NCBI RefSeq assembly: GCF_001427825.1 | Contig: NZ_LMGT01000006.1 | Coordinates: forward strand, 62,001 to 126,000 | DNA: 64,000 nucleotides | Origin: Brevundimonas sp. Root608 | Lineage (GTDB): Bacteria > Pseudomonadota > Alphaproteobacteria > Caulobacterales > Caulobacteraceae | Direction of reading: 5' to 3' | Part shown: piece by piece, positions 1-64,000 of the stretch | Layout: each line of letters starts with the position of its first letter | Position numbering within the stretch: the first letter of the stretch is position 1 | The notes under the pieces: generated by a model | Told to the model about the DNA's origin: nothing | The model's input: only the letters and a program-made list of their open reading frames with translations | Databases searched by the model: none | Program-made: the position numbers and the translations under genes

Positions 1-275
1 TCGATGGGGAAGCTGAGGGTCCGGCCGTTCCATTGCGGATCTAGCGGCGTGCGCGACGGACCGGCGGCGAGCAGGCGCGTGATCTGGCCGCGGGCGAGGG
101 TTTCGGCGCCGGCGGCGTACCACTGGGCCTGGCTCTGCGTCTCGACATTGGTCGCGCGGCGCACCGAGAAGCGGACGTCGTCGAGGATGGCCACCGCCAC
201 CACCGACATGACGGCGACCAGCAGCAGGACCGTCAGCAGGGCCATGCCCTCGCGCTCGCGCCGCGACCGGCTCAT
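1..275 (-). CDS. gspK: Type II secretion minor pseudopilin GspK (partial, 3' end outside window)
   Basis: Only the first 91 codons are present; the gene runs off the left edge. The start ATG (273-275) overlaps the gspJ stop as ATGA. The N-terminus is a basic leader ending REREG, followed by MALLTVLLLVAV and a long hydrophobic helix, then the QAQWYAAGAE segment typical of GspK. Residue 5 after the predicted prepilin cleavage is Thr, not Glu, as is normal for GspK, the tip pseudopilin. It caps the periplasmic pseudopilus with GspI and GspJ. Position directly after gspJ supports the call. gspL, gspM and any gspN would be expected beyond the window edge. Confidence 0.9.
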   Translation of the reverse strand, partial: MSRSRREREGMALLTVLLLVAVMSVVAVAILDDVRFSVRRATNVETQSQAQWYAAGAETLARGQITRLLAAGPSRTPLDPQWNGRTLSFPI

Positions 276-862
276 CGGCCGCTCCCGACGAGGAACAACT
301 GGTCGATGCGGCCATAGCCCTGGACCGTCATTCCAATGCGCACCGCGTCGGGCAGCGGACGGTCGATACTGGAGATGAAGGCCGGCGCCGCCTCGCCGTC
401 GCGGACGAAGCCGACTGTGACGTCGCGCACGCCGCGGTACAGCACCTGCGGCGGCCCGGGGCGGGCGCCGTCGAGATGGCTGGAGACGCGGCGTTCCAGC
501 CGGTCCCCGACCAGCCGGTATTCGACCCGCTGCAGCGACGGCCGCGCCTGTTCTCCGGGGTTGCTCCAGCCCGCGCGGGTGAGGACGAGGATGGGGTCGC
601 CGGGCGCCGTCGCCCCGACCATGGGCTGGGGCACGGGCCGGCCGGTGGGGCCGCGCGAGCGCCGGCCGGTGGCCTGGCCGAGGTCGGTGCGCAGCAGGCC
701 GCGCATGCGCTGCAGGTCGCCGACGCGGTCGCTGGCGGCCTTGACCGCGAACCGGTTGTCGATGGTCACGCCCAGCACGGCCGCGCCCGCCGCCGCGATC
801 ATGGCGAAGATCATCAGCGAGACCAGAACCTCGACCAGGGTGAAGCCCGCCCGCCGGGTCAT
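272..862 (-). CDS. gspJ: Type II secretion minor pseudopilin GspJ
   Basis: 196 aa. It begins MTRRAG then FTLVEVLVSLMIFAM, a prepilin signal cleaved after Gly6 with Glu5 of the mature protein present, followed by one hydrophobic helix. The soluble domain, with a GYGRIDQ stretch near the C-terminus, matches GspJ in length. GspJ forms the pseudopilus tip with GspI and GspK. The start ATG overlaps the gspI stop by 4 bp and the gspK start overlaps its own stop, so these genes are translationally coupled. The leader should be cut by the GspO peptidase encoded at 12740-13474. Confidence 0.93.
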   Translation of the reverse strand: MTRRAGFTLVEVLVSLMIFAMIAAAGAAVLGVTIDNRFAVKAASDRVGDLQRMRGLLRTDLGQATGRRSRGPTGRPVPQPMVGATAPGDPILVLTRAGWSNPGEQARPSLQRVEYRLVGDRLERRVSSHLDGARPGPPQVLYRGVRDVTVGFVRDGEAAPAFISSIDRPLPDAVRIGMTVQGYGRIDQLFLVGSGR

Positions 863-1227
863 GACGCGCGCGACCGGAACAGGGTGCGTTCGGCGGCCTG
901 ACCCTCGGCGTCGCTGACGCGGACGTCGATGCGCAGCATGCCGGCGACGTCAGTGGCGGCGACGACCCGGGTCCAGTTCCAGCGACGGCCCGCCAGTTCG
1001 ACCTGACCCGCGGACGTCCCCTCTCCGATAACCGGCATCGTCGCCGCCTCGACCGCCAGGTTCTCGGCCACGACGCCGCCGAGGGTGCGGGTCTCGACGC
1101 GCGCCGCGGAGCGGGTGTTCTCGCCCGAGAGGTTGAGCAAGGCCATGGCGGCGAGGCTGAACACGGACAGGGCGACCAGCATTTCGATCAGGGTGAAACC
1201 CTGTCTGGTCTCAGAATTCCCGATCAT
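859..1227 (-). CDS. gspI: Type II secretion minor pseudopilin GspI
   Basis: 122 aa from the ATG at 1225-1227. The short leader MIGNSETRQG precedes FTLIEMLVALSVFSL, a canonical class III prepilin signal with Glu5. The remainder has the GspI pattern, including RRWNWTRVV near residue 80. The open frame extends upstream to 1554, but that stretch crosses a palindromic repeat and the end of gspH and gives no plausible leader. The chosen start codon lies inside the left arm of the REP-like repeat, so the repeat appears to supply the first codons. The 134-bp gap to gspH breaks an otherwise overlapping operon. Confidence 0.9.
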   Translation of the reverse strand: MIGNSETRQGFTLIEMLVALSVFSLAAMALLNLSGENTRSAARVETRTLGGVVAENLAVEAATMPVIGEGTSAGQVELAGRRWNWTRVVAATDVAGMLRIDVRVSDAEGQAAERTLFRSRAS

Positions 1228-1348
1228 CCCGGCGAAAGCCGGGACCCGGTTCCTTGAGCGATCGGCCGCACAGGGTGCGCACCGAAAGCGATCCCGAAAA
1301 GTCCGCCCCACGAAAGGACCGGGTCCCGGCTTTCGCCGGGATGATCGG
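1220..1348. repeat. REP-like inverted doublet between gspH and gspI
   Basis: Arms 1220-1250 and 1318-1348 are perfect 31-bp reverse complements separated by 67 bp. Each arm contains its own small hairpin, CCCGGC-GAAA-GCCGGG (1228-1243) and the complement on the right arm. This is the layout of paired REP elements. A third copy of the same core lies at 50242-50273. The doublet sits inside the gspC-K operon and could slow RNA decay or attenuate transcription; that role is inferred. Confidence 0.9.
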
Positions 1349-1361
1349 AAAGTCGGGAAAA

Positions 1362-1829
1362 TCATCGGAGGGTGACCTCCCCCGCCCCGTCCACCGTCAC
1401 GGTCTTGCCCTTGCCGTCGCGGGCCAGCGTCAGGGTCGCCGGCTCGGCGACGCCGGTGGGATCGAAGACGAAGCGCGCGCTTTCGGCGGGGCTGACGGCC
1501 GTCCCCGCCCGCCAGGTCTCGGGCCCGAACGGACCATCGGACAGCGCCGACCATTCCCGGCCGTCGAAGACGGTGAAGGCGTAGCCCGCCGGGGTGACCT
1601 CGACAGCGACCGGGCGGTTGGACAGCACGGCCTCGTCGCGCGCCCTCGACAGCCGGGCCGCGAACCGCACGGCCTCGGCGCCGACGGCCGGGCGCGGATC
1701 GGGAACCGCCAACACGACCGCGCCGGCGGCAAGGCCGAGGATGGCCACGACCATCAGCAGCTCGACCAATGTAAAGCCCGCTCGGCCAGCACGGGATTTA
1801 ACCCTGCCAGTTGCCCAGATCGGCGTCAT
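1362..1829 (-). CDS. gspH: Type II secretion minor pseudopilin GspH
   Basis: 155 aa from the ATG at 1827-1829. The leader ends SRAGRAG and is followed by FTLVELLMVVAILGLAAGA, a standard prepilin signal and helix; Glu5 is present. The soluble part includes the GspH-type FTVFDGREWSAL segment. The start lies inside the 3' end of gspG (32-bp overlap) and is preceded by a purine-rich GGAGGGGGG Shine-Dalgarno, which favours it over the longer open frame reaching 1952. GspH is the pseudopilin joining the tip complex to the GspG shaft. The REP doublet begins 14 bp beyond its stop. Confidence 0.9.
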   Translation of the reverse strand: MTPIWATGRVKSRAGRAGFTLVELLMVVAILGLAAGAVVLAVPDPRPAVGAEAVRFAARLSRARDEAVLSNRPVAVEVTPAGYAFTVFDGREWSALSDGPFGPETWRAGTAVSPAESARFVFDPTGVAEPATLTLARDGKGKTVTVDGAGEVTLR

Positions 1830-2247
1830 TGCCCTCACCCCCCTCCTTGCCGTCCGCGCCCAGGGAGAAGACGTCGAACTGGCCGCCGTGCGCGCTGGGG
1901 CGGCGGTAGCCGTACGGATTGCCCCACGGATCCTCGGGCAGGCGGCGCACATAGCCGCCGGGACGGTAGCGGTCCGGATTGACCAGACCGGCCGGGGCCG
2001 CGACCAGCGCCTGCAGGTCCGCCGGGAAGTCGAGGTTGTCGAGGCGGTAGGTCTCGATGGCCTGCTCCAGGGTGGAAATGTCGGCCCTGGCCTTGCCGAC
2101 CATGGCCCGGTCCTGGCTGGGCAGGACGTTGATCGCCACCACCGTGGCCAGAAGGCCGATGATGACGATGACCACCATCAGCTCGACGAGCGTAAAGCCG
2201 GCTCGCCGGCGACGCTTTGAGATTTTACGTTCGATTTCAGTCGTCAT
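1798..2247 (-). CDS. gspG: Type II secretion major pseudopilin GspG
   Basis: 149 aa from the ATG at 2245-2247, which has a GAGGAG Shine-Dalgarno seven bases upstream; a GTG at 2262 overlapping the gspF stop is an alternative. The leader KRRRRAG is followed by FTLVELMVVIVIIGLLA. The GspG hallmarks are all present: DPWGNPYGY near residue 108 and the C-terminal SLGADGKEGGEGNDAD motif that forms the calcium site, ending in GNW. GspG polymerises into the pseudopilus shaft that pushes folded substrates through the secretin. Confidence 0.96.
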   Translation of the reverse strand: MTTEIERKISKRRRRAGFTLVELMVVIVIIGLLATVVAINVLPSQDRAMVGKARADISTLEQAIETYRLDNLDFPADLQALVAAPAGLVNPDRYRPGGYVRRLPEDPWGNPYGYRRPSAHGGQFDVFSLGADGKEGGEGNDADLGNWQG

Positions 2248-2258
2248 GGCCACGCTCC

Positions 2259-3476
2259 TCACCCCATCGCCAGGGTGTTGATCTGCAGAATGGGAAGAAG
2301 GATCGACAGCACGATCAGGGCGACCACGCCGCCCATGACGACGATGATCGCCGGCTCCAGCAGGCTGAGCATCACGGCGGTGAAGGTGGAGAATTCGCGC
2401 TCCAGATAGTCGGCGGCGCGCTCCAGCATGGGCTCCAGCCGGCCGCTGCTCTCGCCCGAGGCGGTCATGTAGACGAGGATCGGCGGGAAGACGTCGGCGC
2501 GGCGCATGGCGGCGGACAGCCCCCCGCCCTCGCGCACCGCCTCGGCCATGGTCTCGGTGGCGAGGCGCAGGCGGCGGTTGGAGACGGTGCGGGCGGTGAT
2601 GGTCAGACCCTCCAGCACCGGCAGGCCGGCCGCGATCATGGTGGACAGGGTGCGGGCCATCTTCGCCCCGTGCAGGTCACGCGTCAGACGGCCGATCAGG
2701 GGTAGCCGCAGCACGGACGTATCGGCCCTCAGGCGGATCGCCGGATTGCGCAGCAGGACCGCGCCGATCAGGCCGCCGGCGACGAGGACCAGCGCCAGCA
2801 ACCAGCCCCAGTCGCGCATCAGTTGGGAGACGCCGATGACCAACCGCGTCAGCAGCGGCAGGGTCTGGTTCATGCTGTCGAACTGGTCGACCACCCTGGG
2901 CACGACGAAGGTCATCATGGCGGTGATGACGCCCAGGGCCACGACCGCCAGCACGATCGGATAGACCAGGGCGGTGATCACCTTGCCGCGCACCACCTGA
3001 TCGCGCTCCAGCCCATCGGCGAGGCGTTCGAGGATCGGCTCGAGCGCGCCCGAGGTCTCGCCGGCCGAGACCATAGCCCGATACAGCGGCGGGAAGGCCT
3101 GACCCTGCAGGGCCATGGCGTCCGACAGGCGGCGGCCCTCCATCACGCCCGCATGGACGCCGTCCAGCACGCGGCGGACGGCCGGACGGTCGGCCTGCAG
3201 CGCGATGGTGCGCAGGGCCTCCTCGATCGGGGCGACGGAGACGAGGGTGGAGAGCTGGCGGGTGGTCAGGGCCAGGGTCTTGGCATTGAGTTTCGTCGCC
3301 TTGCGCGGTCCGGCCTGTTCGGTCCGCGAGACGGCGCCGCGCGCGGTCGTGACCTCCAGCGGCATCAGACGGCGGCGGGCCAGGACGGCGCGCACGGCGC
3401 CCTCGTCGGCGGCGGTCACCGCCCCGGTGACGGTGCGCCCGCCGGCGTCGACGGCGACATAGTCGAAGGCCGCCAT
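2259..3476 (-). CDS. gspF: Type II secretion inner-membrane platform protein GspF
   Basis: 405 aa, the usual GspF length. It has two GspF domains (about residues 68-190 and 270-390) and three transmembrane segments, with LVYPIVLAVVALGVITAMM in the middle and a C-terminal VVMGGVVALIVLSILLPI helix. The N-terminal YVAVDAGGRTVTGAV is typical of the family. GspF is the polytopic platform that couples the GspE ATPase to pseudopilus assembly. The ATG overlaps the gspE stop by one base and ends 11 bp before gspG. Confidence 0.96.
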   Translation of the reverse strand: MAAFDYVAVDAGGRTVTGAVTAADEGAVRAVLARRRLMPLEVTTARGAVSRTEQAGPRKATKLNAKTLALTTRQLSTLVSVAPIEEALRTIALQADRPAVRRVLDGVHAGVMEGRRLSDAMALQGQAFPPLYRAMVSAGETSGALEPILERLADGLERDQVVRGKVITALVYPIVLAVVALGVITAMMTFVVPRVVDQFDSMNQTLPLLTRLVIGVSQLMRDWGWLLALVLVAGGLIGAVLLRNPAIRLRADTSVLRLPLIGRLTRDLHGAKMARTLSTMIAAGLPVLEGLTITARTVSNRRLRLATETMAEAVREGGGLSAAMRRADVFPPILVYMTASGESSGRLEPMLERAADYLEREFSTFTAVMLSLLEPAIIVVMGGVVALIVLSILLPILQINTLAMG

Positions 3477-4996
3477 CAGGCCGCGACCCCGCGATCGGCG
3501 GCGTCGGGCTCGAGATCCGCCGTTTCCTGGCGGGTGACGCGGACGGCCTCCTCCACCGAGGTGACGCCCTCGAGAACAAGCGCGCGCGCCCGCTGGGTGA
3601 GGGTGTCGGCTCCCGCCTTGCCGAAGGCGGCGGCGTTGATGGCTTCCTCATCAGCCTCGGCGGCGATCAGGCGGCGCACGCGGTCGTCGACGCGGATGAC
3701 TTCGTACAGGCCGACGCGACCGACATAGCCGGTGTTCTGGCAGTGGGCGCAGCCCTGCGGCCGCCAGACGCGGGCGCCGCGCTCGACCCCGGCCAGCCGG
3801 GCCGTGGCCGCGTCCGCCGTCTCGGGCCGGCGGCATTCGCCGCACAGCCGCCGCACCAGCCGCTGGGCCACAATCAGCCGCAGGGTCGAGGCCAGCAGGA
3901 AGGGCTCGACGCCCATGTCGCGCAGGCGGGTGATGGCCCCCGCGGCGTCATTGGTGTGGACGGTCGACAGGACGAGGTGGCCGGTCAGCGAGGCCTGGAC
4001 CGCGATCCGGGCCGTCTCGACGTCGCGGATTTCGCCGACCATGACCACGTCCGGGTCCTGACGCAGGATGGCGCGCAGGCCGGCGGCGAAGGTCATGCCG
4101 ACCTTGGGATTGACCTGGGTCTGGCCGACGCCGTCGATGGCGTATTCGACCGGGTCCTCGACCGTCAGGATGTTGCGCGTGGCGTCGTTCAGCAGCGACA
4201 GGCCGGCGTAGAGCGAGGTGGTCTTGCCCGAGCCCGTCGGGCCGGTGACGAGGATGATGCCGTTCGGCTCCTTCAGCGCGTGGCGGAAGGCGTCCAGCGC
4301 CTCGGACGACATGCCAAGCCGGTCCAGCGTCAGGCCCGCCTGCTCCTTGTCGAGGATGCGCAGCACGACTCGCTCGCCGGCGCGCGACGGCAGGGTCGAG
4401 ACGCGCACGTCAAGCGTCTTGCCGCCCAGCGTCAGGGGGATGCGCCCGTCCTGGGGCACGCGCTTCTCGGCGATGTCCAGCCGCGCCATAACCTTGATGC
4501 GCGACACCAGCAGGGGCGTGATCCGGGGATTGAGCGACAGGGTTTCGCGCAGCACGCCGTCGACGCGCATGCGCACGGTCAGGGCCGTCTCGAACGGCTC
4601 CAGATGGATGTCCGAGGCACCGGTGCGGACCGCCTCGGCTATGATGCCGTTGATCAGACGGATGACCGGGGCGTCGTCGGCCGTGTCCAGCAGGTCGGCG
4701 GCGGCGGGAATGTCGTCGATCAGGCTTTCGAGGCCGGACGGCATGTCCAGATCATCGCTGTCGGCGGCGTTCAGGTGGTCGCCGGCGTAGACCTCGGACA
4801 GCTGGCGGTCGAAGGCGGCCTGACCGAGCGGTTCGACGCGCAGGGGGCGACCGAGGGCGCGACGCGTCTCGATCAGGGCCGAGGGATCGGCGCCCTCGCG
4901 CAGGCCGACCACGGCGATGTCGCCGGCCTCGAGCAGGATCACGCCGTGCCGCTTGGCGAAGCCATAGGGCAGGGTCGGATTGATCAGGGTGATCAT
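3476..4996 (-). CDS. gspE: Type II secretion ATPase GspE
   Basis: 506 aa. The Walker A motif GPTGSGKTT is at residues 252-260. The Asp box ILTVEDPVEY (276-285), Walker B DPDVVMVGEIRD and His box TGHLVLSTVHTND follow in the order of secretion ATPases. A tetracysteine zinc module (Cys385, Cys388, Cys416, Cys419) is intact, which is characteristic of GspE. The SDIHLEPFE segment is near residue 128. It powers pseudopilus growth from the cytoplasmic face. It begins 7 bp after gspD and overlaps gspF by 1 bp. Confidence 0.97.
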   Translation of the reverse strand: MITLINPTLPYGFAKRHGVILLEAGDIAVVGLREGADPSALIETRRALGRPLRVEPLGQAAFDRQLSEVYAGDHLNAADSDDLDMPSGLESLIDDIPAAADLLDTADDAPVIRLINGIIAEAVRTGASDIHLEPFETALTVRMRVDGVLRETLSLNPRITPLLVSRIKVMARLDIAEKRVPQDGRIPLTLGGKTLDVRVSTLPSRAGERVVLRILDKEQAGLTLDRLGMSSEALDAFRHALKEPNGIILVTGPTGSGKTTSLYAGLSLLNDATRNILTVEDPVEYAIDGVGQTQVNPKVGMTFAAGLRAILRQDPDVVMVGEIRDVETARIAVQASLTGHLVLSTVHTNDAAGAITRLRDMGVEPFLLASTLRLIVAQRLVRRLCGECRRPETADAATARLAGVERGARVWRPQGCAHCQNTGYVGRVGLYEVIRVDDRVRRLIAAEADEEAINAAAFGKAGADTLTQRARALVLEGVTSVEEAVRVTRQETADLEPDAADRGVAA

Positions 4997-5003
4997 GGCG
5001 GCC

Positions 5004-7097
5004 TCAGCCTCCGGGGCTCGTCTGGACGGGCGGCAGGGGGCCGATGACCACCTCGCCGACCGGCGCGATCGCGCCGGACGCGACGGGCGGCTGGGTGCGC
5101 ATGTAGTCGCGCAGCATTTCGTCGAGGCCGGGCTCGACGCCCGGGGCGTTGTTCAGCTGCTGCTGACGCATATAGCCCCAGCGATCGGCGGCCAGGGTCT
5201 GGGCGTCGCCCGCATTGCGGATGATGGTCGGGCGGATGAAGACCATCAGATTGGTCCGCCCGCGTTGGCGGCTGGTCGAGCGGAACAGGGCGCCGACATA
5301 GGGGATGTCGCCCAGCCCCGGCACCTTGTCGACAGACAGCCGGTCGTTCTGGTCCAGCAGGCCGCCGGCCACGGCGATATCGCCATCGTCGACCACGAGC
5401 GTCGTCTCCAGCTCGCGCTTGTTCAGCACTAGGTCGCTGGCCGAGTTGGTCAGGACGCCGTTGATGCTGGACACCTCCTGGCGCAGGAACAGGGTGATGG
5501 AGCCGCCGGCGTTGATCTGCGGCCGCACGATCAGCTTGACGCCGATGTCCTGGCGCTGGGTCGTGCGGAAAGGGTTGGAATTGCCGTCCAGCAGGGTCTC
5601 GCCGGTCGTGATCGGCACTTCCTGGCCGACCAGGATGGTGGCCTCCTCATTGTCCAGCGTCATCAGCGACGGGGTCTGGAGAAGGTTGGAGCCCTCGTCG
5701 GTCTTGGCCGCGTTGATGATGAAGCCGAACAGGCCGTTGCCGATGCTGCCCCCGCCGCCGCCGATGAAGCCGTTGGCGCCCAGAAGCGTGTTCAGCGCCA
5801 GGTTCTGCAGCTGTTCGCGTAGGGGGTTGTCGTCTTCCAGTTGACCCGCCCCCACGCCGCCCGCGATGGGGACCAGCGGCGTGGCGCGGTCGGAATAATT
5901 GGTCAGGCCGACCGGATTGCCGTCCTCACCCGCGAGCAGCCACTGGACCCCCAACTCCTTGACGGCGTTGTCCGACAGCTCGACCACGATGGCTTCGATC
6001 AGTACCTGCTGGCGGCGCTGGTCCAGTTGGCGGATGACCTCTGACAGCATCCGCTGGGTGTCGGCCGAGGCCGAGATCACCAGGGCGTTGGCGCCGGGGA
6101 AGCGGGCGATGGTGGCGCGCTGGCCCGGGACGGGGGCGGTGGCCATGGGGCTGGCCGGAATGACCGCGGCCGCTGTGTCGCCCGAACCACCGCGCGAAGC
6201 ACTGGCGGGCACTGCATTGGCGCTGGCGGCCGTGACCTGCTGGCCGACGATCTGTTGCAGGACGGGCAGCAGGGCCTCAGCGTTGGCGTGCTGCAGGAAG
6301 ATGACCTTGACGTCGTCGGCGGACTCCGCCCGGCGGTCCAGATCCTCGATCAGCGGGCGGATGCGGGCCATGGCCGAGGGGTCGCCGCGCAGGACGATGG
6401 AGTTGGAGCTCTCGACCGACGTCACCGTGGCCATCCCCTGCCCCGGCTGGCCGCCCGGCGGGGCGAGGACGGACTGCAGCACGGCCGCGATCTCGCGCGC
6501 CGAGGAGTTCTGCAGCGTCACGACCTCGAAGCCCGTGCGGTCCACGTCGATGCGGCCTATCAGCGAGCGGATGCGGGCGAGATTGTCGGAGAAGTCGGCG
6601 ACGACGACGCTGTTGGCGCCGGGATTGGCCAGCACCTGGCCCTGCGGTCCGACCAGCGGGCGGACGGTCTCGGCGGCCGAGGCGGCGTCGATGTTGCGCA
6701 ACTGGAAGACCTCGGTGGAGAAGCGTTCCGAACCGACGGTCGACGGTCCCTGGGCCGCGCCCTGGGCCGGGCTTATGCGGTAGGCGCCCGATGAGGTCGG
6801 GGTCACCACCAGGCCGTTGGCGCGCAGGGTCGACAGGAAGACCTCGAATAGCTGGGCGCGGCTCAGCGGGCGGTCGCTGGTCACGGTCACCGTGCCGCTG
6901 ACCGCCGGGTCGACGATGAAGGTGCGACCGGTCGAGCGGGCCACGTCCTGGATGAAGGCGCGGATGTCGGCGCCCTGGACGTTCAGGGTCTGGCGCTCGC
7001 CCGACTGGGCCAGCACGGGCGTCGCCGCCAGGGGGCCCTGCACGGCGATGAGCGCCCCGAGGACGGCGGCCAGGACGCTTCGGTTCGATCGCTTCAA
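5004..7097 (-). CDS. gspD: Type II secretion outer-membrane secretin GspD
   Basis: 697 aa if started at TTG 7095-7097, which overlaps the gspC stop (TTGA). This start gives a good signal peptide (KRSNRSVLAAVLGALIAV, cleaved after VLAQ); the open frame upstream is gspC read in another frame. Order: N0 (LNVQGADIRAFIQDVARSTG), then N1-N3 modules with paired R-x-LI-DxxR motifs, then the secretin domain with VPITTGETL, RQDIGVKLIVRPQI and KVPGLGDIPYVGALF. It forms the outer-membrane exit channel. The Gly-rich FIGGGGGSIGNGLFGF segment in the channel domain is typical of secretins. Confidence 0.95.
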   Translation of the reverse strand: MKRSNRSVLAAVLGALIAVQGPLAATPVLAQSGERQTLNVQGADIRAFIQDVARSTGRTFIVDPAVSGTVTVTSDRPLSRAQLFEVFLSTLRANGLVVTPTSSGAYRISPAQGAAQGPSTVGSERFSTEVFQLRNIDAASAAETVRPLVGPQGQVLANPGANSVVVADFSDNLARIRSLIGRIDVDRTGFEVVTLQNSSAREIAAVLQSVLAPPGGQPGQGMATVTSVESSNSIVLRGDPSAMARIRPLIEDLDRRAESADDVKVIFLQHANAEALLPVLQQIVGQQVTAASANAVPASASRGGSGDTAAAVIPASPMATAPVPGQRATIARFPGANALVISASADTQRMLSEVIRQLDQRRQQVLIEAIVVELSDNAVKELGVQWLLAGEDGNPVGLTNYSDRATPLVPIAGGVGAGQLEDDNPLREQLQNLALNTLLGANGFIGGGGGSIGNGLFGFIINAAKTDEGSNLLQTPSLMTLDNEEATILVGQEVPITTGETLLDGNSNPFRTTQRQDIGVKLIVRPQINAGGSITLFLRQEVSSINGVLTNSASDLVLNKRELETTLVVDDGDIAVAGGLLDQNDRLSVDKVPGLGDIPYVGALFRSTSRQRGRTNLMVFIRPTIIRNAGDAQTLAADRWGYMRQQQLNNAPGVEPGLDEMLRDYMRTQPPVASGAIAPVGEVVIGPLPPVQTSPGG

Positions 7098-7975
7098 CGG
7101 CCTGTCCTTATGGTGGTGGTCTGCACGGCGCCGCCGCGTTCGAAGCGGATCTCGGCGCTGGTGCTGTTGGCGAGCTGGCCTCGCAGACCGGCGATGCGGT
7201 CGAGGCTGTCCAGCGAGGTCCCGTTGACGGCGAGGATGACGTCGCCCGACCGGAGGCCGGCAGCCTTCAGCGCGGCGCCGTCGCCGGCGGCCGAGACGGT
7301 GAAGCCGTTGACGCGCAGGCCCTGCATGCGGGGCCGCAGCGAAGCCTGGGCCATCAGCCGGGCGGGATCGACCCAGGGTCCGGCCGCCGCGGCCGGGGCG
7401 ACGGCGAGGGCGGCTTCGGCCGGCGGGCTGACGGTCTGGGGTCCGGGCGGCGGCGGAGGCGGCGGGGCGGCGCCGACGGGCGTGTCGCTGAAGATCAGGC
7501 GGGTGATCGAGCCGCCGCGCGCCAGGGTGACGTGATCCTGGCCGACCGACTGGAGGATCAGGCCCGGCTCGACCTCCTCGCCGACGCCGACAGAGACCTG
7601 CCGTCCGTCGGCCAGGCCGATGATGGCGGAGCCGCCGCCCGCGCCGCCGGCGCGAACGCCGAACAGGCGCATCTGGCTGCTGCCCGCCGCCGTGGCCTCG
7701 GCCAGACTGCTGAGGTCGCCGGTGCGGAAGAAGGCGTCGAAACGCTGGAAAACCGAATAGTCCGGCGGGGAGACCTCGAGCGGCGTGGAACTCGCGGTCG
7801 CGGTCTCGGCGCGAGGCTGGGCGACGATCCAGACCAGCTGACCCAGCTGGATGGCCAGCGCCATGGCCAGGGCGATCTCGACGCCGGCGCGCACGCGATC
7901 CGGACGCGCCGCAATGGCGTCCCGAACCTGGTCTCTGAAACTGCGCACTGCGCCGATCACTATGGCGTGCCCCAC
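7094..7975 (-). CDS. gspC: Type II secretion inner-membrane protein GspC
   Basis: 293 aa from a GTG. A single transmembrane helix lies at about residues 30-52. It is followed by the periplasmic homology region (LFGVRAGGAGGGSAIIGLAD, then VGEEVEPGLILQSVG), a proline-rich linker near residue 178 and a C-terminal PDZ domain (about 216-293, AAGLRSGDVILAVNGTSLD). GspC connects the inner-membrane platform to the N-terminal domains of the secretin and helps select substrates. It heads the gsp genes; the TonB receptor gene ends 172 bp upstream in the same direction, so co-transcription is plausible. Confidence 0.92.
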   Translation of the reverse strand: MGHAIVIGAVRSFRDQVRDAIAARPDRVRAGVEIALAMALAIQLGQLVWIVAQPRAETATASSTPLEVSPPDYSVFQRFDAFFRTGDLSSLAEATAAGSSQMRLFGVRAGGAGGGSAIIGLADGRQVSVGVGEEVEPGLILQSVGQDHVTLARGGSITRLIFSDTPVGAAPPPPPPPGPQTVSPPAEAALAVAPAAAAGPWVDPARLMAQASLRPRMQGLRVNGFTVSAAGDGAALKAAGLRSGDVILAVNGTSLDSLDRIAGLRGQLANSTSAEIRFERGGAVQTTTIRTGR

Positions 7976-8147
7976 GGAGCCCCGACGGCCCGGCGGACTC
8001 CCTAGACCAATCGTCCGGGTCCGGCTTCACCGCCACATGACGGCCCGGCGAACTGTCCGTGACGGTTGGTGCGCCCACGGACGAACCGCCGCAAAACAGT
8101 CGCGCAACGGTCCGGGGAAGCCGCCCGCGCGACCTCCCCGGTATGAT

Positions 8148-10829
8148 CTAGAAGCGCGCGGTCAGGCTGACCGAGGCGCTGGATCCCAGCTCGTAGTTGT
8201 TGATCAGGATCTTGTTGCCCAGCTCCTGGTACTCGTCGAAATCGGTGTTCAGCAGATTGCGCAGTTCGAGCGCGAAACCGAGATCGCGGCCCCCGTACTC
8301 GAAGTCCTTGCGGTACACGAAATCGAGGAAGATGCCCGGATCCTGGATGAAGTCGGGCTCGCGGTTGCCTGCCCCGCCGGCGCCGCGGGCGCTGATGCGC
8401 TCGCTGACGTAGTTGACGATGATCGTCGCCTGGGACCGGGCCGTATCGTCCTCCCAGCCCAGTTGCAGGTTGGCGACGTGCTCGGACTGGCCCTGGAGAC
8501 GGCTGCCATCCTGGATGAAGAAGGTCGCATCCTCGTCGGCGCCGCCGCCGCCCGGCGTGCGGACGATATCGCCCGCCTCGACATTCACTTCGGAGTCCGA
8601 CCAGGTGTAGTTGGCCTGGACCAGCCAGCGCTTGTTGGCGATGAAGGCCATGCCGGCGTCGGGGAATTCGAAGAATTTCTTCGCTTCGATTTCGGCCCCG
8701 TAGATGGTGGCCTGCGGCGAGTTGATGAAGGACTGCTGACGCGCGTTGCCGGAGGTCACGATCGTCGACTCAACCGGCTTGTCCAGATCCTTGTAGAAGA
8801 CGCCGGCCGTGAGGAACTGCTGGCGGGCGAAAAACCACTCGTAGCGGGCGTCGAGGTTCAGGATCTCGGTGTCCACCAGGAAAGGGTTGCCGGTGAACTC
8901 GCGATCGGTTTCCGGGTCCGTATAGGACTGCGGCGCCAGTTCGCGGAACTGCGGGCGACCGATGGTCTGGGAAGCGCCCAGACGCAGTTGCTGGTCCTCG
9001 GCGAAATTCCAGGTCGCCGTGAACGAAGGCAGGAAATACTGCTCCTCGATCTCGGTCGGCGCGAAGGGCGCGGCCCCGCCGAACAGGTCGCGGGTGATGA
9101 CCGACTGCTGGCCGTCCTCATAGCGCACGCCGAAGGTTGTGCGCACCAGCGGGATGATCTCGGCGTCGACCTGGGCGTAGGCCGCGGCGACTTCCAGCTG
9201 GGCCGAATAGGCCGCCGCGCCGCTGCCGGCGCCGCCGGTGATTTCCGTCAGGATCAGACCGTCCGGGCGGATGTTGAAGTCCGAGTAGAGATAGTCGACC
9301 CGCGACTGACGCTGCTCTTCCGTCAGGGTGCTGGCGGGCACGAACTGCAGGTCGCGACGCTGGGCGTCGCGGTTGTTGTCCGAGTATGCGACGCCGACGC
9401 TGAAGACGGCTTCGCGATAGTCCGACAGCGGCAGGGTGTAGCTGAGGTCGGCCCCGCCCGAGACGATGTCGTCGTCCAGTTCGCTGAACGAGATGCGGTT
9501 GCCGCCGATCTCGTGGACGAAATTGCCGCTGGTATCGAGGCCGTATTCGAAGCGCGTCTCGTACGGCGCGTCCCGCTCGGTCTTCGCATAGGCGGCCCGC
9601 CAGGCGAGCTCGACTGCGCCGTCCATGAATTCATGCTCGCCGGCCAGCTGGCTGGAGAACAGCTGGCGTTCGAACCATTCCGTGAAATCGGACCGCTGAA
9701 CCTCGCCGCCGGCGTCGAAATCAGGACCGGCGCTGATGCGGGCTTCCTTGGTCACGTTGCGGACGAAGAAGTTCGTCCATTTGATCTCGCTGTTCTCGTT
9801 GGTCAGCGACAGGCCGCCCAGGAAGTTCAGCTGGATGTCGTTCTGGTTCGACTCAAAGGCCTTGCTGGTGACCGGCACCAGGACGGAGCCGGAGAACTGG
9901 CCCTCCTCCTGGACGCCGTTCCGGGTCGACCAGCTGTTGCTGTACCCCGCGACGGCGATCAGGCCGAAGGTCCCCATGCTGCTGTCGCTTTTCAGGCCGC
10001 CCGCGAAGTCGAAGCCGAAATTCACCGGCGTGGTTTCGCGCTGCAACAGGCGCAATGGCGCGTTGATCAGGGACTGGCCGATCCGCTGCAGTTGCTGCGC
10101 CTCGAAGTTGGCGCTGTTGACCGGAACGCCCCGCTCGAACGCGAGGGCCAGCGGGCCGGGTACGTCGCGCGTGCCGTCGTCGAAGCCGGTGAAATCGGTG
10201 CGCGAACCGTAATAGATCAGGCTTTCCTTGTTGGTCGTCTCTGTATTGCCGCCGACCGACGCCGACATCGAGAAGAAGGGTTCGTTGGGCGCATCGACCG
10301 TGCGCAGGTCGATCACGCCGCCGCCGAACTCGCCGGGGAAGTCGACGGAGTACGACTTCTGGACGGTGACGCTCTCAAGAATGCTGGACGGGAACAGATC
10401 CAGCGGAACGACCCGCTGCAGCGGCTCGGGGCTGGGCAGGGGCGAACCGTTCAGCAGGGCCGACGAATAACGCTCGCCGAGACCGCGCACATAGACGAAG
10501 CGGCCTTCGACCACGGTCAGGCCGGTGACGCGCGCCAGGGCGCCGGCGGCGCTGCTGTCGCCGGTGCGCTGCAGGTCTTCGGCCGTCAGGAAGGCGGCGA
10601 CTTCGGCGCTTTCGCGGTTCGGCTCCGGGATGTAGCGGCCCAGAACCACGACCTCGTCGAGCTGGGAGCCGTCGTCCGCTTGCGGCTCGGCCTGTGCGGC
10701 CGGCGTTTGCGCGGTGGCGGTTTGCGGCGCGGCCTGGACCGGCGGCGTTTGAGCATAGGCCAGCCCCGGCGCGATCAGCGCGCTGGTGGCCAGAAGGACC
10801 CCGCTCAGGGTCAGGGTAACTGTCTTCAT
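8148..10829 (-). CDS. TonB-dependent outer-membrane receptor
   Basis: 893 aa from ATG 10827-10829; a TTG 24 bp upstream is possible. The signal peptide ends AYAQ. The probable TonB box LDEVVVLGRY is near residue 60, followed by a plug domain (TAEDLQRTGDSSAAGALARV, then FVYVRGLGERYSSALLNG) and a long beta-barrel ending in SVSLTARF with a terminal Phe. It should take up a large or scarce ligand across the outer membrane using TonB energy; the ligand cannot be read from sequence. It lies between a surface lipoprotein gene and the type II secretion genes, all on the same strand, which suggests that secreted hydrolases, capture and uptake are linked. Confidence 0.93.
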   Translation of the reverse strand: MKTVTLTLSGVLLATSALIAPGLAYAQTPPVQAAPQTATAQTPAAQAEPQADDGSQLDEVVVLGRYIPEPNRESAEVAAFLTAEDLQRTGDSSAAGALARVTGLTVVEGRFVYVRGLGERYSSALLNGSPLPSPEPLQRVVPLDLFPSSILESVTVQKSYSVDFPGEFGGGVIDLRTVDAPNEPFFSMSASVGGNTETTNKESLIYYGSRTDFTGFDDGTRDVPGPLALAFERGVPVNSANFEAQQLQRIGQSLINAPLRLLQRETTPVNFGFDFAGGLKSDSSMGTFGLIAVAGYSNSWSTRNGVQEEGQFSGSVLVPVTSKAFESNQNDIQLNFLGGLSLTNENSEIKWTNFFVRNVTKEARISAGPDFDAGGEVQRSDFTEWFERQLFSSQLAGEHEFMDGAVELAWRAAYAKTERDAPYETRFEYGLDTSGNFVHEIGGNRISFSELDDDIVSGGADLSYTLPLSDYREAVFSVGVAYSDNNRDAQRRDLQFVPASTLTEEQRQSRVDYLYSDFNIRPDGLILTEITGGAGSGAAAYSAQLEVAAAYAQVDAEIIPLVRTTFGVRYEDGQQSVITRDLFGGAAPFAPTEIEEQYFLPSFTATWNFAEDQQLRLGASQTIGRPQFRELAPQSYTDPETDREFTGNPFLVDTEILNLDARYEWFFARQQFLTAGVFYKDLDKPVESTIVTSGNARQQSFINSPQATIYGAEIEAKKFFEFPDAGMAFIANKRWLVQANYTWSDSEVNVEAGDIVRTPGGGGADEDATFFIQDGSRLQGQSEHVANLQLGWEDDTARSQATIIVNYVSERISARGAGGAGNREPDFIQDPGIFLDFVYRKDFEYGGRDLGFALELRNLLNTDFDEYQELGNKILINNYELGSSASVSLTARF

Positions 10830-10870
10830 GATCTGCGCCTTGAAGGGGTTCAACGGGATACGCGAAGGCC

Positions 10871-10896
10871 GGAGGCGACCCGTTCGGGCCGCCTCC
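10871..10896 (-). promoter_or_regulatory. Intercistronic hairpin between lipoprotein and receptor genes
   Basis: GGAGGCG (10871-10877) and CGCCTCC (10890-10896) form a 7-bp perfect stem in the 79-bp gap between the lipoprotein stop and the receptor start. No U-tract follows, so it is more likely a processing or partial-attenuation element than a terminator. It could help set different expression levels for the two genes. Confidence 0.4.
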
Positions 10897-10908
10897 GCGC
10901 ATCCGTCA

Positions 10909-12423
10909 TCAGCAGGTCGCGCCGGCGGTCAGGCCGCAGGTCCAGCCCTGGTACCAGGTGTCGGCGGCGTTCTGGACGGCGCCGATGTAGGTCGTGGCCT
11001 GGAAGAAGGGATAGACGGCCGGGGCGTTGGCCGGGGTCACGGCGGTTTCATTGGCGCCGTTGATGAACGTCAGCACCTGGTTGCTGATGCTCGTTCCCGC
11101 GCCGGGAGCCGTCAGGGTCGAGGTTCCGGCGGGGGTGTTGCCCGTACCGGCGTTGAAGACGGCTCCCGACTGCGCGGCGGTGCCGCCGGGCCGGAACGAG
11201 AGGCCGCAGGACATGAACACCGAGTTGAAGGCCGGAGCGCTGGTGACCGTGTCGGCGTCGGCGATGTCGAGGCAGCCCGCGGCCGAACCCGCCACGCTGG
11301 TGAAGACCGAGTTGATGACGGTCGCGTCATTGCCGGTGTCGAAGTGCGCCACGGTATGGGCATTGGTCGGCGCGTTGCGGCCGACCAGGGTCCAGTTGGC
11401 GATGAAGGGCCGCGAGACATAGCGGGTGGCCAGCGGTACGGAGGCCGGGGCCGACGAGAATTCGAAGCCGGCGCTGCGGCTGGTCGAGCCGGGGGCCCGT
11501 TGCGTCACGATGCCGAACTGGGCGCCGCCGCGCCAGCCGGTGTCGGTGTCCAGACCATCGTCGTCGGCGCCGTTGATGACGATGTGGCGCAGGTTGACGT
11601 TGCCGCCGAAGATTTCGATGCCGTCGTCCGAGCTGTTGTAAACCTGGATGTGATCGACCGTGGTGCCAGAGCCGACGCCGGCCATGGTCAGGCCCTGAAG
11701 CTCGTTGCCGGTCGAGATTTCGAAGCCCGAGAACTTGATCTGGACGTAGCGCAGACGGCCAGAATTATCCGACGGCGTGTTGCCGCCGTAGAAGGCGCTG
11801 GTGCCTTCGACCGTGCCGGTGCAGGTCACCGGCGCGGTCAGCTGGCAATTGGCCTGCGGCGCGCGGCCGGCCAGGACGATGCCGCCCCACTGCCCTTGCG
11901 AGCTCTCGGTGGTCGTGCCTTCGACGTTCTGGCGGCTCGTGAAGACGATCGGGTTCGTCGCCGTGCCTTCCGCGAACAGCTGCGAGCCGCGGTTGACCAG
12001 CAGATAGTCGGAGCCGCCCGAGGCGAAGATGCGGACGCCCGCCTCGATGGTCAGTATGCCCTGCTCGCTGCCGGCGATCGGGGCCGCCGGATCGACGCCG
12101 CGGTCGGTGCCGACCGCGGTGCGGCCGGTGATGGAATAGATGGTGCCGGCGCGCAGCGGCACCGTCAGGGCGCCGTTGATCTGTTGCGGCAGTTGGCAGA
12201 CCCGCAGGGTGTTGCCGGCGATCAGGCCGACGTTGGCGAAGCCGGTCGGGCAGTCGGCCGCCGGCGTGCCCGGAGCGGGCGGGGGCGTCACGCCGCCCCC
12301 GCCGCCGCCGCCGTCGCCGAAATCACCCTCTCCAGGCGATGCGACTTCGGCCGAGCCGCAAGCGGCCAGGGTCAGGGCGCTGGCGGAAACCGCGAGCAGG
12401 GTCGTCAGTCGAAAGCCGGTCAT
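10909..12423 (-). CDS. Surface lipoprotein next to type II secretion genes (ElpS-type context)
   Basis: 504 aa from ATG 12421-12423. The signal peptide MTGFRLTTLLAVSASALTL ends in the lipobox LAAC. A Gly-rich then Pro-rich linker follows (DGGGGGGGVTPPPAPGTP). The rest is beta-rich with repeated short Asn/Gly turns (SSDDGIEIFGGNVNLRHIVI), suggesting a right-handed beta-helix. A GTG 33 bp upstream would put a poor, Cys-containing stretch before the signal. In Caulobacter crescentus a phosphate-starvation lipoprotein, ElpS, is encoded next to the type II secretion genes and released with their help. The same genomic position suggests this protein is equivalent, but homology was not tested and no convincing Pho box was found upstream. 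Confidence 0.8.
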   Translation of the reverse strand: MTGFRLTTLLAVSASALTLAACGSAEVASPGEGDFGDGGGGGGGVTPPPAPGTPAADCPTGFANVGLIAGNTLRVCQLPQQINGALTVPLRAGTIYSITGRTAVGTDRGVDPAAPIAGSEQGILTIEAGVRIFASGGSDYLLVNRGSQLFAEGTATNPIVFTSRQNVEGTTTESSQGQWGGIVLAGRAPQANCQLTAPVTCTGTVEGTSAFYGGNTPSDNSGRLRYVQIKFSGFEISTGNELQGLTMAGVGSGTTVDHIQVYNSSDDGIEIFGGNVNLRHIVINGADDDGLDTDTGWRGGAQFGIVTQRAPGSTSRSAGFEFSSAPASVPLATRYVSRPFIANWTLVGRNAPTNAHTVAHFDTGNDATVINSVFTSVAGSAAGCLDIADADTVTSAPAFNSVFMSCGLSFRPGGTAAQSGAVFNAGTGNTPAGTSTLTAPGAGTSISNQVLTFINGANETAVTPANAPAVYPFFQATTYIGAVQNAADTWYQGWTCGLTAGATC

Positions 12424-12739
12424 CGTTTTCACCGTGTCTGTGCAAAAGAATTTCACGACAGAGGTCGCCAGGAACCCAGATCCTGACGCGACGACGGAAT
12501 CGCCCCCTGCCCACCGCTGTGGTTAGGGGTGGGATATGACGGGGCCGACGCCGTACGGTGACGGTTCCGGTGCGCTTGTGTGAAGTTGTCTTCGCGGTTC
12601 CGTGAAAACCCGTCCCGGCACGGCTCAACTGTCACAGACCGCCGCTAGTGCGCGACTTGCGCGGGCTCTAAGGGGGGCCCATCTGGATCCGTTCAAGCCT
12701 GGACCGCCCTTGTTCGACGCCGCCCCGCCGCCCCTGCTG
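12424..12739. promoter_or_regulatory. Divergent intergenic region between the lipoprotein operon and gspO
   Basis: 316 bp, including the uncertain 5' end of gspO. It must hold promoters for both directions. I looked for Pho-box half sites and found only one isolated CTGTCAC at 12629-12635, with no second copy at 11-bp spacing. No clear paired -35/-10 elements were recognised. AAGGGGGG at about 12670 could be a Shine-Dalgarno for an upstream non-ATG start of gspO. Confidence 0.5.
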
Positions 12740-13474
12740 ATGACAGGTCTGGCCCTGCTGGGCCTGATCGTGGGCAGTTTTGTCGGCCTTCTGAGCATCC
12801 GCCTGCCGCAAGGCGAAGGCGTGCTTTGGGGAAGATCGCAATGCCGGGCGTGCGGCCGAACCCTGCCCCCCTGGTCTCTCGTGCCGGTGCTGAGCTACCT
12901 GGCTCAAGGGGGGCGCTGTCCCGCGTGCAGAGGGGCTGTCCCTGCCCGCTATCCGCTGATGGAACTTGCGTGCGGGGCCATCGGGGCCTGGGCGGCCATC
13001 GCCCAGCCGACATTGCCGGGCGCGCTTCTGACGGCGCTGCTGGGCTGGCAACTCCTGCTGCTGGCCGTCATCGACGGGGAGCATTTCTGGCTGCCCGACC
13101 GCCTCACCCTCCCGCTCATGGCGACGGGCCTCGGTGCGGCGCTGGTGCTGGATCAGGCCAATCTGCGCGACAGCCTCGCGGGCGCTGGCCTGGGCTTTTT
13201 CACCCTTTGGGCCCTGGCCCTGGCCTACCGCCGGCTGCGGGGGCGGGAGGGCTTGGGCGGAGGAGATCCCTATCTGCTGGGGGCGATCGGTGCGTGGGTG
13301 GGATGGCTGGCGCTTCCCAGCGTCCTGTTATGGGCTTCCGCCGCGGGGCTCAGCGTGATTCTGGCCAGACGCCTGTCACAGAGAGCGGTGTCCGGAGGCG
13401 ACCGGCTGCCGTTTGGCGTCTTTCTCGCCATCGGGGCCTGGATGACATGGCTCTACGGTCCGATCGGTCTTTGA
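12740..13474 (+). CDS. gspO: Type IV prepilin peptidase / N-methyltransferase GspO
   Basis: 244 aa from ATG 12740; in-frame TTG 12710 and GTG 12602 would lengthen it to 254 or 290 aa, and the start is unresolved. Membrane protein with GLIVGSFVGLLSIRLP at the N-terminus, the two-CxxC zinc loop of the methyltransferase half (CRACG and CPACR) and the two catalytic aspartate motifs of TFPP proteases (AVIDGEHFWLPD and GGGDPYLLG). The usual Lys after the second Asp motif is Tyr here. It cuts and methylates the GspG-K pseudopilin leaders. It is divergent from, but adjacent to, the secretion operon that needs it. Confidence 0.9.
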   Translation: MTGLALLGLIVGSFVGLLSIRLPQGEGVLWGRSQCRACGRTLPPWSLVPVLSYLAQGGRCPACRGAVPARYPLMELACGAIGAWAAIAQPTLPGALLTALLGWQLLLLAVIDGEHFWLPDRLTLPLMATGLGAALVLDQANLRDSLAGAGLGFFTLWALALAYRRLRGREGLGGGDPYLLGAIGAWVGWLALPSVLLWASAAGLSVILARRLSQRAVSGGDRLPFGVFLAIGAWMTWLYGPIGL

Positions 13475-13538
13475 CGCCAGCCTGTCGTTTCATCGCCCGG
13501 GCGAGACCGGCGTGTAGCGGCGACGCCCTCCCCCGCAG

Positions 13539-14468
13539 TCAGGTCGCGCGACCCTGCCTCGCGACCTGATCGGCCAGGGCGTCTTCCGCCAGAGCGATCG
13601 CGCCGAGGGGACCGGCGCGATCCGCCAGCGCGGGCGCCACGACGAATTCCCTGATCACCTCGACGATCCCGGGCGCCGCGCCGTAGCCGTTCAGACTGTG
13701 AATCAGCGCCTCTCTCAGCCGGGGCAGGAGGAAGGGATGTCCGCCGACCACCCCGCCGCCGATCAGTATCCGCTGCGGCGCCGTCGTCAGCACCAGATTG
13801 TGCAGCAGGGCCGCCAGGGCGTGAACCACCTCGTTCCACACGGGGCTGGAAGGCCCGAGCCCATGGCCCGGCCCGCCCGCCTTCATCTGGATCGCCGGGC
13901 CGGAGGCCAGTCCCTCGACGCAGTCTCCGTGGAACGGGCATACGCCGGCCCAGGTTTCTCCGGGCATGCGGGGGATGCGCAGATGCCCCGCCTCGGAATG
14001 TCCCAGCCCCCGGAGGGTCAGGCCCCGCACCACCGAGCCGACGCCGATGCCCGTGCCGACGGTGATGTAGGCGTAGCTGTCCAGACCCCGCGCGCCGCCC
14101 CAGCGCCCCTCCGCCAGGGCCGCGCCGTTGACGTCCGTGTCGAACCCGGTCGGCGCGCCGAAGCCGCGCAGGAGCGCCAGCACGTCGGCGCCGCTCCAGC
14201 CGGCCTTCGACGTGTTGACGATGCAGCCGTATCCGGCCGCCCCGATATCGAGCTCCAGCGGACCAAAACTCGCGACGCCGATGGCCGCGAACCCTTCCCG
14301 GTCCTGCCAGCGGGACAGGACGCCGTGGATGGCGGCGAGCGTTTCCGCGGGCGCGGAGGTGTCGATCCGGACCTCCTCGCGGACGTCGTCAGGCCCGGAG
14401 GCCAGCAGGCAGACGCATTTGGTCCCGCCCAGTTCGACCCCGGCGAGTAGCGGACCCCGATCAGACAT
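13539..14468 (-). CDS. ROK-family sugar kinase, probable fructokinase
   Basis: 309 aa from ATG 14466-14468. The N-terminal ATP-binding loop is GVELGGTKCVCLL. The central ROK signature includes FDTDVNGAALAEG and ITVGTGIGVG. The zinc site has the fructokinase-type spacing, with His in SEAGHLRIP followed by Cys-Pro-Phe-His-Gly-Asp-Cys and EGLASGPAI. A second phosphate-binding loop, RILIGGGVVGG, is near residue 232. ROK fructokinases phosphorylate fructose, sometimes mannose or glucose, with ATP in the cytosol. The gene is convergent with gspO and has no sugar transporter beside it, so substrate preference is inferred from the motif spacing alone. Confidence 0.88.
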   Translation of the reverse strand: MSDRGPLLAGVELGGTKCVCLLASGPDDVREEVRIDTSAPAETLAAIHGVLSRWQDREGFAAIGVASFGPLELDIGAAGYGCIVNTSKAGWSGADVLALLRGFGAPTGFDTDVNGAALAEGRWGGARGLDSYAYITVGTGIGVGSVVRGLTLRGLGHSEAGHLRIPRMPGETWAGVCPFHGDCVEGLASGPAIQMKAGGPGHGLGPSSPVWNEVVHALAALLHNLVLTTAPQRILIGGGVVGGHPFLLPRLREALIHSLNGYGAAPGIVEVIREFVVAPALADRAGPLGAIALAEDALADQVARQGRAT

Positions 14469-14565
14469 CAAGCCCCCAACTGCGCAACAAGGACGACCGT
14501 CCATCGCCCGTCGCGGGGCCGCGCACAAGGGTTCGCGAACCGTCGGCTTTTCAGGGATGGGGCGA

Positions 14566-14590
14566 CGCCCCCGCCGTCAGGGCGGGGGCG
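14566..14590 (-). terminator. GC-rich hairpin downstream of the autotransporter gene
   Basis: A perfect 10-bp stem, CGCCCCCGCC (14566-14575) with GGCGGGGGCG (14581-14590) and loop GTCAG, starts 10 bp past the autotransporter stop. No U-run follows on the minus strand, so it may act as a weak or Rho-assisted terminator or as a 3'-end stabiliser. Confidence 0.5.
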
Positions 14591-14600
14591 CGTCCGAAGC

Positions 14601-17600
14601 TTACCAGCTGGCCTTGAGCTTCACGCCGATCTGGTTGTCCTGCAGACGCTCGCTGAACAGGCCCCGATAGCCGGCCGACACGGTCACGCCCTCGGCGACC
14701 CCGACCTCGAGACCGAAGTCGGCGAGACCGGCCAGCGGCGGCGTTTCCGCACCCTCGATGGTGAAGGCGCCGAAGCCCGTCGGGGCGCCGCTGAAGCGCA
14801 TGTCGCCCGTGGCCTGACGGTCGCCCGTCGTGGCCAGGACGCCGGCTCCGGCGTAGATCCGGAAGCCGCGCCCGTCGACGCGATAGTCCTGCGTCGCGCG
14901 TGCGCTGAGCTGCAGCGACTGCCAGTCACGCTCCAGCCCCGAGGCCTGCAACGACAGGCCGCCAGCGCCGGTTTCGGTGAAGCCGTCGACCGAGGCGTTG
15001 GACGCCGTGCCGATGGCGCCGAGGGCGATCATGGTGTTGTCCGACACCTGGAAGCGGCGCGCCACGCTGGCCGAGAGCGCCTGGCCCTCGACGTGGGTGT
15101 TGCCGATGGCCTGACCGCCGAACGCGCCGACCCGGACGCCGCGACGGCTGTCGAGGTCGCCGCCGTAGAAGGTCGCGGTCACGTCCGTCGCCCAGGCGCC
15201 GTCGTCGAAGGCGACATAGGCCGCCGCGTGCGACAGGTCGCTTTCGTAATGGGCGTCGCGGGCCGCGACATCGCCTTCCAGACGACTGACGCCGCCGGCC
15301 GCGCCGATGCTCATCGAACCGTTGCGAACGCCATAGCCGCCGGCGAAGCCGTTCAGGCGGCTGTCGACTGTAGCCTGGCCCGGCTTGCCGTCCAGAGTCT
15401 GGTCGCCGGCGTAGGCCGAGACCCAGCCGCCCGCGCCGCGTGCGGTCGAGGCCGACGGATCGAAGGCGCCCAGGACGTCGCCCAGACGGTCGGCCACGTT
15501 GTCGCGACCCCCGGCGAAGCTCAGCCCGTCGACGAAGTTCATCGCCTCGCCGCCGTCATCCCGGCCGCCGAGGCCGCCGTCGCGCACTGCGGTCAGGAAG
15601 CTGTCGTTGGCGCCGAACAGTGAGGTGGTCATGTCAGCGAGCGGCTCGCCGCTGATGCTGTCGAAGGCCGCCGCCCGGTCGGCGGCGTTAAGGCCGGCGA
15701 TGAGGCTGAGGATGCCGGCGAAGTCATCCGAAGCGTTCAGTTGGCCGCCCGAGAGCGCCTGGCCCACCGCCCGCTGGTTTCCGGTTCCGGTCGCGCCCGG
15801 ATCGAAGTCGGTCAACTCGCGCAGTTCCAGCACGGCGCCGTTGGGGCTCAGATCGTAACGGACCCGCCAGAACAGGTTCTCCGGACCCGCCGCGGTGAAG
15901 GTCCCGCCGTTGGCGAAGGTTCCCACCAGGGTGTTGGCCTGCAGGAACAGGTAGCGGGTCGAGAAGTCGAAGTCCGTGGCCGCCGAACCCCGGAAGGTCG
16001 GAGCCAGCAGGCCGCCGGTCAGGGTCGCCGCGCCGTTGATGCGCAGCTGGTCGATCAGATTCCCGCCCGACTTGCCCAGCACGTCGATGGCCAGCGTGCC
16101 GCCGTTCAGCGTCAGGCCGCCCGCGGTGAAGCCGCCGATGCCGTCCTGGACGCCGGCCAGGCCGGGGGACAGGACCGCGCCGTTCGACGCCCTCAGGGCT
16201 CCGCCGATCGTGCCCGCCCCGGTCACGCTGCCGCCCGAGGCCGTCAGGCCTCCGGTGGTCGTGCCCAGGAAGCGCAGTTCGCCGCCGGTGTTGCTGATCG
16301 ATGCGATGGTGTGATCGCCCATCAGGGTGAACAGGCCGCCGGTGTGAACCAGAGAGCCCGAGCCCGACAGACGGCCGCCGAAGCCCGACTCGACGCCGCC
16401 GAAGGTCAGGCGGCCCGCGCCGACGTCGACATTGCCGGTTCCGAACAGGGCGCCGACGCGCTCGTTGAAGCCGTTGACGTTGAAGGTCGCCCCCGCCGCC
16501 GTCCAGACCGACGCCGCGTCCGAAAGGCGCTCGTTGGCGCCCAGCCGCAGCGTGCCGGCGTCGATCGAGACCTGGCTGGCCGCCGCCGTTCCGTTCAGGG
16601 TCGAGACCCCGCCCAGATTGAACAGGGCTCCGGCGCCGAGGTTGGCGTTCACCGTGGCCGCGTTCAGCTGGTACTGGGCCGCCGTCAGCGTCCCCGTGCC
16701 GTTCAGGGCGCCGCTGATCATCGCCAGGCCGACGGTGTCGTCGAAGCCGTTCAGGTTCAGGATCGAGCCCGAAGCGACCGAGACCGTGGCCGTATCCGCC
16801 AGACGGTTCGAAGCGCCCAGCGTCAACGTCCCGGCCTGCACCACCACATTGCCCGCCGCGCTTGACCCGGTCAGGATCGAGACGCCGCCGACATTGAACA
16901 GATTGCCGGCGCCGAGGTTGGCGTTGACGGTCGCGCCGTTCAGATCGTACTCGCCCGCCGTCAGCGTGCCGGTCCCGGCCAGCGTGCCGCTCAGCAGCGC
17001 CAGGCCGACGGTGTCATCGAAGGCGTTCAGGTTCAGCGTCGCGCCCGAGGCCACCAAGACCGTGGCCGTGTCGGCCAGACGGTTCGAGGCGCCCAGGTCG
17101 AGCGTGCCGGCCTGCACAACGACATTGGCCGCCGCGCTTGACCCGGTCAGGATCGAGACGCCGCCGACATTGAACAGATTGCCGGCGCCGAGGTTGGCGT
17201 TGATGGTCGCGCCGTTCAGATCATATTCGCCGGCCGTCAGCGTGCCGGTTCCGCCCAGTGTGCCGTTCAGCAGCACCAGGCCGACGGTGTCATCGAAGGC
17301 GTTCAGGTTCAGCGTCGCCCCCGAGGCCACCAAAACCGTGGCCGTGTCGGCCAGACGGTTCGAGGCGCCCAGGTCGAGCGTACCGGCGTTGACCGACACC
17401 TGCGCCGAGCCCGACATTCCGTTCAGGGTGGAAACGCCCGACTGCTGGATCAGCAGGCCGGCCCCCAGATTGGCGTTCACGACGCCGCCGGACAGGGTGT
17501 AAGTCCCCGCCGTCAGGGTGCCCGTTCCCGCCAGAACGCCGGCGAGATCGATTGTCCCGACGGTGTCGGTGAAGCCGCCGAGCGCCAGCGTCGCGCCGGA

Positions 17601-20600
17601 GGCCACGGTCACCGCGGCTCCGTCCGCCAACCGGTTCGAGGATCCCAGCGTCAGCGTTCCGCCCGTGACAGCCACCTGGCCGGCCGAGGCCGTGCCGTTC
17701 AGGGTCGAGGATCCGATGCTGAACAGGGCGCCGGACCCGAGATTGGCGTTCACCGTGCCGCCGTTCAGGGCGTACTGCGCCGCGGTCAGCGTGCCGGTGC
17801 CGTTCAGAAGGCCGTTCAACGTCAGAACGCCGACGGTTTCGTTGAAGGCGTTGAGCTCAAGCCTGGAACCCGACGATACGGATACCGTGGCGGTGTCGGC
17901 CAGCCGGTTCGACGCGCCCAGCGACAGGGCGCCGCCATTGACGAGGACCTGGCCCGCGCCAGCCGTTCCGTTCAGCGTGGTCGTACCGGCAATCGCGTTG
18001 AACGTTCCGGCGCCGAGGTTGGCGTTGATGACCGCGCCGTAGCTCGTGTAGCTGCCGGCGGTCAGCGTTCCCGTCCCGTCGAGCCGGGTTCCGGTGAAGA
18101 AGGTCGAGGTCGCGACGGTGTCGCTGAACGTTCCCATGTCGACGACACCGCCGAAGCTGGCCGTCAGGTTGGTCGCGTCGGCGAGCACGTTCGAGGCGCC
18201 GAGGCGCAGTGTTGCGCCCGAGGCCGTTGTGGCGCCGGTGTAGGTGTTCGCGCCGCTGAGCGTGAGTACGCCGCCGCCCGTAACCGTGACGCCGCCCGAG
18301 CCGCCGATGACGCCGGCGTAGTTGCTGGCGCCCGCGCCGCCCACGGTGAGCGTGCTGGATCCAAGCGCCACGAAGCCCGAGCCGTTCAGGGCGCCGATCC
18401 GCTCGCTGGCGTTCAGCTGAAGCGCGCCCGGCGCGGCGATGGTCACCGTCACGGCGTCGTTGATCGCGGCGCCGCCGCTGACCGCCAGGGTGCCGGAGTT
18501 GATCGTCCACGTCACCGTCGAGGCGTCCACGCCGGTCAGGGTGAAGGTTCCCGCGCCATTCATGGTCCGGGATTCGAAGTTGATCAGATTGCCGATGTCG
18601 AAGCTCGACGAACCGGCGCCCGCGACCACGAACGCATCGAAGTCATCGCCGCCGTCGATGAGCCCCGATGTTGCGGCCCCGCCATGCATGAAGAGGGTGT
18701 CGTCGCCGCCGGCCAGCGACAGTCCCCCGGTCAGCGTCGAGCCGTCGCGCAGGGTGATGGTGTCGACGAACGAGCCGACCGAAAGGATCGCCGCGCTCGT
18801 CCCGCTGATTGAACCGCCTGAGAGGTTGTCGACCGAGCCGCCGCCCGCCAGACGTACGCCCGCGCCGTTGAGGCCCGTGATCGCGCCGGCGTTCGTCACC
18901 GTGGCCATGCCGGCGGCCCCGTTCACGCCGTTGGTGGCGCCGCGGATCAGCCCATTGAGCTGATTGTCGACGACGCCGCCGTTCGAGAAGGCGAGGCCCG
19001 AGCCGCCGGTTCCGATTATCGACCCGCTATTGGTCACCGAACCGCCGGCGGCGAGCACAGCGGCGTTTCCGCCCGTGATTGAACCCGAGTTGATCAGGGT
19101 CGAGTTCGCGCCGTCGAGCGAGACCGCGCGCAGGCCGGCGGTGATCGATCCGAAGTTCGTGATCGAGGCGTTGGCCCCGGCGAGCTGGACGCCATAGCCG
19201 TTGGTCGAACTGACCGTTCCGGTCGCCCGGTTGGTTACCGTGCCCGCGTTGTTGAAATAGACCGCCGCGTTCGTGTTGGTGTTCGAGATGGCGCCGGCGT
19301 TGTCCAGGGTCGATCCCGCGCCGACGAACTGAACGGCCGTCGCGGTATTCGAGATCGAGCCGCCGGCCTGGTTGGTCACCGTGCCGACGCCATCGAAATA
19401 GACCGCCGAGAACACGCTTCCGGCGGAGATGACGCCGGCATTGGTGACGCTGGATCCTGACCCCACCAGGCGGACGGCGTTGCCCGTCGTCGCCGCGATC
19501 GTAGCACCGCTGGCGTTGGCGACGCTCGCCAGCGTGTTGGCCGTGACGCCGTTGACGCCACGGATCTCGCCGCCTGACAGGTTGCTCAGGGCGCCGCCGC
19601 CGTTCAGGGCGACGCCGGCAGTCGTGCCGTTGATCAGACCGCTATTGGTCAGCGAGCCCGAACCGGTGAAGACGACGCCGGCGCCGTTCGCGGTCGACAC
19701 CGTACCGCCCGAGGCCACGTTCACCGTCGAGTTCAGGCCGGCGGTGACGGCCGCGCCGTTGGCGACGCTGACATTCGACAGGGTCGCAGTGGAACCGGCG
19801 GCGACGTTGACGCCGTTGCTGGCCGTGATCGCCCCGCTGAGGGTCACCACGCCGCGGACGCCGACCGTGCCGGAACCGCTGACGGCGTTGGCGAAGTCGT
19901 GATTGTCGCTGCGAGCGAAGACCAGCGCCGCGTTGTTGACCACCGAACCGAGGATCGAGCCGGCCGCGGCGCCGTCGCCGATCTGCAGCGTGCCGGCGTT
20001 GATGGTGGTTCCGCCGCTGTAGGTGTTCTCACCCGCGAGGATCAGCGTGCCGAGGTCGGTCTTCACCAGTCCGCCGGAGCCCGTCAGTTCAGAGGCGATG
20101 GTCGCCGTCCAGGCCGCGCTCGGGGCCGTGCCGTCGCCGACACGGATCGTGTTGGTGGCGTTCGCCAGGGTGATGGAGTCGCCCTGGATGCGATAGCCGT
20201 CCGCCGCGAACTGCATGCCGGTCACGCCGACCGCACCTGCACCGTTGGCGACGGTGACGACGCCGCCGACGCCCTGGAAGATGGCGAAGCCGGGCTGCGG
20301 CTGCATGGCGCCGTTGAACAGGCCGCTGGAGTCGGTCCATTCCGAGCCAGCGGCCGTCCAGGTGCCCGCGCCGCCGTTGACCGCGCCATTGTCATGGCCG
20401 CCCGGGCCGCCGTCCCAGAACAGCAATTCCGTCGGGGCGTGGACGATGTTGATCTGGCCCGCGACCGAAGTCTGCACCGCCACGCGCTGGGCGCCGGCCG
20501 GCGTCGTGCCGATGACGAGGCCGTTGTCGGTCAGGACGCCGCCATAGGTCATCAGACCGTAGACGCCGAAACCATAGGCGCCGGTGCTGGCGACGTTGAC

Positions 20601-23600
20601 CGTGCCGTCCAGCGTCAGGTCGCCGGTGACGGCGAACAGGGCGGGACCACCCGCGCCGCTGAAGGTCGCATTGATGGTAGAACCCGATGACAGGTCCAGC
20701 GAGCCCATGGTCAGGGTCGTGCCCTGGGCGCCGATCAGGGTGGCGCCGCTGGCGACCGTGACCGCGCCCGTGACGGAGCCGCCGCCGTTCAGCGTGGCGC
20801 CGTTGGCGACAGTGGCCGCCGCCTGGAGCGTGCCGTTGACGATCAGGGAGCCCTGAACCGTGGCGCCGCCCGCGAAGGCGCCAGTCCCTGTCAGGGTCAG
20901 CGTGCCGGACTGGTGCGCGAAGGTTTCGAAGTTGGCGAGGTTGTTCAGATTGACCGAGGCGACGCCGCCGCTGAGGTTCGAGGTGAAGCTGTCCGTGCCG
21001 GTTCCGGCGTCGATCAGGCCGCTGAACGCGCCGCCCTGGTAGAGGAAGCTGTCGGCGCCGGCTCCCAGGGTCGCGCTGGTCATCGAGCCCGTCGACGCGA
21101 GCGTAAGGTTGTCGATCCCCGAGCCGGTCGTGGCGTCGTAGGCGCCGTTCAGCAAGCCTGCGATGCCGACGGTCTGCGTGCCGGTCGCGGTGGACAGGAT
21201 CTGGCCGTTGGTAGTCGAGCCGGCCAACAGGTCGAGGGTCTTGCTGCCCGCGCCGGACAGCTGGATCGAACCCAACCAGCCCCCGATCGCGCCACCCGAC
21301 TGGTTGGTGATCGTGCCGGCGCCGGTCATCTGCACCCCGTAGCCGATCGAGCCGTCAATCAGGCCGGCGTTGCTGAGCGTTCCGGAAGCGCCGTTGCTGA
21401 AGCTGACGCCGACGCCCCCGAGAATCTCGCCTCCGGCGAGGTTGGTGACCGAGCCGCCGGCGCCCAGCGCGAGCGCCGTACCGGTGTTGCGGCTGATGTG
21501 GGCGGACGTGGTCGCTGCGTCGGGCGCCGCGCCGCTGGCGATGACGCCGGAGTTGGTGATCGCGACCGAGAAGTTCGCGCCGATTCCGCTCAGCGAGTTC
21601 ACGATCAGGCCGGCGTTGCTGATGGTGCTGCCGTTCGCGTTGACGAAGACGCCTTCGTTGCCGGCGCCGACGATGAGGCCGCCGGCGTTGTTGGTCAGGG
21701 CGGTGGCGCCGTTCAGAATAATCGCGTCATTGAAGCCCCGGATCAGGCCGGAGTTGTTGATGGTTCCGCCGGCCGTGACGACGCCGTAGTTGCCGAGGAT
21801 GGTCCCGCCGGCCTGGTTGGTGATCGAACTGCCGGCCGCGTTGCTCTGGACCCCGCCCAGCGTCCCGGTGATCAGACCATTGGCCTGGTTGACCAGCGTC
21901 AGGACGCCGTTGGTGGCCACACCGTAACCGTTGACCGTGACCGTGCCCGCGATGTTGCGGCCGATCGTGCCGGCGTTGGTGATGCTGACCGCGCTTGCGG
22001 AGGCGCTGGAGACGCCGTTGCCCAGCGTGGCCGTGATGTAGCCGCCCGCGAAGTTGTTGACGGTCAGGCCGCCGGCGGTGTTCTCGACGCCGTTGTACAG
22101 ATCGCCGACAATCAGGCCGTAGTTGTTGACCACCAGCAGATCGGTCGAGCCGGACTCATGCCGGACGCCGGCGTTGCGGCCCTGGATGGTCGAGCCCGCG
22201 CCCGTGTCGGTGATCGAGCCGTTGTTGACCGTGGTCGTGCCGCCCGCGCCGCCGTTGAGGACATAGATGCCCGCGCCGACGGTTCCGTCGCCGCCGGTGC
22301 CGGCGTTCTGAAGCAGGCCGAGATTGGTGACAGTGGCGCCAACGCCGCCGCTGGTGATGCGGACGCCGTTGTACTGGCCGCTCTGCAGGGATGCGCCGTT
22401 CGCCACCGTCAGGCTGGCGCCCGCGCCGCTGATGACCGCGCCGGTGTTGGTTGAGCCGGTGCGCGAGCCGCCAAGGATCAGATTGGCGCCCGCGCCGCTG
22501 ACCGTCAGCTGGCCGGTGGTGGTGATCGCGCCGGCCAGGGTCGTGGCGCCCGTGCCGTTGATGTTGATCGCGCCGGAGCCCGAGATGGCCTGGCTGGCTG
22601 TCCCGGCGGATGCGTTCTGATAGGTCAGCGTGCCGTTGTTGACGATGCTGGCCCCCGAGATCGAGGCCGTCGTGCCCAGCAGGGTGGCGCCGGAGTTGAT
22701 CCGGGTGACGCCGCCCCACGTGTTGGCGCTGTTCGTCAGGGTGATGGAGCCGCCGCTGAAGGTGACATACTGGTTCGCGCCGCCGACGCCGCCGGTCTCA
22801 TAGATCTGGCCGGCAAGCGTGATGGCGCCGCCCGAGGTGTTGTTGAGAATGGTCGGATCGGCCGCCTGTTGCCCGTCGACGACTTCCAGCGAGATGGCGT
22901 TGTTGTAGGTGCCGGTCGCCGCGAAATCGATCTGCGGATCGATCATCCGGATCAGGCCTGTACCCGCCGCGCTGGTGTGGCTCAGCCGCAGGATGCCCGC
23001 GTTGACGACCGTGCCGCCGGTGTAGGTGTTGTTGCCCGACAGGTTGACGGTGCCGGGCCCGTTGAGGGTCAGGACGCCGGCGCCGCTGACGACGCCCGAC
23101 TGGGTCAGGGTCTGGCCCGAGGCTGCGCCAAGGCTGCCCGCGCCGGTCATGGCGAGGGTCCGCGTATTGCTCAGCGACGCCGTGGTCGTGATCGAGCCGC
23201 CGCCGGTCAGGGTGAGCCCGGTCGCGCCCTGGAACTGCTGGGTGTTGCTTACCGTGAGGGCCGCGCCGTTGATGGTCAGGCCCGAGGTGAAGCTGTTCTG
23301 GTTCCCGGTGCCGGTCAGAGTCCAGGCGCCGCCCGTGAAGGAGCCGGTCTCCCAGCCGCTCAGATTGTCGACGCTGAAGCTGCGCGAGCCCGAACCGTTG
23401 AAGGTCAGGCTGTCCACGCCCGAGCCGGCGTGCAGCAGGGTGTAGCCCGTGGCGCTGGTGTTCAGGGTCAGGTTGACCGCGCCGCTGTTGCCCGTGGCGT
23501 CAAGGTTGCCGGAGAATCCGCCCGCGACGGTCACCGTGCGCGCGCCGCTTCCCGACAGGATCACGTCGCCGGTCGTCGTCGATCCGGCCTGAAGATCGAT

Positions 23601-26528
23601 CGTAGCCGTACCGCTGGTGTTCGCCTGGATGGCCGCGACCGATCCGCCGGAGATCGTCGCGCCGGAGGCGCTGGTCAAGGCAAGAGCGCCGCTCGTGGTG
23701 ACGTTGACGGCATAGCCGTTGCCGCTGATCGTGCCGCCGGAATTGTTGGCGATGGTGACGGTTCCGGCCGTCTGCGAGATCCCGGCGCCCGTGCCGACGG
23801 CCGAGCCGTTGATCGAGCCCGTGTTGGTCACCCCGAAAGCGCCGCTGCCGGTCATGACGAGACCGGCCGAGATGCCCTCCAGGGTCCCCGCGTTCGTCAG
23901 GCTGGATGCACTGCCCCCGGTTCCCGTGTTGGAGGACGTAAGAGCGTTGGTAACCGCGGTCACCGTGCCGTTGTTGACGATCGTGCCGCCGCCGCTCGCG
24001 AGAGCGATGGCCACGCCCGCGCTCGCGCCAGCGGTTGAGACGGTAGCGCCGACGTTGTTGGTGAAGTTGACCCGGCCCGAGGTGCTGAAGATGCCGGTGG
24101 ACTGGCCCGTGATCGAGCCCGAGTTGCTCGCGGTGCTGGTGGCGCCGCCGTTGAAGTAGAGGCCGATCCAGTTGTCGAGCACGCCCGTGCCGAGCACATT
24201 GACGGTCGCGCCTGCGGCGGCCGTAATGCCGAAGCCCGTGCCGCCGACGTTGGTCAGCGAGCCCGAGAGGTTCAGCGTCGTGCCGGTCGCGATGTCCCAC
24301 ACCGCCCCGCCGTTCCGGCTGCCCGTCAGAGTCAGCGTGCCGCTGAGGTGGTTGTAGGTCTCGAAATTCGAGAGATTGGAGAGGTTGAGCGACCCGGAGC
24401 CGCCCCCGCCCAGCTGGCTGTTGAAGGTGTCGCCGGTGCCCGCGCCGGCGTTGATCGTCGAACCGATCGCGCCGCCCTGCCAGGTGAACTGGTCGTTGCC
24501 GCCACCGAGCGCGACTGCGCCGGTGATCGCGCCGGTCGACGCCAGGGCGATCGTATCGACGCCGGTGCCGGAGGCGGCGTTATAGGCGCCGTCCAGAAGG
24601 CCGGCGACCGTGACGGTCCGCGTGCCTGTATTGTCCGACAGGATCTGGCCGGTCACCGTCGAGCCAAGGTTCAGGTTGATGACCGCCAGGTCGTCGCTGG
24701 CCAGCCGGATGCCGCCAACGCCGCCGCTGATCACGCCGCCCGAGTTGTTGGTCAGCGTCACGACGCCGTCCGCGACCTCCACGCCGAAGCCGTATGTGGC
24801 GTCGCCGCCGCCGGTGATCGTACCGCTGTTGGTCACGGTGTTGGGTGAACCGGTTGTGTTCAACCGCAGTCCCGACAGGCCGGCGCCGCCGGTTCCACCG
24901 GCCGTGTTGATGGCGCCGCTGTTGGTCAGGGTGATGCGGCCGCCGTTCACGTTGTAGCCGTGCGCAACGCCCGTGACCGTGCCGCTGTTGTTGTGCGTGG
25001 TGGGGTTGCCGCCGGAATAGACGCCGTCGTAGCCGGTGATCGTGCCCGTGTTGGTCACCGAAGCGCCGCCGGAGCCGTAAACGCCCGCGGTGCCCGTCGA
25101 TCCGGTTCCGGTGATCGTCCCGGCGTTGTTCACCGAGGCGACGTTCTGGTACCAGATGCCGCTCGAACCGGTGATCGTTCCGGTCGCGGTATTGGTCACC
25201 AGGCCGTCGCTGCTGAAGTGCACGCCGTGGCTGCCCGTGCCGCTGGCGGTCAGGGCGCCGTTGTTGGTGACCGTGTTCGTCCCGTTGACCAGATACAGGG
25301 CGGCGTTCGAGGACGTGTTGCCGGTCGATGTGATGGTGACGCCCGCGGCGATGTTGACCGCGTAGTTGCCGACGTTCGTATAGACGCCGGTCGCGCCGGT
25401 GACGTTGGCCCCCAGGTTGAACGTGCCGGTGTTGCCGAACGTCCCGGCGGTCACGCTGATGGCGCGAGCCGTGGCGGTGATCGCCGCCGTGGTCGTGAGG
25501 TTGATCGTGTTCGTCGAGGTGCCGGTGGTCGACAGGTCCACGCCTGTGGCGAACGCCGTGACGTTGCCGATCGCCGCACCGACATTGATCGAGAACAGGT
25601 CGACGTTGGTGCCGCCGCTGCTGGTGGCGATGATCCCGGTGCCAACGCCGTTCGAGGTGCTGTTGATCGTGCCGCCGCCGCTGGTGGTGATCTCGGCGCC
25701 GGCGGTGTTGGTGGAGTGGATGCCCGTCGGGGCGACGATCGCCGCCTGGGACTGGATGTTGCTGCGGCCGCCCGTCGCGTCGGTGCGGATGCCGGTGACC
25801 AGCGCATTGATCGAGCCGCCCGTCATCTCGACGAAGCTGCCGTAGAAATTGCTCGAATTGATGCCGGTGTCGAAGCCCGAGAAGGTTGACGAGCCCAGCT
25901 GGATGCTGGCGTTGACGGCGGTGACGGCGTTGAAGCCGGCGATGTGGGTGCCGTTGGCGACGAACGACTGGCTCTGGTTCGAGGCGTCGAACGAGACATA
26001 GCCCGAGGCGGCCAGGAGGTTGATGCCGTAGCTGCCCGTGAAGGTCGAGCCGCTGGAGGTGATGCCGATGCCCATGTTGGCGTTGGTCTGGACGTAGAGC
26101 GCCGCGCCCCCGTTCACCGTCGTGGTCAGGGTGTTGACGCCGGTCAGGGTCACGCCGGTCGAGTTCAGGCCGCCGGTCGACCCCAGGATGCGCAAGGCGT
26201 CGGCCGTCGGAGCGCCGGTGGTGTTGTTGATGACCACGCTGTCGACCGTGGTCGTGGTCGACTGGCTGATGTTGGAGATCTGGATGCCGCCGCCGGATCC
26301 GGACTGGTCGCTGACCGTGGGAGCGCCGCCGCCTGACCGGGTGATCGTGCCGCCGCCGGCGGGGTTCACGACAACCTGGGCGAAGGCCGGGGAGACCGCC
26401 AGCGACGCCGCGATCAGGGCTGTGGATCCCAGCAGGCCCATACGCATCCGCCGCGCCGCGTCGGCGCTGGTGTTCGAGCGAGCAGGCGTGCGCGAGCCCG
26501 CGACGGGGCGCTTGTTGGAAGCCGACAT
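14601..26528 (-). CDS. Giant type Va autotransporter, probable adhesin (3975 aa)
   Basis: One uninterrupted 11.9-kb frame. It has an unusually long signal region of about 50 aa with a basic Ser/Arg-rich extension before MGLLGSTALIAASLAVSPAF and cleavage after FAQ. The passenger (about residues 52-3690) is Gly/Ser/Thr/Asn-rich with hundreds of short repeats of the type ITNSGTITG, as in right-handed beta-helices. Passenger-associated transport repeats such as NTYSGGTTINAGTLQIG occur several times. Tandem 92-aa repeats fill about residues 2775-3330. The last ~270 residues (from GGWVSAYAGDQ) are an autotransporter beta-barrel ending in Trp. The role is probably cell-cell or surface adhesion; no protease or esterase motif was seen. 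The Shine-Dalgarno GGTGAG precedes the ATG. It appears monocistronic. Confidence 0.93.
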   Translation of the reverse strand: MSASNKRPVAGSRTPARSNTSADAARRMRMGLLGSTALIAASLAVSPAFAQVVVNPAGGGTITRSGGGAPTVSDQSGSGGGIQISNISQSTTTTVDSVVINNTTGAPTADALRILGSTGGLNSTGVTLTGVNTLTTTVNGGAALYVQTNANMGIGITSSGSTFTGSYGINLLAASGYVSFDASNQSQSFVANGTHIAGFNAVTAVNASIQLGSSTFSGFDTGINSSNFYGSFVEMTGGSINALVTGIRTDATGGRSNIQSQAAIVAPTGIHSTNTAGAEITTSGGGTINSTSNGVGTGIIATSSGGTNVDLFSINVGAAIGNVTAFATGVDLSTTGTSTNTINLTTTAAITATARAISVTAGTFGNTGTFNLGANVTGATGVYTNVGNYAVNIAAGVTITSTGNTSSNAALYLVNGTNTVTNNGALTASGTGSHGVHFSSDGLVTNTATGTITGSSGIWYQNVASVNNAGTITGTGSTGTAGVYGSGGASVTNTGTITGYDGVYSGGNPTTHNNSGTVTGVAHGYNVNGGRITLTNSGAINTAGGTGGAGLSGLRLNTTGSPNTVTNSGTITGGGDATYGFGVEVADGVVTLTNNSGGVISGGVGGIRLASDDLAVINLNLGSTVTGQILSDNTGTRTVTVAGLLDGAYNAASGTGVDTIALASTGAITGAVALGGGNDQFTWQGGAIGSTINAGAGTGDTFNSQLGGGGSGSLNLSNLSNFETYNHLSGTLTLTGSRNGGAVWDIATGTTLNLSGSLTNVGGTGFGITAAAGATVNVLGTGVLDNWIGLYFNGGATSTASNSGSITGQSTGIFSTSGRVNFTNNVGATVSTAGASAGVAIALASGGGTIVNNGTVTAVTNALTSSNTGTGGSASSLTNAGTLEGISAGLVMTGSGAFGVTNTGSINGSAVGTGAGISQTAGTVTIANNSGGTISGNGYAVNVTTSGALALTSASGATISGGSVAAIQANTSGTATIDLQAGSTTTGDVILSGSGARTVTVAGGFSGNLDATGNSGAVNLTLNTSATGYTLLHAGSGVDSLTFNGSGSRSFSVDNLSGWETGSFTGGAWTLTGTGNQNSFTSGLTINGAALTVSNTQQFQGATGLTLTGGGSITTTASLSNTRTLAMTGAGSLGAASGQTLTQSGVVSGAGVLTLNGPGTVNLSGNNTYTGGTVVNAGILRLSHTSAAGTGLIRMIDPQIDFAATGTYNNAISLEVVDGQQAADPTILNNTSGGAITLAGQIYETGGVGGANQYVTFSGGSITLTNSANTWGGVTRINSGATLLGTTASISGASIVNNGTLTYQNASAGTASQAISGSGAININGTGATTLAGAITTTGQLTVSGAGANLILGGSRTGSTNTGAVISGAGASLTVANGASLQSGQYNGVRITSGGVGATVTNLGLLQNAGTGGDGTVGAGIYVLNGGAGGTTTVNNGSITDTGAGSTIQGRNAGVRHESGSTDLLVVNNYGLIVGDLYNGVENTAGGLTVNNFAGGYITATLGNGVSSASASAVSITNAGTIGRNIAGTVTVNGYGVATNGVLTLVNQANGLITGTLGGVQSNAAGSSITNQAGGTILGNYGVVTAGGTINNSGLIRGFNDAIILNGATALTNNAGGLIVGAGNEGVFVNANGSTISNAGLIVNSLSGIGANFSVAITNSGVIASGAAPDAATTSAHISRNTGTALALGAGGSVTNLAGGEILGGVGVSFSNGASGTLSNAGLIDGSIGYGVQMTGAGTITNQSGGAIGGWLGSIQLSGAGSKTLDLLAGSTTNGQILSTATGTQTVGIAGLLNGAYDATTGSGIDNLTLASTGSMTSATLGAGADSFLYQGGAFSGLIDAGTGTDSFTSNLSGGVASVNLNNLANFETFAHQSGTLTLTGTGAFAGGATVQGSLIVNGTLQAAATVANGATLNGGGSVTGAVTVASGATLIGAQGTTLTMGSLDLSSGSTINATFSGAGGPALFAVTGDLTLDGTVNVASTGAYGFGVYGLMTYGGVLTDNGLVIGTTPAGAQRVAVQTSVAGQINIVHAPTELLFWDGGPGGHDNGAVNGGAGTWTAAGSEWTDSSGLFNGAMQPQPGFAIFQGVGGVVTVANGAGAVGVTGMQFAADGYRIQGDSITLANATNTIRVGDGTAPSAAWTATIASELTGSGGLVKTDLGTLILAGENTYSGGTTINAGTLQIGDGAAAGSILGSVVNNAALVFARSDNHDFANAVSGSGTVGVRGVVTLSGAITASNGVNVAAGSTATLSNVSVANGAAVTAGLNSTVNVASGGTVSTANGAGVVFTGSGSLTNSGLINGTTAGVALNGGGALSNLSGGEIRGVNGVTANTLASVANASGATIAATTGNAVRLVGSGSSVTNAGVISAGSVFSAVYFDGVGTVTNQAGGSISNTATAVQFVGAGSTLDNAGAISNTNTNAAVYFNNAGTVTNRATGTVSSTNGYGVQLAGANASITNFGSITAGLRAVSLDGANSTLINSGSITGGNAAVLAAGGSVTNSGSIIGTGGSGLAFSNGGVVDNQLNGLIRGATNGVNGAAGMATVTNAGAITGLNGAGVRLAGGGSVDNLSGGSISGTSAAILSVGSFVDTITLRDGSTLTGGLSLAGGDDTLFMHGGAATSGLIDGGDDFDAFVVAGAGSSSFDIGNLINFESRTMNGAGTFTLTGVDASTVTWTINSGTLAVSGGAAINDAVTVTIAAPGALQLNASERIGALNGSGFVALGSSTLTVGGAGASNYAGVIGGSGGVTVTGGGVLTLSGANTYTGATTASGATLRLGASNVLADATNLTASFGGVVDMGTFSDTVATSTFFTGTRLDGTGTLTAGSYTSYGAVINANLGAGTFNAIAGTTTLNGTAGAGQVLVNGGALSLGASNRLADTATVSVSSGSRLELNAFNETVGVLTLNGLLNGTGTLTAAQYALNGGTVNANLGSGALFSIGSSTLNGTASAGQVAVTGGTLTLGSSNRLADGAAVTVASGATLALGGFTDTVGTIDLAGVLAGTGTLTAGTYTLSGGVVNANLGAGLLIQQSGVSTLNGMSGSAQVSVNAGTLDLGASNRLADTATVLVASGATLNLNAFDDTVGLVLLNGTLGGTGTLTAGEYDLNGATINANLGAGNLFNVGGVSILTGSSAAANVVVQAGTLDLGASNRLADTATVLVASGATLNLNAFDDTVGLALLSGTLAGTGTLTAGEYDLNGATVNANLGAGNLFNVGGVSILTGSSAAGNVVVQAGTLTLGASNRLADTATVSVASGSILNLNGFDDTVGLAMISGALNGTGTLTAAQYQLNAATVNANLGAGALFNLGGVSTLNGTAAASQVSIDAGTLRLGANERLSDAASVWTAAGATFNVNGFNERVGALFGTGNVDVGAGRLTFGGVESGFGGRLSGSGSLVHTGGLFTLMGDHTIASISNTGGELRFLGTTTGGLTASGGSVTGAGTIGGALRASNGAVLSPGLAGVQDGIGGFTAGGLTLNGGTLAIDVLGKSGGNLIDQLRINGAATLTGGLLAPTFRGSAATDFDFSTRYLFLQANTLVGTFANGGTFTAAGPENLFWRVRYDLSPNGAVLELRELTDFDPGATGTGNQRAVGQALSGGQLNASDDFAGILSLIAGLNAADRAAAFDSISGEPLADMTTSLFGANDSFLTAVRDGGLGGRDDGGEAMNFVDGLSFAGGRDNVADRLGDVLGAFDPSASTARGAGGWVSAYAGDQTLDGKPGQATVDSRLNGFAGGYGVRNGSMSIGAAGGVSRLEGDVAARDAHYESDLSHAAAYVAFDDGAWATDVTATFYGGDLDSRRGVRVGAFGGQAIGNTHVEGQALSASVARRFQVSDNTMIALGAIGTASNASVDGFTETGAGGLSLQASGLERDWQSLQLSARATQDYRVDGRGFRIYAGAGVLATTGDRQATGDMRFSGAPTGFGAFTIEGAETPPLAGLADFGLEVGVAEGVTVSAGYRGLFSERLQDNQIGVKLKASW
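16540..18207 (-). repeat. 276-bp tandem repeats within the autotransporter passenger
   Basis: About six full units plus a degenerate seventh, each 276 bp (92 aa) and opening with LGASNRLAD. The spacing was checked at three consecutive units: equivalent bases fall at 16786, 17062 and 17338. The two units covering about 16830-17380 are nearly identical in DNA, while the outer units have drifted. That pattern suggests a recent internal duplication on top of older ones. Each unit carries AFDDTVGL, GTGTLTAGEY and NANLGAGNLF segments. Confidence 0.92.
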
Positions 26529-26669
26529 GTAGAACTCACCCCGAACGGCCGGCTTCCGCCGACGCTAAATATCAACCACGCACAGAGGGAGCACACGTCG
26601 CCCACACCAAACGGACGGCGGTAATACATTGGCAACCATAGTGAAGGAATGGCTCGCATAGCGGCGTTC

Positions 26670-26685
26670 GTCCCAAACTTGGGAC
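26670..26685. promoter_or_regulatory. Operator-like dyad upstream of the autotransporter gene
   Basis: GTCCCAA-AC-TTGGGAC, a perfect 7-bp inverted repeat with a 2-bp centre, 142 bp upstream of the autotransporter ATG. The size and symmetry fit a dimeric regulator site. The regulator is unknown. Confidence 0.45.
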
Positions 26686-26851
26686 GTCTCGCCTGAAGCG
26701 GGATTTCTCCAGATTCCGTGGTGGTTTTCTCTCCACGTCGGCGAGACACTTGGGGCGTGCAGGCGATGTCCCGATTCTACCGGGCGCTGACGAATTTAGA
26801 CTTAAGGATGTGCGAACATCCGGACGTCCGTACTTGGAGTTGAGCCTTCCG

Positions 26852-26900
26852 CGCCACAGTTCCGGCGAAATTCGCCGTGGGGCGGTCCGGAACTGTGGCG
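26852..26900. repeat. Nested inverted repeat upstream of the small-protein gene
   Basis: Outer arms CGCCACAGTTCCGG (26852-26865) and CCGGAACTGTGGCG (26887-26900) are perfect 14-bp complements. Overlapping the left arm is a second palindrome, CGGCGAA-A-TTCGCCG (26863-26877). The two hairpins share bases and so are mutually exclusive. The element ends 101 bp before the ATG at 27002. It may be a regulatory RNA structure in a 5' leader or a DNA-binding site. Confidence 0.7.
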
Positions 26901-27001
26901 AAACGGCAATAGACGTGGGAGATAGCCGCCTTGGCTTGCAACTATCGCTTCCGCGTGGTGTTGTGTTCGCCGACGCTGTCTAATCATCACGGAGCCGACC
27001 T

Positions 27002-27232
27002 ATGAAGAAAACTCTTGCTGCAATCGCGACCGGCGCCCTGCTGATCGCCGGCCAGGCCGTCGCCGCCAACCAGGTTTCCGCCGCCCCGAGCGTCGCTGAC
27101 CGCGTGGGCAGCACCGCCGGCGCCTCCGACGAGTTCGGCGGTTCGATCGCCCCCGGCCTGATCTTCGCCGTGGTGGCCATCGCCGCCTTCGCCGCGGTGG
27201 TTGCCGCCGACGACGACTCCGAGAGCGACTAA
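27002..27232 (+). CDS. Small exported or membrane protein with acidic tail, function unknown
   Basis: 76 aa. Signal peptide MKKTLAAIATGALLIAGQ with likely cleavage after AVA; then a Ser/Ala-rich stretch, a second hydrophobic segment (PGLIFAVVAIAAFAAVVAA, about residues 51-69) and an acidic end, DDDSESD. GGAG lies ahead of the ATG and a strong intrinsic terminator follows 43 bp after the stop, so it is a stand-alone transcription unit. Codon use is clean and typical of a well expressed gene. I do not recognise a functional family; similar small signal-peptide/TM/acidic-tail proteins are familiar from sphingomonads and Caulobacteraceae. Confidence 0.8.
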   Translation: MKKTLAAIATGALLIAGQAVAANQVSAAPSVADRVGSTAGASDEFGGSIAPGLIFAVVAIAAFAAVVAADDDSESD

Positions 27233-27274
27233 GTCGACCGGCTGACGAGTTCGTCGGCCTTCAGACCATCATGG

Positions 27275-27309
27275 ACGGCGGCTCCCCCGGGAGCCGCCGT
27301 TTTCGTTTG
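27275..27309 (+). terminator. Rho-independent terminator of the small-protein gene
   Basis: ACGGCGGCTCCC (27275-27286) pairs perfectly with GGGAGCCGCCGT (27289-27300), followed by TTTTCGTTTG. It lies 43 bp after the stop codon and is the clearest intrinsic terminator in the window. It also faces the end of the convergent AraC gene. Confidence 0.92.
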
Positions 27310-27354
27310 CGCCATTGTCGTTTGCGCCGGGACCGGGCGCGCGCGACGGCGCCG

Positions 27355-28347
27355 TCAGTGATCCTGGGAGACCTCCCGCATCCAGCCGACCCATTTGCGG
27401 CGGCTGTCCTCGGGATCGCCCGGATACGAGGCCTCCACCTCGGCGCGATAGGCTCGTGCGGAGACCTGGTAGGCCTCGCTGAACATCCGGTTCAGGCCCG
27501 CTTCGTCGCCCAGTCCGAATCTATGGGCCAGTTCGGCCAGCGTTAAGGCCGTCCGGTTGTCCAGGGCCCTGCGCACAGCGTCCAGCCGACGGTTCTGGAT
27601 CAGCCGGGCGACGCCGCCATAGTCCTCGAACAGCCGGTAAAGGGCCGAGCGGGACATGCCGGTTTCCCGGCTCACCGTCGCGACCGAGAGGCCCGGATCG
27701 CCCAGATTGTCCTCGATCATCCGCCCTACCGCATCGCGGCGCGCATATTCCCGCCGATGCGCCTCGTTGCCGACGCGTCCCTTGTCCTCGACGGCCCCCA
27801 GGATATGAATGAAGGCTCGCGCCAGCCCGGGCAGCGCCTCGGTCTCGATCGTGTCGCCGTGGCGGGCCAGCGACCGGAGGAAGTCCGCAAGCATCAGATT
27901 GCGTGGCGCCTTCAGCAGCCGTCCGTGCAGCCCCCCGGCCGTTCCACGCGCCGCCTCGATCAGGTCACGGGACACGCTGACGGTCAGAACATGCGCATCG
28001 ATGAATTCAGTCCGCGCAGGACGAACCGTGTCCATCACATAGATTTCTCCGGGGCTCGCCAGGTTGAACCCACTGGCCGCCCCGCCAATGACCTGGCCCG
28101 AGATCACCAGACTCAGAACGATATGATCGAAGCGATCCTTGCTTGCCCGCCCATCCCGGGAATGGACCACCCCCGTCAGGCGCCTTTCGAAAAGCAGCAG
28201 GCCATCCAGCCGCCACGCGCTGACCTGGGCCTGGAATGGCCCGTCGCCCCGGGTTACATCCGACCCGTTGCTATACAGCAGCCGATAGGCCTCGAACGCC
28301 TCGCCTTCGGACAGCGCGTCGCTGGAATAACTGAAGCGCTCTGTCAT
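27355..28347 (-). CDS. AraC-family transcriptional regulator
   Basis: 330 aa. The C-terminal ~100 residues form an AraC double helix-turn-helix: LSVATVSRETGMSRSALYRLFEDYGGV, then LTLAELAHRFGLGDEAGLNRMF. The N-terminal ~200 residues match the AraC-binding-like domain of the RhaS/FeaR-like group (FDHIVLSLVISGQVIG, then GEIYVMDTVRPAR). It is divergent from the anthraniloyl-CoA-type operon with 161 bp between starts, so it probably activates that operon in response to an aromatic acid or its product. That target is inferred from position only; a MarR gene inside the operon would give a second layer of control. Confidence 0.92.
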   Translation of the reverse strand: MTERFSYSSDALSEGEAFEAYRLLYSNGSDVTRGDGPFQAQVSAWRLDGLLLFERRLTGVVHSRDGRASKDRFDHIVLSLVISGQVIGGAASGFNLASPGEIYVMDTVRPARTEFIDAHVLTVSVSRDLIEAARGTAGGLHGRLLKAPRNLMLADFLRSLARHGDTIETEALPGLARAFIHILGAVEDKGRVGNEAHRREYARRDAVGRMIEDNLGDPGLSVATVSRETGMSRSALYRLFEDYGGVARLIQNRRLDAVRRALDNRTALTLAELAHRFGLGDEAGLNRMFSEAYQVSARAYRAEVEASYPGDPEDSRRKWVGWMREVSQDH

Positions 28348-28487
28348 GCGGGACGGATACTGCTACGCAAAGGTGGGGAAATCAGACGCTGGCGTCCACG
28401 GCCTCGTCGCACTTGGGCTGAACGAACGCCGTGCGTCAACCGGTTGCTCCGGGCGGCGGCGCCTCATCCCCCATAGACGGCCTCCCG

Positions 28488-28508
28488 ATTTTGTTTTAGG
28501 CTTAAAAT
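28488..28508 (+). promoter_or_regulatory. AT-rich dyad at the operon start, possible MarR operator
   Basis: TTTTA-GGCT-TAAAA (28494-28507) lies inside a larger ATTTT...AAAAT dyad that ends at the ATG of the first gene. It is the only AT-rich palindrome in an otherwise GC-rich leader and would overlap the promoter or ribosome site. Binding by the MarR protein encoded at 31561-32076 is a guess from position and symmetry. Confidence 0.35.
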
Positions 28509-30806
28509 ATGTTGTCAGGACGGGCCGTCACAAGCATAGCCGTCGTCGGCGCCGGACCCGGCGGCCTGTACCTCGCCATATCCCTGAAGCTGCGGAACCC
28601 GGCGCTCGATGTGATCGTGCACGAGCGCAATCGGCCCGACGACACCTTCGGCTGGGGCGTGGTGTTCTCCGACCAGACCCTGGCGAATCTCAAGCTCAAC
28701 GACCCCGAAACAGCGGCGGCGATCGAGGCGGCCTTTGTCCACTGGGACGATATCGACGTGCATATTCACGGTCGGACGATCCGTTCTGGCGGGCACGGCT
28801 TCGCGGGCATCGGCCGCCAGAAATTGCTGACGGTCCTTCAGGACCGCGCCCGCTCGCTGGGCGTCGACCTCCGCTTCCAGGACGAGGTCGCCGACATTCG
28901 CGCCCTGCCCGCCGACGTCGTCGTCGCCGCGGACGGCCTGAACAGCCGCATCCGGAATGACAATCCCGAGGTCTTCGGCGTCGATATCGACGTGCGGACC
29001 AACAAATACATCTGGCTGGGCACCAGACAGTCGTTCGACGCCTTCACCTTCGCCTTCGTCGAGACCCCTCACGGCTGGATCTGGGCCCACGCCTACCAGT
29101 TCGAGCCGGGCGCCTCGACCTTCATCGTCGAATGCACCGAGGCGACCTGGCGCGGCCTCGGCTTCGACGCCATGGATCAGGACCAGACCTGCCGCACCGC
29201 CGAGGCGCTGTTCGCCGACTGGCTGGGCGGCCACGCCCTGATGAGCAACGCCAGACATCTGCGCGGCTCGGCCTGGCTGAACTTCCCGCGCGTCGCCTGC
29301 GCCAATTGGCGCGACGGCAAGGTGGTGCTGCTGGGCGACGCCGCCCATACCGCCCACTTCTCCATCGGCTCGGGCACCAAGCTGGCGTTCGAGGACGCCA
29401 TCCGCCTCGCCGAAGCCCTGACAGAAGGCGGCGACCTCGACGCCGCCCTCGCCGACTACGAAGCGGAACGCCGGGTCGAGGTGCTGAAGCTGCAGAGCGC
29501 GGCGCGCAACTCGACCGAATGGTTCGAGACGGTGGACCGCTATGTGGACCTCGACCCGCTGCAATTCGCCTACAGCCTGCTGACCCGCAGCCAGCGCGTC
29601 AGCCACGAAAACCTGCGCCTGCGCGACAAGGGGTTTCTGACCAGCGTCGAGCGCTGGTTCGCTGAAAGCGCGGGCGCTCCGCCTACGGACGAACCGCCCG
29701 CGCCGATGTTCGCGCCCTTGCGGCTGCGCGGCCTGACCCTGCCCAACCGTGTCGTCGTGTCGCCCATGTGCATGTATTCGGCCGAGGACGGGACGGTCGG
29801 CGACTTCCACCTCGTCCATCTCGGCGCCCGGGCCCTGGGCGGGGCGGGACTGGTCTTCACCGAGATGACGGACGTCTCGGCCGACGCCCGTATCACGCCG
29901 GGCTGTGCAGGGATGTACCGTCCCGCGCACCGCGACGCCTGGAGGCGGATTGTCGACTTCGTCCATGGGCAGGGTTCGCGCCTCGCCATCCAGCTGGCCC
30001 ACGCCGGACGCAAGGGATCGGTCGAACGGCCGTGGGGTCCGCGCGCCGACCAACCGCTCGAGGAAGGCTGGGAGTTGATCGCCCCGTCCTCCATTCCGTG
30101 GTCGGACGAAGACCGGACTCCGCGTGAAATGACCCGCGTGGACATGGACCGCGTCCGGGATGATTTCGTCCGCGCCACGCGTTGGGCCGATGAAGCCGGC
30201 TTCGACATGGTCGAGCTGCACTGCGCCCACGGCTATCTGCTGTCGTCCTTCCTGACGCCGATGTCGAACCACCGCGCCGACGAATACGGCGGCTCCGTCG
30301 ACAATCGGCTGCGCTTCCCGCTGGAAGTCTTCGCCGCCATGCGCGCCGTCTGGCCCGACGACAAGCCGATGTCCGTCCGCCTGTCGGCCAGCGACTGGGT
30401 CGAGGACGGCCTGACGCCCGAGGATTCCGTCGCCATCGCCCGCGCCTTCGCCGAGGCCGGCTGCGACCTGATCGACGTCTCCGCCGGCCAGACCTCGCCG
30501 GACTCGAAACCCGTCTACGGCCGCATGTTCCAGACGCCCTTCAGCGACCGCATCCGCAACGAGGCGGGGGTGGCCACCATGGCCGTCGGCAACATCTATG
30601 AGACCGACCACGTGAACAGCATTCTCGCCGCCGGCCGCGCGGACCTGTGCGCCCTCGCCCGGCCGCATCTGGCCGATCCGAACTGGAGCCTGCGCGCAGC
30701 CGCCGAACTGGGCTGGCGCGGGATTCAGCCGCCGGTCCAGTACCGCGCCGGCTTCGCCCAGCTGGCCCGCAACCTTGAAAAGTCGTCGCAGGCGGGGCCC
30801 GTATGA
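28509..30806 (+). CDS. Anthraniloyl-CoA monooxygenase/reductase-type fusion (FAD hydroxylase + old yellow enzyme)
   Basis: 765 aa, two enzymes in one chain. Residues 1-390 are an FAD-dependent aromatic hydroxylase: the dinucleotide motif [12 protein letters not shown] at 12-23 and the second FAD motif [11 protein letters not shown] near 274. Residues 399-765 are an old yellow enzyme: [31 protein letters not shown] and [14 protein letters not shown]. This architecture and length match the 2-aminobenzoyl-CoA monooxygenase/reductase of Azoarcus evansii, which hydroxylates and then reduces the ring of 2-aminobenzoyl-CoA. Databases often label such fusions salicylyl-CoA 5-hydroxylase/oxidoreductase. 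The neighbouring CoA ligase and RidA favour the amino substrate. Confidence 0.88.
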
Positions 30807-31564
30807 GCCTGACCGGACACCACGCCGTGGTCACCGGGGCCGGCTCCGGCATCGGCCGGGCGACGGCCGAACGGCTGGCCGAGGCCGGCTGTCAGGTCAC
30901 CCTGATCGGACGCCATGTCGCCCGTCTGAACGAGACAGCCGACCGCATAGGCGACCTCGCCTTCGCCGCCCCCGCCGACGTCACCGACCCGGACGCCCTG
31001 GCCGCCGCCATCGAGGTCGGCCGCGACCGGTTCGGCCCGATCGACATCCTGATCAACAATGCCGGCGCCGCGTCGTCCGCCCCCTTCCTCAAGACCGACG
31101 CCGACGCCTTCCGCGCCATGCTGGCGCTCAATCTCGAGGCTCCGGCCGAAGCCGCCCGACTGGTCCTGCCGGGCATGCTGACGCGCCGTTGGGGCCGAAT
31201 CGTCAACGTCGCCTCGACGGCGGGCCTGAAGGGCTACGCCTATGTCTCGGCCTATGTCGCGGCCAAGCACGGCCTCGTCGGCCTGACCCGCGCCCTGGCG
31301 CTCGAGGTCGCCTCGAAGGGCGTCACCGTCAACGCCGTCTGCCCCGGCTTCACCGAAACCGAACTGGTCGCCCGCTCGATCGAAGCGATCATCGGCAAGA
31401 CCGGCCGCACCGAGGACGAGGCGCGCGCCGCCCTCGCCGCCTCCAACCCCCAGGGCCGGTTGATCACGCCAGACGAAGTGGCCATGACCATCGTCTGGCT
31501 CTGCGGCGACGGCGCCTCCGGGGTCAACGGCGCCGCCGTCCCCGTGGCCGGGGGCGAGCTGTGA
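30803..31564 (+). CDS. SDR-family dehydrogenase, probable hydroxyacyl-CoA dehydrogenase
   Basis: 253 aa. The Rossmann motif TGAGSGIG is at residues 11-18, NNAG at 85-88 and the catalytic Ser138, Tyr151 and Lys155 (YVAAK) are intact. Overlaps the upstream fusion gene by 4 bp (ATGA) and the MarR gene by 4 bp. Within this operon it probably oxidises a hydroxyacyl-CoA formed after ring reduction and hydration, a beta-oxidation-like step. NAD versus NADP preference cannot be decided here. Confidence 0.87.
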
Positions 31565-32076
31565 GCGCCGCCGCCGCTCTTCCTGACCGCCCGCTTCCGG
31601 ACAGGTTGGGCGGCGCCCCCGACGGCAAGCGCTCGCTGCGCCTGTGGCTGCGGCTTCTGACCTGCACCACCACCATCGAACAGACCATTTCCCAGCGCCT
31701 GCGCGACGAGTTCGGCTCCACCCTGCCCCGGTTCGACATGCTGTCGGCGCTGGATCGCGCGGGCGAGGCGGGCCTGACCATGGGCGAGGCGGCGGGCATG
31801 CTGATGGTGTCCAACGGCAACGTCACCGGCCTCGCCGCGCGGCTCAAGGCCGACGGCCTGATCGAGGCCATGGCCGGGACTGATCGCCGGGTTCAGCGCC
31901 TGCGCCTGACGCCGCCCGGCCAGAGCCGCTTCACCGCCATGGCCCGGGCTCACGAACGCTGGCTCGAGGCCCTGTTCGCCGACCTGACCGCGGCCGAGGC
32001 CGACGACCTGACCCGCCTGCTGGAGCGCGCCAAGCGGTCGCTCCACGCCACCACGCACGAGGAGCTGAACGGATGA
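31561..32076 (+). CDS. MarR-family transcriptional regulator
   Basis: 171 aa from GTG 31561, overlapping the SDR stop as GTGA. The winged-helix domain spans about residues 35-135, with [20 protein letters not shown] as the recognition helix region and [16 protein letters not shown] as the wing. A basic RRVQR in the wing suits DNA backbone contact. MarR proteins in aromatic-CoA operons usually repress until an aryl-CoA binds. Being inside the operon, it would be autoregulated. The AT-rich dyad at 28488-28508 is a candidate site. Confidence 0.88.
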
Positions 32077-32885
32077 AGGCGCGCGACTACAAGGCGGCCC
32101 ATTTCCTGTGGTCGGTGGACGACGACGGCGTGGCCACCCTGACCCTGAACCGGCCCGAGCGGAAGAATCCGCTGACGTTCGACTCCTATGCCGAGATGCG
32201 CGACCTGTTCCGTGCCCTGGTCCACGCCGACGACTGCAAGGTCGTCATCGTCACCGGCGCCGGCGGCAATTTCTCCTCGGGCGGCGACGTGCACGAGATC
32301 ATCGGCCCGCTGACCGAAATGGACATGCCGGCCCTGCTCGCCTTCACCCGCATGACGGGCGATCTGGTCAAGGCGATGCGCGGCTGCCCGCAGCCAGTGA
32401 TCGCCGCGCTGGACGGGGTCTGCGTCGGCGCCGGCGCCATCATGGCCATGGCCTCGGATCTGCGCATCGCCACGCCGCGGACGAAGACGGCCTTCCTGTT
32501 CACCCGTGTCGGCCTGGCCGGCTGCGACATGGGCGCCTGCGCCATCCTGCCCCGCCAGATTGGCCAGGGCCGCGCCTCGGAGCTGCTGTTCACCGGTCGG
32601 GTCATGACCGCCGACGAGGGCGAGCGCTGGGGCTTCCACAATCGGGTCGTCGAGGGCGAGGCGCTGATGGAGACGGCGCTGGAACTGGCCCGTCCGCTGG
32701 CCAGGGGCCCGACCTTCGCCCACGGCATCACCAAGAACCAGCTCAACGTCGAATGGGACATGAGCCTGGACGCCGCCATCGAGTCCGAGGCCCAGGCCCA
32801 GGCCATCTGCATGCAGACCAAGGACTTCCGTCGCGCCTACGAGGCCTTCGCGGCGAAACGCGAGCCGGTGTTCGAGGGGAACTGA
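32073..32885 (+). CDS. Enoyl-CoA hydratase/isomerase (crotonase) family protein
   Basis: 270 aa crotonase fold. The oxyanion-hole segments are present: [17 protein letters not shown] (about residues 63-79) and [19 protein letters not shown] (about 115-133). Overlaps the MarR gene by 4 bp and is followed 3 bp later by the acyl-CoA dehydrogenase. In the 2-aminobenzoyl-CoA route, enzymes of this class hydrate or hydrolytically open the non-aromatic ring. The exact step is inferred from operon content. Confidence 0.87.
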
Positions 32886-32888
32886 GCC

Positions 32889-34058
32889 ATGGCCGACCGC
32901 ACCTTCCTGGACTGGCCCTTCTTCGACGAACGCCACCGCGCCTTCGCCGCCGACATCGAAGCCTGGGCCGAGGCGAACGGCGACGCGCTGCACCTGCACG
33001 GCGACCACGACCTCGACGGCGACTGCCGGACGATCCTGAAGGCGCTGGCCGAGGGCGGCTGGCTGAACAACGCGGTGCCGGATGCGAACGGAAAGCTCGA
33101 CGTGCGCACCCTGTGCCTGACGCGCGAGACCCTCGCCCGCCGCTCCGGCCTCGCCGACTTCGTCTTCGCCATGCAGGGGCTCGGCTCCGGCCCGATCAGC
33201 CTGTTCGGCACCGACGCGCAGAAGGCCCGCTGGCTGCCCGGCGTCGCGTCCGGCGAGACCATCGCCGCCTTCGCCCTGTCCGAGCCCGACGCCGGCTCCG
33301 ACGTCGCCGCCCTGTCGACCTCCGCGCGCCGCGACGGCGACGGCTGGGTCCTCGACGGGACCAAGACCTTCATCTCCAACGGCGGCCTCGCCGACCGCTA
33401 CACCGTCTTCGCCCGCACCGGCGAAGGGACGGGCGCCAAGGGCATCAGCGCCTTCGTCGTCGACGCCGGGACCCCCGGCTTCGAGATCGTCGAACGCATC
33501 CCCCTGATGGCCGCCCATCCGCTGGCCACCATCCGTTTCAACGCCTGCCGCATCGACGAAGACCGCATCCTCGGCGCCCCGGGCGACGGCTTCCGCATCG
33601 CCATGGCCACGCTGGACGTGTTCCGCTCGACCGTCGCCGCCGCCGCCCTCGGCTTCTCGCGCCGCGCCTTCGACGAGGCCGCCTCGCGCACCGGCGCCCG
33701 CCAGCTGTTCGGCGCGCCGATGAGCGACCTGCAACTGGTGCAGGCCTCGCTGGCCGACATGGCCCTGAAGATCGACGCCTCGGCCCTGCTGATCTACCGC
33801 GCCGCCTGGCTGAAGGATCAGGGCGCGCCGCGCGTCACCCGCGAGGCCGCCATGGCCAAGCTCTACGCCACCGACGAGGCCCAGCAGGTCATCGACGCGG
33901 CGGTCCAGCTGTTCGGCGGCCTCGGCGTCGTCTCGGGCCATCCGGTCGAGCGGCTGTACCGCGAGATCCGCGCCCTGCGCATCTATGAAGGCGCGTCCGA
34001 GGTGCAGAAGATCGTCATCGCGCGGCAGGTCCTCGCCGGCATGGGCGGAGGCGCCTGA
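32889..34058 (+). CDS. Acyl-CoA dehydrogenase family protein
   Basis: 389 aa, the standard length. The FAD/substrate motif [15 protein letters not shown] is near residue 127; the C-terminal catalytic base is Glu367 in [10 protein letters not shown], followed by the typical [10 protein letters not shown] end. It overlaps the ligase start by one base (TGATG). It would introduce a double bond into an alicyclic or opened acyl-CoA intermediate and pass electrons to ETF. Its tight packing in the operon ties it to the aryl-CoA pathway rather than general fatty-acid oxidation. Confidence 0.9.
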
Positions 34059-35662
34059 TGAGGACCAGCGCCCACATCGACCGGTTCGTCCTCGATCACC
34101 TGCCGCCGGCGGACCAGCAACCCGAGCTCGTCTTCGACCTGCCGGAACTGGCCTATCCCGAGCGTTTGAACGCCGGCGTCGAACTGCTGCGCCGGGCCAT
34201 TGAAGCGGCAGGCCCTGACGCCCGCGCGCTCATCGACTTTGACCACGAATTCTCCTGGGCCCGGGTCGACGCCATCTCGGGCCGGATGGCGCGGGTGCTG
34301 GTCGAGGACATGGGGCTGATCCCCGGCAATCGCGTCCTGCTGCACGGCCAGAATTCGGCTTGGACGGTGCTGGCCTGGTTCGCGATCCTCAAGGCCGGCG
34401 GCGTGGTCGTCGCCACCATGCCCATGCTCCGCGCGGCCGAACTGGCGACGGTGATCGACAAGGCCCGGATCAGCCACGCGCTGGTCTATTCAACCCTCGC
34501 CGACGCCGTGACAGAGGCCCGTGCGACCTCGCCCTCACTGACCCACGTCATGGATTCCACCGCGCTGCAGGCGGCCGCCCAGGCTCTGCCGGCCGGCTTC
34601 CGCTTCGACGCCGTCGATACGGCCGCCGACGATCCGGCCCTTATCGCCTTCACCTCAGGCACGACGGGCAAGCCCAAGGGCTGCGTCCACTTCCATCGCG
34701 ACATCCTCGCCATGGCCGACACCTTCGCCCGCCACGTCGTCGGCCTGACGAAGGACGACATCGCCGTCGGCACCCCGCCGATCGCCTTCACCTTCGGTCT
34801 TGGGGGTCTGGTGGTGTTCCCCGCCGCCGTCGGCGCCGCGACGGCCTTCGCGCCCCGCCCCGGCTTCGAGGCCCTGGCCGAGACCATCGAGCGCTGCGGG
34901 GCCACCGCCCTGTTCACCGCCCCGACAGGCTACCGCGCCCTGCTGAAGCTGGCCGGCCAGCATGACCTGTCCAGCCTGCGCACCTGCGTCTCGGCCGGAG
35001 AGGCCCTGCCCGCCGCCACCTCGGACGCCTGGCATGAGGCGACCGGCGTCCGCATCATCGACGGCATCGGCTCGACCGAGATGATCCACGTCTTCATCTC
35101 GGCCCGCGGCGACGACATCCGCCCCGGCAGCACCGGCAAGGCGGTGCCCGGCTATCAGGCCCGGATCATCGACGCGGACGGCCGGCCCCTGCCACCGGGC
35201 GAAACCGGCCGCCTCGCCGTGCGCGGGCCCACCGGCTGCCGCTATCTCGATGATGCGCGTCAGGCGGCCTATGTCCAGGACGGCTGGAATCTGACCGGCG
35301 ACGTCTACCGGCTGGATGAGGACGGCTATTTCTGGTTCGTGGCCCGGTCCGACGACATGATCATCTCGTCCGGCTACAACATCGGCGCGCCCGAGGTGGA
35401 GCACGCCCTGCTGCGCCACGACGCCGTGGCCGAGGCCGCCGTCATCGGCGCCCCCGATCCCGAACGCGGCCAGATCGTCCAGGCCTTCGTGGTCCTGAAC
35501 GAGGGCCACGACCCCTCGGACGCCCTCCGCACCGAGCTTCAGACCTTTGTGAAGGGCGTCATCGCCCCCTACAAATACCCGCGCGGGCTCGATTTCGTCG
35601 ACGCCCTGCCCAAGACCCAGACCGGCAAGCTGCAGCGCTTCCGGCTCAAGGAGCCGGGATGA
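34058..35662 (+). CDS. Aryl-CoA ligase, probable 2-aminobenzoate-CoA ligase
   Basis: 534 aa. AMP-binding P-loop FTSGTTGKPKG at residues 198-208; further core motifs include IDGIGSTEMIHVFIS, TGDVYRLDEDGYFWFVAR and the catalytic C-terminal KTQTGKLQRF. Overall pattern is that of the benzoate-CoA ligase family, which activates aromatic acids with ATP and CoA. With the monooxygenase/reductase fusion at the head of the operon the likely substrate is 2-aminobenzoate (anthranilate), a tryptophan/kynurenine breakdown product. Overlaps both neighbours (1 bp and 4 bp). Confidence 0.87.
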   Translation: MRTSAHIDRFVLDHLPPADQQPELVFDLPELAYPERLNAGVELLRRAIEAAGPDARALIDFDHEFSWARVDAISGRMARVLVEDMGLIPGNRVLLHGQNSAWTVLAWFAILKAGGVVVATMPMLRAAELATVIDKARISHALVYSTLADAVTEARATSPSLTHVMDSTALQAAAQALPAGFRFDAVDTAADDPALIAFTSGTTGKPKGCVHFHRDILAMADTFARHVVGLTKDDIAVGTPPIAFTFGLGGLVVFPAAVGAATAFAPRPGFEALAETIERCGATALFTAPTGYRALLKLAGQHDLSSLRTCVSAGEALPAATSDAWHEATGVRIIDGIGSTEMIHVFISARGDDIRPGSTGKAVPGYQARIIDADGRPLPPGETGRLAVRGPTGCRYLDDARQAAYVQDGWNLTGDVYRLDEDGYFWFVARSDDMIISSGYNIGAPEVEHALLRHDAVAEAAVIGAPDPERGQIVQAFVVLNEGHDPSDALRTELQTFVKGVIAPYKYPRGLDFVDALPKTQTGKLQRFRLKEPG

Positions 35663-36078
35663 CGGGCGAGGTCTTCACGGTCGAACGTCGCGTCCGCTTC
35701 GCCGACTGCGACGCGGCGGGCATCGTCTTCTTCCCGCGCTATTTCGAGATGCTGAACGGGGTGGTCGAGGACTGGTTCGCCGGGCCGCTGCAGGCCTCGT
35801 TCCGCGAGCTGCACGTCAACCGCCACGTCAGCGTCCCGACCGCCGCCGTCGAGGCCCGTTTCATCGCCCCGTCGCGGCTGGAGGACGAGCTGACCTTTGA
35901 ACTGACGGTGACGAAGCTCGGCGGCGCGTCGTGCGGCCTGCGGCATCGTATCAGCTCGGGCGGCGAACTGCGGTTCGAGGCGACCCAGACCATCGTCTAC
36001 GTCGGCGCCTCGCTGAAGCCCGAGCCCTGGCCCGAGGCCCTTCGCGCCCGCCTCGCCCCCTTCGTGGAGACGCCCTGA
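35659..36078 (+). CDS. Hotdog-fold acyl-CoA thioesterase (4-hydroxybenzoyl-CoA type)
   Basis: 139 aa. The catalytic motif DCDAAGIVFFPRYFEM carries Asp18, equivalent to the catalytic Asp17 of 4-hydroxybenzoyl-CoA thioesterase. It lies between the ligase (4-bp overlap) and the RidA gene (1-bp overlap). In a CoA-ester ring-degradation pathway it may release CoA from stalled aryl-CoA or side products, protecting the CoA pool. An alternative is hydrolysis of a normal pathway intermediate. Confidence 0.88.
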   Translation: MTGEVFTVERRVRFADCDAAGIVFFPRYFEMLNGVVEDWFAGPLQASFRELHVNRHVSVPTAAVEARFIAPSRLEDELTFELTVTKLGGASCGLRHRISSGGELRFEATQTIVYVGASLKPEPWPEALRARLAPFVETP

Positions 36079-36473
36079 TGAACCGGATCCTGCTTCCCGA
36101 AGGCTGGCCCCGGCCGAAGGGCTATTCCAACGGCGTGGAGGCGACCGGCCGCATGGTCTTCGTCGCCGGCCAGATCGGCTGGACGCCCGAGGGCGTGTTC
36201 CCCGGGCCGGGATTCGCCGACCAGTTCCGCCAGACGATCGACAACACCCTCGCCGTCCTCGCCGAGGCCGGCGCGGGCCCCGAACACATCGTCCGCATGA
36301 CCTGGTACGTGGTGGACAAGGCCGAATACCTGTCCGCCCTGCGCGAGATCGGCGCGGTCTGGCGCGAGTTGATCGGGCCCCACTACCCCGCCATGGCCGT
36401 GGTCGAGGTCAAGGGGCTCATCGAGGACTCCGCCCGCGTCGAGATCGAGACCACCGCCGTCGTCCCCGCATAA
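36078..36473 (+). CDS. RidA-family (YjgF) enamine/imine deaminase
   Basis: 131 aa from ATG 36078, overlapping the thioesterase stop as TGATG. RidA features: YSNGVEATGRMVFVAGQIGW at the N-terminus, then the active-site Arg in IVRMTWYVVD and the C-terminal DSARVEIETTAVV. RidA proteins hydrolyse reactive enamines and imines to ketones and ammonia. The monooxygenase/reductase product 2-amino-5-oxocyclohex-1-ene carboxyl-CoA is itself an enamine, so a dedicated RidA fits the chemistry well. It is the last gene of the operon. Confidence 0.9.
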   Translation: MNRILLPEGWPRPKGYSNGVEATGRMVFVAGQIGWTPEGVFPGPGFADQFRQTIDNTLAVLAEAGAGPEHIVRMTWYVVDKAEYLSALREIGAVWRELIGPHYPAMAVVEVKGLIEDSARVEIETTAVVPA

Positions 36474-36531
36474 ACGGGGTCAGGCCGACGACCGGGTTCC
36501 AGCGTTCGTCGCCCCTTTCGACGCCGCGGGC

Positions 36532-37698
36532 TCAGACGCTGGCATCCAGCGCCCGCCGGCCGGCGAAGGCCAGGGCGACGCCCGCCCCCACGATCGCCGC
36601 CACGCTGACCACAGCGGCGATCGCCCAGGTCAGGGCGCCGTGACCAGTCCCGCCGTGATCGCTGACGATTCCGGTCAGCAACGGCCCCAGGCCGACGCCG
36701 ATCAGGGAGACGAAGGCCAGATAGACGGCTCCGACCTGCGGCCGCAGACGGGGCTGCGTCAGGGCCTGGACCTCGATCAGCGCGATGACCGCCGTGAAGC
36801 CGCCGCCGACTGTCAGACCGGCCAGGCCTGCCGCCGCCATGGGCAGCCCCCGCGCCGACGCCAGCGCCACGACGCTGACCAGCGCCAGCGCCATCCCCGC
36901 CGCAAGCAGCGGACCGGCGCCGAAGCGCCGCCCCACGGGCGAGCCCAGGGTCCACCCCCCTCCCAGATGCCCGAGCGGCGCGAAGCTCAGGGCCACCGCG
37001 CCCGCGACAAGCGCGGCCTGCGCTGGCGTCAGGCTGAAGCTGCGATTCAGGATCGAGGGGCTCCAGGCGGCGGTGGCCTGGATCATCAGCACCGCGCAGG
37101 CCCCGATGATCAGAAGGGGCGCGAAGACGCGCCAGCGGCGGCCCAGCAAACGAAACGCGTCGCCGAGACCCTGACCCGGCTCGCGGACGACGGTCTCATG
37201 GCCGCGCCCGCTCCATACCAGCAGAGCGATCAGCACAAGATTTGGGAGCGCCAGGGCCAGACACGCCGCCCGCCAGGGCTCCAGCCCGGCGACGGCCCGG
37301 CCGGCGACCATGGCCAGCGCAGCCCCGCCGAGCACCAATGCAGCGCTGCGCCCGGTGGCCGATCCGGTGGTGAAGGTCGACAGCGCGCGGGCCCTGCGCC
37401 CGGCGTCGTCCTGCGCGGTCAGCAGCATGAGGGCTGCGGGCACGAAGGCCGCCTGACCCAGACCCAGGGCCACACGCGCCGCCAGCATCGAAGGGTAGTC
37501 GGGGGCCAGGGCGAACAGAACGGCGCCGGCGGTCCAGACGATCACGCAGGCCGCCGCGACCCGATAGGGATTCCGGCCAGCGATGAAATGGCCCGCCCCG
37601 AGCAGGCCGAATGCGTAGAGGGTCGAGAAGGCCGGCCCCTGCAACAGGCCGATCTGGGTGTCGTTCAGGCCGAATTGGGTTCGGATCAGGGGGGCCAC
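36532..37698 (-). CDS. MFS transporter (N-terminus uncertain)
   Basis: 388 aa from GTG 37696-37698, the only ATG/GTG/TTG in reach. It has about 11 hydrophobic segments and the MFS loop pattern (TQIGLLQGPAFSTLYAFGLL, RVALGLGQAAFVPAALML). Starting here cuts the first membrane helix: the same frame continues upstream without a stop as ILIVAASHFAAFVDRSLPAV, a perfect TM1 and DRS motif. The true start is therefore upstream, perhaps a CTG or ATC near 37800 behind an AGAGGA sequence, or a start codon lost by mutation or sequencing error. Substrate unknown. Convergent with the anthranilate operon, so aromatic-acid transport is possible but unproven. Confidence 0.8.
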   Translation of the reverse strand: MAPLIRTQFGLNDTQIGLLQGPAFSTLYAFGLLGAGHFIAGRNPYRVAAACVIVWTAGAVLFALAPDYPSMLAARVALGLGQAAFVPAALMLLTAQDDAGRRARALSTFTTGSATGRSAALVLGGAALAMVAGRAVAGLEPWRAACLALALPNLVLIALLVWSGRGHETVVREPGQGLGDAFRLLGRRWRVFAPLLIIGACAVLMIQATAAWSPSILNRSFSLTPAQAALVAGAVALSFAPLGHLGGGWTLGSPVGRRFGAGPLLAAGMALALVSVVALASARGLPMAAAGLAGLTVGGGFTAVIALIEVQALTQPRLRPQVGAVYLAFVSLIGVGLGPLLTGIVSDHGGTGHGALTWAIAAVVSVAAIVGAGVALAFAGRRALDASV

Positions 37699-37870
37699 GA
37701 CGGCTGGCAGGCTGCGATCGACGAAGGCCGCGAAATGGCTGGCTGCGACGATCAGGATGGCGGCCCACGCCAGGGGCGCGAGCCGGTCGGAAGACGGAAT
37801 CTGGGAGATGAGCCGTCCTCTCAGCCCGAGCGCTGGCAGAACCGAAGTCTCGGCGGCGAAGCCGGATCGG

Positions 37871-38142
37871 TCAAGCCTTGCCGTGTTCGCTGAACCGCCA
37901 TTTCATCGCCAGCACGCCCGACGCCATCACGAGGGCGCAGGCGTTGGCCACGATGATGGGCCAGGCCCCCGTCAGCACCCCATAGGCGGTCCACAGGATG
38001 AAACAGGTCACCGTCAGGGAATAGGTCTTGAGCGACACGGACGAGGCGTCCCGCTCCTTCCAGATCTTGATCATCTGCGGCGCGAAGCTGGTGATCGAAC
38101 AGAGGGCGGCGGCCGTGCCGACGACATTGGCGACCAACTCGC

Positions 38143-38146
<4 letters not shown>
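37871..38146 (-). CDS. SemiSWEET-type sugar transporter (PQ-loop)
   Basis: 91 aa from GTG 38144-38146, which overlaps the upstream iron-permease-like gene by 4 bp. Three predicted helices with the PQ motif in SFAPQMIKIW (helix 1) and a triple-helix-bundle pattern through LKTYSLTVTCFILWTAYGVL. Length fits bacterial SemiSWEETs, which dimerise to form a sugar uniporter. Substrate would be a mono- or disaccharide; it cannot be assigned. It is followed by the unresolved start of the MFS gene. Confidence 0.88.
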
Positions 38147-38640
<494 letters not shown>

Positions 38641-38677
38641 GCCGCTCCAACCCGTTCGCCCCGCCGAAGGTTGCCGC

Positions 38678-40399
38678 CTACGGCGCCGCCAGCGTCGGCG
38701 GCCGGCGCTCATAGGTCCGCTGTTCATAGGCATGGCCCAGCGACAGGATGCGGGCGTCGTCCCACTTGCCGCCGATGAAGCTGATCCCCACCGGCATGCC
38801 GCGGTCGAAGCCCATCGGCACGGTCAGGTGCGGATAGCCCGCCACCGCCGCCAGCCGGCTGGCCGAGCCCTGGGCGTTGTCATCGTCCTCGCGGTCATTG
38901 GTCCAGGCGCGCGAGGTCGTCGGCGCGATCAGGGCGGCGACCGTATGGTCCGCCAACATCTTGTCGATGCCCTCGGGACCCGCGGCGCGCAGCGAGTTGG
39001 CGCGCGCGTCCAGATAGACCGGATCCTCCAGCCCCGTGGTCGCCTCCGCCCGCAGGAACAGCTCCTGGCCGAACAGCACCGTCTCGCGCGGCTCGGCGTC
39101 GTTGAAGGCGATCAGGTCCGCCAGGGTCCGGGTCGGCACCTGCGCCGGGTCGGTCGAGGCCAGATAGGCGTTCAGATCGTGCTTCAGTTCGCTCATCAGG
39201 ACCTGGATTTCCCAGCCGCCGAGGGCGCGGAAATCCTTCGGCGCCTCGGTGATCTCGACCAGTTCGGCCCCCGCGTCGCGCAGGGCCTGCAGGGCCCGTT
39301 CGAATTCGGCCTGCGTCTCCGCCGAATAGTTGGAGACCAGGAACCGCATCACGCCGAGCCGGGTCCCGCGCAGGCTGTCCGCGTCCAGAGCCGCGCGATA
39401 GTCGACCTTGCGCGCATCGGCCTCGACCGTCGCCGGATCGAGCGGGTCCGATCCCGCGATGACCGACAGCACGATGGCCGCGTCCTCTACGGTGGTGGTG
39501 ATCGGTCCGGCCGTGTCCTGCGAATGGCTGATCGGGACGATGTGCGTGCGGCTGACCAGCCCCACCGTCGGCTTGAACCCGACGACGCCGTTGACGGAGG
39601 CCGGGCAGGTGATCGAGCCGTCCGTCTCGGTGCCGATCGCCGCCGGGACAAGACCCACCGCCACGGCCACGGCGCTGCCAGCGGAGGACCCGCACGGCGT
39701 CCGCTCCGGATCGTAAGGGTTCCGCGCCTGCCCGCCGACGGCGCTCCATCCGCTGATGGAATTGGTCGAACGGATGTTGGCCCATTCGGACAGGTTCGCC
39801 TTGCCGACGATGACCGCGCCGGCTGCGCGGAGACGCGTGACCAGAGGCGCGTCCCTCCCGGGCGAATTGCCGGCCAGCGCCAGCGATCCCGCCGTCGTCG
39901 GCAGTTCGGTCGTTTCGATATTGTCTTTCAGCAGGATCGGCGTGCCGACCAGACCGCTGTCGGCGTCAATGCCCGGTGGCGGCATAACCGGAGAGGGCAC
40001 GAGCGCGATGACACTGTTCCAGGGATCCCGGCCCGAGCGCGGCCTGGTTCCAAGGTGCTCCACGCAATCAATGATATCCGGTTCGGGACCGTCGATGCAG
40101 ATCGACCCCATCGACCCCACGCTCCGCCCTGGCTCCGTCTTTATGCAGGGGACGGGCCGTCCCGCGGTCCAGCCCCGTTCAGCCAGCATGTACTCCGCGC
40201 TCCGCCGCTCTGACGCGGTCAGGGTTTCGAGGGCCCGGCACTGGCTCCCGGCCACGCTCCGCTGGCTGCCGGTCGGCGACGGTGTCTGCGCCGTTGCGTT
40301 AGGCGCGCAGAGAACCGCGATCGCCCCTGCGATCAGTCCCGCGCGGCGGGCGCCCTTGAACCGATCGTGCGATCCAGGAAGTCGAGATAGGTACGCCAT
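38678..40399 (-). CDS. Secreted amidase (amidase-signature family)
   Basis: 573 aa. N-terminal signal peptide with a short basic lead, hydrophobic GLIAGAIAVLCAP and cleavage near ATAQ. About 100 extra residues precede the amidase-signature core. Catalytic Lys in PILLKDNIE, the Gly/Ser loop PCGSSAGSAVAVAVG and nucleophile loop GTETDGSITCPAS give the Ser-cisSer-Lys triad. Likely periplasmic and acts on an amide or aryl-amide. The ATG lies 67 bp inside the end of the dipeptidyl-peptidase gene, and no later ATG/GTG/TTG would keep the signal peptide, so the overlap seems real and suggests coupled expression. Confidence 0.9.
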   Translation of the reverse strand: MAYLSRLPGSHDRFKGARRAGLIAGAIAVLCAPNATAQTPSPTGSQRSVAGSQCRALETLTASERRSAEYMLAERGWTAGRPVPCIKTEPGRSVGSMGSICIDGPEPDIIDCVEHLGTRPRSGRDPWNSVIALVPSPVMPPPGIDADSGLVGTPILLKDNIETTELPTTAGSLALAGNSPGRDAPLVTRLRAAGAVIVGKANLSEWANIRSTNSISGWSAVGGQARNPYDPERTPCGSSAGSAVAVAVGLVPAAIGTETDGSITCPASVNGVVGFKPTVGLVSRTHIVPISHSQDTAGPITTTVEDAAIVLSVIAGSDPLDPATVEADARKVDYRAALDADSLRGTRLGVMRFLVSNYSAETQAEFERALQALRDAGAELVEITEAPKDFRALGGWEIQVLMSELKHDLNAYLASTDPAQVPTRTLADLIAFNDAEPRETVLFGQELFLRAEATTGLEDPVYLDARANSLRAAGPEGIDKMLADHTVAALIAPTTSRAWTNDREDDDNAQGSASRLAAVAGYPHLTVPMGFDRGMPVGISFIGGKWDDARILSLGHAYEQRTYERRPPTLAAP

Positions 40400-42591
40400 T
40401 GCTGCAGCTGCCTTTCATTGCCCCGCACGCCGTGGCGCTGACCGGGATAGAGCATCAGTTCAAACGGGGTGGACGAGGCCTGCAGCGCGTCGATGACGCG
40501 GGTCGAGTTCTCGAGGATGACATTGTCATCGGCCATGCCGTGCATCAGCAGCAGCCGCCCGGTCAGGTTCGGCAGCCGCGGAATGGCGTCCGAGGCGGCA
40601 TAGCCCGCGGCGTTCGCTTCCGGCGTCGACATGAACCGCTCGGTGTAGTGGGTGTCGTACAGGCTCCACTCGGTCGGCGGGGCGCCGGCGATGGCCGAGG
40701 CCAGCCCCATCTTCGGCTCCGTCAGGGCCATCAGGCTCATGAAGCCGCCGTAGGACCAGCCCATCATGGCGATGCGGTCGTCGTCGACATAAGGCAGCGA
40801 GCGCAGATAGTCGGCGCCCAGCACCTGGTCCTCGATCTCGGGCTGTCCCATCTTCAGGTAGAGGGCCTGTTTGAAAGCCGCGGAACGATCGCCCTCGCCG
40901 CGATTGTCGAGGCGGAAGACGATGTAGCCGGCCTCGGTCAGCAGTTGGCTGGTGGCCGACTGCCACGCCTGCTTGACCCCGCCGCCCGACGGGCCGCCAT
41001 AGACCTGCATGACCACCGGATACTGTTTCGACGGATCGAAGCCCGGCGGGGTGGTCATCTGCCAGACCAGGGTTTCGCCATGGCTGTCCAGCGTGCCGAA
41101 GGTCGGAGTCTGCCGCCGGGAGGCGTAGGGGAAGAAGGGGTGGTCCGCGTCCAGCGCGTTCTCCTCGATCCAGCGCACGAAGGTCCCGTCGGCGCGGTAC
41201 AGGCCCGACTGCGGCGGCGTGTCGAGATCCGAATAGTTGCCCACGAACGCCGTGCCGGTCTTGTTGACCGAGGCGCTCCACCAGCCGCCGCCCGGCGTCA
41301 CCGCCACCGGCGTCACCGTCCGGCGCAGCGAGGCGCGGAACATCTGCTGTTCGATCGGCAGTTCGCGCCCGTCGCGCATCGAGGCGGTGAAGAAGACCTC
41401 GCCGGTCGCCTGGTTGACGCCGTTCAGCGATTTGACCGGCCAGTCCCCGCGCGTGATCGCCCGCAGACGGCGGCCCTCGCGGTTGTAGAGATACAGGTGC
41501 TTCCAGCCGGTCTCCTCCGACGACCAGATGAAGGTGCCGTCATCCAGGGCCTTGAAGTCGTTGCTCAGCGACACCCAGGCGTCCGACCGCTGGGTCGAGA
41601 TCACGCGGGAGGCGCCGGTCGCCGGATCGACGCGCAGCAGGTCCAGCCGCTTCTGATCGCGGCTCTCGCGCTGCACATACAGGGTGCGGCCGTCGGCCGA
41701 CCAGTTCACCCGGGCCAGATAGATGTCGGTGTTCTCGCCCAGGTCGACCTTGACCCGGCCGCCGCCGACGATGTCGCGCACATACAGTTCGACCACAGCG
41801 TTGGGCCTGCCCGCGCGCGGATAGCGCTGCTCGACAACGGTCGCGCCGCCGCCGGTGATGTCCAGCCGCGGCACGATGTCGACGGGCGATTCGTCGGTGC
41901 GCTGCAGGGCGATGTAGCGCTCGTCCGGGCTCCACCAGTAGCCCGTGTCGCGATCCATCTCCTCCTGGGCGATGAACTCGGCGGTCGCCCAGGTGATCAG
42001 GCCCTCGCCGTCGTCGGTGATCGGCGTCTCGGCGCCGCTCGCCAGATCGACAACGACCAGGTCCTGATCCCGCACGAAGGAGACATAGTTGCCCTTGGGC
42101 GAGACCTTGGCGTCGATCTCGTCGGCCTCGGTTTCGGTCAGCCGGCGCACCGCGCCTCCGTCCCGGCTGGCGAGGAAGATGTCGCCTTCCAGCGGGGCCA
42201 GGATGTAACGGCCCTGCTCGTCCCACGAATATTCGACCACGCCGCGCTGCGAGATCCGCATGCGCTCGCGCCGCGCCTTCTCGGCCTCCGACAGTTCGCC
42301 GGCGTCGGGGACCAGCGCCCGCGCGTCGATCAGCTTGAACGGCTCGCCGGCGCCCGTCGGGGCGGCCCACAGATCCAGCACGTCCACGTCGTCCTCGCGA
42401 GACCGCAGGAAGGCGACCAGTTCGCCGTCCGGCGACAGGCTGACCCCGCGCGCCACCGGTCCGGCCAGCGACGGATTGGCGAACACCCGCTCGGGCGTAA
42501 GGATCGCCGGGTCCGCCGTTTGCGCCATCACGGCGGTGAACGGCGACAACGCCGCAAGGAACAGGGTGGAGGCGAGGAGTTTGTTGCGCAT
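40333..42591 (-). CDS. Dipeptidyl-peptidase IV-like S9 peptidase, exported
   Basis: 752 aa from ATG 42589-42591. Signal peptide RNKLLASTLFLAALSPFTAV ends at VMAQ. Residues ~60-480 form a DPP-IV type beta-propeller; the DPP-IV-characteristic FIAQEEMDRDTGYWWSPDE carries the Glu pair that binds the substrate N-terminus. The alpha/beta-hydrolase domain has Ser about 613 (GWSYGGFMS), Asp about 686 (HGMADDN) and His about 718 (GQRHGV). It should remove X-Pro or X-Ala dipeptides in the periplasm. It divergently faces the ferredoxin-NADP reductase gene 105 bp away. Confidence 0.94.
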   Translation of the reverse strand: MRNKLLASTLFLAALSPFTAVMAQTADPAILTPERVFANPSLAGPVARGVSLSPDGELVAFLRSREDDVDVLDLWAAPTGAGEPFKLIDARALVPDAGELSEAEKARRERMRISQRGVVEYSWDEQGRYILAPLEGDIFLASRDGGAVRRLTETEADEIDAKVSPKGNYVSFVRDQDLVVVDLASGAETPITDDGEGLITWATAEFIAQEEMDRDTGYWWSPDERYIALQRTDESPVDIVPRLDITGGGATVVEQRYPRAGRPNAVVELYVRDIVGGGRVKVDLGENTDIYLARVNWSADGRTLYVQRESRDQKRLDLLRVDPATGASRVISTQRSDAWVSLSNDFKALDDGTFIWSSEETGWKHLYLYNREGRRLRAITRGDWPVKSLNGVNQATGEVFFTASMRDGRELPIEQQMFRASLRRTVTPVAVTPGGGWWSASVNKTGTAFVGNYSDLDTPPQSGLYRADGTFVRWIEENALDADHPFFPYASRRQTPTFGTLDSHGETLVWQMTTPPGFDPSKQYPVVMQVYGGPSGGGVKQAWQSATSQLLTEAGYIVFRLDNRGEGDRSAAFKQALYLKMGQPEIEDQVLGADYLRSLPYVDDDRIAMMGWSYGGFMSLMALTEPKMGLASAIAGAPPTEWSLYDTHYTERFMSTPEANAAGYAASDAIPRLPNLTGRLLLMHGMADDNVILENSTRVIDALQASSTPFELMLYPGQRHGVRGNERQLQQWRTYLDFLDRTIGSRAPAARD

Positions 42592-42696
42592 GAGGCGAAC
42601 GCTAGAGGGAGAATTCGTCGTCGTCATCCCCCAAGCTCGGATCGCGACATCCCCGCGGCTTCCCCCCCGCCGCCGCACCGCCTAATAAGCCCCGAG

Positions 42697-43512
42697 ATGA
42701 CCGACCTCGCCGTTTCCTCCCCGCCCGCGAAAGCCTCGCCCTTCCATGAGCTGAAGGTGTTGTGGGTGCGCCACTGGACCGACCAGCTGTTCAGCTTCGC
42801 CATAGAGCGCCCCGACGACTTCCGCTTCCGCTCGGGCGAGTTCGTGATGATCGGCCTGCCCGGCGAGGACGGCGGCAAGCCGATCCTGCGCGCCTATTCC
42901 ATCGCCAGCCCCTCGTGGGACGAACAGCTGGAATTCCTGTCCATCAAGGTCCCCGACGGCCCCCTGACCTCGCGCCTGCAGAAGATCCAGCCCGGCGACA
43001 CCGTGCTGATGGGCAGGAAGCCGACCGGCACCCTCGTCCTCGACGCCCTGACCGGCGGAGAGCGGCTGTGGCTGATCGGAACCGGCACCGGCCTGGCGCC
43101 ATGGCTCAGCGTGGTCCGCGATCCCGACACCTGGGCCCGCTTCGGCCAGGTCGTGGTCTGCCACACGGTGCGCAACGTCGCCGACCTGACCTACCGCGAC
43201 TTCCTGACCTCCGGAATCCACGACGACCCCCTGGTCGGCGAGGAGGCCAAGGCCCGGCTGGTCTACTACCCCACCGTCACCCGCGAGTCGTTCGAGACCC
43301 CCGGCCGGATCACCGACCGCATCAGGTCCGGCGCCCTGTTCGCTGATCTGGGCCTTCCCGCGGGCTTCTCGCCCGAACGTGACCGGGTGATGCTGTGCGG
43401 CTCCATGGCCATGATCAAGGAGACGGGCGAACTGCTCGAAGCCTTCGGCCTCAAGGAAGGGTCGAACGCCGAACCGGGCGACTATGTGCTGGAGCGCGCC
43501 TTTGTCGGATAG
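42697..43512 (+). CDS. Ferredoxin--NADP+ reductase
   Basis: 271 aa. FAD-binding RAYSIASPS (about residues 66-74) and the NADP site LWLIGTGTGLAPWLSVVRD (about 126-144), with VMLCGSMAMIKET near 230 and a C-terminal end YVLERAFVG, the pattern of bacterial subclass I FNRs that end beyond the FAD with a short tail. It moves electrons between NADPH and ferredoxin or flavodoxin, often in oxidative-stress or iron-sulfur supply. The downstream chorismate mutase gene begins inside its last codons. Confidence 0.93.
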   Translation: MTDLAVSSPPAKASPFHELKVLWVRHWTDQLFSFAIERPDDFRFRSGEFVMIGLPGEDGGKPILRAYSIASPSWDEQLEFLSIKVPDGPLTSRLQKIQPGDTVLMGRKPTGTLVLDALTGGERLWLIGTGTGLAPWLSVVRDPDTWARFGQVVVCHTVRNVADLTYRDFLTSGIHDDPLVGEEAKARLVYYPTVTRESFETPGRITDRIRSGALFADLGLPAGFSPERDRVMLCGSMAMIKETGELLEAFGLKEGSNAEPGDYVLERAFVG

Positions 43513-43828
43513 CGTCACGATCGATCCGCGCACCGCGCCGGAGGCCTGCGCCTCCATGGCCGAGGTCCGTCAGGGCGTCGACGCCCTCGACCGCGCCCTC
43601 GTCGTCCTGCTCGCCGAGCGTCAGCGCTATATGGACGCCGCCGCCCGCATCAAGCCGGACCGCTCGGTCGTCCACGACGACGCCCGCATCGAGGATGTGG
43701 TGCGCAAGGTGCTCATCGCCGCCGAACCCGCCGGCCTCTCGCCCGCCATCGCCGAGCCCGTCTGGCGCACCCTGATCGCCCGCTGCATCGCCCACGAGTT
43801 CGAGGCGTTCGACCGCACGCGGGGCTAG
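43502..43828 (+). CDS. Chorismate mutase (AroQ/PchB type)
   Basis: 108 aa from TTG 43502, which has GGAG seven bases upstream and overlaps the FNR stop by 11 bp; ATG 43556 would give 90 aa. All-alpha AroQ pattern: EVRQGVDALDRALVVLLAER, then RYMDAAARIKPDR with the conserved Arg/Lys, and WRTLIARCIAHEFEAFD at the end. It converts chorismate to prephenate; a close relative, PchB, acts on isochorismate, but no siderophore genes are nearby. Cytosolic. Convergent with the Hpt gene (4-bp overlap). Confidence 0.85.
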   Translation: MSDSVTIDPRTAPEACASMAEVRQGVDALDRALVVLLAERQRYMDAAARIKPDRSVVHDDARIEDVVRKVLIAAEPAGLSPAIAEPVWRTLIARCIAHEFEAFDRTRG

Positions 43829-44178
43829 CCCCTCAGCGACCTCAGCATCAGCTCGTGCCGGTACGCCGCAACGTCGGCGAGGGCGGCCTCCAGCGCGTCG
43901 TGCACCCGCTCCAGCAGCGGCGGCGCGGCGGCCTTGTCCGCCGCCTCCGCCGCCTGACAGGCTTCGGCCAGCGTCCCGGCCCCGATGCCGGCGGCCGCGC
44001 CGCGCAGCGTGTGCGCCGCGTCGCGCCAGCCCTCGTCCCGCACGTCCAGCATGGGCGACCACAGGGCCGCCTGCTGGGCGAACAGACCCAGCACCTCCTC
44101 GCCGATCCCGTCGTCGCCGCCGGTCGCCGCCTCCAGGACGGCGAAGTCGACGGCGCCGGACAGGTCGCGCAGGGCCAT
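43825..44178 (-). CDS. Single-domain Hpt phosphotransfer protein
   Basis: 117 aa. Helical throughout, with the phospho-acceptor His56 in AAHTLRGAAAGIGAGTL, the HPt consensus H-x-L-(K/R)-G-x-x-x-x-x-G. Stand-alone Hpt proteins relay phosphate between hybrid histidine kinases and response regulators. No kinase or regulator is adjacent; its start overlaps the stop of the amino-acid permease gene by one base, which suggests joint expression. Partner unknown. Confidence 0.87.
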   Translation of the reverse strand: MALRDLSGAVDFAVLEAATGGDDGIGEEVLGLFAQQAALWSPMLDVRDEGWRDAAHTLRGAAAGIGAGTLAEACQAAEAADKAAAPPLLERVHDALEAALADVAAYRHELMLRSLRG

Positions 44179-45629
44179 CAGCCGGCGGTCTCCTCGCCCC
44201 TGGCCAGCCGCGAGTTCCGGGAGGACCAGACGAAGTAGATGACCAGACCGATCACGTTCCAGATCACGAACCACATCTGCGTCCGGGCCGCGAGGCTGAA
44301 GAAGAAGACGATGCAGCCGACGATGGTGATCGCCCCGACCAGCCACCACAGCGGCGCGCGGAACAGACGCGGGCGGTTCGGGTCGCGGACCCGCAGCACG
44401 ATCAGGCACAGGCCCACGGCCGCGAAGGCCGCCAGCGTCCCGGCGTTGGCCAACGAGGCCAGCTCGTCCAGCCGCATCACCCCCGCCAGCGCCGCCACGA
44501 CGATGGCGGTGAAGACCGTCACCACCGCTGGCACGCCGCGCACCGACACCCGGGCCAGACGCCGCGGCAGCAGGCCGTCTCGCGCCATGCCCAGGAAGAT
44601 GCGGCTCTGGCCGAACAGGAAGGCCAGCAGCACGGTCGGCAGGGCGATCACCGCGCTGGCCGCGATCCACTGCGCCGCCGTGCCCTGCCCCATCTCGCGC
44701 AGGATCAGGGCCAGCGGTTCCGGGCTTTCGGCGAAGCTGGCCACGGGCCGGGCCCCGATCGCGGCGGCCGCGACGACCAGATACAGGGCCGTGCAGACCA
44801 CCATCGAGCCGACGATGCCGATGGCCAGATCGCGCTCGGGCCGTTTGGTTTCCTCGGCCGCCGTCGAGATGGCGTCGAAGCCGTAGAAGGCGAAGAAGAT
44901 GATGGCCGCCGCCGCCATGACGCCGGTCTGGACCACGGGCTGGCCGGTGATCTGCTCGGCGAACGGCAGGGCCGGCGCGCCGAAGCCGTTGGGCATGAAG
45001 GGCGTGAAGTTGGCGGCGTCGAAGGCCGGCAGGGCGATGGCCACGAAGGCGATCAGGGCCAGGATTTTGATGACCACCAGCACCGCGTTCAGCGTCGCGC
45101 TCTCGCGCGTGCCCAGCAGCAGCAGGCCGGTCACCACGGCGATGATGAACACCGCCGGCAGGTTGACGATCCCGCCCGCCACGTGCGGTCCGACCGTCAG
45201 CGCCGTCGGCAGGTCCAGCCCCATGCCGCTCAGGAAGCCGACCGCATACCCCGACCAGCCCACGGCCACCGCCGACACGACCAGCGAATATTCCAGGATC
45301 AGGCTCCAGCCCACGATCCAGGCGACCAGCTCGCCGAGCACGGCGTAGGAATAGGTGTAGGCGCTGCCCGCCGCGGGCATCATCGTCGACAGCTCGGCGT
45401 AGGCGAGGGCGGCGCAGGCGCAGACCAGGCCCGCCAGGGCGAAGCTGATCATCACCGCCGGCCCGGCCAGCCCGGCTCCGACCCCGATCAGGGTCAGGAT
45501 GCCGGTGCCCACGATGGCCCCGACGCCCAGGGCCATCAGGTGCGGCCAGCTCAGCGTCTTCTTCAGCGCATGCCCGCTGTGCGGGGCCAGCATGGCGTCG
45601 ATCGAGCGCCGGCGGTTCCAGAAGGCCAT
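44178..45629 (-). CDS. APC-superfamily amino-acid permease (cationic amino acid transporter type)
   Basis: 483 aa from ATG 45627-45629; 12 or more hydrophobic segments. The motif GVGAIVGTGILTLIGVGAG in helix 1 and AFYGFDAISTAAEETKRPERD in the middle are typical of APC family transporters of the cationic-amino-acid group. A leader with SIDAMLAPHSGHALKKTL precedes helix 1. It should import an amino acid by proton symport or exchange across the inner membrane. Substrate not identifiable. The Hpt gene is translationally coupled downstream. Confidence 0.9.
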   Translation of the reverse strand: MAFWNRRRSIDAMLAPHSGHALKKTLSWPHLMALGVGAIVGTGILTLIGVGAGLAGPAVMISFALAGLVCACAALAYAELSTMMPAAGSAYTYSYAVLGELVAWIVGWSLILEYSLVVSAVAVGWSGYAVGFLSGMGLDLPTALTVGPHVAGGIVNLPAVFIIAVVTGLLLLGTRESATLNAVLVVIKILALIAFVAIALPAFDAANFTPFMPNGFGAPALPFAEQITGQPVVQTGVMAAAAIIFFAFYGFDAISTAAEETKRPERDLAIGIVGSMVVCTALYLVVAAAAIGARPVASFAESPEPLALILREMGQGTAAQWIAASAVIALPTVLLAFLFGQSRIFLGMARDGLLPRRLARVSVRGVPAVVTVFTAIVVAALAGVMRLDELASLANAGTLAAFAAVGLCLIVLRVRDPNRPRLFRAPLWWLVGAITIVGCIVFFFSLAARTQMWFVIWNVIGLVIYFVWSSRNSRLARGEETAG

Positions 45630-45828
45630 GGTGCGTTTTCCCCCGTCGCCGCTCCCCGGCGGCTGATTCACGACCCTAGACCGTCCTGCGACAAACCGGA
45701 ACGGCCAGCCGCATCCCCTTGCACGCGAGCGGCATTCCCATTAGGTACGCCCCCTCGCCGACGCCGGTCCTGGACTGGCACGGTCGGGACGGCACGAGCC
45801 TTGCGAGGCTCCGCCTGACGTATGGTCC

Positions 45829-45904
<76 letters not shown>

Positions 45905-45965
45905 TCGTCCTTCCCTCTCCCCTCCATCCTGCATAGGCTCCCCCTTCTTCGCGGAGGGGCGTTTC

Positions 45966-48314
45966 ATGCGGCGGATCGGCCAGGGCACGATATGGGCGGC
46001 GGTTCTGGTTCTGGCCCTCGCCGGCTGCGCCACCGCGCAGGAAGCGCCCCCGCCCCTCCCCACGCCCTTCGAGGCCGTCGACCCCTTCATCGGCACGGCC
46101 GGCAAGGGCCACACCTTCCCCGGCGCGGTGGCCCCGTTCGGCATGGTGCAGCTCAGCCCCGACACAGACTACCGGCCGTTCCGCCAGTCCTATGACTGGG
46201 CCTCGGGCTACCGCTACGACGACCCGACCATCATGGGCTTCTCGCACACCCATTTCTCGGGCACCGGCCATTCCGACCTCGGCGACGTGCTGATCACCCC
46301 GATCTCGGGCGAGTTGAAATGGGACCCCGGCGCGGCCGACCAGCCCGGCTCGGGCTACCGCTCGCGCTACAGCAAGGCGTCCGAGACCGCCGAGCCCGGC
46401 TATTACGCCGTCAGCCTGACCGACTCGGCCGTGCGCGCCGAACTGACCGCGGGCGTCCGCATCGGCCTGCACCGCTACAGCTTCCCGCGCGGCGCTCCCG
46501 CCCGCGTCCTGCTCGACTTGCGCAACTCCATCTACGACTACCCCGGCAAGGTGCTGTGGTCGCGCATCCGCCTGCATCCCGACGGCACGGTCACCGGCTT
46601 CCGCGAGACGCGCGGCTGGGCCCCCGCCCGCCAGCTCTATTTCGCCATGCGCTTCTCGCGCCCCATGGTCGGCCATGAGCTGAAGGATCGCGACGAGGCC
46701 ATCCCCTACAACGGCTTCCGCCAGCCCGGCCGCACCCCCGCCGATCGCGACCAGGTCCAGGGCCGCCAGCTCGAGGCCGCCTTCGACTTCGGCGAGATCG
46801 CCGGGCCGCTGCTGGTCAAGGTCGCCGTCTCGTCCGTCGATGAGGCCGGAGCGATCCGCAATCTGGAGTCGGAGGGCGGCGAGTTCGACTTCGACGGCAC
46901 GCGCGCCGTCACCCGCCGGGCGTGGGAAGAGGCGCTGAATGTGGTCGAGATCGAGGCCGCGCCGGAGATGCGGACCACCCTCTACACCGCCCTCTATCAC
47001 GCCCTGATCGCGCCCAGCGTCCATGGCGACGCCGACGGCCGCTGGCGCGGGCCGGACCAGCAGGTCCATCAGTCCGACTTCACCGTCCATTCGACCTTTT
47101 CGCTTTGGGACACCTTCCGCGCCGAGCATCCGCTGCTGACCCTCGTCGCCCCGCCGGCGCGCAACGCCGACATCGTCAACTCGCTGATCGCGGCGCAACA
47201 GGTCAGCCCCTACGGCATCCTGCCGGTCTGGTCGTTCCACGGTCAGGAGACCTGGACCATGATCGGCTATCACGCCGTCCCGGTCATCGCGGATGCGTAT
47301 CTGAAGGGCATCCCCGGCATCGACGGCGCCGCGGCGTTGGCCGCCATGACGGCCAGCGCCACCTACCGGCCCTATGGCGGGCTGGGCGACTATATGGACC
47401 TCGGCTACGTCCCCATCGACCGCGAGCCCGAGGCGGCGTCCAAGACCGTCGAATACGCCTATGACGACTGGACCATCGCCCGCATGGCCGAGCGGCTGGG
47501 CCGGGGCGACGTGGCGGCGCAGTTCGACCGCCGCGCCGGCAACTGGCGCAACACCTTCGACCGCGACACCGGCTTCGTCCGCGCCCGTCTGGCCGACGGT
47601 TCGTACCGCACGCCCTTCGACCCCACCGCCATCAACTACGGATCGGACTACACCGAGGGCAACGCTTGGCAGTATTCGTGGTTCGCGCCCCAGGACCTCG
47701 GCGGTCTCGTCAACCTGATGGGCGGCGACGCGGCCACGGTGGCCAAGCTCGACGCCATGTTCGACTTCGACAACACCGGGCTCGACTATTCCCACGCCGA
47801 GGACATCGCCGGCCTGATCGGCCAGTACATCCACGGCAACGAGCCCAGCCACCACACCGGCTATATGTACGTCTACGCCGGCGCCCCGTGGCGGACCCAG
47901 GCGCGGCTGACGCAGATCGTCACCAGCCAGTACCACGCCCGCCCCGACGGCCTCGCCGGCAACGACGACGTCGGCCAGATGTCGGCCTGGCTGATGTTCA
48001 CGGCCATGGGCTTCTATCCGGTGACGCCGGGTTCGAACCAGTACGTCATCGGCCGGCCGTTCACGGACCGCACGGTGCTGAACCTGCCCGGCGGCAAGCG
48101 CTTCGCCATCGTCACGGACGGTCTGGCCGACGACCACCCGTACATCCAGGCGATCATGTTGAACGGCGTACCGTTGGCGCGGACCTGGATCGGGCACGAG
48201 GAGATCATGGCAGGCGGCGAACTGAGGTTCCTCATGGGGAGGGAGTCGAACATGACCTGGGGTGTCAGCGCGGAGGCGCGGCCGTATTCGATGACGGGGT
48301 ATCCGGCGAACTGA
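45966..48314 (+). CDS. GH92 alpha-mannosidase, lipoprotein
   Basis: 782 aa. Signal peptide with lipobox LAGC (AAVLVLALAGC), so membrane-anchored. GH92 hallmarks: VDPFIGTAGKGHTFPGA, GFSHTHFSGTGHSDLGD, the active-site region IHGNEPSHHTGYMY and GNDDVGQMSAWLMFTAMGFY near the C-terminus. GH92 enzymes are calcium-dependent exo-alpha-mannosidases (mostly alpha-1,2/1,3) acting on yeast mannan and N-glycans. GGAGGGGC lies before the ATG. It is convergent with a GH47 alpha-mannosidase gene, pointing to a shared substrate. Confidence 0.95.
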   Translation: MRRIGQGTIWAAVLVLALAGCATAQEAPPPLPTPFEAVDPFIGTAGKGHTFPGAVAPFGMVQLSPDTDYRPFRQSYDWASGYRYDDPTIMGFSHTHFSGTGHSDLGDVLITPISGELKWDPGAADQPGSGYRSRYSKASETAEPGYYAVSLTDSAVRAELTAGVRIGLHRYSFPRGAPARVLLDLRNSIYDYPGKVLWSRIRLHPDGTVTGFRETRGWAPARQLYFAMRFSRPMVGHELKDRDEAIPYNGFRQPGRTPADRDQVQGRQLEAAFDFGEIAGPLLVKVAVSSVDEAGAIRNLESEGGEFDFDGTRAVTRRAWEEALNVVEIEAAPEMRTTLYTALYHALIAPSVHGDADGRWRGPDQQVHQSDFTVHSTFSLWDTFRAEHPLLTLVAPPARNADIVNSLIAAQQVSPYGILPVWSFHGQETWTMIGYHAVPVIADAYLKGIPGIDGAAALAAMTASATYRPYGGLGDYMDLGYVPIDREPEAASKTVEYAYDDWTIARMAERLGRGDVAAQFDRRAGNWRNTFDRDTGFVRARLADGSYRTPFDPTAINYGSDYTEGNAWQYSWFAPQDLGGLVNLMGGDAATVAKLDAMFDFDNTGLDYSHAEDIAGLIGQYIHGNEPSHHTGYMYVYAGAPWRTQARLTQIVTSQYHARPDGLAGNDDVGQMSAWLMFTAMGFYPVTPGSNQYVIGRPFTDRTVLNLPGGKRFAIVTDGLADDHPYIQAIMLNGVPLARTWIGHEEIMAGGELRFLMGRESNMTWGVSAEARPYSMTGYPAN

Positions 48315-48362
48315 CGTCCAGCGCCGGCTCATCAGGACGCCGCACTCCCCTCAAGACCGTCA

Positions 48363-48383
48363 CCCTCGGGCTTGACCCGAGGG
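48363..48383. repeat. REP-like hairpin, left copy, before the GIY-YIG gene
   Basis: CCCTCGGG-CTTGA-CCCGAGGG, a perfect 8-bp stem with a 5-nt loop, between the GH92 stop and the GIY-YIG start. It is the inverted partner of the hairpin at 48721-48741, with complementary loop sequences (CTTGA versus TCAAG). Confidence 0.85.
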
Positions 48384-48406
48384 CCGGACGTTCCTCAGAT
48401 CGGTCC

Positions 48407-48808
48407 ATGGACAGCGAGCGCCGCCCGTTCATCGCCACCTATATCGAGGCCAGCCGACCGTTCGGCGTCCGCTACATCGGCATGACCAGCAACCTCTATG
48501 AGCGCGGGCGACAGCACCGCGACGGCGTCATCGAAGGCTTCACCAAACGCCACGAGTGCAATCTTCTGGTCTGGTACGAACAGCACGCGCTGGTCACGGA
48601 GGCCATCCGACGGGAGAAGGCCCTCAAGCGTTGGAAACGCGCGTGGAAGATGCAGTTGATCGAGGCGCGCAATCCTGATTGGGCGGACCTGTACCCATCG
48701 CTGTGCGGATCGGCGCCCGATCCTCGGATCAAGTCCGAGGATGACGGAGAGGGGAGTGTCGCGGCGTTCTTGAAGCGGCTGGGGCAGGCTCGGGACCTGG
48801 AGGACTAG
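48407..48808 (+). CDS. GIY-YIG nuclease-domain protein with repeat-derived tail
   Basis: 133 aa from ATG 48407. The GIY-YIG core covers residues ~8-85: ATYIEASRPFGVRYIGMTSN (the first motif is degenerate, the second RYIG intact), then the catalytic Arg region in LYERGRQHRDG, and HALVTEAIRREKALKRWKRA with the conserved Glu and Lys. It resembles the YhbQ/UPF0213 group. The end of the protein, DPRIKSEDDGEG, is encoded by the hairpin at 48721-48741, so the repeat has become part of the ORF. Single-domain nucleases of this group are of uncertain function. It sits alone between two convergent mannosidase genes. Confidence 0.85.
   Translation: MDSERRPFIATYIEASRPFGVRYIGMTSNLYERGRQHRDGVIEGFTKRHECNLLVWYEQHALVTEAIRREKALKRWKRAWKMQLIEARNPDWADLYPSLCGSAPDPRIKSEDDGEGSVAAFLKRLGQARDLED
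48721..48741. repeat. REP-like hairpin, right copy, inside the GIY-YIG coding region
   Basis: TCCTCGGA-TCAAG-TCCGAGGA, a perfect 8-bp stem with a 5-nt loop. Read on the minus strand it gives the same consensus as the copy at 48363-48383, so the two are in opposite orientation 338 bp apart and bracket the GIY-YIG domain. Confidence 0.85.
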
Positions 48809-48823
48809 GCGTCCTCCGCCGAC

Positions 48824-50206
48824 CTAGCCCCTCACAAACCCCCTGAGCACATTCGCCTCCGTGCTCAGCACCAGCCGGCTCAGGTCCACCCGCTTCGGCT
48901 CGGCGAACATCAGGAAGTAGTATTTCATCTGCTCCGACCACCAGTAGCCGGGGCAGTTGTCGCCCTGCGCCATCGGCCGGGTGGTGATGTCGGCCAGCGA
49001 CGTATAGCCATAGGCCGCTTTCGACGTCGCCTTCATCGCCCGGTAGTGCACCGCCGTCAGCGCGCGATACCGCTCGTCGCGGTCGCCCAGCCACAGGTTC
49101 AGGCAGGCGTCGGCGAACTCGGGACGCAGGCCGGTGCGCTTGCCGCGCGCCGTCCCCGTCGTCACCTCGATCGATTCCGGGATGATGGTGTAGCGCGCCT
49201 GCATGTCGGTGTAGCTGGCCAGGAAGTCGTCGCCCTCGGCCTTGCGTCCCACCTGCCCCAGCAGCCCGGCCAGATAACCGCCCAGCACGGTCTGCGACGT
49301 GCCGGTCACCTCGGCGGTCTCATAGTCCACCATCGGGAACCACAGCCGGCCCTCGTAGCGGCGCCCCTGATGGGCGATCATCGCGCCCGTGCATTCCTCG
49401 GCCCAGCGCTTCATCTCGGCGTCGCCGAACATCTCCCAGCTGTCCCAGAGATATTCGTAGAAGCTGTCGGCATAGACGTCGATCGAGGCGTTGCGGCTGG
49501 TGAACAGCCCCGTCTCCGCATGGATATTGGCCGCCATCAGACCCTTGTCCGACCGCATCTCGAGCGCATGCTTTATCGCCCGCTTGGCCGCCGCATAGTA
49601 TTTCGGCTCGCCCGTCAGCTGGCCCAGCAGGCCGAACTCGGTGGCGTAGGTGCCGATCTCGGCGAGGTTGGTCATGGGGTCGCGCACCGCCCCCGTCTTC
49701 AGGTTCACATAGCGGTACGGCAGACCGTGCGGCGAGGCGTCGAACGCCTTCATCAGCCGGTCGGCCAGATCCTTCGCCCTGGCCAGCAGCACCGGATCCC
49801 CGCTGGCCAGATGCGCCGACAGCAGGCCGCCGACCAGCCGGATATTGGTCTCGAACACCTGGGCGAAGCCGTCGATGTCGAAGTCCAGATGGGCTTTCAC
49901 CCAGTCGACCCCGGCCTGGAACGCCTCGTCCAGTTCCATGATCCACAGCGTGTCCAGCGCCTCGACCAGCGACAGGCCGAGGTCATGCCCCTCGATGAAG
50001 AAGGACTGGCTGGTCCCCGAAACAGGATTGATCTCGTCCTTGCCCCAGGCCCGGGCGACATAGTGGTCCCAGGCCCATTTGAACTCGGCCTTCACATCGG
50101 CGCCGAGGGCGGCCCAGTCCTCATTCCGCGCGAAGGCGGGCAGGCCGGCGGCGGCGGTTCCGCCCATCAGGGCAAGGGTGTGGCGGCGGCTCAGGGATCG
50201 GATCAT
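48824..50206 (-). CDS. GH47 class I alpha-1,2-mannosidase, exported
   Basis: 460 aa from ATG 50204-50206. The N-terminus SRRHTLALMGGTAAAG has a twin-arginine pair and Tat-like character. The (alpha/alpha)7 barrel pattern of GH47 is visible: WDHYVARAWGKDEINPVSGT, LVEALDTLWIMELDEAF, VFETNIRLVGGLLSAH, LRPEFADACLNLW and the C-terminal STEAN motif carrying the calcium-binding Thr. GH47 is common in eukaryotic N-glycan trimming and rare in bacteria; a characterised bacterial member comes from Caulobacter sp. K31. With GH92 next door it suggests use of alpha-1,2-linked mannose glycans. Confidence 0.92.
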   Translation of the reverse strand: MIRSLSRRHTLALMGGTAAAGLPAFARNEDWAALGADVKAEFKWAWDHYVARAWGKDEINPVSGTSQSFFIEGHDLGLSLVEALDTLWIMELDEAFQAGVDWVKAHLDFDIDGFAQVFETNIRLVGGLLSAHLASGDPVLLARAKDLADRLMKAFDASPHGLPYRYVNLKTGAVRDPMTNLAEIGTYATEFGLLGQLTGEPKYYAAAKRAIKHALEMRSDKGLMAANIHAETGLFTSRNASIDVYADSFYEYLWDSWEMFGDAEMKRWAEECTGAMIAHQGRRYEGRLWFPMVDYETAEVTGTSQTVLGGYLAGLLGQVGRKAEGDDFLASYTDMQARYTIIPESIEVTTGTARGKRTGLRPEFADACLNLWLGDRDERYRALTAVHYRAMKATSKAAYGYTSLADITTRPMAQGDNCPGYWWSEQMKYYFLMFAEPKRVDLSRLVLSTEANVLRGFVRG

Positions 50207-50241
50207 GCGCCACCCTACCTTGAGGGTCAGGCTGAACAACT

Positions 50242-50273
50242 CCGATCATCCCGGCGACAGCCGGGATGATCGG
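50242..50273. repeat. REP-like palindrome between GH47 and Anbu genes
   Basis: CCGATCATCCCGGC-GACA-GCCGGGATGATCGG, a perfect 14-bp stem with a 4-nt loop. It is the same family as the gspH-gspI doublet. It begins 8 bp after the Anbu stop on the minus strand side and could act as that operon's 3'-end hairpin. Confidence 0.9.
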
Positions 50274-50281
50274 AAGAAGGA

Positions 50282-51046
50282 TCAGGTGCGGCTGGACGCC
50301 AGTCGCGGCCCGATCATCCACGGCGGCTCCGGCATCGACCGGCGCGCGGTGTTCTGGGCCCGGGTCCAGCGCTCGTGCAGGTCGGCGAAATAGGGATCGT
50401 CTTCCTCGATCCGCCGCTGTTCGCCGCTGATGAAGCCGCGGCGGATCGTGATCAGGTCGAAGGGCGCCCCGACCCCGACATTGCTGCGCATCGTGGTCGA
50501 GAACGAGATCAGTCCCAGCTTGACCGCCTCGGCCAGCGGCGTGTCGAAGGCGAGGCCGCTCTCCAGAATGGGCTTGCCGTATTTCAGCTCGCCGATCTGC
50601 AGATAGGGCGTGTCGCGCCCGCACTCGATGAAATTGCCCTGGCTGTAGATCAGGAACAGCCCCATCTCGCCGCCCTTGATCTGGCCCCCCAGCAGCATCG
50701 AGGCCGAGGTGTTCAGGCTGTCGGCCTCCAGCGCCGGCGCGATCGACAAGCGCACGCTGCGCAGGGCGTGGCCCAGAATCTGGGCGCAGCGGAACAGGCT
50801 CGGCGCCGTCTCCAGCGTCTCGGGCTCGTCGCCGACGTTGAGGTGGACGCCCTCCTTCGCCATGGCCAGGGCGGTCTGGGTGACGGACAGATTGCCGGCG
50901 GTGCAGACGCCCAGAACCCGCTCGCCGGGCCGGTCGACGACGTGGAGTTTGCGATAGGTCGAAATGCTGTCGACGCCCGCATTGGTGCGGGTGTCGGCGA
51001 TCATCGCCAGACCCTCTTCGACCAGCATGCCTACGCAATAGGTCAT
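50282..51046 (-). CDS. Anbu: ancestral beta-subunit proteasome-like peptidase
   Basis: 254 aa from ATG 51044-51046. It starts MTYCVGMLVEEGLAMIADTR: removal of Met exposes Thr as N-terminal nucleophile; Asp17 (ADTR) and Lys32 (YRKLHV) of the mature chain complete the proteasome-type triad. No propeptide. Further Anbu features are GTPYLQIGE-like DTPYLQIGELKYGKPIL and STTMRSNVGVGAPFDL. Anbu proteins form open helical rings, and their substrate is not known. It is the last gene of a four-gene cluster (ATP-grasp, alpha-E, transglutaminase-like, Anbu) that recurs in many bacteria and was proposed to make and remove a peptide modification. Confidence 0.93.
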   Translation of the reverse strand: MTYCVGMLVEEGLAMIADTRTNAGVDSISTYRKLHVVDRPGERVLGVCTAGNLSVTQTALAMAKEGVHLNVGDEPETLETAPSLFRCAQILGHALRSVRLSIAPALEADSLNTSASMLLGGQIKGGEMGLFLIYSQGNFIECGRDTPYLQIGELKYGKPILESGLAFDTPLAEAVKLGLISFSTTMRSNVGVGAPFDLITIRRGFISGEQRRIEEDDPYFADLHERWTRAQNTARRSMPEPPWMIGPRLASSRT

Positions 51047-51127
51047 GCGGCGCGCCATCCCCGTACGGCAGTCATGAGGCGACGGTATCAGATTCGCGCG
51101 ACGGCGGCGCCCGCATCCTCACCCGGG

Positions 51128-51955
51128 TCAGGCCTGTTGCTGGCTCTGTTGCATGTCCGCATCACGCACGTTCAGCCGCACCGCCAGCCGCTCGCCGCCC
51201 CCGCCGTAGGTGGCCCCGCGCACCGGCGCCGCGCCCAGATAGTCCAGGCCGGTGGCGACCCGCACATAGCGCTCGGTCGAACAGATGCCGTTGGCCGGAT
51301 CGAATCCCACCCAGCCCAGATCCTCGATCCAGGCCTCGGCCCAGGCGTGGCCCGCCTCCTGGTCGTCCTGTCCGTCCCGCCGCAGCAGATGACCTGACAC
51401 ATAGCGCGCCGGCACGCCCATCTGCCGGCAGCAGGCTATGAAGACATGGGCGTGGTCCTGACAGACGCCCCGCCCCAGGGCCAGGACCTCGGCCGCCGTA
51501 TGGGTCGGCGTCGTCACCCCGACCTCGAACGCGACCGAGCCGTGGATCCCGGCCATCAGCCGGTGCAGCCGCTCCAGCGGCGGATGGGCCGAAAACTCCG
51601 AGGCGAAGACCGAGATCAGCTTGTCGCGTTTGGTCAGCGCCGTATCCCGCAGGAACACCAGCGGCGACAGGGTCTCCTGATCCCGCGGCACGACGCCGGC
51701 GGTCTCGTTCGTCACCACCTCGCCCGAGACCCGGATCGTCAGGCTCTGCGTCGGCTGTTCGGTATAGAGGGTGTGGACGATGTTGCCGAAGGCGTCCTCG
51801 GACTTGCGCAGACGCGCGTCGACATCGGTCTCGACCCGCCAGTCCCGCACCTGCTGGGCCTCGGACGACCGGGGCGACAGACGCAGCGTCTGGATGATGA
51901 ACCGCGCCGCCCGGTCATAGGCGTAGGTGGTCGCGTGATCGATACGGATGCGCAC
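51128..51955 (-). CDS. Transglutaminase-like cysteine protease of the Anbu cluster
   Basis: 275 aa. Bacterial transglutaminase-like N-terminal domain (MRIRIDHATTYAYDRAARFI) followed by the catalytic core: Cys165 in GRGVCQDHAHVF, His203 in AGHAWAEAWI and Asp219 in GFDPANG. No signal peptide. It overlaps nothing but lies 4 bp after the alpha-E gene and 81 bp before Anbu. It is predicted to cut or form peptide/isopeptide bonds as part of the cluster. C-terminal MQQSQQQA is a Gln-rich tail. Confidence 0.93.
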   Translation of the reverse strand: MRIRIDHATTYAYDRAARFIIQTLRLSPRSSEAQQVRDWRVETDVDARLRKSEDAFGNIVHTLYTEQPTQSLTIRVSGEVVTNETAGVVPRDQETLSPLVFLRDTALTKRDKLISVFASEFSAHPPLERLHRLMAGIHGSVAFEVGVTTPTHTAAEVLALGRGVCQDHAHVFIACCRQMGVPARYVSGHLLRRDGQDDQEAGHAWAEAWIEDLGWVGFDPANGICSTERYVRVATGLDYLGAAPVRGATYGGGGERLAVRLNVRDADMQQSQQQA

Positions 51956-51959
51956 TGGG

Positions 51960-52892
51960 TCAGCTCAGATACTGTTCGTGGATCGCCTGCCCGAGGCGGC
52001 CGTTCTCGCCGAGGAAGGCCTGGATGTATTCGTGCAGGCCCGACTGGAAGATGTCGTCCATGCGCGAATTGTCGAAGGCCCGCATCCGCTCCGCCGCCAG
52101 CCGCTGCGCCGGTCCCCGCCGGCCATAGTCGCTGGCCAGACGCTCCAGATACCGCACGATCGACGCCTGACAGCTGGCCAGCGAGCGCGGCATCTGACGG
52201 TTCAGCACCAGCAGATCGGCCACCAGCCACGGCTTGACCGAGTCCCGATAGACCCAGCGATAGGCGGTCAGCGCCGAGACCTCGCGCAGCAGGGTCGTCC
52301 ACTGGAAATAGTCCAGCTGCCCGCCGACCCGTTCGCCCTCGGGCAACAGCAGATGGTATTTGACGTCCAGCAGCCGCGCCGTGTTGTCGGCCCGCTCGAT
52401 GGCCGCCCCCAGGCGAAGGAAATAGTAGCCGTCGTTGCGCAGCATCGTCCGGCTGGTCGCGCCCTCGACCGACAGGGTGACCGTCTTCACCCACTCCAGG
52501 AAGCGGGCGAACTCGTCGCGGCGCGTCGGCTGGCCCTGTTCCTCCAGCCCGTTCCAGGCGCCGTTGATGGCCTCCCACAGCTCCACCGTGAGGGCCGTTC
52601 GCACCGAGCGGGCGTTGGTCCGCGCCCGGGTGATGCAGGCGGTGATCGACGAGGAATTGTCCGGCGCGAAGGCCAGATATTCCCGCACCGACTTCTCGGT
52701 CGGCGACCGGCCCAGCGCCTTGGGCGCGCCGGCGGAAGCGAGCGCGCTGGCCCATACGGTTTCCGCGTCGCCGTCGCCGCGCGTCGGAATGGCGGCCAGC
52801 CTCAGCGTGGCCTCGAGGATGCGGGCGAGAAAATCCGCCCGCTCGATATAGCGGCCGGTCCAGTACAGGCTGTCTGCGGTGCGGCTCAGCAT
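51960..52892 (-). CDS. Alpha-E domain protein of the Anbu cluster
   Basis: 310 aa, almost entirely alpha-helical. The start MLSRTADSLYWTGRYIERAD is the signature of the alpha-E family; LRNDGYYFLRLGAAIERADN repeats the same RADN-type motif near residue 155, and a third helix pair, RLASDYGRRGPAQRLAAERM, follows. No catalytic residues are recognised; family members always travel with the ATP-grasp and transglutaminase-like genes and probably scaffold or present the substrate. Starts immediately after the ATP-grasp stop with no gap. Confidence 0.92.
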   Translation of the reverse strand: MLSRTADSLYWTGRYIERADFLARILEATLRLAAIPTRGDGDAETVWASALASAGAPKALGRSPTEKSVREYLAFAPDNSSSITACITRARTNARSVRTALTVELWEAINGAWNGLEEQGQPTRRDEFARFLEWVKTVTLSVEGATSRTMLRNDGYYFLRLGAAIERADNTARLLDVKYHLLLPEGERVGGQLDYFQWTTLLREVSALTAYRWVYRDSVKPWLVADLLVLNRQMPRSLASCQASIVRYLERLASDYGRRGPAQRLAAERMRAFDNSRMDDIFQSGLHEYIQAFLGENGRLGQAIHEQYLS

Positions 52893-54320
52893 TCAAACAT
52901 CCAGCACCCACGTGTCCTTGGTCCCGCCGCCCTGGCTGGAGTTGACCACCAGCGACCCGGGCTTGAGCGCCACCCGCGTCAGACCGCCCGGCGCCACCTT
53001 CACCCCGTCGGGGCTCGACAGCACGAACGGCCGCAGGTCGACGTGGCGCGGCGCCAGCACGCCGGACTTGTCCAACGTCGGCGCGGTCGACAGCTCCAGG
53101 GTCGGCTGGGCGATGAAGTCGTCGGGATCGTTGATCAGCCGCTTGCGGAACGCCTCGATCTCGGATTTCGACGCCGCCGGCCCCACCAGCATGCCGTAGC
53201 CGCCCGATCCGCCGACCTCCTTGACCACCAGCTGATCCAGTTTCGACAGCACCTCCTTCAGCGCCTCGGGCTCGCGGCAGCGCCACGTCGGCACATTCTT
53301 CAGGATCGGCTCCTCGCCGGTGAAGAAGCGGATGATCTCGGGCATGTAGGTATAGACCGCCTTGTCGTCGGCCACGCCCGTCCCGACCGCATTGGCCAGG
53401 GTCACCGTCCCGGCCTGGTAGGCGGTCATCAGCCCCGGCACGCCCAGGGACGAATCCGGCCGGAAGGTCAGCGGATCGAGGTAGTCGTCGTCGATGCGGC
53501 GGTAGACGACGTCGACCTGCTGGCGTCCCTGCGTCGTGCGCATGAAGACCTTGCCATCGTCGACGAACAGGTCGCGCCCCTCGACCAGCTCGACCCCCAG
53601 CTTGTCGGCCAGGAAGCTGTGCTCATAATAGGCCGAGTTGAACGGCCCGGGCGTCAGCACCACGATCGTCGGGTCCGGCCCCGCCGCCTCTGGCGCGCAG
53701 GCCCGCAGCGAGCTCAGCAGCATGTCCGTATAGGTCTCGACCGGCCGCACCGGATAGTCGGCGAACAGGTCGGGGAACAGCCGCATCATCATCTCGCGGT
53801 TCTCCAGCATGTAGGAGACCCCGCTGGGCGTGCGGCAGTTATCTTCCAGCACGTAGAAGCCGTCCTCGCCCGTCCGCACCAGATCGACGCCGGCGATATG
53901 CACCCACACCCCGCGCGGCGGCCGGCGGCCCTGCATCTCGGGCACATAGTGGGGATTGGTCAGCACCAGTTCGGGCGGCAGGACGCCCGCCTTGAGACAC
54001 TCCTGCGGGCCGTATACGTCGGCGAGGAACATGTTCATCGCCGTCACGCGCTGGATCAGCCCGGCCTCCAGCCCGGCCCATTCCGACGCCCCGATGATGC
54101 GCGGCACGACGTCGAAGGGGATCAGCCGCTCGCTCGACTCCGCGTCGCCATAGACGGCGAAGGTGATGCCCATGCGGCGGAAGAACAGCTCGGCCTGACG
54201 CGAGCGCGCCTGCAGCAGGCCGTCCGGCGCCTCGGCCAGCCAGCGGGCCAGCCCGCGATAACTGTCGCGGACATCCGCCCCGCACCCGGGCGCCCCACCT
54301 GACATCTCGTCGAACGCCAT
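52893..54320 (-). CDS. Circularly permuted ATP-grasp protein of the Anbu cluster
   Basis: 475 aa. Matches the circularly permuted ATP-grasp family: VLEDNCRTPSGVSYMLENRE (about residues 157-176), VVLTPGPFNSAYYEHSFLA, VYRRIDDDYLDPLTFRPDS, and the C-terminal Gly-rich VVKEVGGSGGYGMLVG. The family is predicted to form amide bonds with ATP, so to ligate an amino acid or peptide to an unknown carrier. First gene of the four-gene cluster; the next gene begins on the following base. The N-terminus MAFDEMSGGAPGC is taken from the first ATG. Confidence 0.92.
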   Translation of the reverse strand: MAFDEMSGGAPGCGADVRDSYRGLARWLAEAPDGLLQARSRQAELFFRRMGITFAVYGDAESSERLIPFDVVPRIIGASEWAGLEAGLIQRVTAMNMFLADVYGPQECLKAGVLPPELVLTNPHYVPEMQGRRPPRGVWVHIAGVDLVRTGEDGFYVLEDNCRTPSGVSYMLENREMMMRLFPDLFADYPVRPVETYTDMLLSSLRACAPEAAGPDPTIVVLTPGPFNSAYYEHSFLADKLGVELVEGRDLFVDDGKVFMRTTQGRQQVDVVYRRIDDDYLDPLTFRPDSSLGVPGLMTAYQAGTVTLANAVGTGVADDKAVYTYMPEIIRFFTGEEPILKNVPTWRCREPEALKEVLSKLDQLVVKEVGGSGGYGMLVGPAASKSEIEAFRKRLINDPDDFIAQPTLELSTAPTLDKSGVLAPRHVDLRPFVLSSPDGVKVAPGGLTRVALKPGSLVVNSSQGGGTKDTWVLDV

Positions 54321-54410
54321 GCCGCTCCCGCTGCTCTGAAGATTCAGCGTGACCCGACAAGCGTCGCTGAGGCAACAGGAATGTTGCGGCGCGGCAAGCG
54401 TTCCGTCGCC

Positions 54411-56858
<2,448 letters not shown>

Positions 56859-56922
56859 TTTGACTTCCCCAAACCACCACGCCCCACGGGCGCCGCACGC
56901 TAGGGTGCGGGGGAGACGGGGG

Positions 56923-57747
56923 TCAAGGGCGCCGGCTCTCCCGACCGCCCGCGGTCGCCCCGGTCATCGCATAGCAGCTGGCCCGGCTGGGCCGGTCGCC
57001 GTGCGGTCCGCCGTAGGCGGCGCGGACCGAGCACAGGTCGGCAGGGCTCAACTGGCCCTTCCAGCGGTCGGGGTTGCAGTAGTTCATGATCGATGCGGGG
57101 TCGTAATACTGCTCGTCGGCGACCTCGGCCTCCGGCGTGCCCAGGCGGGCGACGCAATCGGGCGCGCGCGGGCTGACGTGGTCGTGCGAAAAGCCGAGGG
57201 CGTGTCCCAGCTCATGCAGGGCGTCGGCGTAGAAACACCCCTCGCGCCCCACGGTCCCGCGCCGGCCGCAGATGCGGTTGGTGACCAGATAGTCGGCGTT
57301 CAGGGTGATGGCCCCGCCGCGCACCAGATTGACGCCCAGATGGCTGGACGAGGCGAACAGCTCGGGATCGTGCTCGATCCGTATGGGAATCCGGCGCGGC
57401 CCTGAGCCGGGCGCCGGACAGGCGGCGAGGATGTCGAACTCGACCCGGGCCACGGCCTCCCACGCGGCCGCGGCGTCCATCACCTTCTCCCGCGCCCAGG
57501 CGTCCGCCTCGGCCGGGGCCTCGAAACACATCGGCGCCCGCCCGTCCGGCCACAGGTCCGCCTGGGCCGGCGGCGGCGCGGCGGGCGGAGGCGGCGGTGG
57601 CGGCGGAGGCGGTGGAGGCGGTGGAGGCGGTGGAGGCGGCGGCGCCATCACCGGTGGCGGAACCTGATCCTGAAACACCGAACAGCCGGCCACAGGAACG
57701 CACAGCGCCGCCAGCGCCAGCACCAGAACGATCTTCAAACGGCTCAT
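56923..57747 (-). CDS. Zinc metalloprotease lipoprotein (matrixin/astacin-like) with polyproline linker
   Basis: 274 aa. Lipoprotein signal ends VAGC (Cys22). Residues 36-55 are an uninterrupted run of 20 prolines, a rigid spacer from membrane to catalytic domain. The metzincin zinc site HELGHALGFSH is at 178-188 (His178, Glu179, His182, His188) with the Met-turn SIMNYC at 219-224. Several Cys (74, 110, 160, 171, 224) suggest disulfides. It is a surface or periplasmic protease. Its ATG overlaps the tyrosinase stop by 4 bp, so the two are coupled. Confidence 0.92.
   Translation of the reverse strand: MSRLKIVLVLALAALCVPVAGCSVFQDQVPPPVMAPPPPPPPPPPPPPPPPPPPPAAPPPAQADLWPDGRAPMCFEAPAEADAWAREKVMDAAAAWEAVARVEFDILAACPAPGSGPRRIPIRIEHDPELFASSSHLGVNLVRGGAITLNADYLVTNRICGRRGTVGREGCFYADALHELGHALGFSHDHVSPRAPDCVARLGTPEAEVADEQYYDPASIMNYCNPDRWKGQLSPADLCSVRAAYGGPHGDRPSRASCYAMTGATAGGRESRRP
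57584..57643. repeat. Polyproline microsatellite in the metalloprotease gene
   Basis: A 60-bp tract of GGN triplets on the plus strand, including about four copies of the 9-mer GGAGGCGGT, encodes 20 consecutive prolines on the minus strand. Slippage in 3- or 9-bp steps would change linker length without breaking frame. Confidence 0.85.
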
Positions 57748-59057
57748 GCCCAGCGGCTTTCGGTCAGGGTCAACGACAGGTCGAGCGCCAGCGCCTGCGC
57801 GGGGCCCCGTCCGGCCTCCGGGGCCAGGTCCTCGGCCTCGACGCTGATGGTCACGGGCGCATCGCCCTCGCCGATCAGGTTCAGCACCTCCTCGCCGAAC
57901 CGGAACGGCAGGACGTAGTCGCCGGCGTGGTGCGCCTCCACGCCTTCCCGCAGGTGCAGGAAGGTCGGCGACGACCCCAGAGATATCCGCCGCCCGGCGC
58001 AGCTCATGCGGATCTCGATCGACCGGTCCAGCAGCGTCTCGTTCGCGGCCCAGGCGACCGATCCGGCCCCCTCGATCATCAGCGTGTCGTCCGCCGCCCG
58101 CATCCGCGCCACGGCCTCCGCCGGCAGGGTCACGGACAAGCCGCCCTGCCCGTCTCCGCCCTCGGCCCGCATCCGGTGGACGACCCCGCCCAGCGGCTCG
58201 CGCCGCGTCGCTCCCGGCGGTCCCACCTCGGGCGCGTTGAACACCGGGAAGGGATAGAGATGGTCGTAGCCATAGCCCAGCGCCCGCGTCTCCAGCACGC
58301 TCCCAACCCGCCAGTCGCCCGTGTCCTCGCCTTGCCCGCCGACGAAGCCGTCCAGCGTCCGTGCGGTCCAGTCCTCGGGATAGACGCCGGCCGGCTGACG
58401 CGCGTGCCAGGTCGCCCAGACGCGGTCGACATTGCAGTGATGCAGCCAGAAAATGGGATCGGTCGCCGCCGTCGTCAGCCGCTTCATCACCCCGCCGACC
58501 AGTTCGTGGATGTAGTTGTGGCCATAGCCCTCGACCATCCCCGCCCCGGTCGGCAGCCGGCCCGCGAAGGTCGGAAAATCATCCGAGGTCAGCCGCGACA
58601 TATACGGCGACCGGGCCCACCGGGCGGCGTTGAAGTCCAGGGTCTCGACGCCGCGCGCGCGCTGCCGCTCGTACAGCAGGGCGTCCTGCTCCGTGATCCA
58701 CGACGGCAGGGTCCGATGCTCCTGCGCGTCCCAGTAGGGCATGGCGAAGGCGGCATGCCCCGTCAGGCCGGCGATGATCCGCTCGAGATGCAGCAGTTGC
58801 AGCCGGTGCCAGGGCAGGAACAGGCCGTTGTTGTGCTGGCCGTTGCGGGAGTGGATGGCGTTCTGCCGCGCCCAGGACCGGTCGTCGCGCCGCCGTTTCA
58901 TCAGGGCCAGGCCTTCGCCGAAGGCCACCACATCGTCGCTGGTGGCGGACAGACCGCCGGCGCCGCGTCTTGTCCGCCGGGTCTGGCCCAGCGCCGGACC
59001 GGCGCACAGGCTCAGCATCGCGGCGCCGGTCAGGGCCTTCCGTCGGTCGATTTTCAC
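57744..59057 (-). CDS. Tyrosinase-family copper oxidase, exported
   Basis: 437 aa from a GTG start. The N-terminus KIDRRKALTGAAML has a twin-arginine pair, suggesting Tat export of a folded copper enzyme. Copper-A region: His69 (NAIHS), then LPWHRLQLLHLE with His84. Copper-B region: GYGHNYIHELVGG and DPIFWLHHCNVDRVWATW, the latter a standard tyrosinase signature. The C-terminal ~150 residues form an extra beta-rich domain. It would oxidise phenols or catechols in the periplasm or outside. Coupled to the metalloprotease gene, which might activate it by cleavage; that is conjecture. Confidence 0.92.
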   Translation of the reverse strand: MKIDRRKALTGAAMLSLCAGPALGQTRRTRRGAGGLSATSDDVVAFGEGLALMKRRRDDRSWARQNAIHSRNGQHNNGLFLPWHRLQLLHLERIIAGLTGHAAFAMPYWDAQEHRTLPSWITEQDALLYERQRARGVETLDFNAARWARSPYMSRLTSDDFPTFAGRLPTGAGMVEGYGHNYIHELVGGVMKRLTTAATDPIFWLHHCNVDRVWATWHARQPAGVYPEDWTARTLDGFVGGQGEDTGDWRVGSVLETRALGYGYDHLYPFPVFNAPEVGPPGATRREPLGGVVHRMRAEGGDGQGGLSVTLPAEAVARMRAADDTLMIEGAGSVAWAANETLLDRSIEIRMSCAGRRISLGSSPTFLHLREGVEAHHAGDYVLPFRFGEEVLNLIGEGDAPVTISVEAEDLAPEAGRGPAQALALDLSLTLTESRWA

Positions 59058-59100
59058 CCATGCCCCCGCACATCTTCTGAACCGCGAAGGTTCACCAATC

Positions 59101-59622
59101 TCAACCTGGTGTCGACCCCGCGTCGCGCACCGGGTCCTGGCCGATGAACCGCGCCTGCCGCGCCGCCGTCCACATCTCGCGCAGGCCCTGACGCGGCTGA
59201 TCGACGCCGAAGACGGCCAACCGGGCGACCCAGACCTCGGACAGCTGCTCCACCGTGCCCGCGATCCATCCCGGCGGCTGCTGCCGCGCCCAGTTCAGCG
59301 GCGACACGGCGTTGAACACCATCAGGAAGGCCGCCGTCATCAATACGGTCCGGCTGGTCCAGCGCCGGTCGCGCGCCGCCACGCCCTCGTCGTCCAGCGG
59401 CGGCGCGGGCGGAAAGGCGAACCGACCCAGGGCGGTCAGGGCGTTGTCGCGTGTCGGCAGGTCATGGGCGTCGGCCGTCTCGATCCAGTCGCTGGGCGGA
59501 TCCTTCGGCGGCGGCGGCAGACTTTCGTACAGCGGCGGAAAGGGCGAATCCGCCCCCTGGAGCGGGAACGGCTCCAGCCTTTCCGGGGGATCTTCGTGCC
59601 TGCCTGTCGTGTCGTCGGTCAT
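59101..59622 (-). CDS. Proline-rich single-pass membrane protein of the O-acylation cluster, unknown
   Basis: 173 aa. Pro-rich acidic N-terminal half (FPPLYESLPPPPKDPPSDW), one predicted membrane helix at about residues 92-112 (TVLMTAAFLMVFNAVSPL) and a C-terminal soluble part ending GQDPVRDAGSTPG. No recognised domain. It lies 15 bp after the MBOAT gene on the same strand, so it is probably part of the acyl-transfer machine, for instance a linking subunit. Ends 43 bp before the tyrosinase start. Confidence 0.7.
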   Translation of the reverse strand: MTDDTTGRHEDPPERLEPFPLQGADSPFPPLYESLPPPPKDPPSDWIETADAHDLPTRDNALTALGRFAFPPAPPLDDEGVAARDRRWTSRTVLMTAAFLMVFNAVSPLNWARQQPPGWIAGTVEQLSEVWVARLAVFGVDQPRQGLREMWTAARQARFIGQDPVRDAGSTPG

Positions 59623-59637
59623 CGCGGGTCCAACGCC

Positions 59638-61038
59638 TCAGAACTGGAAATAGATGAAGGGCGCCACGCCCTCGGGGCGCACCGCCTCGATCAGCAGGAA
59701 GGCCGCGCCGACCAGCAGGCCCAGGGTGATCGACGGCGCCGTCTTCAGCCGCTCGGCCAGCCCCTCGACGGCGCGCGGCGGCAACCAGTGCATGGCCAGC
59801 CCGCCGAGGATCAGCATCAGCAGCAGCGGCGTCAGGGCGGCCACCGGCCCGATCCGCCCCAGGCCCTGCAGCATGGCCATGGCCATGTCGGAGCTCTCGG
59901 CCCGGAACAGGATCCAGCCCAGGCAGACGATGTGGAAGGTGACCAGCACCCCGACGACTGTCGGAACGACCTTGCGGTCCCCGAACGCCGCGCGACCCAG
60001 CCGCTCGATCACCTGCACCCCGCCGTGCAGCGCCCCCCAGGCCAGGAAGGTCCAGGCCGCCCCGTGCCACAACCCGCCCAGCACCATGGTGATGAAGACG
60101 TTGATGCACGACGAGATCAGCCCCCTGCGCCCGCCCCCCAGCGGCACATACAGGTAGTCCCGCAGCCAGCTGGACAGGCTGATGTGCCAGCGCCGCCAGA
60201 AGGCCTGCATCGAACTGGCGCGATAGGGCTGGTCGAAATTGCGCGGGAAGGAATAGCCGAGCAGGGCCGCGATCCCGATGGCCATGTCCGAATAGGCCGA
60301 GAAGTCGCAATAGATCTGGACCGCATAACCATAGACCGCCGCCGCGATATCCACCGCGCCATAGGCCGAGGGATCGAAGAACACCGGGTCGACCAGGTTC
60401 ACCGAAATCTCGGACGCGATCACCGTCTTCTTGAACAGCCCCCAGACGATCAGCAGCAGGCCGTGGGTGGCCATCTCGCGCGTCAGTCGCGGCGTCCGGT
60501 CGAACTGCGGCAGCAGGTCCGACGCCCGCACGATCGGCCCCGCCACCAGATGCGGGAAGAAGCTCATCAGCAGCATGACGTCGAGCAGGCTCTTCGCCGC
60601 CGGCGTCTTCCCGCGATGCACGTCCACGACATAGCTGATGCCCTGGAAGGTGAAGAAGCTGATCCCCACCGGCAGCACGACCTGCAGCAGCGGCAGGTCC
60701 CGCTCCCAGCCGAACCGCGTCAGCAGGTCGCCGGCCTGCTCGATGAAGAAGCCGTAGTATTTGAAGAAGCCGAGGATCAGCAGATTGACCGCCACCCCCA
60801 GGCCGACCAGCCACGCCTTCCTCGCCCCGGGCTGTCTCGCGATCAGCGCCGCCACGCCCCAGTTCAGCACCGCCGACGCGATCAGCAGGCCGACGAACCG
60901 CCAGTCCCACTGGGCGTAGAAGAACCAGCTGGCCAGCAGCAGGAACAGCTTGCGCCGCCCGTTCTCGCGATCCAGCGACCAGGCCGTGAAATAGACGAAC
61001 AGGAAGAAGACGCCGAAGGCCAGGGTCGGGAACAGCAT
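59638..61038 (-). CDS. MBOAT-family O-acyltransferase (AlgI-type)
   Basis: 466 aa, about 11 membrane segments. It matches AlgI-type MBOATs: LFPTLAFGVFFLFVYFTAWS start, GISFFTFQGISYVVDVHRGK, NFDQPYRASSMQAFWRRWHI and the active-site His in LGGLWHGAAWTFLAWG. Such proteins pass acetyl groups across the inner membrane to a periplasmic transferase that modifies a surface polysaccharide. Located one base before the GDSL gene stop/start junction (adjacent without gap), with two SGNH proteins upstream as likely partners. Confidence 0.93.
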   Translation of the reverse strand: MLFPTLAFGVFFLFVYFTAWSLDRENGRRKLFLLLASWFFYAQWDWRFVGLLIASAVLNWGVAALIARQPGARKAWLVGLGVAVNLLILGFFKYYGFFIEQAGDLLTRFGWERDLPLLQVVLPVGISFFTFQGISYVVDVHRGKTPAAKSLLDVMLLMSFFPHLVAGPIVRASDLLPQFDRTPRLTREMATHGLLLIVWGLFKKTVIASEISVNLVDPVFFDPSAYGAVDIAAAVYGYAVQIYCDFSAYSDMAIGIAALLGYSFPRNFDQPYRASSMQAFWRRWHISLSSWLRDYLYVPLGGGRRGLISSCINVFITMVLGGLWHGAAWTFLAWGALHGGVQVIERLGRAAFGDRKVVPTVVGVLVTFHIVCLGWILFRAESSDMAMAMLQGLGRIGPVAALTPLLLMLILGGLAMHWLPPRAVEGLAERLKTAPSITLGLLVGAAFLLIEAVRPEGVAPFIYFQF

Positions 61039-61881
61039 CTAGCGCGGCCCTCCCGCCTTCCACGCGTCATAGGCGGCCAGAAGGTCGTCGGTCAGCACGC
61101 CGCCGATCCAGTCGGCCCCGGCCGAGGTGAAATGCACCCGGTCGCCGCGCATGAAGGGCTCGGCCTGCATCGCCAGCCGGTCCGCCGAACAATCGCCGCC
61201 CATCCGCCCGTGCCAGTCCCAGAACGCCACACCCATGTCGGCGGCGACCCGGCGTTGCACGTCCCGCACCACGGCCAGCGAGGGGGGCGGCGCGCGCCGG
61301 CCGTCGGCGCTGCAGCCCCCCGCCGCGCCCGTCCGCTGGGCGTCGGGCGCGCCGAGGATCAGCACCGACGCGCCCCAGCCGCGCAGCCGCTGCACCTGCG
61401 CCCGCAGCAGCGCCTCCCAGGCGCCCGGATCAAGACCATCCTCGAAGCCGTCGTTGACGCCCAGCGCCAGAATGACGAGGTCCGCCCCCGCCAGCTCCGG
61501 CCTGTCCGGCCAGCCCGCGAACGTCTCCAGCGTCGCCCCCACCACGCCGACCTCGCTCATCATCAGTCCCGGCGCGGCCCCATCGACGGCATAGCCGAAG
61601 CGCCCCTGAAGCTGCGCCCGAACCCGACCCGTGACGCGCGCCCCGGCCGTATGGCTGTCGCCGTACTGGACGACCCTCACCGGGGCGACGCGCCGCCCGG
61701 CCTCGGTGTCGGCCAGGGCCTGAAAGAACCCCGTCAGCGTCCCCGGCTGACACAGCCCGCCCGCGCAGATCGAGGCCCCCGGCGCCGACCGCGACAGCGA
61801 CAGATAGGGAATCTCCTGCGCGGCGGCCCCGGGCGCCGCGGCGCACAGACCGGCTGCGATGACCGCCTCCAGGCGCCTCAT
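61039..61881 (-). CDS. Exported SGNH/GDSL-family esterase or acetyltransferase
   Basis: 280 aa. Signal peptide ends GAAAQ. SGNH blocks: I in VVQYGDSHTAGARV (nucleophile Ser), III in ILALGVNDGFE, V in DRVHFTSAGADWIGG with the Asp-x-x-His pair. A Cys-rich insertion (CAGGLCQ near residue 40; Cys in AAGGCSADG and GGDCSAD) suggests disulfides. Adjacent to the MBOAT gene with no gap, it is probably the periplasmic partner that places acyl groups on a polysaccharide. Hydrolase activity is the alternative. Confidence 0.88.
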   Translation of the reverse strand: MRRLEAVIAAGLCAAAPGAAAQEIPYLSLSRSAPGASICAGGLCQPGTLTGFFQALADTEAGRRVAPVRVVQYGDSHTAGARVTGRVRAQLQGRFGYAVDGAAPGLMMSEVGVVGATLETFAGWPDRPELAGADLVILALGVNDGFEDGLDPGAWEALLRAQVQRLRGWGASVLILGAPDAQRTGAAGGCSADGRRAPPPSLAVVRDVQRRVAADMGVAFWDWHGRMGGDCSADRLAMQAEPFMRGDRVHFTSAGADWIGGVLTDDLLAAYDAWKAGGPR

Positions 61882-61883
61882 CC

Positions 61884-62762
61884 TCAGGCGGCGGGCGCCG
61901 CGAGGGGAGCCGCCGGCCGATCCAGCCCCGCGTCGTGCTTCAGGCGCGCCGTCACCGGCGCGCTGAGCCGCGAATATCCGGCCATCGACATGTGGATTCC
62001 GTCGTTGGCCCGCATCAGCACGCGTCGCCCGCTGTCGGCGGGGAGATAGGCTTCATACCCGCCCTCATCGTTCGAGGTCAGGGCGGTGGTTTCGATGTAC
62101 GGCACGCCCAGCGCCCGCATCCGCGCCTCGACGACGCCGTTGATCAGCGTCATCCTGGCGTCGAACGACGCCCGCTTCATCCGTGGCAGGCCGACCCAGT
62201 AGACGGCCACGTCGCGGCTGCGCAGCAGGCCCACAAGGTCGTCGACCCGCTTGGCGTAGGCGGCCTTCCAGCCGTCCGAGCCGAACGGATGGATCTGCCC
62301 GTCCATCTCGATGCCCTGGGCGTCATTGGTGCCGAACAGCATGATCGCGACATCCACCGGCTGCGCGTCCAGCTGGCCCCGGGTCTTCGCCTGGATGTCG
62401 ACGTAGTCGTAGCGGCTCAGCCCCGTCGACACCTGCGAGAATTTGCTCACCGTCACATCCGGCGTGTGCTGCAGGTCGCGGTACAGGCCTGCGTACAGGC
62501 CGTCGGCCATGGAATCCCCGAACACGCCGATGCGCAGCGGCCCGCGGGCCAGTCGCGCGTCCAGCGGCGTCACCGTCGGCAGGACCGGCGCCGCGACCGG
62601 AACGACCGGCGCCACCGGCGCGGGCGGGGCGGACGCCGCGGCCCTGTCGCCCAGCATGATGGTCGGATGGCGCAGCCATGCCCGGCCGTCGGGCGTCAGC
62701 ACCAGCCCGGCCAGCACGCCGACCGCGAAGGTCGCCGTCAGAGCGTTGACGCCAGCACGCAA
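61884..62762 (-). CDS. SGNH-fold protein of the DUF459 family, membrane-anchored
   Basis: 292 aa from a TTG (no ATG/GTG fits). N-terminal hydrophobic anchor ALTATFAVGVLAGLVLT, a Pro/Ala-rich spacer (residues ~43-65), then an SGNH domain: GVFGDSMADGLYAGL, MLFGTNDAQGIEM and ANDGIHMSMAGYSRL carrying Asp-x-x-His. It starts the minus-strand group that continues with the GDSL and MBOAT genes, only 2 bp apart. Role in modification of exopolysaccharide or LPS is inferred from company. Confidence 0.87.
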   Translation of the reverse strand: MRAGVNALTATFAVGVLAGLVLTPDGRAWLRHPTIMLGDRAAASAPPAPVAPVVPVAAPVLPTVTPLDARLARGPLRIGVFGDSMADGLYAGLYRDLQHTPDVTVSKFSQVSTGLSRYDYVDIQAKTRGQLDAQPVDVAIMLFGTNDAQGIEMDGQIHPFGSDGWKAAYAKRVDDLVGLLRSRDVAVYWVGLPRMKRASFDARMTLINGVVEARMRALGVPYIETTALTSNDEGGYEAYLPADSGRRVLMRANDGIHMSMAGYSRLSAPVTARLKHDAGLDRPAAPLAAPAA

Positions 62763-62889
62763 GACTTTTCCCCGACTGAACCCCGTTCCGTCGGACCTTT
62801 TACCTTATCGCCGCCCGACCGCCACCTCGCGCCCGTCTCACGGGAAGAAAAAGGTTAACCGAAGCGGCCTTCGGCCCCCAGGGTCGGCG

Positions 62890-63303
62890 TCAGCCGAACC
62901 GTCCTTCAGCCCAGCGCGCGGCGAAATAGCCCCCCAGCGCCGACAGGGTCGTCAGGGCCGTGCCCCAGCACAGGTCGATGATCGTCAGTCGCGTCGACCA
63001 GACATTCAGCGTCGCCTGATTGGTCAGGTCATAGGTCGCATAGGCCACGAACCCGAGCACCGCCCCGTTGATCGCCGCCCTCTGCCACGCCCCTTCGCGC
63101 AATGCCGGTTCCACGGCCAGGAACACCGTCCCCGCGATCGAGATCAGGTAGAAGGCCACGGCGGCCTTCATGTCAGGCTTGTCGGCCAGGATCGGACCCA
63201 GCACCGGCCTGTACAGCCGGTCGGTCATGGTCGTCAGCCAGACCGCGTCGACCGCGGCGAAGGTCAGCCCGGCGCCCAGATAGGCGGCGACATATTTGAT
63301 CAT
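62890..63303 (-). CDS. DUF2177 family membrane protein
   Basis: 137 aa with four predicted membrane helices: IKYVAAYLGAGLTFAAVDAV, AVAFYLISIAGTVFLAVE, INGAVLGFVAYATYDLTNQA and LCWGTALTTLSALGGYFAA. The YDLTNQATLNVW segment is the family signature. Function not established. It follows the methyltransferase gene by 13 bp on the same strand; DUF2177 genes often travel with cyclopropane-fatty-acid-synthase-like genes, in some alphaproteobacteria under sigma-E/ChrR control. Confidence 0.9.
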   Translation of the reverse strand: MIKYVAAYLGAGLTFAAVDAVWLTTMTDRLYRPVLGPILADKPDMKAAVAFYLISIAGTVFLAVEPALREGAWQRAAINGAVLGFVAYATYDLTNQATLNVWSTRLTIIDLCWGTALTTLSALGGYFAARWAEGRFG

Positions 63304-63316
63304 CGGTTCTGCTCCG

Positions 63317-64000
63317 TCAGACCGGCTTCAGCAGGTAATGGCTGACCGCCCAGGTGTTTCCGTCGTCATTGCCGAACAGCCCGGCCGTCGCCAGATAGAA
63401 CCGCCGCCAGCGCCTCCGCCACAGGAGCGCGTCGGCGCCGTAGGTCTCCCGCATCAGCTCCATCACCCGGTCGCCGTTGGCGTCCATATTGGCCAGCCAG
63501 TCGTCCGCGGTGCGCCTGTAGTTCACCCCGTTCCAGGTCCATTCCCGCTCGACCTCGAACAGGTCCGGGAACTGCCGCATCAGCCCCCGGCTGGGCATGA
63601 CCCCGCCGGTGAAGAAATGCTGGGCGATGAAGTCGCCGCTGTCGGTGTGGTCGAACCGGTACGGCGCGTCGCGGTGGGTGAAGACATGGATGAACATCCG
63701 CCCGCCCGGCTTCAGCCAGCCGTGCGCCCGTCCCAGCAGCGCCCGCCAGTTGGCCATATGCTCGAACATCTCGACCGAGACGATCCGGTCATAGCCCTCG
63801 CCCATGGGCGTCGGAGCGTGGAAGTCGTTCATGTCGGCGGTGATGACCGTCAGATTGGTCAGGCCCCGGGCGGCGGCCTGGGCCTCGATATGCTGGCGCT
63901 GGCCATGACTGTTCGACACGGCGGTGATTCTCGACCGGGGGTACCGCTCGGCCATCCACAGGCTCAGCGAGCCCCAGCCGCAGCCCAGTTCCAGCACGCG
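63317..64000 (-). CDS. Cyclopropane-fatty-acyl-phospholipid-synthase-type methyltransferase (partial, 5' end outside window)
   Basis: 227 codons of the C-terminal part; the gene begins beyond the right edge. SAM-binding motif I LELGCGWGSLSLWMAE, then FHAPTPMGEGYDRIVSVEMFEHM and the C-terminal DTGNTWAVSHYLL-like end DDGNTWAVSHYLLKPV. The FIHVFTHRDAPYRFDHTDSG region follows the CFA synthase family. It methylates unsaturated acyl chains in membrane phospholipid, giving cyclopropane or methylated (furan precursor) products. Which product is made cannot be decided without the missing half and neighbours. Confidence 0.88.
   Translation of the reverse strand, partial: RVLELGCGWGSLSLWMAERYPRSRITAVSNSHGQRQHIEAQAAARGLTNLTVITADMNDFHAPTPMGEGYDRIVSVEMFEHMANWRALLGRAHGWLKPGGRMFIHVFTHRDAPYRFDHTDSGDFIAQHFFTGGVMPSRGLMRQFPDLFEVEREWTWNGVNYRRTADDWLANMDANGDRVMELMRETYGADALLWRRRWRRFYLATAGLFGNDDGNTWAVSHYLLKPV

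Follow-up and report, generated by a model that had tools for sequence, protein, structure and literature searches.

The window analyzed in this work, a stretch of 64 kb, comes from a Brevundimonas-type genome rated 100% complete. Within it a 391-bp unit (48357..48747, forward strand) sits between the convergent genes of GH92 and GH47, in agreement with the earlier note on this DNA, which had placed it between two convergent mannosidase genes. This unit is composed of a CGTC hairpin, a GIY-YIG gene, and an inverted CGTC hairpin, with 333 bp between the hairpins. The left hairpin (48358..48385, forward strand) carries the CGTC tag, the stem ACCCTCGGG/CCCGAGGGC, and the loop CTTGA; the right hairpin (48719..48746, reverse strand) is an inverted copy of it, likewise with a 5-nt loop, and the paired hairpins in opposite orientation that had been described around the GIY-YIG core are thus confirmed. 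The nuclease gene (48407..48808, forward strand; 133 aa; PF01541) includes the right hairpin, and translation of the ORF bore out that this copy encodes the residues DPRIKSEDDG. The right hairpin is followed by a conserved extension (48748..48782, forward strand) which encodes the tail helix EGSVAAFLKRL and is common to units of the same subfamily at other loci.

The hairpin pattern has these two matches in the whole window and no others, while 0 were expected from 100 shuffles, which rules out chance hairpins. Both copies fold as single-stranded DNA (z -3.3 and -3.7), and a comparison with Rfam matched no known RNA. Within the surrounding 1.5 kb, no inverted repeat is longer than the one formed by 48357-48390 and 48714-48747 (34 nt, 82%). 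The unit has inverted ends; of the target-site duplication which accompanies terminal inverted repeats in insertion sequences and MITEs, no clean instance was found. It should be noted that both hairpins are bordered on their outer side by the arms of a second, weaker inverted repeat, CGCCGCACTCCCCTC, with the outer-left arm at 48338..48352 (no strand assigned) and its partner at 48749-48763 (pair I17, 87% complementary); this may be an older or longer end of the element.

The window ORF matches PF01541 (1.1e-10; 42 bits against a curated cut-off of 22.6), and GIY-YIG is the sole Pfam match of the protein, with neither a HuH nor a Y1_Tnp domain. The columns conserved in the family include Y12, Y23, R33, H37, E70, and N89; across 25 sequences Y12, Y23, E70, and N89 are invariant and R33 is nearly so. 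The Tyr, Tyr, Arg, Glu, and Asn positions of GIY-YIG proteins are catalytic. In the AlphaFold model (mean pLDDT 87.6) the GIY-YIG domain is confident, and the repeat-encoded stretch appears as a low-confidence linker leading into a C-terminal helix, which is conserved in the Brevundimonas subfamily. The tail of the window protein is repeat-derived, as the earlier note had proposed, but this does not extend to the system as a whole: only two of the 31 nucleases of a wider sample have a repeat-encoded tail, which rejects it as a general trait and makes it a feature of the Brevundimonas subfamily. The nearest solved sequences are the UPF0213 proteins BH0048 (PDB 1ZG2; E 1.8e-6) and EF2693 (PDB 1YWL; E 0.0042). 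Proteins of the UPF0213 group are free-standing and share the single-domain fold but are only distantly related, and we know of no repeat association for them. The window nuclease had no match in PADLOC or PHROGs, and assignment to a defense gene or phage family was rejected on these grounds.

The hairpin is a dispersed repeat of its own genome, where pattern searches, from which all genome-wide hairpin counts were obtained, located approximately 58 copies with no more than one mismatch. Twenty-six inverted pairs, with CGTC at the outer ends, enclose 46-84 bp (in most cases 75-80) and have the layout that is called REPIN. Wider pairs number only two; in both, the hairpins are exactly 333 bp apart and enclose a GIY-YIG gene. 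The second of these units is on another contig, has the same frame, and encodes a nuclease 80% identical to that of the window. A third GIY-YIG gene of the genome, a 672-aa frame which is probably UvrC, has no such flanking repeat. At their inner ends the short pairs are similar to the units (p 4e-4 on the left and 0.02 on the right), as would be expected if the short pairs were derivatives of the units by internal deletion. No Y1_Tnp domain (PF01797, RAYT-type) was found in the genome of the window, so a RAYT was rejected as the mobilizer there, and just one of 62 genomes of the genus has this domain; the pairs are for this reason regarded as REPIN-like and not as RAYT-type REPINs.

Homologues of the nuclease were found in 87 of 149 genomes of the family, with one to six copies each, and, at a stricter threshold, in 103 genomes out of a phylum-wide sample of 399. 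The association with hairpins was analyzed in 60 regions, each of up to 20 kb, around nuclease genes of related genomes. The density of CGTC hairpins at 0-100 bp from the nuclease was 4.5 per kb in the family, 4.6 in the order and class, and 3.7 in other classes, against a background past 1 kb of about 0.03-0.3 per kb, an enrichment of about 20-fold or more in the family, class, and phylum samples. In the 60 regions the density of CGTC hairpins up to 200 bp from the nuclease was some 22 times that at 1-3 kb, and CGTC was the top tag among all 4-mers preceding near-gene hairpins (87 occurrences; 3.6 vs. 0.16 per kb). The comparison of hairpin frequency near GIY-YIG genes and elsewhere, which had been proposed as a check, therefore gave strong enrichment at this family. 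Long inverted repeats (score of at least 20) span 35 of the 60 nuclease genes but one of 360 other ORFs, and strict framing on both sides was seen for 15 of the 60 nucleases and two of 744 ORFs (p 2.5e-16). These control ORFs rule out that the hairpins are ordinary terminators beside any gene. About 40% of the nuclease family members are without a strong spanning repeat. Named cases with flanking repeats include those of Azospirillum, Novosphingobium pNL2, Rhizobium, Sinorhizobium, and Neisseria gonorrhoeae (dRS3), the last being a single case and only suggestive because the dRS3 repeat is so dense in that species; at single loci of Bacteroidota and Firmicutes the inverted repeats are shorter or less regular. 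In Azospirillum lipoferum the unit (L243, 2983-3276) sits between sufB and sufC.

Hairpin stems vary widely between loci, and their similarity rises with the identity of the nucleases (Mantel r 0.43, p 0.0005; 75 loci in 53 genomes). Hairpins have a similarity of 0.61-0.63 to the hairpins of nucleases from other genomes that share 60-80% identity, compared to 0.29 for the hairpins of other nucleases of the same genome (p 8e-6 or lower); it should be noted that the loci are not fully independent and that these p-values serve as guides. One nuclease subfamily is flanked by hairpins with a CCGCTC tag in place of CGTC, consistently over several genomes (L246, L264, L099, L250, and L256), and the CTCATCCCC type is the hairpin of another subfamily. 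That the hairpin sequence tracks the nuclease and not the host genome is, as judged from these sequence comparisons, well supported, as is the nuclease-hairpin association itself.

Copy numbers follow the same pattern. Among Brevundimonas genomes, the nine that carry a close nuclease have 6-44 exact copies of the window hairpin and the fifteen that do not have 0-7 (means of 19.7 and 2.5, p 4e-5, kinship ignored). For a second hairpin, for which the direction of the difference was predicted beforehand, carriers average 13.5 copies against 4.4 (p 6e-5, kinship ignored). There are exceptions in both directions, with hairpins present without a detected cognate nuclease, as in genomes G565 (20 copies) and G539 (17), and a few nuclease carriers with zero copies of the tested hairpin. 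One alternative view is that the association is passive, i.e., that REPs pile up by small dispensable intergenic genes by chance or tolerance and have no functional link with the nuclease. REPs do generally favor intergenic sites downstream of genes (PMC3733652), but such framing is all but absent from the other ORFs of these regions (1/360; 2/744), and the type of hairpin goes with the nuclease subfamily from genome to genome while differing between paralogues of the same genome. A passive association is strongly disfavored and in our opinion very improbable.

The dynamics of the sites were addressed by comparing units and hairpin pairs between loci and between relatives. Compared across loci, the units share DNA homology that starts at the left hairpin, within about 4 bp of its outer end, and runs to the right hairpin or ~36 bp further. 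In two relatives GH92 and GH47 are adjacent without the unit, which means that the gene is no fixed feature of the locus, a check that had likewise been proposed; in three other Brevundimonas (L176, L177, and L181) the junction holds unrelated sequence with apparent coding capacity, and the junction may for this reason be an insertion hot spot. Searches of plasmids with the flanks of the window found nothing. Eight orthologous hairpin-pair sites were compared between sister species, using a joined-flank query for the sole purpose of locating them: three were conserved, two differed by presence or absence, two contained another hairpin family, and one had its interior inverted in place. At this last site (L305/L319) the two species have collinear flanks, and the interior of the short pair matches the reverse complement at 98% identity; such an inversion could have arisen by recombination between the hairpins, for which the nuclease is not needed. 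The presence of a different REP family in the same intergenic site of a sister species (L306/L325 and L307/L331) suggests site hot spots or replacement. In Sinorhizobium meliloti, strains differ from one another in the corresponding repeat at a single site, where several allelic states with deletion scars, and no precise empty site, were seen. Neither a clean target-site duplication nor a precise insertion footprint was found at the sites compared.

GIY-YIG is a classic fold of homing endonucleases, and the gene could be read as a parasite of the homing type, which inserts within existing REPINs and spreads by cutting of REP sites and repair copying without being the maker of the REPINs. The units do fill the interior of a hairpin pair whose outer ends are the same, and REP pairs do occur in genomes without a detected cognate gene; the unit loci are however unrelated, with homology past the hairpins limited to the ~36 bp beyond the right one, nuclease carriers hold more hairpins, and the inner ends of the REPINs resemble those of the unit (p 4e-4 and 0.02) as those of deletion derivatives would. 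We consider this origin unlikely. The window ORF shares its nuclease fold and a selfish-element logic with homing endonucleases of the I-TevI type, but differs from these in being free-standing, with no intron or intein and no fixed homing site, and in being flanked by multi-copy hairpins. The nuclease might instead serve the host by processing REPs, for instance cruciforms at replication forks, in the manner of Slx1 or UvrC, with its location beside hairpins reflecting self-regulation and not mobility. In structure comparison the nearest folds are indeed those of UPF0213, Slx1, and UvrC, all of them weak (best E 0.0047), and an entire REPIN folds as a single long stem (z -8.6). The patchy distribution of the nuclease (87 of 149 genomes, one to six copies), the two units in one genome, and the absence from the locus in relatives look mobile rather than housekeeping, and a host function of this kind appears quite improbable.

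The best explanation, to which we assign a probability of about 0.74, is that the GIY-YIG nuclease mobilizes or maintains the CGTC REPs. The unit would then represent a REP-type element reduced to its minimum, in which a GIY-YIG nuclease takes the place of the HuH/Y1 transposase of RAYT systems. From the comparative data we infer binding and hairpin cleavage by the enzyme, and a transposition or repair pathway, along the following lines. The nuclease would recognize the tagged hairpins of its own subfamily and cut at or near the hairpin base, either in a single-strand hairpin or in an extruded cruciform; cutting would mobilize or maintain its own gene-bearing unit through excision, inversion, or copying by repair, and the same activity would act in trans on the shorter gene-less hairpin pairs, the REPINs. 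The earlier note had suggested a mobile or repeat-maintaining unit; that the unit is not fixed at its locus and that hairpins are enriched around the gene agrees with this, while the role of the enzyme in moving or maintaining it is proposed here as the probable one.

The comparison with RAYTs drawn in the same note, a similar logic with another nuclease fold, holds for the anatomy, the cognate matching, and the dispersed non-autonomous pairs. As in the system of RAYTs (REP-associated tyrosine transposases) and REPINs (Bertels and Rainey, 2011; PMC3116915), the nuclease gene is framed by REPs, inverted REP pairs of ~100 bp are dispersed in the genome, every nuclease has its own REP, and nuclease diversity follows repeat diversity; the pairs are inverted REP doublets which are repeated, foldable, and conserved in spacing. 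Unlike that system the enzyme is a GIY-YIG protein and not HuH/Y1, no RAYT was found in the same genome, and the repeats are tagged with CGTC (or CCGCTC) and not GTAG. RAYTs are moreover described as single-copy (PMC3116915), whereas here two related units with the same hairpin are found in one genome.

CGTC REPs have been described as having a CGTC tag, a stem of 8-9 bp, and a loop of 4-5 nt, and as occurring mostly in opposite-orientation pairs and mainly in Alphaproteobacteria, with the dRS3 of Neisseria in the class (Di Nocera et al., 2013; PMC3733652). The window hairpins agree in tag, stem, and loop, and in forming multi-copy inverted dimers; the 3-bp tail, which is CCA in most but not all CGTC REPs (PMC3733652), is CGG or CAG in the window and CCA in many relatives. 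The difference lies in the GIY-YIG gene family found associated here, since CGTC REPs were reported not to be associated with transposase genes and to have no dedicated transposase (Di Nocera et al., 2013; PMC3733652). The list of intragenic REPs in that work leaves out those within hypothetical proteins of under 120 aa, and a survey of 2025 makes no mention of a nuclease (PMC12306157). A full-text literature search, with preprints and most subscription papers outside its scope, returned no paper tying GIY-YIG to REPs. The GIY-YIG family is the best candidate for the dedicated enzyme that CGTC REPs were said to lack. With somewhat less confidence we favor the broader view that these units form a widespread new class of mobile element with a stand-alone GIY-YIG nuclease as its only protein. 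This nuclease would be the dedicated enzyme of the CGTC REPs, with dRS3 and RIME-type repeats counted among that superfamily; the class would occur in Proteobacteria and, it appears, in further phyla, and would work alongside the HuH RAYT system without depending on it.

REP repeats are common in bacteria and CGTC is one of their two big superfamilies. The 2013 catalogue left open how CGTC REPs spread, a question that can be tested directly with a cognate nuclease whose catalytic residues are conserved. If our reading is correct, replicators of the REP type have at least two origins, based on unrelated enzymes, and there would be a biological reason for many annotations of a "GIY-YIG nuclease family protein" and for recurrent tails such as DPRVKPEDD. 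The presumed rhizobial RIME1 of Sinorhizobium and the dRS3 of N. gonorrhoeae are alike in flanking members of this same GIY-YIG family, although in the literature searched both are catalogued as repeats without a linked enzyme. The repeat that flanks the Sinorhizobium nucleases (L241, 2355-2918, and L242) is a mosaic and contains an inner GC palindrome. This mosaic repeat looks like, and is presumably, RIME1. One Neisseria gonorrhoeae record, NZ_CP119140.1 (L236; 2.17 Mb), is filed as a plasmid and appears to be the chromosome.
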